A DNA stretch of 34,580 nt from an uncultured bacterium (GTDB lineage Bacteria > Bacillota_I > Bacilli_A > RF39 > UBA660), in contig CAOJEC010000012.1 of assembly GCA_948433885.1 (NCBI GenBank), positions 1-34,580 of the forward strand, in the 5' to 3' direction. Below are positions 1 through 34,580 of this stretch, piece by piece. Made by a program: the position numbers and the translations under genes. Below the pieces are notes generated by a model that searched no databases, had not been told where the DNA came from, and saw only the letters and a list, made by a program, of their open reading frames with translations. Positions within the stretch are counted from its first letter, which is position 1; each line of letters begins with the position of its first letter.

Positions 1-12
1 ATCCAATTATCA

Positions 13-67
13 TTTAAGGTATTCCAGAAGGGTTACCTATTTTTCTGTTCTTTGACTGAACTGTAAC
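13..67. repeat. Terminal inverted repeat, left copy
   Basis: These 55 bases are the reverse complement of 34526-34580 with one mismatch (position 56). The match stops at base 67; on the other side it may run past the window end, because the right copy reaches the last base. No gene is evident within it. Matching ends are what an assembler leaves when a contig breaks in a multi-copy repeat; a genuine inverted pair flanking an invertible segment is the alternative. Confidence 0.9.
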
Positions 68-140
68 CATTTTTCATGCGTTTATCCTGTGATGAGAGGC
101 GAGCCTATTTACAAAAGCATCGTTTTAAGGTAAAATTACT

Positions 141-1031
141 ATGGTGAACGATATGACTAATATATTGAGGCGAATAAATAGAAACAATTTGGTGCCGAGA
201 ATCATATCTCTACTCATAAGTGCATTCGTATTGACTTTTATTTATAATAAATTTTTGGTAACTAATCAGATAGTAGTCGGCGGTATAAGCGGACTTGCCA
301 TATTGATAGAAAAAGTCTTTCACATAAGCACGACTTTGTTTATAAATGCTTCGAATGTCATCTTAGTCATTTTGAGTTTTGTCATCTTGGGTAAGAGTAA
401 AACTATCGATCAACTTATCGGATGTATAGTCTACATTCTCATGTTGAACGTCACTGCGCCTTTGGCTGACAAGATAGACTTTGCATTCGAATCGCAGATA
501 CTCATGATAATTGTCGTTTCACTCGTGTATGGAGTTTGCAATGGTATAATTTATAGAGCGGGATATTCGACAGGAGGTACGGACTTTTTGTCGCAGATTT
601 TGTCTTTGAAAATGAAAAAATCGATTACTCAAGTCAGCTTGGTGATCTACATTTCTATAATATTGATGAGTGCGTTCATCTTGGAGATTTCTCAAGTTTT
701 GATGTCCATATTCATAATTTATGTCTCCAATAAGATAACCGACGCGGTGCTGTTCGGCATAAGCTCATCAAAAATGGTGTTCATCTTATCTGAACACAAC
801 GACGAAATAGAAGACTTCGTCATGAATAAAATTAAAATAGGTGCTACGGAACTGAAGGTCCGCGGTGGTTATAAAAACGAGCAAAAGCAAATGCTTCTAT
901 GTGTCGTGCACAATACACAGTACGAAAAGTTCAAAGGGAGCATTTTGAAAATGGATCCGACTGCTTTCATAATAACGGATGAGTGTTATGAAGTAAGTGG
1001 TGGAACTAAGTATGCGATTTTACCTTTCTGA
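141..1031 (+). CDS. YitT family membrane protein (DUF2179 C-terminal domain)
   Basis: A 296-residue integral membrane protein. The first ~200 residues hold about five or six hydrophobic helices and the family motif around YSTGGTDF (residues 142-149). The C-terminal ~80 residues are the soluble DUF2179 domain, with VRGGY at 240-244 and a YAILPF end. The substrate of YitT proteins is not established. The start is ambiguous: ATG at 141 has AAGG ten bases upstream, while ATG at 153 has GGTGA five bases upstream. The length is typical of the family. No convincing promoter is seen between the terminal repeat and the gene, so its transcription may begin outside the window. It precedes ftsE but a separate promoter lies between them. 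Confidence 0.9.
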   Translation: MVNDMTNILRRINRNNLVPRIISLLISAFVLTFIYNKFLVTNQIVVGGISGLAILIEKVFHISTTLFINASNVILVILSFVILGKSKTIDQLIGCIVYILMLNVTAPLADKIDFAFESQILMIIVVSLVYGVCNGIIYRAGYSTGGTDFLSQILSLKMKKSITQVSLVIYISIILMSAFILEISQVLMSIFIIYVSNKITDAVLFGISSSKMVFILSEHNDEIEDFVMNKIKIGATELKVRGGYKNEQKQMLLCVVHNTQYEKFKGSILKMDPTAFIITDECYEVSGGTKYAILPF

Positions 1032-1053
1032 TGTCAAATGTAAGTATTTGCCA

Positions 1054-1082
1054 TCGTTAAAAGGGTAGTAATATGTTATAAT
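1054..1082 (+). promoter_or_regulatory. Candidate extended -10 promoter of ftsEX operon
   Basis: TATAAT at 1077-1082 is preceded by TGT (extended -10). The -35 position (1054-1059, TCGTTA) is weak. The ftsE start codon lies about 22 bases downstream. Confidence 0.5.
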
Positions 1083-1104
1083 TTGATATAGGGTGTGATG
1101 TAAA

Positions 1105-1806
1105 TTGAGTTTTATAGAACTACAAAATGTGTATAAAATTTATAAAAATGGTGTGACAGCCATCGCCGATGCCGATTTAAAAATCAAAAAAGGAGATTTC
1201 GTCTTCGTCATCGGACATACGGCGTGTGGTAAGTCTACACTCATCAAGATGTTGTATAGAGAAGAAAAACCTACGAAAGGAAATGTCTTCGTGGGAGGAA
1301 TAAATGTAGCAAAGTTGAAAAACAGTAAAGTGTATAAACTTCGAAGAAAGATCGGTATCGTCTTCCAAGATTACAAACTTTTACCTAAGATGACGGCATA
1401 CGAGAATGTGGCCTTCGTTTTGGAAAGTTATGGATATAAAGCGACCGAAATAAAACCGAAAGTCATCGAAGCCTTGGCGAGAGTCGGACTGAAAGAAAAA
1501 CTTAGAAGTTTTCCCGACGAGATGAGTGGTGGAGAGCAACAAAGAGTCTGCATTGCTCGTGCGATAGTCAATAAACCGAAAGTTCTCGTTTGTGATGAGC
1601 CTACGGGAAATTTGGATCCGGAAACTTCTAAAGAAATTATGAAAGTCATCGAAGATATAAACAAAGAGATGGGAACTACGATCATCATGGCGACCCATGA
1701 CAAAGACATAGTCAACAGGATGAAGAAAAGAGTAGTCGTTATCGAGAATGGATGTATCGTAGGAGATTACGAGAAAGGAAGTTATAAAGTAGATGAAGCC
1801 CATTAG
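1105..1806 (+). CDS. ftsE: Cell division ATP-binding protein FtsE
   Basis: A 233-residue ABC ATPase that partners FtsX at the septum and powers activation of a cell-wall hydrolase. Visible motifs are Walker A GHTACGKST (37-45), Q-loop FQD (Q88), signature MSGGEQQR (140-147), Walker B VLVCDEPTGNLD (160-171) and the H-loop histidine (H198). The start is TTG, preceded by GGGTGTGATG. The Walker A loop HTAC replaces the usual PSGA but keeps the GxxxxGKST pattern. The gene overlaps ftsX by 14 bases, so the two are translationally coupled. Family assignment rests on the motifs and on the ftsX neighbour. Confidence 0.96.
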   Translation: MSFIELQNVYKIYKNGVTAIADADLKIKKGDFVFVIGHTACGKSTLIKMLYREEKPTKGNVFVGGINVAKLKNSKVYKLRRKIGIVFQDYKLLPKMTAYENVAFVLESYGYKATEIKPKVIEALARVGLKEKLRSFPDEMSGGEQQRVCIARAIVNKPKVLVCDEPTGNLDPETSKEIMKVIEDINKEMGTTIIMATHDKDIVNRMKKRVVVIENGCIVGDYEKGSYKVDEAH

Positions 1807-2692
1807 AATTTTAGGTAGAAGTATATCTAGTGCCTTCAAAAGCGTAGTGCGTAATTTTAGTCTCAGTGTTGCTTCTATCTCTTGTATAATTATCACACTG
1901 ATCATCGTCTCATTTGCTATCTTATTGAGTGTCAATGTCAACAATTTCACCAAAAGTATAGAAAGCGATTTGACGATCGTCGTCTTTGCCAAAGAAGGTA
2001 CGGTAAAAGAAAATGTCGATACCCTCAAAAAGGAGATCGACTCTATTCCAAATGTCGTGGACATCGAATATAAGAGCAAAGAAGATTTAAAAAATGAAAT
2101 GAAAAGGGAGAATGAAACTTACAAGAATATCATCGATAAATGGGGCGACGAGGTCAATCCACTTCCCGATAGTTTCATCATCACGGTCGAGAAGATCGAA
2201 GATATAAAAGAGACAGCTAGTACGATTCAGAATCTCGAGCATGTAGATGCGGTTAGATATGGCGAAGGAGTCGTAGAGAATTTAGTAGATGTGTTCGGAA
2301 TAATAAGAAATATCACCATAGTCGCGGTGATCGCATTGATTTTCGTCACAGCATTCTTGATTAGCAATACGATCAAGATTACGATCTACAGTAGAAAAAA
2401 TGAAATAGACATCATGAGACTAGTCGGAACTTCCAATACGGTCATAAGATTACCTTTTTTGTTCGAAGGGTTGTTCTTAGGGGTTATCGGAAGTATCATA
2501 CCTGTTTTGTGTACAATATACGGTTATGTTCTTCTTTACGATAAGATGGGCGGAGTATTGTTCACGGACATAATGCCTCTCATATCGCCTTACAATTTCG
2601 TATTCAAAGTCAGTGGAGTGTTGATCATCATAGGAGCTTTGGTCGGCATGTACGGAAGTTATAAATCCGTTAGAAAGTATTTGAAGATATGA
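1793..2692 (+). CDS. ftsX: Cell division protein FtsX
   Basis: A 299-residue FtsX permease-like protein. It has an N-terminal membrane helix (about 22-47), an extracellular loop of ~120 residues (48-170) that in this family contacts the wall hydrolase, then three further helices (about 173-195, 220-245, 270-292). The motif NTIKITIYSRKNEIDIMRLVG after the second helix is typical of FtsX. Start ATG 1793 has AAAGGAAG ten bases upstream inside ftsE. Its stop overlaps the ATG of the next gene (ATGA, 2689-2692), giving a tight three-gene unit. It does not itself transport a known substrate; it relays FtsE ATP hydrolysis across the membrane. Confidence 0.96.
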   Translation: MKPIRILGRSISSAFKSVVRNFSLSVASISCIIITLIIVSFAILLSVNVNNFTKSIESDLTIVVFAKEGTVKENVDTLKKEIDSIPNVVDIEYKSKEDLKNEMKRENETYKNIIDKWGDEVNPLPDSFIITVEKIEDIKETASTIQNLEHVDAVRYGEGVVENLVDVFGIIRNITIVAVIALIFVTAFLISNTIKITIYSRKNEIDIMRLVGTSNTVIRLPFLFEGLFLGVIGSIIPVLCTIYGYVLLYDKMGGVLFTDIMPLISPYNFVFKVSGVLIIIGALVGMYGSYKSVRKYLKI

Positions 2693-3927
2693 AAAAGAAA
2701 TTAAAAAGGGTCGGTTTGGTTTTGTTGATTACAGCAATGGTAATTCCCTGTTTTAAAGATCCTGTCGAAGTCGACGCGGCTACCAATGCCAAGACAATTG
2801 CCGAACTTCGCAAGGAGTTGAATGCTTACAAAGCAAAAAAACAACAAGCCAGTTCGAATCAAACTTTGACTCAAAATCAGATCAATCAAAACAAAAATTC
2901 CATCGCAGCAAAGCAAACAGAAATAGAAACTAGTAATAGAAAGATCGAGGAAGCGACAGCCAAGATCGGCGAACTCGAAGTAGAAATAGAAGATACCGAA
3001 GAAAAGATCAAAGAACTCATCCGTCAGGAAGCCATCGCGGATGGTGACAATGTGTATTTGGAATATGTCTTCGGTGCTAAAAACGTATCCGATTTCATAA
3101 TTCGTTATAGTGTAAGCGAAAAGATGGCTGCCTATAATGAAGGTATGATAAACGATTTCGAAAGTAAAATAAAAGAAAACGAGCAATTGAAAGTAGATTT
3201 GGCAAATAGAAAAGTAGAACTAGCGAATCAAATTACTTCGTTAGAAGATTCTTTGGCTTCTCTAGGAAATCAATTGAACACTTTTGTCAAAGAAGCATTG
3301 GATTCCGATAAAGAAATTGCTGCGATCGAAAAATTGATAAAACAATATCAAGATGAAGGTTGTGGTGAAAACGATTTGATAAGCACTTGCTCAAAGATGC
3401 AAAGTGATACAGGGTTCTTGAGACCACTTACATTCGGAGTTAGAACTAGTAACTTTGGATATCGTATCAATCCGGTTACCGGTGCCAAGTACGATTTCCA
3501 TTCGGGAGTCGACATCGGAGGAAATCGTGAGGGGACTCCTATATATTCGACAGCCAACGGTAAAGTAGCTATGGTCATCAATCGTTCTAGTTGTGGTGGT
3601 AACCAAGTTTATATTCACCATACCATAAATGGAGTTCAATATACTTCGACTTACATGCACATGTTGAAAATAAATGTCAAAGTAGGAGATATAGTGACTA
3701 ATAGAACTGTCATCGGAACAGTCGGTGGTACTTCTACTTCTACTTCTTGGGGTGGATACGATAGATGTACGACGGGTGCTCACTTGCACTTCAGTTTAGC
3801 TAAGGGATGGTACGGAGTGACTTATATGTATTATTCTCAATGGGTTGCAAATCTCGTCGATCCGGGAGCTAAACAGTATGCCAATATCCCAGGATACGGA
3901 TTATATTTCAATTCGAGAAGTTGGTGA
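2689..3927 (+). CDS. M23 (LytM) peptidoglycan endopeptidase with coiled coil, EnvC-like
   Basis: A secreted 412-residue protein, the likely hydrolase controlled by FtsEX. A signal peptide covers residues 1-30 (KKK, a hydrophobic run, then VDA cleavage site). Residues ~35-235 are Gln/Glu/Lys-rich coiled coil, as in EnvC and pneumococcal PcsB. The catalytic LytM domain occupies about 245-400. Its zinc ligands are all present: H271 and D275 (HSGVD), and H367 in HLHF (365-368), with H365 as the partner. Here the active metallopeptidase replaces the CHAP domain of PcsB. It shares a four-base overlap with ftsX. Because the metal site is intact it is predicted to be catalytic, unlike E. coli EnvC, which is an activator only. 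Confidence 0.93.
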   Translation: MKKKLKRVGLVLLITAMVIPCFKDPVEVDAATNAKTIAELRKELNAYKAKKQQASSNQTLTQNQINQNKNSIAAKQTEIETSNRKIEEATAKIGELEVEIEDTEEKIKELIRQEAIADGDNVYLEYVFGAKNVSDFIIRYSVSEKMAAYNEGMINDFESKIKENEQLKVDLANRKVELANQITSLEDSLASLGNQLNTFVKEALDSDKEIAAIEKLIKQYQDEGCGENDLISTCSKMQSDTGFLRPLTFGVRTSNFGYRINPVTGAKYDFHSGVDIGGNREGTPIYSTANGKVAMVINRSSCGGNQVYIHHTINGVQYTSTYMHMLKINVKVGDIVTNRTVIGTVGGTSTSTSWGGYDRCTTGAHLHFSLAKGWYGVTYMYYSQWVANLVDPGAKQYANIPGYGLYFNSRSW

Positions 3928-3930
3928 TAA

Positions 3931-3958
3931 AACTTGCTGGAAAGGCAAGTTTTTTTCT
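3931..3958 (+). terminator. Terminator of ftsEX-M23 operon
   Basis: Stem AACTTGC/GCAAGTT with a seven-base loop, followed by seven or more T. It begins three bases after the M23 stop codon. Confidence 0.85.
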
Positions 3959-4010
3959 TTATATAATATATAATCTATGATAGAATATACTTTGTTGAGA
4001 GGTCGATTTT

Positions 4011-4781
4011 ATGAAGTCAGTAATCAAACATATTTTTAATAAAAGAGCGATTTTGATCTTTTTGATCGGATTGGCTTTCGTACTTTCTGTCGTGTCTTTG
4101 AGAATTTATTTCAGCAATTTGGATAAAACGGTCAGCGATCTTTTGAATAAGAAGGAAATTGTTTACGAGACAAAAAATAACGAGGTCAACAAGAACGGTT
4201 TTTATGTCGCCAATTTGGTGGACGATTTGAGGGAACTTGTCGAAAAGAAGAAACTCTCGACATTGACTTACGAGTTCGAAAATGAAAGCTTTTATTTTGA
4301 TATCAGAGTACTATATGACGAGGAGGGAAATCCGAGTTTCGAAATCGAGAAAATAGGATGCCCAGAATATCAAATCAATGCACGCATGAACATGAGAGAC
4401 GTCGAGTCTATAGAGTATCGTACAGGTAATCCCGATAAATCGACCGTATTGAAAATAAATCAAAAATACAATACCGATTATTTTGCGATGACATTGAAGA
4501 CGTATTATTTCTTGGGAAACGACATAGAGTCCATAAGTTATAAGGATGATCATTTCTATTATATGACTTACAATCCCAATTACAAATCTTTGGAAGAAGC
4601 AGACAGTTGTTCTAAGGCGGTTACTTCTAAAATAGACGGATTCAGTACGAAACACTACTACTATAAATATGGCAAGATAAACTTCTTATCGGATTATTAT
4701 CAAAAGTTGGCATCTAAAACGTTTACTGTGAAAAACAAGTGTGATGAATTATTTGAGAAGGTTAAAGATAATGAGTCATAG
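4011..4781 (+). CDS. Membrane-anchored protein of unknown function
   Basis: A 256-residue protein I do not recognise. Residues ~1-12 are basic and 13-34 form one hydrophobic helix, so the rest is predicted to lie outside the membrane. There is no lipobox. The exterior part is rich in Tyr, Asp, Lys and Asn, has four Cys (C117, C201, C244 and one nearby may vary by start) and no motif I can name. The ATG has GAGAGG upstream, and an AT-rich stretch with TGATAGAAT (about 3977) could be its promoter. It lies between two terminated units, ftsEX and pheST, and seems monocistronic. Confidence is in the gene being real, not in a role. Confidence 0.75.
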   Translation: MKSVIKHIFNKRAILIFLIGLAFVLSVVSLRIYFSNLDKTVSDLLNKKEIVYETKNNEVNKNGFYVANLVDDLRELVEKKKLSTLTYEFENESFYFDIRVLYDEEGNPSFEIEKIGCPEYQINARMNMRDVESIEYRTGNPDKSTVLKINQKYNTDYFAMTLKTYYFLGNDIESISYKDDHFYYMTYNPNYKSLEEADSCSKAVTSKIDGFSTKHYYYKYGKINFLSDYYQKLASKTFTVKNKCDELFEKVKDNES

Positions 4782-4785
4782 GAGA

Positions 4786-4814
4786 TTGAATATTTAAAAT
4801 AAATATGCTACAAT
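4786..4814 (+). promoter_or_regulatory. Promoter of the pheST T-box transcript
   Basis: TTGAAT (4786-4791), 17-base spacer, TACAAT (4809-4814) preceded by TGC (extended -10). It lies immediately after the preceding gene. Confidence 0.8.
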
Positions 4815-4824
4815 ACATTTGTCA

Positions 4825-5041
4825 TTTGCGAAGATTGCGAATTTAGTAGAAATCTTTATACTTTCTAGAGAGTGACACATAATGCTGAGAGTGTCATAAG
4901 TCGATGAAGAATTTCGAATTTCGATCGCATGAGCAAACCGTCGTGTGGGGCGTTAACCTACAAATACGAGTGCTAGATTTTCTAGAATTAGGGTGGTACC
5001 GCGGATTATGAATGATTCGTCCCTTAGATCTAGAATTTTTT
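4825..5041 (+). promoter_or_regulatory. T-box riboswitch (tRNA-Phe responsive) with terminator
   Basis: The leader carries the T-box core AGGGTGGTACCGCGG at 4990-5004. An upstream AGAGAG (about 4868) and GCTGAGAG (4884-4891) match Stem I landmarks. A TTC Phe specifier is available at 4913-4915 or 4920-4922, inside GAATTTCGAATTTCG. The terminator pairs TTCTAGA (4980-4986) with TCTAGAA (5029-5035), followed by T residues. Uncharged tRNA-Phe should pair with the specifier and T-box and favour antitermination, so pheST is expressed when phenylalanyl-tRNA is scarce. The matching tRNA-Phe(GAA) is in this same window at 30266. I cannot choose between the two TTC codons without folding. Confidence 0.95.
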
Positions 5042-5059
5042 TAATGGAGGAAGGTTTTT

Positions 5060-6097
5060 ATGAAAGAAAAAAAAGATAAGATCATACGAGATTTAGAAGA
5101 TGCTTTGAGTAGTGTTTCTAATGCCGTAGAACTCTATGAAGTGAAGGCTGAATTCTTGGGTAAAAAGGGATGTGTGACCGAATTATCGGCGTCTCTCAAA
5201 ACGATGAGTCCCGAGGAGAAAAAGAACTTCGGTAAGAAGTTGAATGAACTCAAAACGGCAGTCGAGGAGAAGTTGACTATCAAAGGAAAAGAGATCGAAA
5301 ATAGAATCTTGAATGAAAAATTGGAAAAAGAGAAGATCGACGTTACTTTACCGGGTATGCAAATCAAATGTGGCTCTCCGAATATTTTGGAAGGATTGAT
5401 CGAAAGTTTGGAAGAACTGTTCATGACGATGGGTTACGATGTAGTAGAAGGTCCGGAAGTCGAAAAGGATCTTTACAACTTCGAATTATTGAATTTACCT
5501 AAAGGTCATCCCGCCCGTGATGCACAAGATACATTTTATGTAAAAGATGACGAATTGCTTCTTCGCAGTCAAACTAGTCCCGTGCAAGTTAGAACGATGC
5601 TTGCGAATGAGGAGAAGGGACCAATTAGAGTCATTTGTCCTGGTAAAACTTATCGACGCGACGACGATGATGCGACTCATTCTCATCAATTTACTCAGAT
5701 GGAAGGACTACTCATCGACAAGGGTGTGAGTTTGGCCGACCTCAAGGGAACTTTCGATATTATTGCCAAATTTTTGTTCGGCGAGAATGTCGACACGAGA
5801 TTTAGAAGTTCGTTTTACCCATTCACTGAGCCTAGTGTCGAATTGGATGTCAGCTGTTTCAACTGTGGAGGAGAAGGATGTCCAATATGTAAATCTACGG
5901 GATGGATCACTGTAGGGGGAGCCGGAATGGTACATCCTAAAGTTCTTTCGAACTGTGGATACGATCCCGATACGATGTCGGGGTTCGCATTCGGTTTCGG
6001 TATAGAACGTTTAGCTATGTTGAAGTACGGAGTAACCGATGTGAGAATGTTTTATACGAACGATTTGAGAACGAACTGTGATAGGAAGGATGTGTAA
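5060..6097 (+). CDS. pheS: Phenylalanine--tRNA ligase alpha subunit
   Basis: A 345-residue class II aminoacyl-tRNA synthetase catalytic subunit (alpha2beta2 enzyme, cytoplasm). The N-terminal ~95 residues form the coiled-coil arm that binds tRNA. Class II motif 2 region is seen in GHPARDAQDTFYV and THSHQFTQMEGL. Motif 3 is FGFGIERLAMLKYGV near the C-terminus. A four-Cys segment CFNCGGEGCPIC before TGWITVGGAGMVHP is common in Firmicutes PheS. The start ATG follows GGAGGAAGG. It is controlled by the T-box upstream and is followed two bases later by pheT. Confidence 0.98.
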   Translation: MKEKKDKIIRDLEDALSSVSNAVELYEVKAEFLGKKGCVTELSASLKTMSPEEKKNFGKKLNELKTAVEEKLTIKGKEIENRILNEKLEKEKIDVTLPGMQIKCGSPNILEGLIESLEELFMTMGYDVVEGPEVEKDLYNFELLNLPKGHPARDAQDTFYVKDDELLLRSQTSPVQVRTMLANEEKGPIRVICPGKTYRRDDDDATHSHQFTQMEGLLIDKGVSLADLKGTFDIIAKFLFGENVDTRFRSSFYPFTEPSVELDVSCFNCGGEGCPICKSTGWITVGGAGMVHPKVLSNCGYDPDTMSGFAFGFGIERLAMLKYGVTDVRMFYTNDLRTNCDRKDV

Positions 6098-6099
6098 TT

Positions 6100-8478
6100 A
6101 TGATGCGAATTAGTACTAATTGGTTGAACGATTATGTCGATATAAGTGACGAAAACTTGAAAGAGTTGGCTTTGAAGGTTACGAATGCCGGAGTCAATGT
6201 CGAGACAGTCGAGGAATACAGCAATCCTTTGCTCGTCGTCGGTCAATTGTTGGATGTTTTTGATCATCCCGATTCCGATCATTTGCACGTCTGCAAGGTC
6301 GATGTTCGCGATGAAGTTTTACAAATCATATGTGGTGCACCTAATGTTCAAAAGAAGATGAAGGTGATAGTTGCCAAAAATGGATGTGTACTTCCCGATG
6401 GGACGCAGATCAAGAATACTGTCATGCGTGGTGTCGAGTCACAAGGTATGCTTTGTGCTTTGATGGAGTTGGATCTAGAAGAGAATACGCCTGAAAATTA
6501 TGAAAAAGGAATTTGTAAGTTGCCCGATGAGGCTCTTGTGGGAAGCAATCCTTACAATTATTTGGGCTTCGACGACACGATATTCAACTTGGATTTGAAT
6601 CCGAATAGAGAAGCAGATTGTACGAATCATATCGGTTTTGCATACGAAGTAGCAGCGGTTTTGGGAAAGAAAGTCGAGAAACCGGAGACGAAGTGTAAAA
6701 CTATAGATGCCGACGTGAACGACGAGTTGGATGTTCAAGTCATAACTGACAATTGTACTATGTACAATGCTAGAAAGGTCAAGAACGTCGTCATCAAGGA
6801 AAGTCCCGATTTTATCAAAGAGAGACTCATCAATTGTGGTATGAGACCGATCAACAATGTAGTAGATATAAGTAACTATATAATGCTCGAATACGGTCAA
6901 CCACTTCATTTCTTCGACGCGGCTAAGTTGGGCAAACATATCTTAGTGAGAATGGCCGAGAAGGGCGAAACGATAGTAACTTTAGATGGTGTCGAACGCA
7001 AGTTATGTGAAGAAGACATTTTGATAACAGACGGGGATAATCCCGTATGTGTCGCCGGAGTTATGGGTGGTGCGAACAGTGGTATCGACGAGTCTACTAA
7101 GGATGTCGTCATCGAGGCTGCTATATTCGATCCTTTGAAAATAAGATATACTTCGAAGAGATTGGATTTGAAGAGTGAGGCTAGTAGAAGATACGAACAT
7201 GGTCTCAATTATGAGTATACTTTGGAGGCGATCGATAGAGCTTGTTATCTATTGGAGAAATATGCCGATGCGGAAGTCTTGACGGGAGTCATCACTCACG
7301 ACATAGTCGACAAAACTCCTCGAGTCGCGAAAGTTACTCTTTCGAAAATCAATTCACTCTTGGGACTCGATATCAGTTTGGATGAAGCCAAAAAGTGTTT
7401 TAACAATTTGATGTTTCCTTTCGAATTGAAAGGCGAAGAATTCACTGTGACGATTCCAAATAGACGCAACGACGTTGCAATGCGCGAAGATTTAGTCGAG
7501 GAAGTTGGAAGACTTTACGGTTATCAACATTTGGAAAATAGTATGCCCGATTTGGAAATTCGTCGAGGAACATATGTCGGTAATATCGCTTTGAGAAAAG
7601 CGGTGTCCAAAAGATTACGTGCATTAGGGTTGAATGAAACGAGAACTTATTCTTTGATAAGTCCCGAGATGGACGAAATGTTTGCATACGAGAAGAAACA
7701 GTCGATTCCTCTTTTGAAGCCTATGAGTGTCGATAAGAGTATCATAAGACAATCTATTTTACCTTCTTTGAAGAATGTCTTAGAATACAATGTTGCTAGA
7801 GGCGTCAAAGATGTCAACATTTATGAAATAGCTAACACTTATTCGAATGTCGAGGAAGAAGATACGAAATTGGCAATTTTGATGAGTGGAGAATACATGA
7901 GCAATACATGGCAAGGTGTTCATGTCAAATCCGATTTCTATTGTCTCAAGGGAATTGTATCCAATTTATTCGAGTATTTAGGATATCAAGATAGATATTC
8001 ATTCGTACCTTGCTCGGAAATTCCCGACATGCATCCGGGTGCGACAGCTTTAATAAATATAGATAATAGACCTGTCGGATACATGGGAAGAGTTCATCCT
8101 AGTTTGATCAAAAAGGAAACGTACGTTTTGGAGTTATCTCTTACGACTGTCGCTTCTAAGAAAACGAGATCTTATAAGTACAAAGAGCAAAACAAATTCC
8201 CTAGCATAGTCAAGGATGTGGCGTTCGTCATGCCTAAGACGATGAATTCATTAGAAGTAGAAAAAGAAATCCGTCGTTCTAGTGGTAAGCTATTGAAGAA
8301 CATAGCCGTATTCGATGTTTATGTAGGAGAAAATGTCAAAGAAGACGAAAAGTCGATAGCTTATTCGTTGACGTTCGGGGACGAGACGAGAACTTTAACT
8401 AGTGAAGAAGTAAATGAACTTTTCAACAAGGTCATAGAAGAGGTCACTAAAAAATTGAATTTGACTATAAGAAATTAG
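6100..8478 (+). CDS. pheT: Phenylalanine--tRNA ligase beta subunit
   Basis: A 792-residue beta subunit of the PheRS tetramer, of normal bacterial length. Domains in order are: N-terminal segment, EMAP-like tRNA-binding fold (about 40-150, including CGAPNV), B3/B4 editing domain with the GVMGG motif (about 210-380), B5 (about 405-475, with NRRNDV), the inactive class II-like core, and a C-terminal ferredoxin-fold anticodon-binding domain (about 700-792, KFPSIVKDVAFV). The start could be ATG 6100 or the next codon ATG 6103; both follow AGGAAGGATGTG. It is co-transcribed with pheS. Confidence 0.98.
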   Translation: MMRISTNWLNDYVDISDENLKELALKVTNAGVNVETVEEYSNPLLVVGQLLDVFDHPDSDHLHVCKVDVRDEVLQIICGAPNVQKKMKVIVAKNGCVLPDGTQIKNTVMRGVESQGMLCALMELDLEENTPENYEKGICKLPDEALVGSNPYNYLGFDDTIFNLDLNPNREADCTNHIGFAYEVAAVLGKKVEKPETKCKTIDADVNDELDVQVITDNCTMYNARKVKNVVIKESPDFIKERLINCGMRPINNVVDISNYIMLEYGQPLHFFDAAKLGKHILVRMAEKGETIVTLDGVERKLCEEDILITDGDNPVCVAGVMGGANSGIDESTKDVVIEAAIFDPLKIRYTSKRLDLKSEASRRYEHGLNYEYTLEAIDRACYLLEKYADAEVLTGVITHDIVDKTPRVAKVTLSKINSLLGLDISLDEAKKCFNNLMFPFELKGEEFTVTIPNRRNDVAMREDLVEEVGRLYGYQHLENSMPDLEIRRGTYVGNIALRKAVSKRLRALGLNETRTYSLISPEMDEMFAYEKKQSIPLLKPMSVDKSIIRQSILPSLKNVLEYNVARGVKDVNIYEIANTYSNVEEEDTKLAILMSGEYMSNTWQGVHVKSDFYCLKGIVSNLFEYLGYQDRYSFVPCSEIPDMHPGATALINIDNRPVGYMGRVHPSLIKKETYVLELSLTTVASKKTRSYKYKEQNKFPSIVKDVAFVMPKTMNSLEVEKEIRRSSGKLLKNIAVFDVYVGENVKEDEKSIAYSLTFGDETRTLTSEEVNELFNKVIEEVTKKLNLTIRN

Positions 8479-8486
8479 TCGATAAG

Positions 8487-8511
8487 AAAAGTGCACGATA
8501 GGCACTTTTTT
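8487..8511 (+). terminator. Terminator of pheST
   Basis: Stem AAAAGTGC/GCACTTTT with a seven-base loop, then T residues, nine bases after the pheT stop. Confidence 0.85.
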
Positions 8512-8527
8512 ATCATGAAAAAAATGC

Positions 8528-8556
8528 TTACACAAAATTTTTAATTGTGCTATACT
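8528..8556 (+). promoter_or_regulatory. Promoter of the MATE-kinase gene
   Basis: TTACAC (8528-8533), 17-base spacer, TATACT (8551-8556) preceded by TGC. Confidence 0.75.
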
Positions 8557-8600
8557 GATCGAGGTCTTTTAAAAGAGACAATTCATGAGGAGGTAAAATT

Positions 8601-10565
8601 ATGAAAGAATTGAATCTAGAAAAAGAAAAAATAAGTAAATTACTCGCTTTATTTTCTATACCTTGTGTAGTAAGTATGCTGATCAATTCTATTTACAACA
8701 TTGTGGATCAAATTTTCATCGGAAAAGGAGTAGGTACATTAGGAAATGGAGCGACGAATGTAATATTTCCTTTGGTCATCATATTCAATGCGACGGCAAG
8801 TTTGATAGGAAATGGTGCAAGTGCAAATCTTTCGCTCAAATTAGGGGAAGGAAAAAAAGATGAGGCAAGCAAGAGCATAGGTCAGTCTTTGGTCATGATG
8901 GTAATAATCTCGATTATATTGTCTTTGTTGGCATACCTATTTTTACCAAAATTGATAATGCTTTTCGGATGTACTGAAAATGTCTTCGAGTATGCTTTGG
9001 AATATGGCAAGATAATCGTTTTAGGTGCTCCGTTTATGATCATCTATTCGGCATTGTCGAATATAATACGGGCAGATGGTTCTCCAAAATATTCTATGAT
9101 GATGTTGGTGATCGGCGCAATAATCAATATAGTGCTAGATCCTATATTCATTTTACATTTCGATATGGGCGTAAAAGGCGGAGCTTTGGCGACAGTTATA
9201 GGTCAGTTTGTCTCTTTTGCGATAGCGCTCTTCTATTTAAAAAAAGTAAAATCGGTCAAGTTGAAAAAAGACAGTTTAAAGTTAGATAGAAACGTCTTTA
9301 GAATTCTTTCTTTGGGACTTTCTTCTTTCATTACGCAAGGAACGATACTCGTCTTGTTCGTATTCATGAACAATATGATGACGCGTTTTGGAGCATTATC
9401 GAAATTCGGGGCGGATATTCCACTATCGGTTTATGGAGTAGTTTCTAAAATAAACAGTTTATTCATTTCGACTGTTTTGGGAGTTTCACTCGGGGCACAG
9501 CCTATAATCGGTTACAACTACGGAGCAGGAAATGGAGAAAGAGTAAAAGAGACCTTAAAAAAGATATTGATAATCAATTTCATTGTGGGAATATTTTTCA
9601 ATATATTATTTATATTGTTTCCTAAGGAAATTGCAGGTTTCTTCATTACTAAGAGTGATCCAAACTACGAATTGTTCGTCGAGTTTGCTGTATTGTTGTG
9701 TAGATCTTTCCTATTAGTATGTTCACTCAATGCAATGGAAATGACGACAAGTATCGCAATTCAGTCTTTAGGTAAAGTCAAAAAGGCGACTGCTGTTTCT
9801 TTTATAAGACAAATCATATTGTTGATTCCAATATCGATTTTATTGGCTGTCGAGTTCGATAAAGGAATATATGGAATAATGTACGCAGGATTGATTTCGG
9901 ATGCGATATGTTTTGTCGTAGCGATATTCATCTTTAGGTCGGAATATTGTAAGCTGAAAGATGTAAGTAATAAGACCGAAGAAATCGTAGAGGAAGAATC
10001 GAACGAAGTGGATCCATCGGTAGAAAAAGTCGTGACTATTTCTCGCGAATATGGAAGTGGTGGAAGATATGTTGCAAAACTGTTAGCTCAGAGATTGCAT
10101 ATACCATGTTATGACGCGGAAATAATTAGACAAACCGCAAGTGAATCGGGATTTACATTGGAATACGTAAGCAGTAATGAAGAAAGCAAGAATCAATATT
10201 ACGAGAACGATGATAGATTGTTCGTCGCAGAATCAAAAGTTATAAAGAGAATGGCCAAGGAGTCTTGTGTAATTGTCGGAAGATGTGCAGATTATGTATT
10301 GAAAGATAAAAGCAATGTAATCAAAGTTTTCTTATATAGTGATGATGTCGCGAAGAAGAAAAGAGTTACCAAATATTACGGTGTGAAAAGTGAGAATGCA
10401 CAAAATGAAATTGACAAAATAAATAAAGCTCGGGCGAAGCACTATAAATATTATACAAATCGAGAATGGAAAAATTTTGATAACTACGATGTGATTATCA
10501 ATGTAGATAAATATGGTGTAGAGAAAACTACCGATATATTAGAATCCCTTGTAAAAAAGTCTTAA
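8601..10565 (+). CDS. MATE family efflux transporter fused to a cytidylate kinase-like domain
   Basis: A 654-residue fusion in one uninterrupted frame. Residues ~1-450 are a full MATE transporter (about 12 helices, two pseudo-repeats, motifs such as GNGASANLSLKLGEG), expected to export drugs or metabolites using an ion gradient. An acidic linker (about 455-470, EEIVEEESNE) leads into a cytoplasmic cytidylate-kinase-like domain of the Cytidylate_kin2 type (about 473-654). That domain has the phosphate-loop-like ISREYGSGGRYVAK, an IVGRCADYVL segment and a C-terminal NREWKNFDNYD. Typical GxxGxGK[ST] lysine is absent, as usual in this subfamily, so kinase activity is uncertain. Start ATG has GAGGAGG upstream. 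The role of the fusion is unknown; nucleotide-linked control of transport is a guess. Confidence 0.9.
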   Translation: MKELNLEKEKISKLLALFSIPCVVSMLINSIYNIVDQIFIGKGVGTLGNGATNVIFPLVIIFNATASLIGNGASANLSLKLGEGKKDEASKSIGQSLVMMVIISIILSLLAYLFLPKLIMLFGCTENVFEYALEYGKIIVLGAPFMIIYSALSNIIRADGSPKYSMMMLVIGAIINIVLDPIFILHFDMGVKGGALATVIGQFVSFAIALFYLKKVKSVKLKKDSLKLDRNVFRILSLGLSSFITQGTILVLFVFMNNMMTRFGALSKFGADIPLSVYGVVSKINSLFISTVLGVSLGAQPIIGYNYGAGNGERVKETLKKILIINFIVGIFFNILFILFPKEIAGFFITKSDPNYELFVEFAVLLCRSFLLVCSLNAMEMTTSIAIQSLGKVKKATAVSFIRQIILLIPISILLAVEFDKGIYGIMYAGLISDAICFVVAIFIFRSEYCKLKDVSNKTEEIVEEESNEVDPSVEKVVTISREYGSGGRYVAKLLAQRLHIPCYDAEIIRQTASESGFTLEYVSSNEESKNQYYENDDRLFVAESKVIKRMAKESCVIVGRCADYVLKDKSNVIKVFLYSDDVAKKKRVTKYYGVKSENAQNEIDKINKARAKHYKYYTNREWKNFDNYDVIINVDKYGVEKTTDILESLVKKS

Positions 10566-10583
10566 TTAGTAAGACTTTTTTTT
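10553..10583 (+). terminator. Terminator overlapping the MATE-kinase stop codon
   Basis: Stem AAAAAGTCTTA/TAAGACTTTTT with loop ATTAG, then T residues. The stop codon (10563-10565) lies inside the 5' arm and loop. Confidence 0.9.
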
Positions 10584-10676
10584 ATGATCAATTAGAAATG
10601 AAGAAAAAACATTTTATACATCGATCGATCATATTTATTTATAATAGAAACATTTATAGTATAAGGATCAAAAATT

Positions 10677-10685
10677 TGTTATAAT
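10677..10685 (+). promoter_or_regulatory. Candidate extended -10 of the XRE regulator gene
   Basis: TGT-TATAAT with no good -35. It would leave a ~94-base 5' leader containing a weak hairpin (TTTGGT/ACCGAA, about 10729-10748). Other AT-rich -10-like sites lie at 10640 and 10657. Confidence 0.4.
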
Positions 10686-10785
10686 AAGGAGGAATGCAAC
10701 TCATAATATACAAAAAACAACTGAAATTTGGTGGAACGCAACCGAAGTTCTATGTTATATTTTGGGCAATGAAGAGGTGAACTTT

Positions 10786-12330
10786 ATGAGGTTTAACGAG
10801 AAACTTCAACAATTGAGAAAAGAGAACAAACTTTCTCAAGAACAATTGGCCGATATGCTAGATGTCACTAGACAATCGGTATCAAAATGGGAATCGGGAA
10901 CTACTTATCCCGAGATGGATAAACTTATTACGATGTGCAAAATATTCAAGTGTAGCTTAGATGATTTGACGAATGACGAGGTTGAGATCAATCAAAATGT
11001 CAAACAAAATAACAGTGGATTGATCGGCAACCTCATAAATGGAATTATCGAAATCGTAGATAAGAGTGTAAAGATGTTCAGTTCTATGGATGCGAAGCAC
11101 ATAGTAGGAGTGATCGTTTCTCTATTCATTTTAGGATGTTTTTTATGTTTTTTGAGAATACCATTTGTTTACTTAGAAGAAGGATTTTCTAGAATCGTCT
11201 TGAATATTCCTAATAGTGGTATATCTGGAGCCTTCATGGGGCTTTTCAATATGGTCTTGGACATTGTGTTCTTCGTTCTCTACGTGTTGGCGTTCGTGTA
11301 CATTTACAAGGTCGCTTACTTGGATAAGTTCGATTATTCGACCGATCAAAATGAGGGACGTGACAGTAAAGCGGAACACGGGGACAGTGATGAAGAAAAA
11401 ATTGTAAAAGAAGTTAAACCCGTTCATAGGAGTGATGGGAAAAGTAATTCTCTATTTTCGTTTTTTGGAAACATGATCATATGGTTTTTTAGATTGATGG
11501 TCGGCTTTTGTTTGATGCCGTTCGTCATCTCTTTAGTAGGATTATATGCAAGTCTAGTAATAGTTATTGTGATTATGAGCGAAGGTATAACTTACTTCGG
11601 TGTCATGCTTGGAATAATATTTGCGATCATATTGAACGTATGGCTTTTGGAAGTAGGGTGTGTCTTCGTATTCAATAAAAAAGCTTCTTTCAAAAGATTG
11701 TTGTTTACTTTCTTCATCGGTGTAGCCGGCATGGGTGTTTCGCTAGGTATGCTAGCACTAGAAGTCAGCAATACGACTTATATAGATGAGGTTCCTAGCG
11801 AGTTCGAGTTAGTATCTACTGAAAAAGAAATAATGATGAGCGATGATTTGAAATTGTATTGGGCAAACTACTACAGTTATTTGAACTATGAAATAGATGA
11901 AAATTTGACTGACAAGATCGTCATAAAAATGGAATATTATACAGACATTTCTAATCCTGTGATCGATTTGAATGAAGATGACACGATCGAAATTCATCAT
12001 TATTATTCGAATGGCTTCTTCGTCGAAAAGCGAATTTGGGAAGTGTTGAAAAAGGACTTGGCAAAGAAAGAAGTTAGAAACTATGGAGATCTTCACTCTG
12101 TACGTGTGACGATCGTGTCGAGTGAAGAAAATATAGCGACTCTAAAAGAAAATACTAAAAAGCACAAGGATGAAGCATATAAATTGGAGTATAGTAATTC
12201 AGGGTTTGAGATCACGATCAACAATTATCAAAAAAGAATAGAAGATCTAGAGTTAGAAAATGAAGAGTTGAAAGAAAGAATAGAAGAGTTAGAAGATTAT
12301 AAGGACCGAGTTCAAAATGCGATCGATTAG
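10786..12330 (+). CDS. Membrane-bound XRE family regulator with C-terminal coiled coil
   Basis: I place the start at ATG 10786, after GAGGTGA, giving 514 residues; an in-frame TTG upstream lacks a ribosome site. Residues ~3-62 are a clear HTH_3/XRE domain (LRKENKLSQEQLADMLDVTR, then SVSKWESG). Several hydrophobic segments follow (about 94-120, 140-170, 225-300, 315-340). The C-terminal ~170 residues are soluble, acidic and end in coiled coil rich in Glu/Leu (about 470-510, repeated LEEN/ELKERIEELE-like heptads). DNA-binding regulators anchored in the membrane often sense envelope or ion state, but no ligand can be read here. It is monocistronic between two terminators. Confidence 0.85.
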   Translation: MRFNEKLQQLRKENKLSQEQLADMLDVTRQSVSKWESGTTYPEMDKLITMCKIFKCSLDDLTNDEVEINQNVKQNNSGLIGNLINGIIEIVDKSVKMFSSMDAKHIVGVIVSLFILGCFLCFLRIPFVYLEEGFSRIVLNIPNSGISGAFMGLFNMVLDIVFFVLYVLAFVYIYKVAYLDKFDYSTDQNEGRDSKAEHGDSDEEKIVKEVKPVHRSDGKSNSLFSFFGNMIIWFFRLMVGFCLMPFVISLVGLYASLVIVIVIMSEGITYFGVMLGIIFAIILNVWLLEVGCVFVFNKKASFKRLLFTFFIGVAGMGVSLGMLALEVSNTTYIDEVPSEFELVSTEKEIMMSDDLKLYWANYYSYLNYEIDENLTDKIVIKMEYYTDISNPVIDLNEDDTIEIHHYYSNGFFVEKRIWEVLKKDLAKKEVRNYGDLHSVRVTIVSSEENIATLKENTKKHKDEAYKLEYSNSGFEITINNYQKRIEDLELENEELKERIEELEDYKDRVQNAID

Positions 12331-12349
12331 AATATTCTAATCTTTTTTT
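12325..12349 (+). terminator. Terminator overlapping the XRE gene stop codon
   Basis: A perfect 18-base palindrome GATTAGAATATTCTAATC (12325-12342), including the TAG stop, is followed by seven T. Confidence 0.9.
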
Positions 12350-12462
12350 CTTGTGAGATATGCTGTGGAAAAAAGCAAAGTTTTAAACAGTTAAAAATTT
12401 TTAATTTAAGAAATCTTACTAGAGTCATTGAAGTTGTATTAGTTTAAATATGCCGAAGGTTG

Positions 12463-12471
12463 TGCTATAAT
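12463..12471 (+). promoter_or_regulatory. Extended -10 promoter of lipoprotein gene
   Basis: TGC-TATAAT; the -35 position (12443-12448, TTTAAA) is weak. The gene starts 53 bases downstream. Confidence 0.6.
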
Positions 12472-12524
12472 ATGGTTATCAAATAGAAAAGCGCAAAAGA
12501 GTAATTTATCGAAGTGGAGAATTT

Positions 12525-13007
12525 ATGAAAAGGACAATTATTGTTATCTTGATATGTGGAATTATGGTTTTAGGAATTGCAGGCTGCGGAAGTTCAAAAA
12601 ATGATGTAAATTCGGGCGATAAATCGAATGTTGTAGGAGTGAAAAATAATATAAAAAATAATATAACATTATCTTTAAAAGAAGGAACGCTAAAGAACAC
12701 CGGGGCAACATTTATTTTGAAAAACAATAGTGACATTGTTGTTTTATATGGTAATCCTTATTGGATAGAAAAAGAAACGGATGGAATATGGTCTAAAGTT
12801 AAGACAATTGAGGATATGAATTTCACTTTACCTGAGTTTGGATTGCTTCCCAAAGAAACAAAAGAGTTTAAAATAAATTTCGAATACGGATACGGCAAAT
12901 TGTCTTATGGTAAATATAGATTAGTAAAAGACATAACTGTCGAATATGAAGATGATACTAGAGAATCATTTGATGTTACAGCTGAATTTTCTATTGAGGA
13001 TAAATAA
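12525..13007 (+). CDS. Lipoprotein with bacterial Ig-like (Big_14 type) domain
   Basis: A 160-residue lipoprotein. Residues 1-20 are a type II signal peptide ending in IAG-C21, which would be lipidated and held on the outer face of the membrane. A Ser/Asn/Asp linker (22-45) precedes a beta-sandwich-like domain (about 50-160) resembling the Ig-like domain common in Firmicutes lipoproteins: NTGATFILKNNSD, YGNPYWIEKE, FGLLPKETKEF and YGKYRLVKDI. The start follows TGGAGA. One base separates it from the small membrane protein downstream, so they are co-transcribed. Binding partner unknown. Confidence 0.85.
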   Translation: MKRTIIVILICGIMVLGIAGCGSSKNDVNSGDKSNVVGVKNNIKNNITLSLKEGTLKNTGATFILKNNSDIVVLYGNPYWIEKETDGIWSKVKTIEDMNFTLPEFGLLPKETKEFKINFEYGYGKLSYGKYRLVKDITVEYEDDTRESFDVTAEFSIEDK

Positions 13008-13008
13008 T

Positions 13009-13239
13009 ATGAATACGATAATAAAAAACATTTTAAAAACTATAGGTTTATATGTGGGATATTTAATCCTAGTTGTAATAATATTCTATATTACAGGTAT
13101 GTATATTTGGACTACACCGCCAACGAAATTGGTGTTAATGAGAATTTTGGTGTTCCCTATATTTTTATCCCTAGCTACAATATTATTCATTTGGATTATT
13201 AAAAGATTAAAAGTTAATAAGAAAGACGCTTTGTCTTAG
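13009..13239 (+). CDS. Small two-helix membrane protein
   Basis: A 76-residue protein of unknown function. Start ATG 13009 is preceded by TTGAGGA eight bases upstream, inside the end of the lipoprotein gene. Two hydrophobic helices (about 9-30 and 42-63) are joined by a short loop with TTPPT, and the C-terminus is basic (KRLKVNKK). It is one base downstream of the lipoprotein gene and probably translationally coupled; the pair may act together at the membrane. An upstream in-frame ATG at 12946 overlaps the lipoprotein gene and lacks a ribosome site. Confidence 0.75.
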   Translation: MNTIIKNILKTIGLYVGYLILVVIIFYITGMYIWTTPPTKLVLMRILVFPIFLSLATILFIWIIKRLKVNKKDALS

Positions 13240-13323
13240 ATGGTTAGGATCAGTAGATTTTGAAAAAAGGAATAGATAACGTATTTAAATTATTAAATAT
13301 GGTCAATATTACTAAATTACTTG

Positions 13324-13362
13324 AAAAAAACGCATGATTCAAATTTTATGTTCATGCGTTTA
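13324..13362. terminator. Bidirectional terminator-like hairpin
   Basis: Stem AACGCATGA/TCATGCGTT with a 14-base loop. A run of seven A precedes it, so on the minus strand it ends in a T-run, suiting transcripts arriving from the minus-strand ABC exporter. On the plus strand the tail is weak (TTTAT). Its right arm and flank (13351-13365) are identical to 73-87 near the window start. Confidence 0.65.
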
Positions 13363-13385
13363 TCCCTTAATATTAGTAATTTTAA

Positions 13386-13414
13386 TTGAAATCTCACATA
13401 TAATTTGGTATAAT
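13386..13414 (+). promoter_or_regulatory. Promoter of tRNA-Cys
   Basis: TTGAAA (13386-13391), 17-base spacer, TATAAT (13409-13414) with TGG just upstream. Transcription should start about nine bases before the tRNA. Confidence 0.85.
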
Positions 13415-13429
13415 CTATTTGTGAGTCAC

Positions 13430-13504
13430 GGAACCGTAGCCAAGTGGTAAGGCGTGGGTCTGCAACACCCTGATTCGCCGGTTCAAATCCGGCCGGTTCC
13501 TCCA
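13430..13504 (+). tRNA. tRNA-Cys (GCA)
   Basis: Acceptor arms GGAACCG/CGGTTCC pair perfectly. The anticodon loop CTGCAAC contains GCA. The T-arm CCGGTTCAAATCCGG is canonical and CCA is encoded (13502-13504). It is a single-gene transcript. Its 3' flank is the left copy of the direct repeat that borders the ABC-exporter island. Confidence 0.97.
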
Positions 13505-13690
13505 TTAGATATGGTTGTTCTAAATTCGATAGTTTAGGACTTAAATATATAAGTATCGATTTCTAAAAGAAGTTGGTACTTTTTTCATTTTTGAATTTGT
13601 TAAGTAGAATTTAATTTTTTTATTAATTTAAAAATTAAGTCCTCGTGCATAATAAATTGGAGGCTTAATTAAATGAAAGATACTCCATTT
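13502..13690. repeat. Imperfect direct repeat, copy A (tRNA-Cys 3' flank)
   Basis: About 185 bases that align end to end with copy B (15780-15962). Identical cores include TTCTAAATTCGATAGTTTA and TTAATTAAA. Within it, 13551-13587 forms the tRNA-Cys terminator (AAGTATCGATTT with AAGTTGGTACTT, then T), and AGGACTTAA (13536-13544) can pair with TTAAGTCCT (13635-13643). Confidence 0.85.
13551..13588 (+). terminator. Terminator of tRNA-Cys
   Basis: A 12-pair stem AAGTATCGATTT/AAGTTGGTACTT, with several G-T pairs, a seven-base loop and six T. The equivalent in copy B has two mismatches. Confidence 0.75.
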
Positions 13691-13778
13691 CAAACTTTCG
13701 CTCTATTTTAGATTGTTAGGATTGATATAAGGTATATGCAAATGATTTATTTGTTGAAGATAAATATAGTGTGATTGA

Positions 13779-13880
13779 CTACTTAGAGATATTTTTTTTT
13801 ACTTTACCAATTATATTACCATTTTTATCTAAAACATCAAAGTATTCTATAGGATTATTAACATAAATTTTTATCCTCAC
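13779..13880 (-). pseudogene. N-terminal stub of a Nudix hydrolase-like gene
   Basis: Read from GTG 13880, a 33-codon frame ends at TAG 13779. It contains IEYFDVLDKNGNIIGKV, closely resembling the opening strand of Nudix hydrolases and isopentenyl-diphosphate isomerase-like proteins, where the Nudix box follows about 30 residues later. That box is absent; the frame runs into nine A and stops. It overlaps the exporter's 3' end, so the two genes were probably once an operon. The identification rests on a short segment only. A functional small peptide is possible but unlikely. Confidence 0.45.
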
Positions 13881-15603
13881 TTTCTAAGCTCAAAAAATCG
13901 ACTTTATCATATTTTGGAATAATATCTTTGGGTTTTCCGCTATCAATAATATTACCATTATCAATAACCATAATATAATCCATATCTTTAAGGGTAGATA
14001 GTCTATGGGCAATACATATGATAGTTTGCTTATCAAAATATTTATTAATATTTTGTTGAATTTTAAATTCAGTATCATTATCTAAACTGCTAGTTGCTTC
14101 GTCAAAAATAACGATTTTTGAATCTCTTAAGAATATTCTTGCCAAAGCTATTCTTTGTCGTTGCCCTCCAGATAATTTGATACCTCTTTCACCAACAATC
14201 GTGTTGTATTTGTCGTCTAAGTTTTCTATAAATTGATGTAGTTCTGCTTTTTTTGCAGCACTTATAATTTCATTATAACTTGCACTAGGTTTAGCAATTT
14301 TGATATTTTCATATATTGTTGAATGCAAAAGTATAGTTTCTTGAGGAACATATGTTAAATTTTCATATATAGATTTAGTGTTATAATCATTAATATCTTT
14401 ACTATCAATTAAAATTTTACCTTTTTGTGGAGAATAAAATTTAAAAAGTAAATTTACTAGTGTTGTTTTACCACTGCCGCTTACACCAATAATTCCAATT
14501 TTTTGCTGATTTTTAATTGTTAAATCGAAGTTTTCTAGTATATTGTTCTTAGTATATTTGAATGTTACATTGTCAAATCTTATTGTTCCATTATCGACAA
14601 TAATGTCACTTTTATTATCATCAATTAAATTTGTATCATCATATAATAAATCATAACAATTTTTGAGTTTTACTAAAATCTCTCCTATATGTATATATGA
14701 CCAAGTAAAGCTAGTAGTGGATGATTTTAATGATATCATTGCATTTATAAAGAAAATAAAGTTGCCTAAAGTCATTAGATTATTACCAAAACGATAAATT
14801 GAATAAAATAATAAAATTGCAAAGGTTATTATATATACTGCATTAGCAATTGCTCCATAAGTAAATTCTCTAGAAGAAGCTTTATTTTTATATATATTTA
14901 CTTCTTCTTTTTTTGTTTTTAAAGTTTTAGAAAAATTTTCTACAGCACTATATACCTTTAGAGAAGTAAAATTTAAAACCGCATCATTTAAAATACCGTC
15001 ATATTCTCTGTTAGTTTCTTGTGCATATTTTATTAAAGGTAGATATCTTTTAGAAAAGTAAATTATTCTTGTGATAATTATTCCTGAAAATAATACAAAT
15101 GCTGTAATAAAGATTTTGAAGTCTATTGTGTATAATATTATTAAGCTACTTATCATTGATGTTAATAGAGATATAAATCCTGTTGTAATTCTAGTATTCA
15201 AATTTATTATTTCATCATTTACCTCATTAATAGAAGATGAAATCTTCCCACTAAAATTATCTATAAAGAATGGATAACTCTTTCTGTTTAAATTATTAAA
15301 CAGTTTTTCAGATATATGAGGCGTTTGTTTTTTTACAACATTAATTGTTCTTAGTATATTGGAGATGTAAAAAAATATTAATTCTAATATGATTATTATT
15401 AATAAGATAAAAACAACTTTATATAAGTCTGTTATTGAAAAATTTGGATTATTAGGTAAATCAATAATTCCTTTTATGATATATTGTTTAATTAAATCAA
15501 AAATTTGTGATATTATCATACTAAATATCATGACTATCGATAGAAATTTAACTGGTTTATATAATGATAATACAAATTTTATAAAGTTTTTGTTTTTTTT
15601 CAT
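13858..15603 (-). CDS. ABC-type exporter (fused membrane and ATPase domains)
   Basis: A 581-residue half-transporter that would work as a dimer in the membrane. I start it at ATG 15603, which has GGGAGTG upstream; a longer frame to 15645 lacks a ribosome site. Residues ~1-310 carry six helices (exporter fold). The ATPase has Walker A GVSGSGKTT, signature LSGGQRQR, Walker B IVIFDEATSSLD and H-loop AHRLSTL. The family exports lipids, peptides or drugs; no C39 peptidase domain is present. Codon use (ATA, TTA and AAT rich; almost no TCGA) is unlike the flanking core genes, and it sits between direct repeats, so recent transfer is likely. Confidence 0.92.
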   Translation of the reverse strand: MKKNKNFIKFVLSLYKPVKFLSIVMIFSMIISQIFDLIKQYIIKGIIDLPNNPNFSITDLYKVVFILLIIIILELIFFYISNILRTINVVKKQTPHISEKLFNNLNRKSYPFFIDNFSGKISSSINEVNDEIINLNTRITTGFISLLTSMISSLIILYTIDFKIFITAFVLFSGIIITRIIYFSKRYLPLIKYAQETNREYDGILNDAVLNFTSLKVYSAVENFSKTLKTKKEEVNIYKNKASSREFTYGAIANAVYIITFAILLFYSIYRFGNNLMTLGNFIFFINAMISLKSSTTSFTWSYIHIGEILVKLKNCYDLLYDDTNLIDDNKSDIIVDNGTIRFDNVTFKYTKNNILENFDLTIKNQQKIGIIGVSGSGKTTLVNLLFKFYSPQKGKILIDSKDINDYNTKSIYENLTYVPQETILLHSTIYENIKIAKPSASYNEIISAAKKAELHQFIENLDDKYNTIVGERGIKLSGGQRQRIALARIFLRDSKIVIFDEATSSLDNDTEFKIQQNINKYFDKQTIICIAHRLSTLKDMDYIMVIDNGNIIDSGKPKDIIPKYDKVDFLSLESEDKNLC

Positions 15604-15643
15604 TTTGATCACTCCCAAAAAAATATATATTAAAAAACTTTTC

Positions 15644-15707
15644 AATAGTATTTTACTAAAAAATTACTATTTTTTCGAGACATAAAGATAAATTCGTGTT
15701 AAAACAC
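15644..15707 (-). promoter_or_regulatory. Palindromes upstream of the ABC exporter
   Basis: AATAGTA (15644-15650) pairs with TACTATT (15665-15671), and GTGTT-AA-AACAC lies at 15696-15707. Both are upstream of the exporter start on its strand and could be operator sites; no clear -35/-10 pair can be chosen in such AT-rich DNA. Confidence 0.3.
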
Positions 15708-15779
15708 TATTAAAAATTGATACTTTCTTGGTAATAATTATTAATTATCAAAAAGTTTGAAATAACTAAACCATTCGCA

Positions 15780-15962
15780 CCATTAGAAAATTTTGTTCTA
15801 AATTCGATAGTTTAGATTTAAATATATAAGTATCAATTTATAAAAGAAATTTGGGCTTTTTTCTTTTTTGAATAAAGTCATTAAACAAAATTTAATTATC
15901 TTTGTCAATTTAAATTTCCGTGTTTAAAAAAATTGGTGCTTAATTAAACAATTAATCCATTT
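15780..15962. repeat. Imperfect direct repeat, copy B
   Basis: This is homologous to copy A downstream of tRNA-Cys, beginning at the shared CCATTAGA and running through a shared TTAATTAAA. No tRNA precedes it here, although GCACCATTAG resembles a tRNA 3' end. The arm pair AGATTTAAA/TTTAAATTT replaces AGGACTTAA/TTAAGTCCT of copy A. No gene is seen between 15710 and 16087 apart from this repeat and the next promoter. Confidence 0.85.
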
Positions 15963-16031
15963 TTAAAAGTACCATATAAAAATTTAGAGATCGATTTAAA
16001 AGAAATAACACTTTTTGACATACATAATTTG

Positions 16032-16040
16032 TGATATAAT
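16032..16040 (+). promoter_or_regulatory. Extended -10 promoter of DUF4406-like gene
   Basis: TGA-TATAAT. A perfect TTGACA lies at 16015-16020 but only 14 bases away, so the extended -10 may dominate. Confidence 0.55.
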
Positions 16041-16096
16041 ATTATCATTATATATTGGACTATTATTATTAAGTCTAGTGAATAGGAGTGAACTTT

Positions 16097-16402
16097 TTGA
16101 AAATAATAACATTATGTGGAAGTTTAAAATTTAAGGATAAAATGATGGAAGTTGCAGAGAAGATGGAATTATTAGGAAATTGTGTAATAACTCCTATCTT
16201 TTCTATGAAAACGAATAAAGATGATTTTACTAAAGAAGAACTAGAAATTTTGGGTGCGATGCATAAAGAAAAAATTAGAATTTCTGATGCTATATTGGTT
16301 ATCAATGTCGATGGATACATTGGCTCATCTACTAAGAGTGAAATAGAATTTGCAGAAAACTTACATAAAGAAATTCTATATTATACCGATACGGATTTTT
16401 AA
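16097..16402 (+). CDS. Nucleoside 2-deoxyribosyltransferase-like protein (DUF4406 type)
   Basis: A 101-residue protein. I choose TTG 16097, since GGAGTG lies six bases upstream; a GTG at 16088 falls inside that site. The sequence opens with IITLCGSLKFKDKM and ends with ISDAILVINVDGYIGSSTKSEIEFA, the signature of a small Rossmann-like family related to nucleoside 2-deoxyribosyltransferases and often carried by phages and islands. The conserved Glu in SEIEFA is the equivalent of the nucleophile region in that superfamily. The substrate cannot be inferred. It follows the right copy of the direct repeat and may be island cargo or the first resident gene. Confidence 0.75.
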   Translation: MKIITLCGSLKFKDKMMEVAEKMELLGNCVITPIFSMKTNKDDFTKEELEILGAMHKEKIRISDAILVINVDGYIGSSTKSEIEFAENLHKEILYYTDTDF

Positions 16403-16456
16403 AAAATTAGTAAAATTTATAATTTTAGAAATGGGCTTCCTTTTTTATTCAAGATT

Positions 16457-16465
16457 TGATATACT
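16457..16465 (+). promoter_or_regulatory. Extended -10 promoter of the thioredoxin-like gene
   Basis: TGA-TATACT, 22 bases before the start codon; no recognisable -35. Confidence 0.5.
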
Positions 16466-16486
16466 TTAGATAAGGTGGTTTTTATT

Positions 16487-17023
16487 ATGATGAAGAAAAA
16501 CAAAAACATTAAAATTAATAATCAAGAATTGATAAAACAAACGGATGAAGAAACCGATCAGATAAAAACTTTTATTATCATATTGCTGGGTGTCGCGTTT
16601 GTTTCATTGCTGTTGTACTTTATGTCATCTAAAGTATTGGTCAAGGATGGAGTCGAAAAAGACAATCCGACTGCCGAAGAGGAAATTGCTTACAACAATG
16701 TCAATGCAGGAACTGTGTTCAATCGTCCTGTAGATGAATACTATGTGTTCGCATTCGATCCTAGTTCTTTAAAGGCCAGTTACTACTCCGCATTGTTAAA
16801 TAACTTCGATAATAAGAAGAAACAAATGTATTTTATGAACTTAGATTTGGAGATCAACAAGCCTTACGTCAAAGAGGTCAGCAATAGCAAAGCTACGAAA
16901 ACTAGCGAGTTGGCTCTTAAGAGTCCAACTTTGATGTTCATCAAGGATGGTAAGATCGTCAAATATTTGGAAAACATCGAAGAAATCGAAAAGGAAATGG
17001 AAAAAAAGGAAGATAAAAAGTGA
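16487..17023 (+). CDS. Membrane-anchored thioredoxin-fold protein lacking CxxC
   Basis: A 178-residue protein. The start is ATG 16487 or the adjacent ATG 16490, after AAGGTGG. It has a basic, polar N-terminus, one hydrophobic helix (about 27-46), then an exterior domain. The domain ends with ALKSPTLMFIKDGKIVKYLEN, matching the cis-proline and beta-hairpin end of thioredoxins, and a strand VDEYYVFAFDP sits where the redox CxxC should follow. No Cys occurs anywhere in the protein, so it cannot be a disulfide oxidoreductase. A structural or scaffolding role is more likely. Fold assignment is by pattern only. Confidence 0.7.
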   Translation: MMKKNKNIKINNQELIKQTDEETDQIKTFIIILLGVAFVSLLLYFMSSKVLVKDGVEKDNPTAEEEIAYNNVNAGTVFNRPVDEYYVFAFDPSSLKASYYSALLNNFDNKKKQMYFMNLDLEINKPYVKEVSNSKATKTSELALKSPTLMFIKDGKIVKYLENIEEIEKEMEKKEDKK

Positions 17024-17048
17024 TGATTAAACGTCATCTTTTTTTTGT
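17015..17048 (+). terminator. Terminator overlapping the thioredoxin-like stop codon
   Basis: GATGA/TCATC core with flanking A/T pairs, loop TTAAACG, then eight T. The TGA stop lies in the 5' arm. Confidence 0.7.
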
Positions 17049-17113
17049 AAAATTGTACGATTTTTGTGATTTTTTAAAATGTTTATGGTATATTTATTAT
17101 AGGGTGTGAAAGT

Positions 17114-18304
17114 ATGAAGAGAAATAAAAAAGTATTCAGTCTTTTAGATGTTTCGATCATAGTTGTGGTCACTTCTTTGATCATGTGTTTTTTAGGTTCG
17201 ACAATCATATATAAACATTTAGGTGGGGTAAATTTTGCTATGCTAGGTGAAGATTCGAATCTCAAAGAATTTATTGCTGCTTACAACAACCTTCTAGATA
17301 ATTATTATGACACACTAGATACTAAAACTTTGATAGATGGTGCGATAGGGGGAATGTACGGAGTAGTTGGAGACCCTTATACGACATATTTAGACCCATC
17401 TTCTTCTGATTCACTTGACAATTCATTGAATGGAAAATACGAAGGAGTAGGAATCGCGATTCGTCAAAATGAAGAAGGCTATATTGTAATCAAAGAGGTC
17501 TATGATGATTCTCCTGCAATGAAAGCTGGGCTATTAGAGGGCGATATCATATTCAAAGTGGACGACGAAGAAATGATAGGAAAAGACGCGACGATCGTAA
17601 CAGATATATTAAAAAAGAACAAATCTGCCAAATTTACTATACTGAGAAACGATACTACTTTCGAAGTGTCATTGAAGACAACTACTCTTTTGAGTCCCGT
17701 CGTCAAATCGCACGTTTTTGAACAAAATGGAAAAAAAGTTGGATATTTGAGATTGAGTATTTTCAGTGATACAGCAGATATTCAGTTCAGCAATGCGTTG
17801 AGTAAACTGGAAAGTCAAGGAATAGAATCACTTATCGTCGATTTGAGAGATAATTCCGGCGGTTATTTACAAGTGGCTAAAAACATAGCAGAGTCTTTCA
17901 TAGAAAAAGGTAAGATAATCTATTCCTTAGAAGGAAAAAATACGCATGAAGTAGCTAAAGATGCGACTAGTGAGAAAAGAAATTATCCTGTCAGTGTGCT
18001 CATAAATCACAATAGTGCAAGTGCTTCTGAAATATTGGCTGCGGCTTTGAAATATTCTTATGGGGCCAAATTGACAGGTCTCAAGAGTTATGGAAAAGGA
18101 AAAGTTCAAGAAAGAGCTAAGATAACAGGAGGTACGACCGTGAAATATACGACGGCCAAATGGCTCACTCCTAACGGCGATTGTATAGATGGAATAGGAT
18201 TGAGTCCCGATTTGGAAATAGAATTCGTCGCGGAAGGATTCGATCAAGAAAATCTATATACCGATGTTCAAATAATGGAAACTGTCAAGAACCTTGTCGA
18301 GTAA
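17114..18304 (+). CDS. S41 family C-terminal processing protease with PDZ domain (CtpA/CtpB-like)
   Basis: A 396-residue extracytoplasmic serine protease. It has a signal-anchor helix (about 13-36), an N-terminal helical segment containing YGVVGDPYTTYLDP, a PDZ domain (about 95-185, with the GVGIAI and AGLLEGDIIFKVD strands) and the S41 core. Catalytic residues align with B. subtilis CtpB: S303 in NSASASE, K328 and Q332 in SYGKGKVQ. The C-terminus carries the usual LTPNGDCIDGIGLSPD. GGGTGTGAAAG precedes the ATG. It is directly upstream of spo0A, the place held by the PDZ protease gene spoIVB in Bacillus and Clostridium. CtpB cleaves the sporulation regulator SpoIVFA, so a sporulation role is plausible but inferred. 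Confidence 0.93.
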   Translation: MKRNKKVFSLLDVSIIVVVTSLIMCFLGSTIIYKHLGGVNFAMLGEDSNLKEFIAAYNNLLDNYYDTLDTKTLIDGAIGGMYGVVGDPYTTYLDPSSSDSLDNSLNGKYEGVGIAIRQNEEGYIVIKEVYDDSPAMKAGLLEGDIIFKVDDEEMIGKDATIVTDILKKNKSAKFTILRNDTTFEVSLKTTTLLSPVVKSHVFEQNGKKVGYLRLSIFSDTADIQFSNALSKLESQGIESLIVDLRDNSGGYLQVAKNIAESFIEKGKIIYSLEGKNTHEVAKDATSEKRNYPVSVLINHNSASASEILAAALKYSYGAKLTGLKSYGKGKVQERAKITGGTTVKYTTAKWLTPNGDCIDGIGLSPDLEIEFVAEGFDQENLYTDVQIMETVKNLVE

Positions 18305-18323
18305 CAAAATTCGACAAGGTTTT
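18290..18323 (+). terminator. Terminator overlapping the S41 protease stop codon
   Basis: An 11-base stem AACCTTGTCGA/TCGACAAGGTT, with the TAA stop in the 10-base loop, then TTTT. The right arm contains TTCGACA (18310-18316), the reverse complement of the Spo0A box TGTCGAA. Confidence 0.8.
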
Positions 18324-18346
18324 ACGTTTCTTTACAAGGTTCGTCA
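18310..18346. promoter_or_regulatory. Two candidate Spo0A boxes upstream of spo0A
   Basis: On the minus strand, TGTCGAA (18310-18316) and TGACGAA (18340-18346) match the 0A-box consensus TGNCGAA and are 30 bases apart, three helical turns. A TATAAT follows at 18380-18385. The same heptamer also occurs inside coding DNA (566, 3546, 17197), so chance is a real possibility. Confidence 0.35.
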
Positions 18347-18418
18347 AAACATTTTCTAGTATTTTGTCATATTACATTATATAATAAATGTGCGTGGTAA
18401 AAGTAGAAGGAGATGCTT

Positions 18419-19177
18419 ATGAATAATAAAATACGCACGTTGTTTATAGATGAAGATGTGAATCTCATCGAAGAAGCCAAGAAGTATTTTAGCAGTTCAG
18501 CAGTAATCGAAGTAAGTCATGTTGCAAACAATGGTCAAGCGGGCCTCGAGTTTGTAAAAGAACATAAAGACGAAATAGATGTCGTAGTCATGGATACGTT
18601 GTTACCACAAAGAGACGGTTTAACTTTGTTAAATGATTTCAAACGTCTAGGGGCAAAATTTAAAATCGTATTAACCGCGAGTGTCAAAAATGCACTCATA
18701 TTCAACAATGTCGACAATTTAAAAGTCGATTATGTCTTGTTAAAACCCTACGGAATGAAAGATTTGGAAAGTACGATAAGTAACTTGATCATGAAGTTAG
18801 CAGATATGCCTATAAGCGGCAATTTGGAACTTCGTATCAGTAAAATGTTACATTCTTTAGGAATTCCATCTCATATCAAAGGGTATCAGTATATAAGAGA
18901 AAGTATCATGCTTATTTACAAAAATCCATACATAATCGGTGGGATAACGAAAGAGTTGTATCCAGAAGTTGCCGAACGTTATAAGACGACTTCGTCTCGT
19001 GTAGAAAGAGCAATCAGACATGCGATCGAAGTGAGCTGGAATAGAGGCGATTACGAATACATGGAAGAACTTTTCGGGCACAGTGTCGATTATGATCGTG
19101 CGAAACCGACTAATTCGGAGTTTATTGCTACGGTAGCAGATAAACTTAGATTGGATTTGAATACATTCACGAGATGA
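18419..19177 (+). CDS. spo0A: Sporulation transcription factor Spo0A
   Basis: A 252-residue response regulator. ATG 18419 has AGAAGGAG at a proper distance; the ATG at 18413 is too close. The receiver domain (1-~120) has acidic residues D11 and E12/D13, phosphoacceptor D59 (VVVMDTLLPQRDG), T86 and K109. The C-terminal DNA-binding domain (about 138-252) is close to Spo0A: LGIPSHIKGYQYIRE, then RVERAIRHAIEVSWNRG and KPTNSEFIA. Phosphorylated Spo0A commits cells to sporulation by binding TGTCGAA boxes. Its presence suggests a sporulating or recently sporulating lineage. It is convergent with the minus-strand operon that follows. Confidence 0.96.
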   Translation: MNNKIRTLFIDEDVNLIEEAKKYFSSSAVIEVSHVANNGQAGLEFVKEHKDEIDVVVMDTLLPQRDGLTLLNDFKRLGAKFKIVLTASVKNALIFNNVDNLKVDYVLLKPYGMKDLESTISNLIMKLADMPISGNLELRISKMLHSLGIPSHIKGYQYIRESIMLIYKNPYIIGGITKELYPEVAERYKTTSSRVERAIRHAIEVSWNRGDYEYMEELFGHSVDYDRAKPTNSEFIATVADKLRLDLNTFTR

Positions 19178-19194
19178 TGAAATCTCGTTTTTAT
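19169..19194 (+). terminator. Terminator overlapping the spo0A stop codon
   Basis: Stem ACGAGAT/ATCTCGT, loop GATGAA, then five T. The TGA stop is at the end of the 5' arm. Confidence 0.8.
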
Positions 19195-19505
19195 TTTGTA
19201 TTAAATTTTCCGCGATTGAGTTTATCGTACAATTCTTGTAGATCGTCGACAGTAACGAGTGGTCTATTGGCGGTCGAATGGTTGTCAGCATCGGACCGTA
19301 TGCGACTTCCGGTATTTTTTTGATATCGATTGTCGATCAATTGTTGCTGAGCTGCCGTCGTCAGTGTTATTTGGCCGACTAAAATGAGCCAGTTTCCAAT
19401 GGCGTTTAATTCGGAAGCATTGTAGTCATCTTCGATGATCAGACCTACAATCATTCCGGCAATAGTGAAAAGTTCAGGGTTAATATTCGGTGGAAATTGA
19501 TTCAT
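19191..19505 (-). CDS. Conserved small protein of unknown function
   Basis: A 104-residue protein that I cannot name. ATG 19505 is the best start; extending upstream would cross the terminator of the preceding gene. Residues 1-12 are Pro/Asn-rich (FPPNINPEL). Residues 12-62 are mildly hydrophobic, with IAGMIVGLIIEDDY and NAIGNWLILVGQI, suggesting a helical pair at or in the membrane. An AAQQQL motif follows, then a polar tail. There is no clear ribosome site, only an A/T-rich leader. It lies 50 bases behind the Cys-rich protein gene, separated by a hairpin, so it may be expressed by read-through or its own promoter. Confidence 0.65.
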   Translation of the reverse strand: MNQFPPNINPELFTIAGMIVGLIIEDDYNASELNAIGNWLILVGQITLTTAAQQQLIDNRYQKNTGSRIRSDADNHSTANRPLVTVDDLQELYDKLNRGKFNTK

Positions 19506-19524
19506 ATAATAAATTTTATGCAAA

Positions 19525-19557
19525 TAAAAAAGTTTAAGTATTTGTCTTAAACTTTTA
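19525..19557 (-). terminator. Terminator overlapping the Cys-rich protein stop codon
   Basis: Stem AAAAGTTTAAG/CTTAAACTTTT, loop TATTTGT or its complement; on the minus strand it ends in a T-run. The TAA stop sits at its 5' edge. Confidence 0.8.
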
Positions 19558-20817
19558 TTTAGTACGTCCAGTTCTTGTCCATCCGACCAAACTTGTAGCA
19601 GAACTCCATGTTGTTTCACATGTTTCGCGACCAGGAATGGCAGGTACGACGTTGACTATTTCTTGTACATTCTTAGTACATTTATTTGTAGAAGCATTGT
19701 AAGTATAAGATTTATCTTCACATGATTTAGAACCAGGTGTTCCTGCAGTAGTATAATAGCAGTAACCATCACTTTGTGGTTTGACATTACCATCACATTT
19801 ATAAGATATAGCATATTCTTTGTATTGATATCTCATATCGTTAGTGATCGTCACAAATACATATTTTTTGGTTGCAGTGTTTTTAGCATCTGTAGGTCTC
19901 GAGAAGTATACGTTACGTACGAATGTTTCAGTCTTTTTAGCTGCTACTTTTTTAGTACTTCCTGAAGTTCCTCCTAAAGTTATAACTTTTCCTTCGAGAG
20001 TCTTCCAACCGTATATATCACAACTTCCATATGCATTCATTTGTCCAGTAGTACAATAAGCTGCTGTTTTAGTACATTTCTTGTATTCATACAGTGTAAC
20101 CGAAGGTTTATTTGTGTTTGTAGATCCACCATTATTATTGTTACTATTGTTATTACTATTATTGTTATTGTTGTTCGAATTGTTTCCACCATTTATATTT
20201 GGTTTGACAGGTCCATTATTTGTATTGGAATTGCTTCCTCCATTTATGTTTGGAGTAACAGGACCATTGTTAGAAGAATCATTTTTATCGTCTGAATCAG
20301 TAGGAGGAGTTACATTTTCCCCACACACACCGCCTGTTTGAGCTTCATCACCTTTACAAATTCCCCCATTACAATTTTCAAAACATCCGACATATATAAC
20401 TCGACTTGCTTTGTTTTTTCCACATGAGAGTGACATTTTTACTGCATAGTTGTTTTCTAGACGTGTAATTTCAGAATAACTTTCGTTAGTATCACAAGTG
20501 ACATTATCATCTGTAGTGATACTATCTACTATTTTGTTATTTACTAAAATCTTTAATCTTATAGTTTTTGAGGCATTCAATGTTGTAGGAATATTATCTT
20601 TTGTTAAATATTCGAGTGTAGCCTGTTCCAATTTGTCTAGTTGTTTTTCTAAACTGTATTCGTTCGGATTACTAGGTAATTTATCGTCTTGTTTGCCTTT
20701 TGTACATTTGCTTACAAGTGTGATAATTCCGAAGATGACTAAGACTACTGCCAAAATCATTACGATTTTTTTAATAATTGGAGCCCAATCTATTTTATTT
20801 TCATTTTCTTCGTACAT
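19555..20817 (-). CDS. Cys-rich surface protein with Asn-rich linker, unknown function
   Basis: A 420-residue protein of unknown function. The start ATG has AAGGAGGGTG upstream. A short acidic N-terminus is followed by one membrane helix (about 16-38) and an exterior region. Residues ~45-170 form a first domain. Two copies of a NNGPV(T/K)PNINGG unit then lead to a run of Asn with Ser/Gly (about 190-235), a flexible linker. The C-terminal ~185 residues hold about ten Cys in spaced pairs (YKKC, AYC, SCDIYG, YKC, YCYY, SCED, KCTKN), suggesting disulfides or metal binding outside the cell. It lies 14 bases after the gene for the large coiled-coil membrane protein and is surely co-transcribed. Confidence 0.8.
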   Translation of the reverse strand: MYEENENKIDWAPIIKKIVMILAVVLVIFGIITLVSKCTKGKQDDKLPSNPNEYSLEKQLDKLEQATLEYLTKDNIPTTLNASKTIRLKILVNNKIVDSITTDDNVTCDTNESYSEITRLENNYAVKMSLSCGKNKASRVIYVGCFENCNGGICKGDEAQTGGVCGENVTPPTDSDDKNDSSNNGPVTPNINGGSNSNTNNGPVKPNINGGNNSNNNNNNSNNNSNNNNGGSTNTNKPSVTLYEYKKCTKTAAYCTTGQMNAYGSCDIYGWKTLEGKVITLGGTSGSTKKVAAKKTETFVRNVYFSRPTDAKNTATKKYVFVTITNDMRYQYKEYAISYKCDGNVKPQSDGYCYYTTAGTPGSKSCEDKSYTYNASTNKCTKNVQEIVNVVPAIPGRETCETTWSSATSLVGWTRTGRTK

Positions 20818-20831
20818 GATTTACACCCTCC

Positions 20832-22487
20832 TTATTTTATTGGTTTTATTGCATATGAGCCTTGGCCAATAGATTTTATAGCAGGTTCGACAACTTCATC
20901 GTTAAGTTTTGGTCCACTATTCAATTCTGATTGTTCAAAACTTTGTCCATCGACGATGACTGTAAAATCTTCACCCAAAGTAGAAGCATACAAGTTTACC
21001 CAAGAAGCTGTTCTTGCCCAAAGAACTCTAATAGCAGGGTCTGTACTATCATCATTAGTCAAACCATCTTTAGTAGATCCGCCTAATACTGCTATTTGTG
21101 CTACAAAAGCATTTTCAGCGTATGTAGATAGTTCTTCATCTCCATTTATGCATCCATTTAAGTAGTCTTCCATACGTTCGAGAGCTGTAAGTCCAGCTTT
21201 ATCTCCAAGGATGAGTGATGCTACATCTATGTCATCAATCGAGTCAACTTCTCCTGTAAAATGAGGTTGAATTATAGCACTCAATACTGAGTTAACTCTT
21301 TCTTGAGCTTCACGGAAAGTTATCGCTGAATCCATGTGGTTGAGCGCTTTGATAATCTCGACTACTTCTTCTTTTTTGATATCTACGCCATGTTCAGTCC
21401 AGTTACTATAAACTAATTCTGCATTTTCTGATAATTCATCTTTCAATCCATTAATATCATCGGCGATCGATGGATCATCTATTGGAGCTTTTCCATTTAA
21501 AACGAATTTATCTAATAATACACCTGCTCCGGTTGCTAAAGTGAGAGCCAATACGCATCCACCAACGATCAACACCGTCTTTTTTCTTTTTTTATTCTTT
21601 TTCTTATTTTTCTTTTTCCCTTTATTATCTTTTTTCTTTTTCTTTTCATTATCTTTTTGCTCTTGTTGTTCTTGTCCTTGTTGTTGTGTTTGTCCTTGAG
21701 TTTGTTGTTCTTGTCCTTGTTGTTGTGTTTGCTCTTGTGTTTGAACTTGAGTCATAAATGATCTATTTTCTTGTCCTAATTCTAACATGGTATTAAACTT
21801 CCTTCCTATATCTGCAAATTTAGCGATTTTTTCTTCTAATTCTTCGAAGTCTATTTCATTACTTTTTATCATTTCGATGATTTGATCTGACATTGAAGTT
21901 ACATGATCCAAACGACGTTGTGCTTCGTTTGTTGGTTTTTTGCTAGTAGCTTCGCCTTTTCTATATCTTTCTGAAGCATTCTTTTGAGTTTTTAATGAAA
22001 GTGATAAACTCATCTCAGTGATACAATTTGCAATGACACCCAAGTTTTCATCGACAGATTTAGCCATCGAAATTTCGTTCAACTTAGCCGTCTTATTTTT
22101 GTCGATGCCCATACCTTCAATAGTCATTTCGAGAACATTCTTAATATTGTTTATGTGATCTTTTCCGATTGTCTCGTATGCGACTTCATGAACTCTAGAA
22201 ATGAGATCATAGAATTCTTCATCTTTTATATCATCAGAACTTGCATTTTCTAAATCTTTTGCAAGACTAGAAAGATCTTTCTTATCTATATATTTTTTAA
22301 GTTTAGACTTCTTTATGAGTGAACCTAAAATAGCGAGCATTATACCGCAACTCATTTCGACGTCTAGTTGTTCAGAGTTTGGATTTAAAATTATGTTCTT
22401 TTGTTCTAGATAAGATTCCTTATCTAAACCTACAAAATCAAATAATATTTCGATTTGATCCAATAGAGCTTTGTCTACCTTTTTCAT
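20832..22487 (-). CDS. Large single-pass membrane protein with Gln-rich repeat and Lys-rich stretch
   Basis: A 551-residue protein of unknown function. The N-terminal ~240 residues are helical, Lys/Glu-rich and predicted cytoplasmic. Then comes a Gln-rich repeat (QTQQQGQEQQ twice, 13-residue period, about 250-280) and a Lys/Asn stretch (about 283-305) right before a membrane helix (VLIVGGCVLALTLATGAGVL, about 307-327). By the positive-inside rule the C-terminal ~220 residues are outside. No catalytic motif is recognised. GGGGGAA precedes the ATG. It is first in an operon with the Cys-rich surface protein, so the two may form a cytoplasm-to-surface assembly; that is inference from order and topology only. 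Confidence 0.8.
   Translation of the reverse strand: MKKVDKALLDQIEILFDFVGLDKESYLEQKNIILNPNSEQLDVEMSCGIMLAILGSLIKKSKLKKYIDKKDLSSLAKDLENASSDDIKDEEFYDLISRVHEVAYETIGKDHINNIKNVLEMTIEGMGIDKNKTAKLNEISMAKSVDENLGVIANCITEMSLSLSLKTQKNASERYRKGEATSKKPTNEAQRRLDHVTSMSDQIIEMIKSNEIDFEELEEKIAKFADIGRKFNTMLELGQENRSFMTQVQTQEQTQQQGQEQQTQGQTQQQGQEQQEQKDNEKKKKKDNKGKKKNKKKNKKRKKTVLIVGGCVLALTLATGAGVLLDKFVLNGKAPIDDPSIADDINGLKDELSENAELVYSNWTEHGVDIKKEEVVEIIKALNHMDSAITFREAQERVNSVLSAIIQPHFTGEVDSIDDIDVASLILGDKAGLTALERMEDYLNGCINGDEELSTYAENAFVAQIAVLGGSTKDGLTNDDSTDPAIRVLWARTASWVNLYASTLGEDFTVIVDGQSFEQSELNSGPKLNDEVVEPAIKSIGQGSYAIKPIK
21663..21731 (-). repeat. In-frame 39-base tandem repeat coding Gln-rich segment
   Basis: A 30-base unit is identical at 21663-21692 and 21702-21731 (period 39 bases, 13 codons), encoding QTQQQGQEQQ. 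Such repeats can change copy number by slippage. Confidence 0.85.
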
Positions 22488-22521
22488 ATCAAAATTCCCC
22501 CTTTTTTAATAAGTGGCCTAT

Positions 22522-22549
22522 ATTATAGTCATTTTTATTAAAAAGTCAA
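22522..22549 (-). promoter_or_regulatory. Promoter of the minus-strand envelope operon
   Basis: On the minus strand, TTGACT (22549-22544), 16-base spacer, TATAAT (22527-22522). It is divergent from the polA promoter. Confidence 0.8.
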
Positions 22550-22616
22550 GTTTTTTCGGTTAAATTTAATAAAATTGTCCCAATTGGTCGGTTTTTCGCA
22601 CATTTTGTTAGAAAAA

Positions 22617-22625
22617 TGATATACT
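22617..22625 (+). promoter_or_regulatory. Extended -10 promoter of polA
   Basis: TGA-TATACT, 20 bases before the polA start, without a clear -35. Confidence 0.55.
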
Positions 22626-22645
22626 AATGTCGATGGTGGTAATAT

Positions 22646-25222
22646 ATGAAAAAAGTATTGTTAATAGATGGTAATAACTTGATGTTTAGAAGTTATTTTG
22701 CGACGGCATACTCCGGTTCGATTATGAGAAATTCGAAAGGACAAGCGACCAATGCCCTATATGGATTTGTTTCTATGATCAACAAGATAATCGCTGAAGA
22801 GAACCCTCAGTATATGGCTGTGGCATTCGATATCGGTAAGAATTTTAGACATGAGAAGTATTCCGAATATAAAGCGGGTAGAAATGCCACTCCTGACGAT
22901 TTGAAGAGTCAGATGCCCATCGCTCGCGAAATTTTAGATGCGATGGGAATAAAGTATTTGGAAATGGAAGGATACGAAGCCGATGACATCATAGGTACTC
23001 TCGCGAGGGAGGCCGATTTGGATCCCGAATATGACGGTTTGATAATCTCGAGTGATCACGACTTGATGCAGTTGATCAGTCCGGTTGTCAGTATGAAGAT
23101 GCTCAAGAGTAAAGACAGCACTTATTACACAGTCGAATCTTTTAGGGAAGAGTACGGTTTCGATCCGATCAAAATTATCGATTTGAAGGCTTTGATGGGA
23201 GACTCTAGTGACAACATTCCCGGGGTCAAAGGTATAGGAGAAAAAACCGCTAGAAATTTGATACAAACTTACGGGTCGTTAGATGGAGTATACGAACATA
23301 TCGATGAAATCAAAGGTAAGATGAAAGAAAAGTTAGAAGCGGACAAGGAAAGCGCATATTTCAGTTACGAATTGGCTACTATATATAAGGAAGTGCCCTT
23401 AGAGGTCGATTTGAGTAAATTGACTTACGAAGGTGCCGATCAACAAAGATTGAGAGAATTATTTCAACAGCTAGAATTTCATTTTTTCTTAAAAAACATG
23501 GATTTTTCTAAGGCGAAAGAAGTCGATTTCGATTTCAAAGTTGTGGAAAAAGTAGAAGATATCGACAGCTCATTCGAGTTTTCTTATTTTATAGAGTGCG
23601 ATAGGGACAATTATCATTATGCAAATATACTCGGCATGAGTTTATACGATGGAGAAACTGCTTATTTTGTGCCAGCTGCTTTGGTGGCGGATGTACTTGC
23701 AAAATTTAGCGTTAGATTACGCTATACATACGGGCTAAAAAAGAACATCATTTTGGCTCATAGACAAGGAATCGACATTCAAAACACCGATTTCGATATG
23801 ATGATCGCATACTATCTTTTGGACAACACGACGAAGGACGATTTGTCTTTGAAGATGAGCGACTATGGAGTAGCTGCTTATTACTACGAAGATTTAGTCA
23901 AAAAGAAGGTAAGTGAAGAAGCTTTCGAAAAGGGAATCTCATTGAAGGCAAAGTTCATTTGGGATAAAAAAGATGAGCTTTTGACTCGTTTAAAAGATGA
24001 TGACATGCATTCTTTATACGACAATATAGAAATGCCTCTAGTTAAGGTTTTAGCCGATATGGAATTGACGGGAGTAAGGGTCGATAGAGACATGCTCATC
24101 GAGATGCAAGAAACTCTTGCCGAGAAGATTGCCATTTTGGAAGAGAAGATATTCTTCGAGACAGGTGAGAAATTCAACATTTCGAGTCCTAAACAGTTGG
24201 GGGAAGTTCTATTCGATAAAATGGGAATTCCTTATCCTGGAAAGAAGAAGGCTACTTACAGTACCGAATCGGCAATCTTAGAAAAATTGGTCGACGATTA
24301 TCCGGTGGTCTCGACAATCTTGGAATATAGAACCTTGACCAAGTTATTCAATACGTATGTGGAACCTTTGGAGAGTTATATCGAAGAAGACGGAAAAATA
24401 CACACTATTTATAAACAAACTTTGACGAGAACGGGTAGACTGTCGAGTGTCGAACCGAACTTGCAGAATATTCCTGCGCGCGAAGAAGAAGGAAAATTGA
24501 TCAAAAAAGCCTTCATAAGCGAAGAAGGAGCATCATTTATGAGTGCCGATTATTCACAAATTGAGTTGCGAATTTTGGCTTCTATCTCGGGAGACGAAAC
24601 GATGATTCAATCTTTCAACAACGATGAAGATATTCATAGACGCGTCGCCGCGGATATACATGGAATACCTTTGGAAGAAGTTACGAAATATCAAAGAAGT
24701 ACGGCGAAAGCGGTCATATTCGGAATAGTATACGGTATAAGTGGATTCGGTTTAGGGGAGAATTTACATATATCTTCTAAAGACGCTAAAGCCTTCATAG
24801 AAAAGTACTACGAAATGTATCCGAAAGTCAAGGAGTACATGGACAACATAAAGGCGGAAGCATACGATAAAGGGTACGTTAGAACGGTCTACAATCGAAT
24901 ACGTTATATCGATGAACTCAAAAGTGCCGTGTACATGGTGAGATCGGGTGGCGAGAGAATAGCACTCAATACTCCGATTCAAGGGACAGGTGCAGACATC
25001 ATGAAGATCGCGATGGTAAACTTGTGGAACGAACTTTCGAAGAAAAATTTGAAAAGCAAACTCATCTTACAAGTTCACGATGAGGTGATCTTAAACGTGT
25101 ACGATGACGAACTCGAAGAAGTAAGAGAGATCGTACGTCGCAATATGGAGGAAGTCGCTGAGTTGAAAGTTCCATTGAAAGTAGAAATAGAAGTCGGCAA
25201 AAATTGGTATGAAGCGAAGTAA
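22646..25222 (+). CDS. polA: DNA polymerase I
   Basis: An 858-residue family A polymerase for Okazaki-fragment processing and repair. Residues ~1-290 are the 5' nuclease (LLIDGNNLMFRSYFA, YEADDIIGTLA, SSDHDLMQL, LMGDSSDNIPGVKGIGEKTA). Residues ~295-460 hold the remnant 3'-5' exonuclease; the DxE motif is replaced by FIECDRDNY, so proofreading is probably lost, as in Bacillus PolA. The polymerase (about 470-858) shows motif A SADYSQIELRILA, motif B RSTAKAVIFGIVYG and motif C QVHDEV. GGTGG precedes the ATG. mutM follows 38 bases after the stop, so the two repair genes are likely one operon. Confidence 0.97.
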   Translation: MKKVLLIDGNNLMFRSYFATAYSGSIMRNSKGQATNALYGFVSMINKIIAEENPQYMAVAFDIGKNFRHEKYSEYKAGRNATPDDLKSQMPIAREILDAMGIKYLEMEGYEADDIIGTLAREADLDPEYDGLIISSDHDLMQLISPVVSMKMLKSKDSTYYTVESFREEYGFDPIKIIDLKALMGDSSDNIPGVKGIGEKTARNLIQTYGSLDGVYEHIDEIKGKMKEKLEADKESAYFSYELATIYKEVPLEVDLSKLTYEGADQQRLRELFQQLEFHFFLKNMDFSKAKEVDFDFKVVEKVEDIDSSFEFSYFIECDRDNYHYANILGMSLYDGETAYFVPAALVADVLAKFSVRLRYTYGLKKNIILAHRQGIDIQNTDFDMMIAYYLLDNTTKDDLSLKMSDYGVAAYYYEDLVKKKVSEEAFEKGISLKAKFIWDKKDELLTRLKDDDMHSLYDNIEMPLVKVLADMELTGVRVDRDMLIEMQETLAEKIAILEEKIFFETGEKFNISSPKQLGEVLFDKMGIPYPGKKKATYSTESAILEKLVDDYPVVSTILEYRTLTKLFNTYVEPLESYIEEDGKIHTIYKQTLTRTGRLSSVEPNLQNIPAREEEGKLIKKAFISEEGASFMSADYSQIELRILASISGDETMIQSFNNDEDIHRRVAADIHGIPLEEVTKYQRSTAKAVIFGIVYGISGFGLGENLHISSKDAKAFIEKYYEMYPKVKEYMDNIKAEAYDKGYVRTVYNRIRYIDELKSAVYMVRSGGERIALNTPIQGTGADIMKIAMVNLWNELSKKNLKSKLILQVHDEVILNVYDDELEEVREIVRRNMEEVAELKVPLKVEIEVGKNWYEAK

Positions 25223-25243
25223 ATCATGCGCATCGATTTACTT
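25217..25243 (+). promoter_or_regulatory. Hairpin between polA and mutM
   Basis: AAGTAAATC (25217-25225) pairs perfectly with GATTTACTT (25235-25243); the loop holds ATGCGCAT. It covers the polA stop codon. Only TTT follows, then the mutM ribosome site AAAAGGAGG, so it is more likely an attenuator, mRNA-end protector or weak terminator than a full stop. Confidence 0.65.
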
Positions 25244-25260
25244 TAAAAGGAGGAAGTAAG

Positions 25261-26079
25261 ATGCCCGAAATAGCAGAAGTAAGAGTAGTTAGGGATACTT
25301 TAAAGAAAAATATTTTGAAGAAGAAGATAAAGAATGTTCGTGTACTATACGACAATCTCATCGTCGGGGACGCACGAGAATTCGAACGCAAATTGAAGGG
25401 ATGTACATTCGAAAATGTCGAATCGAGTGGAAAATGGTTGATTTTTAAGTTAGGCGAGATGTCGATATTGTCTCATTTGAGAATGGAAGGAAAATTCTTC
25501 TATGTCGAAAGTTCAACCGAGATGAGAAAGCATTCGCATATCGTTTTCGAATTCGAAGATGGGATGGAGCTCAGGTACGATGATGTACGAAAATTTGGTC
25601 GCATGGAACTAGTAAAAACCGAAGACATAGCCGAGAGTCCTAGTATTAAAAAATTAGGTTTTGAGCCCGATGATAGTAGATTGAATGCAGATTACTTGAT
25701 AGAAAAGTTTGCTGATAAAAAGATGAATGCCAAAGTCGCTCTTCTCGATCAGTCGATAATCAATGGATTAGGTAATATCTATGCTAACGAAGTTTTGTTC
25801 GCGACTAAAATATCTCCTTTTAGATTGGCAAAAAATATCACAAAGAAAGAGGCCGAGTACATAGTAGCGGAGTCTAGAAGAATCACCGATGAAGCGTACA
25901 AGATGGGCGGATCGACTATAAGAAGTTATACATCGAGTTTGGGTGTTACCGGCCATTATCAAGACGTGATTGCAGTTCATGGCAAGGAAGGAAAGCCTTG
26001 TAAAGTTTGTGGAGAACCGATTAAAAGAGTAAAAATTGAAGGTAGAAGTGCTTACTATTGTGAACATTGTCAAAAGTGA
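25261..26079 (+). CDS. mutM: Formamidopyrimidine-DNA glycosylase
   Basis: A 272-residue base-excision repair glycosylase/AP lyase for oxidised purines such as 8-oxoguanine. Catalytic P2 and E3 are present; the N-terminus reads MPEIAEV rather than the usual MPELPEV, but E6 is kept. The conserved lysine lies in SSGKWLIF. The helix-two-turn-helix region has INGLGNIYANEVLF. The C-terminal zinc finger (CKVC...CEHC, with the lesion-contacting Arg in GRSAYYC) is intact. AAAGGAGG precedes the ATG. The gene follows polA, fitting a repair operon. Nei-type glycosylases are an alternative, but the GNIYANE motif favours MutM. Confidence 0.93.
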   Translation: MPEIAEVRVVRDTLKKNILKKKIKNVRVLYDNLIVGDAREFERKLKGCTFENVESSGKWLIFKLGEMSILSHLRMEGKFFYVESSTEMRKHSHIVFEFEDGMELRYDDVRKFGRMELVKTEDIAESPSIKKLGFEPDDSRLNADYLIEKFADKKMNAKVALLDQSIINGLGNIYANEVLFATKISPFRLAKNITKKEAEYIVAESRRITDEAYKMGGSTIRSYTSSLGVTGHYQDVIAVHGKEGKPCKVCGEPIKRVKIEGRSAYYCEHCQK

Positions 26080-26087
26080 AACAACTT

Positions 26088-26118
26088 AAAAAAGATCTTC
26101 GAATCGGAAGATCTTTTC
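26088..26118. terminator. Bidirectional terminator between mutM and femX
   Basis: An 11-base stem AAAAGATCTTC/GAAGATCTTTT with loop GAATCG. T follows on the plus strand and a longer T-run on the minus strand, so it can serve both convergent genes. Confidence 0.85.
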
Positions 26119-26134
26119 GTATGGAATAAATCGA

Positions 26135-27361
26135 TCATTTGCAATCTTTGTTAAATTCGTTGGCTAATTTGCCCGTCGCGTTTAGAAGTTCATATCCCGG
26201 TCTATCGAATACTAGATCGAATTCGCCGATGTACTCGAATATTTTAGCGTCAAATCCCAACTTGAAATTGTTGAGGCCTTTGTAGGCATTGGAATTTTTG
26301 AAATCTCCACATACTCCATTCAAATCTATAAAATCGTAATCCATTTTGTAGTTTTGGATGAGAGAGTCGTATAGAAAGTAGTTGGCATTCAAAAGAGGAT
26401 GATTTCTTTCGAAAGAACTTTCGACGACGTGGACACGATTGTCGTATTTGATTACGAGTGCTCCGGCGACTATACAGTTGTCCTCGTCTCTCAATCCTTC
26501 GGTCGCGGTTACTATTTCGTTTTTGATAGTCATCAATTTGGAGTCGCTTGCCATTTTACGGTGAAGGTCCGACTCCTTTTTACTGCGGTGAATTATTTCA
26601 TTGTACAAAGAGTTGCGATCAGCTTCCTCTTCGTATAAACTTTGGCTATTTTTGATAAAGTTCTCGTAGTTTACTTTGACTAAGATGAGATCTAGTTTAT
26701 CTCCAAATATCGTAAACAAATTTCTATAATGAGAAAAATGCTCGGTTCTCTTTTCTAGTTTATAATAGCTTTCTAGATCTTGCATAGTTCCTTTTTCTAT
26801 GTATAAACCTTTTCTTCTAGAGTTTCGTACTTTATTACGATTTGCTTTCGAATAATTTTGTAACTTCGAATTCTTGAGATCGACATAAGCATTAAAACGA
26901 GGATTTATAGATTCGAAATAGAGATTGTCTTTCAACTTTATAAAACCGAAGTCTTGTAAATCTTGTTTCAATTTCATATTAGGATTGTCGTCCATCACGA
27001 AGGTCTTATTGTCTATTTCGGCGACGACGATTTCGGGATTGATCTTTATGAAAATCATGTTCTTCTTCGCATAATATTTTTTGAGTTCATCGACGAATGT
27101 TCTCAAAAGAGATTCGTCATAATAGTTTATCAAGAATCCTTTAGGAGCATATCCATATCGGGTATTGAATCCTATGCGTTTCCACAATATCAAAGAGGCC
27201 GCTCTTATGACATTGTCGTCGTCGACTAGACCGATGTAGTCGTAGTTGTACTTTTCTTCGCCCATCAATCGTGCGTACTCTTCAGTTTGCATGTAGTTTC
27301 TAAGAGGGCTATTCTTGGCGTACTCCGTGAACGCTTGAATTGTCAGTTCGCATATTTTCAT
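26135..27361 (-). CDS. FemAB-family peptidoglycan bridge aminoacyltransferase
   Basis: A 408-residue protein. ATG 27361 has AAAGGAG upstream; a longer frame to 27430 would run over its own promoter. The fold is two GNAT-like halves: an N-terminal one with SPLRNYMQTEEYARLMG and a C-terminal one with FIDLNGVCGDF and the NAYKGLNNFKLGFDAK end typical of FemX/MurM. A Lys/Glu-rich helical arm lies between (about 230-290). The enzyme adds amino acids from aminoacyl-tRNA to the lysine of lipid II or nascent wall, making the interpeptide bridge. This implies a wall-bearing cell. The amino acid used cannot be told from sequence. Confidence 0.93.
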   Translation of the reverse strand: MKICELTIQAFTEYAKNSPLRNYMQTEEYARLMGEEKYNYDYIGLVDDDNVIRAASLILWKRIGFNTRYGYAPKGFLINYYDESLLRTFVDELKKYYAKKNMIFIKINPEIVVAEIDNKTFVMDDNPNMKLKQDLQDFGFIKLKDNLYFESINPRFNAYVDLKNSKLQNYSKANRNKVRNSRRKGLYIEKGTMQDLESYYKLEKRTEHFSHYRNLFTIFGDKLDLILVKVNYENFIKNSQSLYEEEADRNSLYNEIIHRSKKESDLHRKMASDSKLMTIKNEIVTATEGLRDEDNCIVAGALVIKYDNRVHVVESSFERNHPLLNANYFLYDSLIQNYKMDYDFIDLNGVCGDFKNSNAYKGLNNFKLGFDAKIFEYIGEFDLVFDRPGYELLNATGKLANEFNKDCK

Positions 27362-27385
27362 ATAGTTGCTCCTTTCAGGTAAACA

Positions 27386-27415
27386 ATTATACCATGAAAT
27401 GAGATAATTGTCCAA
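27386..27415 (-). promoter_or_regulatory. Promoter of femX-like gene
   Basis: On the minus strand, TGGACA (27414-27409), 17-base spacer ending in TGG, TATAAT (27391-27386). Confidence 0.8.
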
Positions 27416-27436
27416 TTTGTGAGAATGCATTAGGTA

Positions 27437-27465
27437 TTCAATAGATCGAAGAAATGTGATATAAT
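27437..27465 (+). promoter_or_regulatory. Promoter of the P-type ATPase gene
   Basis: TTCAAT (27437-27442), 17-base spacer, TATAAT (27460-27465) preceded by TGA. It is divergent from the femX promoter. Confidence 0.7.
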
Positions 27466-27493
27466 ATCGTAGAATAAGAAAGCATGGTAGTGT

Positions 27494-29872
27494 ATGAAAG
27501 AGAATATAGAAAAAGATGTCGTCGTTGGCCTCGGTGAAGCGGAAGCTAGAGTTCTTTATGAAGAAGGGAAGAGCAATAAGCCTATTGAAGCACCATCGAA
27601 GACAGTAAAAGACATAGTTAGAAGTAACATTTGTACTTATTTTAACTTAGTATTTTTGATCATTTCGATCTTGTTGATTTTGGTCGGTTCATTTAGAGAT
27701 TTGACATTTTTACCGATCATATTTGCAAACACATTGATAGGTATCGTGCAGGAGATTCGTTCGAAGAAAGTAATCGACGAACTTACGATGCTCAATGCAC
27801 CGAAAGCGACTGTCATAAGAGATGGCAAGGCTCGCGAGATAATGGTCGAAAATTTGGTCTTGGGAGACATCGTCGAGTTCAAAAGCGGCAATCAAATATG
27901 TGCCGATGCGGTCATCGTCCGTGGTCAAGTATCGGTGAACGAATCACTGTTGACGGGAGAAGCCGATGAAATAGGAAAATCTACCGATGATGAACTTCTA
28001 TCCGGAAGTTATATAGTCTCGGGTACGTGTCTAGCTCGATTGACGAAGGTGGGGGAAGAATCTTATATTTCGAAGTTGACTTTGCAAGCGAAGACGATGA
28101 AAAATGGTGAGCAATCTGAGATCATTCGTTCGCTTAATCGCATAGTTCAGCTGGCCGGTGTAGTGATTATTCCGATCGGACTCATATTGTTTTGTCAACA
28201 GTTCATCTTGGAAGAGGCATCTTTGAAAGTCAGTGTACAAGGTATGGTCGCGTCGGTCATGGGTATGATTCCCGAAGGTCTTTTCTTGCTTGCAAGTGTG
28301 ACATTGGCAATAAGTGCGATGAAACTGGCCAAAGAAAAAGTGTTGTTGCACGACATGAAGTCCATCGAGACACTTGCTCGGGTAGATGTATTGTGTGTAG
28401 ATAAAACGGGAACGATCACCGACGGGACGATGAGGGTGAACGAAGTCAAAATATTGGATGAATGTAAAAAGAAGGAAGAGGAAGTATTATCTTTACTCGG
28501 AGATTTTGTCGAAGCTCAAAGCAGTGATAATGTGACGATGGCAGCACTTAAGGATCATTTTAAACATAAAACTGGCCGTAAAGTGGAGTCCGTCATCGGT
28601 TTTTCATCAGAATTCAAATACAGTGGAGTAAATTTCGAAGATTGTTCTTTTGTCTTAGGGGCACCAGAGTTCATTTTGGGATCGGTAGCACCTTATGAGA
28701 AGATCATCTCTGGTTATGCTAGTCGTGGACTTAGAGTGTTAGTATTCGGTAAATCTTCTAAAAAGATCGATGGAAAAAAGTTGAGTGGGAAAGTTACACC
28801 GTATGCATTCATAATGTTGTCAAATCCGATCAGAAAGAATGCTAAAGAAACATTTGCTTTCTTCAAAAATCAAGGTGTCGAAATAAAGGTCATCTCAGGG
28901 GACAATCCCATAACTGTCTCGGAAGTCGCCAAAGAAGCTGGCATCGAAGGATCGCAGAGATATATCGATGCTCGTGAGCTTTTGACGGAGGCACAGATAG
29001 AAAATGCCATAATGGAATATACGGTGTTTGGACGAGTGACTCCAGAACAAAAAAGAAAGTTCGTCAGTGCTCTTAAAAGAAATGGCAAAACGGTGGCTAT
29101 GACAGGAGATGGTGTAAACGATGTCTTGGCTTTGAAAGATGCCGATTGTTCGATTGCAATGGCAACGGGATCGGATGCAGCAGTTCAAGTAGCGCAGCTC
29201 GTCTTGTTGGAGTCCGATTTTTCTAAGATGCCTAAGGTAGTTCGTGAGGGAAGACAAGTGGTCAACAATTTGGAACGTTCTGGCAGTCTATTTCTTGTAA
29301 AAAATATATTTTCTTTTTTGATATCAGTATTGGCTATATTCTTCAGTGTGAGATATCCTTTGGAGCCGGCTCAAATTTCTTTGATAAGTACTTTTACGAT
29401 CGGAGTCCCCGCGTTCTTCTTATCACAAGTTCCGAACGAAGATTTGATCACAGGACATTTCTTAAAAAATATACTTTTCAAGGCAGTACCGGGAGGATTG
29501 GTCGATACATTTATCGTCGCGGCAATGGTAGTTTTTGCGACTATATTCAAGGCAAGTGCTAGTGATATTTCTACCGCGTCGACTATATTGTTGGCGATGG
29601 TCGGAATGATGGTTTTATATAACATCAGTAAACCGATGGATAAAATAAAATGGGCCATTTGGGGATTATGTGCTTTAGGTCTATTGTTGTCTTTCATCTT
29701 TTTGAAGGATCTATTCAGCATAGCAGAGACTATGTCTATACAAGGTACTCTTCTTTGTATCAACTTCGTTTTGATCTCGGAAGTGTGCTTCAGATATTTG
29801 ACAGGACTTTTCGAGTTCATAAGACGAGTCATATTGAAAATTAGAGACCGCATGAAGGAGAAGATCGATTGA
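27494..29872 (+). CDS. Cation-translocating P-type ATPase, CtpE-like
   Basis: A 792-residue ion pump. Order of parts: N-terminal GLGEAEARVLYEEGKSN segment, two helices, actuator domain with the SLLTGEAD motif, two helices with the ion-site sequence GMIPEGLFLL, phosphorylation site DKTGTITDG (D303), a short nucleotide-binding domain, the hinge TGDGVNDVLALKDADCSIAM, then about six helices. The short length and PEGL rather than CPC or CPx exclude heavy-metal pumps. The pattern fits the Mycobacterium CtpE group, linked to calcium uptake, but the ion should be treated as unproven. It has its own promoter and no clear terminator before the tRNA promoter. Confidence 0.92.
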   Translation: MKENIEKDVVVGLGEAEARVLYEEGKSNKPIEAPSKTVKDIVRSNICTYFNLVFLIISILLILVGSFRDLTFLPIIFANTLIGIVQEIRSKKVIDELTMLNAPKATVIRDGKAREIMVENLVLGDIVEFKSGNQICADAVIVRGQVSVNESLLTGEADEIGKSTDDELLSGSYIVSGTCLARLTKVGEESYISKLTLQAKTMKNGEQSEIIRSLNRIVQLAGVVIIPIGLILFCQQFILEEASLKVSVQGMVASVMGMIPEGLFLLASVTLAISAMKLAKEKVLLHDMKSIETLARVDVLCVDKTGTITDGTMRVNEVKILDECKKKEEEVLSLLGDFVEAQSSDNVTMAALKDHFKHKTGRKVESVIGFSSEFKYSGVNFEDCSFVLGAPEFILGSVAPYEKIISGYASRGLRVLVFGKSSKKIDGKKLSGKVTPYAFIMLSNPIRKNAKETFAFFKNQGVEIKVISGDNPITVSEVAKEAGIEGSQRYIDARELLTEAQIENAIMEYTVFGRVTPEQKRKFVSALKRNGKTVAMTGDGVNDVLALKDADCSIAMATGSDAAVQVAQLVLLESDFSKMPKVVREGRQVVNNLERSGSLFLVKNIFSFLISVLAIFFSVRYPLEPAQISLISTFTIGVPAFFLSQVPNEDLITGHFLKNILFKAVPGGLVDTFIVAAMVVFATIFKASASDISTASTILLAMVGMMVLYNISKPMDKIKWAIWGLCALGLLLSFIFLKDLFSIAETMSIQGTLLCINFVLISEVCFRYLTGLFEFIRRVILKIRDRMKEKID

Positions 29873-29932
29873 TCGAAAAGAAAAAATTTTTAGAATATTA
29901 TCGCGGCATGTGCGTATAATCAAAATAAGTGG

Positions 29933-29962
29933 TTGACACGAGAAAAAAGTTTGTGTTATAAT
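29933..29962 (+). promoter_or_regulatory. Promoter of the four-tRNA cluster
   Basis: TTGACA (29933-29938), 18-base spacer, TATAAT (29957-29962) preceded by TGT. Confidence 0.9.
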
Positions 29963-29997
29963 CTACTTGTCACTTCGCAAAGTGGCTAAGTATACAC

Positions 29998-30088
29998 GGA
30001 GAAATACCCAAGTCCGGTTGAAGGGACTGGTCTTGAAAACCAGGAGGTCGGAAACGGCGCGGGGGTTCGAATCCCTCTTTCTCCGCCA
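29998..30088 (+). tRNA. tRNA-Ser (TGA)
   Basis: Acceptor GGAGAAA/TTTCTCC, anticodon loop CTTGAAA containing TGA, the long variable arm expected of serine tRNA, T-arm GGGGGTTCGAATCCCTC and encoded CCA. It is first in the cluster. Confidence 0.97.
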
Positions 30089-30103
30089 TTTATTTTTGTT
30101 TAT

Positions 30104-30178
30104 CGCGGGATGGAGCAGCGGTAGCTCGCCGGGCTCATAACCCGGAGGTCGTAGGTTCAAATCCTTCTCCCGCAACCA
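30104..30178 (+). tRNA. Initiator tRNA-fMet (CAT)
   Basis: Anticodon CAT sits in loop CTCATAA above the three G-C pairs GGG/CCC of initiators. The first base C1 faces A72, the unpaired end typical of formylatable initiator tRNA. CCA is encoded. The T stem GTAGG/CCTTC has a U-U mismatch at its second pair. Confidence 0.95.
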
Positions 30179-30180
30179 AT

Positions 30181-30257
30181 GGTTCGTTAGTGTAGTGGTC
30201 TATCACGCCTGCCTGTCACGCAGGAGATCACGGGTTCAAATCCCGTACGAACCGCCA
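30181..30257 (+). tRNA. tRNA-Asp (GTC)
   Basis: Acceptor GGTTCGT/ACGAACC, anticodon stem CCTGC/GCAGG with loop CTGTCAC, T-arm CGGGTTCAAATCCCG and encoded CCA. It lies two bases after tRNA-fMet. Confidence 0.97.
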
Positions 30258-30265
30258 TTTTTTTA

Positions 30266-30341
<76 letters not shown>

Positions 30342-30351
30342 TATTGTTCAT

Positions 30352-30392
30352 AAACTCGAACTTTTTAATTTTTCTAAGGTTCGAGTTTTAAT
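30352..30392 (+). terminator. Terminator of the tRNA cluster
   Basis: A 10-base stem AAACTCGAAC/GTTCGAGTTT with a 17-base loop, then TTTTA. The following 140 bases up to the next gene are AT-rich with no gene seen. Confidence 0.7.
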
Positions 30393-30531
30393 ATGTTTAA
30401 ATTTATGATAAAATGTCTATGAAAGTTAAATTAAATTTGTCAATTTAATAAACATACTTGTACATTAACATCATCAATGAACATGTAATTAGTAATTATA
30501 TATTTTTGATAAGAAATTTATGGAGGGGGAT

Positions 30532-31131
30532 ATGCTGTTAAATTTTACTGATAGTGATAAGAAAATAATTAGAGATGCATATAAAATGATTTTATTTAAT
30601 CTTAAAGATTATTTGCAACAATATGATATGAATGATGAACTAGAATATTCAAAAATTATTTTTCGTATGCTACATGGTGGTTTTTTTAGTATGAATGGAA
30701 CAACTAATTTCGATAATAACTACAACTATTTGGGATTGCTTGTAGAAATAAGTCAAGGAGTTCAAGTTATGTATGGAATTTGTTGTTGTAGGCATGCTAC
30801 AAAATTTCTTTATAATTTATTGTGTATTTTAAATTTTAATCCATCTTTAATGTACATTTGGGTAAATAACAATACTGGACTTTGGCGTAAAGTAAATCCT
30901 AAAATCGAAAAAGCTAACCATCAAGTAATTTTACTGAATGATAAATATATTATAGATCCAGCAAATAAATTTATTTTGCAAATACAAAAAAATGGCAAAT
31001 TAATATTGCTGGATTCAGAATACATAGACCAACTAGGAACTTATCAAGAAGAGAATATAATTGTTGTAGGAAGAGTTTTAAAAAAATACTATACATATAG
31101 AGAATTAGGAATAAATACTATATATTATTAA
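30532..31131 (+). CDS. Transglutaminase-like cysteine protein, orphan
   Basis: A 199-residue protein. ATG 30532 follows GGAGGGG; an ATG at 30520 would place that site inside the gene. The C-terminal half carries GICCCRHATKF (about 83-93), then ANHQVILLNDKYIIDPAN (about 129-146), a Cys...His...Asp order typical of the transglutaminase/papain-like superfamily. No signal peptide is seen, so it is probably cytoplasmic. Similar small proteins are common on Firmicutes integrative elements, with no known substrate. Codon use is much more AT-rich than in core genes. It is alone between the tRNA cluster and a decayed RhuM gene. Confidence 0.65.
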   Translation: MLLNFTDSDKKIIRDAYKMILFNLKDYLQQYDMNDELEYSKIIFRMLHGGFFSMNGTTNFDNNYNYLGLLVEISQGVQVMYGICCCRHATKFLYNLLCILNFNPSLMYIWVNNNTGLWRKVNPKIEKANHQVILLNDKYIIDPANKFILQIQKNGKLILLDSEYIDQLGTYQEENIIVVGRVLKKYYTYRELGINTIYY

Positions 31132-31165
31132 AAAGTTGTTCTTTCCCAATGTCATCAGTTTAAGG

Positions 31166-31195
31166 AACTACATAAGAAAATGTGTAGTTTTTATT
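31166..31195 (+). terminator. Terminator of the transglutaminase-like gene
   Basis: Stem AACTACA/TGTAGTT with a 10-base loop, then TTTTATT. Confidence 0.75.
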
Positions 31196-31220
31196 ATGGA
31201 AAAAATTTTAATATTTCTAG

Positions 31221-31282
31221 GGGAATATAAAAATGTACAAAATTGTACAAAAATATTTTCCCTAAATTGTACATTTTTATAT
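31221..31282. repeat. Overlapping inverted repeats with three TGTACA sites
   Basis: ATATAAAAATGTACAA (31225-31240) is the exact reverse complement of 31267-31282. A competing fold pairs GGGAATAT (31221-31228) with the ATATTTTCCC region (31253-31262) and TGTACAA (31234-31240) with TTGTACA (31243-31249). The element lies at the 5' side of the RhuM remnant and may be an operator or transposon end. Confidence 0.7.
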
Positions 31283-31557
31283 TGACTTTAACATATGATA
31301 AAGATACCTTATGGATGACACAAAAAGCAATGTCAGAACTTTTTGATACAGGTATTGATAACATAAATGTTCATCTAAAAAATATATTTGATTCTAGTGA
31401 GCTAGATAAAAATTCAACTATTGAAGAAAATTCAATAGTTCAAAAAGAAGGAAATAGAAATGTAACAAGAAAAGTATTATTTTATAATTTAGATGTTATT
31501 ATTTCAGTTGGTTATAGAGTTAATTCTTTTAAGAGCAACGCTTTTCTATATATTTAA
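31243..31557 (+). pseudogene. Decayed RhuM (virulence protein RhuM/Fic-associated) family gene
   Basis: The frame contains DKDTLWMTQKAMSELFDTGI, HLKNIFDSSELDKNS and FYNLDVIISVGYRVNS, the hallmark N-terminal half of RhuM-family proteins, whose full length is about 300 residues. The start is unclear: TTG 31243 falls within an inverted repeat, and the first ~15 residues have no family likeness. After VNS the family likeness ends and the frame stops at 31557, beside the 3' end of a decayed transposase on the other strand. Both ends are therefore missing. RhuM genes are common in defence islands and Salmonella pathogenicity island 3, but their activity is unproven. Confidence 0.75.
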
Positions 31558-32052
31558 TAACATTTACTAAATTATCGTTAAACTCGATATTTGTAGATAG
31601 ATAATAATTTGGTATAGTGGTTTCATTAAGAAGTTTGATATTTTCTTCAAAAGAACGATTTACTTCTTTTGATCTTTCAGGTTTTAAGTTGAAGATAAAG
31701 TTCCATTTGTTTTTTTGACTAAAGTAATAATGGGAGTAGTAGCATATAAAGCATCACTAGTAATAATAAAGTTATATTTAGGATAGTTTTTCTTAATTCT
31801 TTTTATCATACGCTTGAAAAATTTAATTTCACAATCTTGTTTTTGTGATTCTGTTAGCATGGATTCGTTTTCAATAAATTCAGAATCTAAACTAATGACA
31901 ATATTACCGACAACTAATTTGCATTCGAGAACATATTTATAATAAGGTACTTTGCCATCATTATGTTTTCTTATTAAACAATTATCATTTAAATTATAGT
32001 CATGATTAGATAAACCAGTGCCATCAAACTCTTTTTCTGAAATGTGGCACAA
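31529..32052 (-). pseudogene. Decayed DDE-type transposase
   Basis: The minus-strand frame from 32052 reads FDGTGLSNHDYN, YYKYVLECKLVVGN, SEFIENE and QDCEIKFFKRMIKRIKKNYP, matching C-terminal catalytic parts of a DDE transposase family related to IS4-type elements. Near 31690, after VKKTN, it shifts frame: the correct continuation (KWNFIFNLKPERSKEVNRS, then NIKLLNETTIPNYYLSTN) lies in another frame and ends at TAA 31529. The N-terminal half is absent, where a promoter for the next plus-strand gene now sits. It is inactive. Exact IS family cannot be assigned by eye. Confidence 0.75.
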
Positions 32053-32076
32053 AGAATATAAAAAAAAGAAAAAATG

Positions 32077-32085
32077 TGTTATACT
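32077..32085 (+). promoter_or_regulatory. Extended -10 promoter of the DUF1292-like gene
   Basis: TGT-TATACT, followed by AGAAGGAGGA and the ATG at 32107. Confidence 0.6.
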
Positions 32086-32106
32086 GTAATAGAAGGAGGA
32101 AAAATC

Positions 32107-32364
32107 ATGAATAAAGATTTTATAACCATTGCTAAAATAGACGGCAGTTCAGAACAAATGGAAGTGGTTGCTACTTTTAAGCTGGAAGAATCATCTAAAA
32201 ATTGTATTATTTATAAGAGTATAAACGATCAAAAGTATTATGCGGCTTCATATGATACAGATTTAGATTACTCTAATTTAAATACAGATTTTAGTGAAAG
32301 TGAGAAAGAACAACTTAATAAAATATTTAATACATTAAATTTTGGAGGTGAATTAAGTGCTTGA
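32107..32364 (+). CDS. DUF1292 family protein (YrzB-like)
   Basis: An 85-residue acidic cytoplasmic protein. ATG 32107 follows AAGGAGGA; an upstream in-frame ATG lies on the promoter. The pattern of an N-terminal beta-strand (ITIAKIDGSSEQMEVVATF), a strand CIIYKS, YYAASYD, and a C-terminal helix EKEQLNKIFNTL matches small DUF1292 proteins such as B. subtilis YrzB. Role unknown. Its stop overlaps the GTG start of the following lipoprotein gene by eight bases, so they are coupled. Confidence 0.7.
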   Translation: MNKDFITIAKIDGSSEQMEVVATFKLEESSKNCIIYKSINDQKYYAASYDTDLDYSNLNTDFSESEKEQLNKIFNTLNFGGELSA

Positions 32365-32880
32365 GTTTAATCATGAACATGTAGTGGCAGATTTATCACA
32401 AATAAAATCAAAAACATCAAAAGCAAAAAAAGCTGGTAAAGTTATGTTAGCAGGAGTTTCCCTTTCAGCTGTAATGTTATTAAGTGGATGTGGTAATTCA
32501 AATGCTGTTACAAATGAACAGCCTAATGTAGAACAACCTAGTGCATCTGAACAGCCTAATGTAGAACAACCTAGTGTAGAACAACCTGTTATCACTTCAT
32601 CTGCTATTATTATGGAAAATGGGAATGCTATGATAGTTGATTTACAATCATATCAAAAATATAGTGAAGAACGAGGCGCAAAGCGTTATAGTACTTTTGC
32701 TGAAGATAGATTTTATATACTTCTAATGGAGACAAATTACTTGTAGACTTTGATTCAGTTAAATTCATAGAGGGTGAAGATTCACATGAAAAGGCTGAAA
32801 CTATTGCACAAGTATTAATTGATGAAAATGGTCGAATTACTTGTTATGATGAAGTAGAAACTTTTGTAAAAACAAGATAA
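32357..32880 (+). pseudogene. Lipoprotein gene with EQP repeats, broken by a frameshift
   Basis: GTG 32357 follows GGAGGTG. The product has a basic N-terminus, a hydrophobic run and the lipobox LLSGC (about 42-46), then repeats of EQP(N/S)V. The frame ends early at 32744. In a second frame the reading continues without a break as TSNGDKLLVDFDSVKFIEG to VETFVKTR, ending at TAA 32880. Removing one TA from TTTTATATACTT (about 32711-32722) would restore DRFYTSNGDK, so a two-base duplication is the likely cause. It may be a true pseudogene, phase variation in a short TA tract or a sequencing error. The unusually long cytoplasmic N-terminus before the signal is odd. Confidence 0.7.
32516..32576 (+). 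repeat. 33-base direct repeat in the lipoprotein gene
   Basis: A 28-base unit is identical at 32516-32543 and 32549-32576, encoding EQPNVEQPS; a third, partial unit follows (VEQP). Confidence 0.85.
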
Positions 32881-33007
32881 TTAAATTTATTAAAATATTA
32901 TAACTGATTGATTCTTAATTATTTACTTTTGGCAAAAGTTGTAGATAAATTTCTCAACTGCACCAGATTGATAGGAAACTCGAACTTTTCGAGTAAGTAA
33001 TAAATTG

Positions 33008-33033
33008 CTAACTAGAAATAGTTAGTTTTTTTG
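33008..33033 (+). terminator. Terminator downstream of the broken lipoprotein gene
   Basis: CTAACTA/TAGTTAG with a GAAA tetraloop, then seven T. Two more hairpins precede it: ACTTTT/AAAAGT (about 32925-32939) and ACTCGAA/TTCGAGT (about 32978-32993). No gene is seen in 32881-33061. Confidence 0.85.
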
Positions 33034-33061
33034 TTGTTTCAAGGAAAGTGAGAGTGATTAT

Positions 33062-33331
33062 ATGACAATAGAAACTAAAGAACTTGTGATTAGTGAAAAA
33101 TTAAAAAAGAAAGTAGATATGATATGTAAGTTTGCAAGTGTAAAATGTGAACTAGTTAATGGATGTATTATTAGTCTTAAAAATACTAATATTGCCTATG
33201 TAAAGCCACATATCTTAAAAGTTAATAGTAATGATTATTTATTATTTGATGAGTGTGATGACATATTTATAAATGGTTATGCTAAAAGAATAAAAGTTAA
33301 AGATTTAGAAGAATATTTAAGAGAATGTTAA
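33062..33331 (+). CDS. Small hypothetical protein
   Basis: An 89-residue protein that I do not recognise. The ATG follows AAGGAAAGTGAGAG. It is soluble, without signal peptide or membrane helix, with four or five Cys (MICKF, KCELVNGC, FDECDD, REC) and alternating strands then a C-terminal helix (VKDLEEYLREC). AT-rich codon use fits the accessory region. It is preceded by a strong terminator, yet no obvious promoter lies between, so its transcription is unclear. Confidence 0.6.
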   Translation: MTIETKELVISEKLKKKVDMICKFASVKCELVNGCIISLKNTNIAYVKPHILKVNSNDYLLFDECDDIFINGYAKRIKVKDLEEYLREC

Positions 33332-33380
33332 TAAGTGGATTTATGTCAAGTTTTTAGACACGAAAAAGTTTTTTAACTGA

Positions 33381-33761
33381 TTTATTAACCAATATAAATT
33401 ACCTTTAAATTATTCTTTATTTGAAGATGAATATGGCTTACCTATACCACAAAATTATGAAGTAAAAACAAGAGATGAATCAAAAGAATATTTTAATAAA
33501 TTAAATAGTATTTTAGGCAATGAATATAAACTAAATTATTATGAAATAGATACTGATGATAACTTAACTAATCTAAAAATATCTAGTGAAATTGAAGTTG
33601 AAAAAATAATTAGACTAATTACTTTAAAAGATGAAAAGTTTGATGATGGTAATTTAAAACTTGGAGTAATAACAGTAGATTTAGCTGATATTGGAAATAA
33701 TAAAATTAAGGAACTATTAGAAAAAGTAAGAGATACTCTTAAGGAAGATGAATTTGTCTAA
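33381..33761 (+). pseudogene. Start-less ORF, C-terminal fragment of an unknown protein
   Basis: A 126-codon open frame follows a stop at 33378-33380 and ends at TAA 33759, with no ATG, GTG or TTG near its beginning. The translation is protein-like: SLFEDEYGLPIPQNYEVKTR near the start, a central acidic part, then LKLGVITVDLADIGNNK and a helical end KELLEKVRDTLKEDEF. I recognise no family. The missing 5' end coincides with a TGTC...GACA motif and A/T-rich DNA (33343-33378) that resembles a transposon end, so truncation by an insertion is likely. An ATT start is a remote alternative. Confidence 0.5.
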
Positions 33762-33788
33762 TCATTCTACTATATTTACTAAAAATAC

Positions 33789-34015
33789 TAAAATAGGATG
33801 AAAATAGAAGCCGTAAAAGTCTTTAATAATAATGATTAAACCATTATTTATCCTTAATATCAACCTACGAAGTAGGATGAATTTTGCAAGTGCAAAATCA
33901 GAATGGCACATACACAAATCCTTATTTTATAAGGAATAAAATGGTGTTGTGGTGCCATCTTCTTATCCTGCTCTTTTAGATATTTAATATTTTTTGAAAT
34001 TTTCATCCTATTTTA
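33789..34015. other. 227-bp foldback element with five internal hairpins (candidate ncRNA or MITE)
   Basis: A 17-base perfect inverted repeat, TAAAATAGGATGAAAAT (33789-33805) and its complement (33999-34015), encloses five helices. They are AATAATG/CATTATT (33828-33848), CCTAC/GTAGG with GAA loop (33864-33876), ATTTTGCA/TGCAAAAT (33881-33898), ATGGCAC/GTGCCAT (33903-33909 with 33952-33958) continued by CACAA/TTGTG, and at its tip CCTTAT/ATAAGG (33920-33934). No ORF is present. Ends bordered by TA would suit an IS630/mariner-type MITE; the dense nested helices would suit a structured RNA. Strand cannot be assigned. Confidence 0.65.
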
Positions 34016-34064
34016 ATTATTTAATAATCACAGCAACTAGGTAGATTATATTTTAAAAAAAATG

Positions 34065-34070
34065 TATAAT
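34065..34070 (+). promoter_or_regulatory. Candidate -10 box of the terminal small genes
   Basis: TATAAT within an AT-rich stretch, 26 bases before the ATG at 34096; a TG lies just upstream. No good -35 can be chosen. Confidence 0.4.
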
Positions 34071-34095
34071 ATATATATAATTAGGAGAAGAAGTT

Positions 34096-34332
34096 ATGAA
34101 TGAAGAGAATATTGAAAAAATACAAAAAGCCAGAAAATTTTGTTTTGAAGTAAAAGAATTAGCCGAAAAATATAATTTGCCATTTTTTGTTGTAACTGAT
34201 GGAGCTAGTGCAACATCTAACAATGGTTGTGTAGCAGTGAAGAATGCAAGAGATAATCATATTAATTGGGAAAAAGAAAATGGATTTGATCCTTATGAAG
34301 ATTGGAGCAAAAAAGAGGAAACAAAAAATTGA
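34096..34332 (+). CDS. Conserved small island-type protein of unknown function
   Basis: A 78-residue soluble protein. The ATG follows AGGAGAAGAAG. An N-terminal helix (NIEKIQKARKFCFEVKELAE) leads to YNLPFFVVTDGASATSNN, then VKNARDNHINWEKENGFDPYEDW. I recall this arrangement, especially FFVVTDGAS and NARDNH, in short uncharacterised proteins of Firmicutes mobile elements; no function is known. It overlaps nothing, but the next gene begins about eight bases after its stop, so they form an operon. Confidence 0.65.
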   Translation: MNEENIEKIQKARKFCFEVKELAEKYNLPFFVVTDGASATSNNGCVAVKNARDNHINWEKENGFDPYEDWSKKEETKN

Positions 34333-34339
34333 TAATATA

Positions 34340-34579
34340 ATGAATTTGATGGATTCCATTGAATATGGTTTTAAAGATGAAAATGGTGAAAGTATCATTA
34401 ATGCTAATCCCCAAAAGTGGGATGATGAATTTTATTTGCAAACTCCAGATGAATTGTTAAAATCTAAATGTGGTGTATGTTGGGATCAAGTAGAATTAGA
34501 AAGAAAATTATTTCAAGATAATAAAGTTACAGTTCACTCAAAGAACAGAAAAATAGGTAACCCTTCTGGAATACCTTAA
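34340..34579 (+). pseudogene. Transglutaminase-like protein, truncated by the terminal repeat
   Basis: ATG 34340 (or 34349) begins NLMDSIEYGFKDENGE, then YLQTPDELLKSKCGVCWDQV and ELERKLFQDN. The GVCWDQVELE part resembles the active-site Cys helix of small transglutaminase-like proteins of about 150-200 residues, whose His and Asp follow later. From 34526 the sequence is the window-end repeat; it encodes an unrelated tail ending in NPSGIP before TAA 34577, so the natural C-terminus is lost. The cut may be real (insertion of a repeat) or a chimeric contig end. The start lacks a well-spaced ribosome site and may rely on coupling to the upstream gene. Confidence 0.6.
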
Positions 34580-34580
34580 A
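34526..34580. repeat. Terminal inverted repeat, right copy
   Basis: The reverse complement of 13-67 with a single mismatch. It reaches the last base of the window and fuses to the 3' part of the transglutaminase-like ORF. Confidence 0.9.

Follow-up and report, generated by a model that had tools for sequence, protein, structure and literature searches.

A covarying foldback on an island of an uncultured Bacilli bacterium is very probably an origin of transfer of the MOBMG/MOBL type

Pairing, homologues and covariation

The question raised by this locus is what purpose a densely paired segment near the end of a contig might serve. The window, by which we mean the whole stretch of 34,580 nucleotides analysed from an uncultured bacterium (RF39, UBA660), contains at 33789–34015 an A/T-rich foldback without an ORF, which a preliminary description took for either an RNA with function or an IS630-like MITE; the element has several copies per genome, and the contig ends 565 nt beyond the foldback, so that the far side of the island lies outside it. 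The 17-base inverted repeat is perfect as had been described, 33789–33805 (TAAAATAGGATGAAAAT) being the exact reverse complement of 33999–34015, and a repeat finder stretches the arms to 24 nt at 88%. Folded as single-stranded RNA, positions 33770–34035 reach −61.6 kcal/mol on the forward strand (z −6.2, with none of 200 shuffles as good) and −68.4 kcal/mol on the reverse strand (z −6.6), which bears out the claim that pairing is denser than chance would give. The view that no known RNA family is represented also stands, the Rfam search at the element returning no family at the gathering threshold and chance-level matches only below it.

Because of the neighbouring genes, covarying helices, core, specificity motif and recombinase remnant described below, we propose that positions 33763–34010 on the forward strand are very probably an origin of transfer (oriT) of the MOBMG/MOBL type, named 'MobP2' by NCBI, on a decayed integrative mobilizable island that lacks a relaxase. 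An oriT is a short site that is nicked by a conjugation enzyme to send DNA to another cell. The assignment is made from sequence, through homologues of the element that precede operons with a MobL relaxase, and the limits include the outermost specificity motifs. The earlier boundaries hold for the foldback but are slightly narrow for the element, with a degenerate motif copy identified in alignments (CATTCTA, CATCCTA in relatives) lying outside them at 33763–33769.

A search of 98 relatives found about 20 strong copies, and 20 sequences were aligned with MAFFT as the core alignment for a covariance model; compensatory changes occur in 14 of its 24 pairs. Within the family the model matches 129 of the 386 genomes sampled, and in a sample of 392 genomes from the phylum only two genomes outside the family match, both weakly. 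Across 99 distinct sequences 93.3% of cells are paired, and 508 cells show changes on both sides of the pair. The covariation score of 0.568 compares with 0.197 (sd 0.008) for shuffled alignments and at most 0.136 with partners slid, although this larger alignment leans towards the structure because it was fitted to it. Homologues and covariation, which the preliminary description had named as the way to check the locus, are thus both found. An exact pattern search for the conserved hairpin gave 101 stretches in bacterial genome contigs, those listed being mostly metagenome-assembled genomes whose titles name Bacilli, Tenericutes, Clostridia or Erysipelotrichaceae, with rumen or gut as a frequent source. 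Of 96 such stretches searched, 95 fit the covariance model.

Helices, core and likeness to known origins of transfer

The model matches the window at 33846–33978 with 145 bits, and all the features within this match lie on the forward strand. Hairpin P4 (33861–33880; CCTAC GAA GTAGG) contains the motif TAGGATG at 33873–33879 and shows changes on both sides in all four of its pairs. It is followed by the conserved hairpin P5 (33881–33898; ATTTTGC-AAGT-GCAAAAT), in which 99.7% of cells are paired and two pairs have compensatory changes, and then by the branched stem P6 (33903–33958). The base of P6 pairs ATGGCAC at 33903–33909 with GTGCCAT at 33952–33958 (changes on both sides in seven of eight pairs) and its apical hairpin pairs TCCTTAT at 33919–33925 with ATAAGGA at 33929–33935 (five of five). 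Pairing of the right arm of P4 with TTATCCTGCT was noticed in the window type but is absent from other types, and was dropped. The inner helices are kept in relatives, whereas the outer 17-base repeat is kept only in the window subgroup of nine copies; in a larger subgroup the 3' copy of the motif it carries points the other way, so the family as a whole is not closed by a constant outer stem.

Covarying P6, with its apical hairpin, stops 3 nt 5' of a conserved core, which is the branched-hairpin arrangement of MOBMG/MOBL oriTs. The core, CTTATCCTG|CT at 33962–33972, fits the MOBP consensus (PMC3772185) and corresponds to the MOBMG oriT core (PMC4652767), and a nick is predicted between G33970 and C33971, a position at which we infer the cut. 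Nearly all of 139 copies have CTTATCCTG or CTTATGC[TC]C. The window reads CTTATCCTGCT, a variant of the MOBMG/MOBL core CTTATGCTCTT; the TATCCTGC inside it conforms to (C/T)ATCCTG(C/T), the consensus for MOBP nicks (PMC3772185). Beside MobL genes in conjugative loci of the same family, 16 copies have CTTATGCTCT and 11 have CTTATCCTG[CA], so that a single family has as alternatives CTTATGCTCTT, the core known from MOBMG, and the nick sequence classical for MOBP. A Levilactobacillus MobL plasmid has CTTATCCTGTT.

Three groups of known oriTs offer useful comparisons. O'Brien et al. described five plasmids that share the core CTTATGCTCTT and a branched hairpin, and in which a variable repeat and a ribbon-helix-helix (RHH) protein set specificity (PMC4652767); according to Eto et al., such RHH proteins bind two mutually similar oriT sites (PMC8136818). 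The pWBG749 oriT and the mimics of it on Staphylococcus aureus plasmids that are not conjugative (MOBMG; PMC4652767, PMC8136818) resemble the window element in having a branched hairpin before a conserved core, and the window family likewise has a variable repeat, which in the pWBG749 type sets specificity through the RHH protein. The mimics are carriers without a relaxase that are mobilized in trans, as we propose for the island in the window, likewise a relaxase-less carrier. The differences are that the window family resides on islands in the chromosomes of uncultured Bacilli, accompanied by large serine recombinases, that the core reads CTTATCCTGCT rather than CTTATGCTCTT, and that motif copies are more numerous.

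The second comparison is with oriTLS20 of the Bacillus subtilis plasmid pLS20 (MOBL), an experimentally defined 362 bp segment that precedes the genes for two RHH auxiliary proteins and for the relaxase (PMC5313138, PMC5675868). Window-family copies in conjugative islands likewise lie upstream of RHH auxiliary genes and MobL, and the family shares with pLS20 a stem with an apical hairpin and repeats that would be auxiliary-protein sites; in pLS20 the repeats are followed by the stem TGGTACCA...TGGTGCCA, the counterpart of P6, and then by CTTATGCTCTT. There is however little sequence similarity, and the covariance model does not recognise the pLS20 oriT (9.9 bits), so that the link to pLS20 rests on plan, motif and gene order. 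As tblastn of the island MobL against plasmids gave no match, the plasmid comparison was queried with the pLS20 relaxase instead, and in ten further MobL plasmids the corresponding gap contains CTTATGCTC or CTTATCCTG, in most cases together with such a stem and in two cases on the opposite strand. The published pLS20 nick (beside GGGGGCCGG, template strand; region L115 27740–27815) does not coincide with the shared core, being on the opposite strand at a distance of about 50 bp from CTTATGCTCTT. For pWBG749 the CTTATGCTCTT core is reported to contain the nick (PMC4652767), and one of these two mappings may not be valid for the family. Finally, the MOBP oriTs of RP4 and the VirD2 nick region (PMC3772185) have, as here, an inverted repeat just 5' of (C/T)ATCCTG(C/T), but the relaxase beside window-family copies is MobL and the repeats and auxiliary proteins are unrelated in sequence.

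Gene neighbourhood and alternative explanations

The neighbours of the element were surveyed at 139 non-redundant loci. Conjugative islands account for 31 of them, and in 28 of these 31 the element is followed on its own strand by a MobL relaxase gene, the start of which is usually 0.9–1.3 kb away; an M23-peptidase gene is immediately upstream in 26 of the 28. In these identifying copies the element has the M23-peptidase gene on one side and, on the other, an operon that encodes small DNA-binding proteins together with the relaxase, the latter scoring above the Pfam MobL cut-off; order and strand are constant. The place upstream of an RHH-MobL operon is thus occupied by 28 non-redundant homologues; the window copy has no relaxase beside it, as expected of a relaxase-less carrier. 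A large serine recombinase is found near the element at 79 loci (41 with the recombinase downstream, 26 upstream and 12 in opposite orientation), and the remaining 29 have neither relaxase nor recombinase within the sequence compared, often a short stretch.

An independent search for MobL genes covered 193 genomes of the family. The weaker-scoring group has the element upstream on the same strand in 11 of the 12 cases with upstream sequence. The strong-scoring group gave no match to the covariance model, and seven of nine members checked have CTTATCCTG or TATCCTG[CT] 0.7–1.1 kb upstream. The window's own assembly yielded no MobL or PF03432 relaxase, an absence that is provisional because the assembly is 91% complete, and it does have a VirD4-type coupling-protein gene. 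This gene (E 5.7e-57) belongs to a run of T4SS-like ORFs at G000:C13 4811–15469 (L291), in which no relaxase was found and no CTTATGCTC or CTTATCCTG core was seen in the stretch examined. At locus L168 (2569–4143; G237:C6, RNA-orientation) the oriT is separated from the RHH-MobL operon by a 525-aa ORF, by its look a possible reverse transcriptase, at a position without an ORF in other conjugative islands. Near the oriT copy of L003 there is a sub-threshold Rfam match to ssNA-helicase RNA at 629–677 (34 bits, gathering 41.5).

Strong covariation, conserved loop sequences and a fold far above shuffles would all be expected of a structured RNA, cis-regulatory or small, carried by mobile islands and working after transcription, and covariation taken by itself would fit the preliminary suggestion of a functional RNA. 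However, the motif conserved on the 3' side is a consensus for nicking by relaxases, enzymes that bind hairpins of such a kind in single-stranded DNA (PMC4652767). The adjoining genes vary in kind and side, the element being upstream of relaxase operons or on either side of recombinases, which is expected of an oriT and not of a leader; the repeats also occur outside the hairpins and track RHH type, and Rfam has no match. Neighbours, nick consensus and likeness to experimentally studied oriTs together account for these helices as the folded single-stranded DNA of an oriT, and we regard an RNA as a quite improbable reading. The analysis thereby explains away an apparent new RNA and yields a covariance model for the element. 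A leader of the recombinase gene was also entertained, as the first copies were all upstream of a recombinase, and was abandoned when later copies were found downstream of one or beside relaxases.

Origins used by HUH Rep proteins also have a nick-like core, a hairpin and iteron-like repeats. The same three features here would therefore fit a rolling-circle replication origin with a Rep-type nick site, serving replication of excised islands and not transfer. The gene beside autonomous copies is nevertheless a MobL relaxase among T4SS genes, and no Rep-type gene was present among the neighbours scanned, which are part of all neighbours, making this a very remote prospect.

The perfect 17-base repeat, A/T-rich composition, absence of an ORF and several copies per genome would fit an IS630-type MITE moved by a transposase acting on terminal inverted repeats, but we consider this extremely improbable. 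Copies are not defined by TA-flanked terminal repeats, and the outer repeat is unconserved beyond the subgroup, its 3' half being inverted in most relatives. Neighbours stand at fixed distances: either the stop codon of a recombinase, which in the window and eight siblings precedes the model match by 88 nt, or T4SS and relaxase genes at near-constant distance. Homology with siblings reaches the recombinase gene on one side and extends up to 58–160 nt past the nick on the other, so that the foldback is not bounded as an insertion in its own right. Transposon ends, considered for the inverted pairs of copies, were likewise rejected as a general account, most copies being single and internal.

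Specificity motif, host island and proposed mobilization

Every element repeats a short motif particular to itself, both 5' and 3' of the core and within the P4 hairpin. The 17-base repeat of the window amounts to two inverted copies of TAGGATG with A/T flanks, one on the forward strand at 33794–33800 in the left arm and one on the opposite strand (CATCCTA) at 34004–34010 in the right arm, the latter kept in the window subgroup; as noted, P4 holds the same motif. When P4 7-mers were counted on either strand and flanks swapped among 105 elements with distinct P4, own 5' flanks held 3.50 on average against 1.19 (sd 0.16) for swapped ones, and own 3' flanks 2.90 against 0.87 (sd 0.13). TAGGATG-type elements with a recognised RHH gene encode a first beta strand MRRF or MRIF, both beside a relaxase and on relaxase-less islands, and other motif types carry other RHH proteins, such that RHH type tracks motif type. 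Motif and RHH type could constitute a readable specificity code predicting which helper could move which island.

The setting beside a truncated gene and small flanking genes, noted earlier, proves to be an island whose left end, a GCACCA junction on the forward strand at 32955–32980, is marked by a sharp start of homology at 32960 shared by many copies. In 14 distinct loci ARAGORN places the 3' CCA of a tRNA gene exactly here, with eight tRNA kinds represented (Leu-tag, Leu-caa, Thr-ggt, Thr-cgt, Phe, Arg-cct, Arg-ccg and Ala; loci L189, L202, L232, L243, L255, L260, L263, L292, L297, L299 and others), as if the large serine recombinase of these islands targeted tRNA 3' ends in general. The window differs, 32960 being preceded by the apparent end of another island and not by a tRNA; since homology with six relatives ends right after a tRNA-Phe (3' end 30341, junction region 30341–30360), two islands appear to stand in tandem behind that tRNA. 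Some other left-end sites likewise resemble tandem-island junctions.

Within the island, again on the forward strand, an 89-aa ORF (33062–33331; 84% identity over 87 aa with L171) is the counterpart of one that precedes the recombinase gene in sibling islands, intact in L171. The truncated ORF next to it (33361–33761) is the remnant of that recombinase, its last 140 residues with the frame broken, and matches the 619-aa L171 protein by tblastn with 82% identity over 127 aa (E 2e-57). The first cargo genes, a 78-aa and then a 111-aa ORF (34096–34580), run beyond the contig end and recur in sibling L196. Sibling islands resemble one another across the recombinase end and the oriT, and their sequences part 58–160 nt past the nick; only L196 stays similar up to the end of the compared stretch.

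Integrative and mobilizable elements (IMEs) have an integrase and a mobilization sequence without a conjugation apparatus, and most of those described have their own relaxase. The islands here share the integrase and mobilization sequence but have only an oriT, some with an RHH gene. In the window the oriT is present, the integrase is reduced to a remnant and the right end lies beyond the contig; the intact sibling L171 has both oriT and integrase.

A plausible scheme for mobilization starts from a conjugative element with the same specificity, for example one whose oriT is of the TAGGATG type, as in genomes G111 and G209. This element would enter the cell, its RHH auxiliary protein would bind the TAGGATG copies, and its MobL relaxase would bind the hairpin and nick CTTATCCTG|CT, whereupon the strand 3' of the nick would go to the recipient, cargo first. 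An intact sibling recombinase would excise the island and integrate it at tRNA 3' ends; the window copy is probably unable to excise by itself because its recombinase is cut down to the last 140 residues. The oriT reading points to a mobilization network in uncultured small-genome gut and rumen Bacilli, absent from the cited oriT literature, that would consist of MobL conjugative islands and many islands with only a matching oriT and a serine recombinase.

Nine pairs of oriTs lie within 6 kb of each other (L094, L095, L096, L097, L098, L099, L243, L248 and L266), all convergent, forward then reverse, with cargo between, and wherever both P4 motifs are readable they differ between the two copies. 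Conceivably, such pairs of different specificity are exchange points at which relaxase-mediated oriT-to-oriT recombination swaps cargo between recombinase-borne islands, which would amount to a conjugation-based cassette system with nick sides facing the cargo, but we think this unlikely; cargo exchange exactly at the nick was not seen in the window subgroup, where siblings diverge at the distance given above. Elsewhere, in L100, a LysM-repeat gene seems to be split (5232–5624 and 12052–12402) by an island of another subgroup comprising cargo, oriT, an RHH gene and a 521-aa recombinase, and similar LysM pieces flank L040, L042, L048 and L049, which suggests that islands of that subgroup target a site inside LysM genes.
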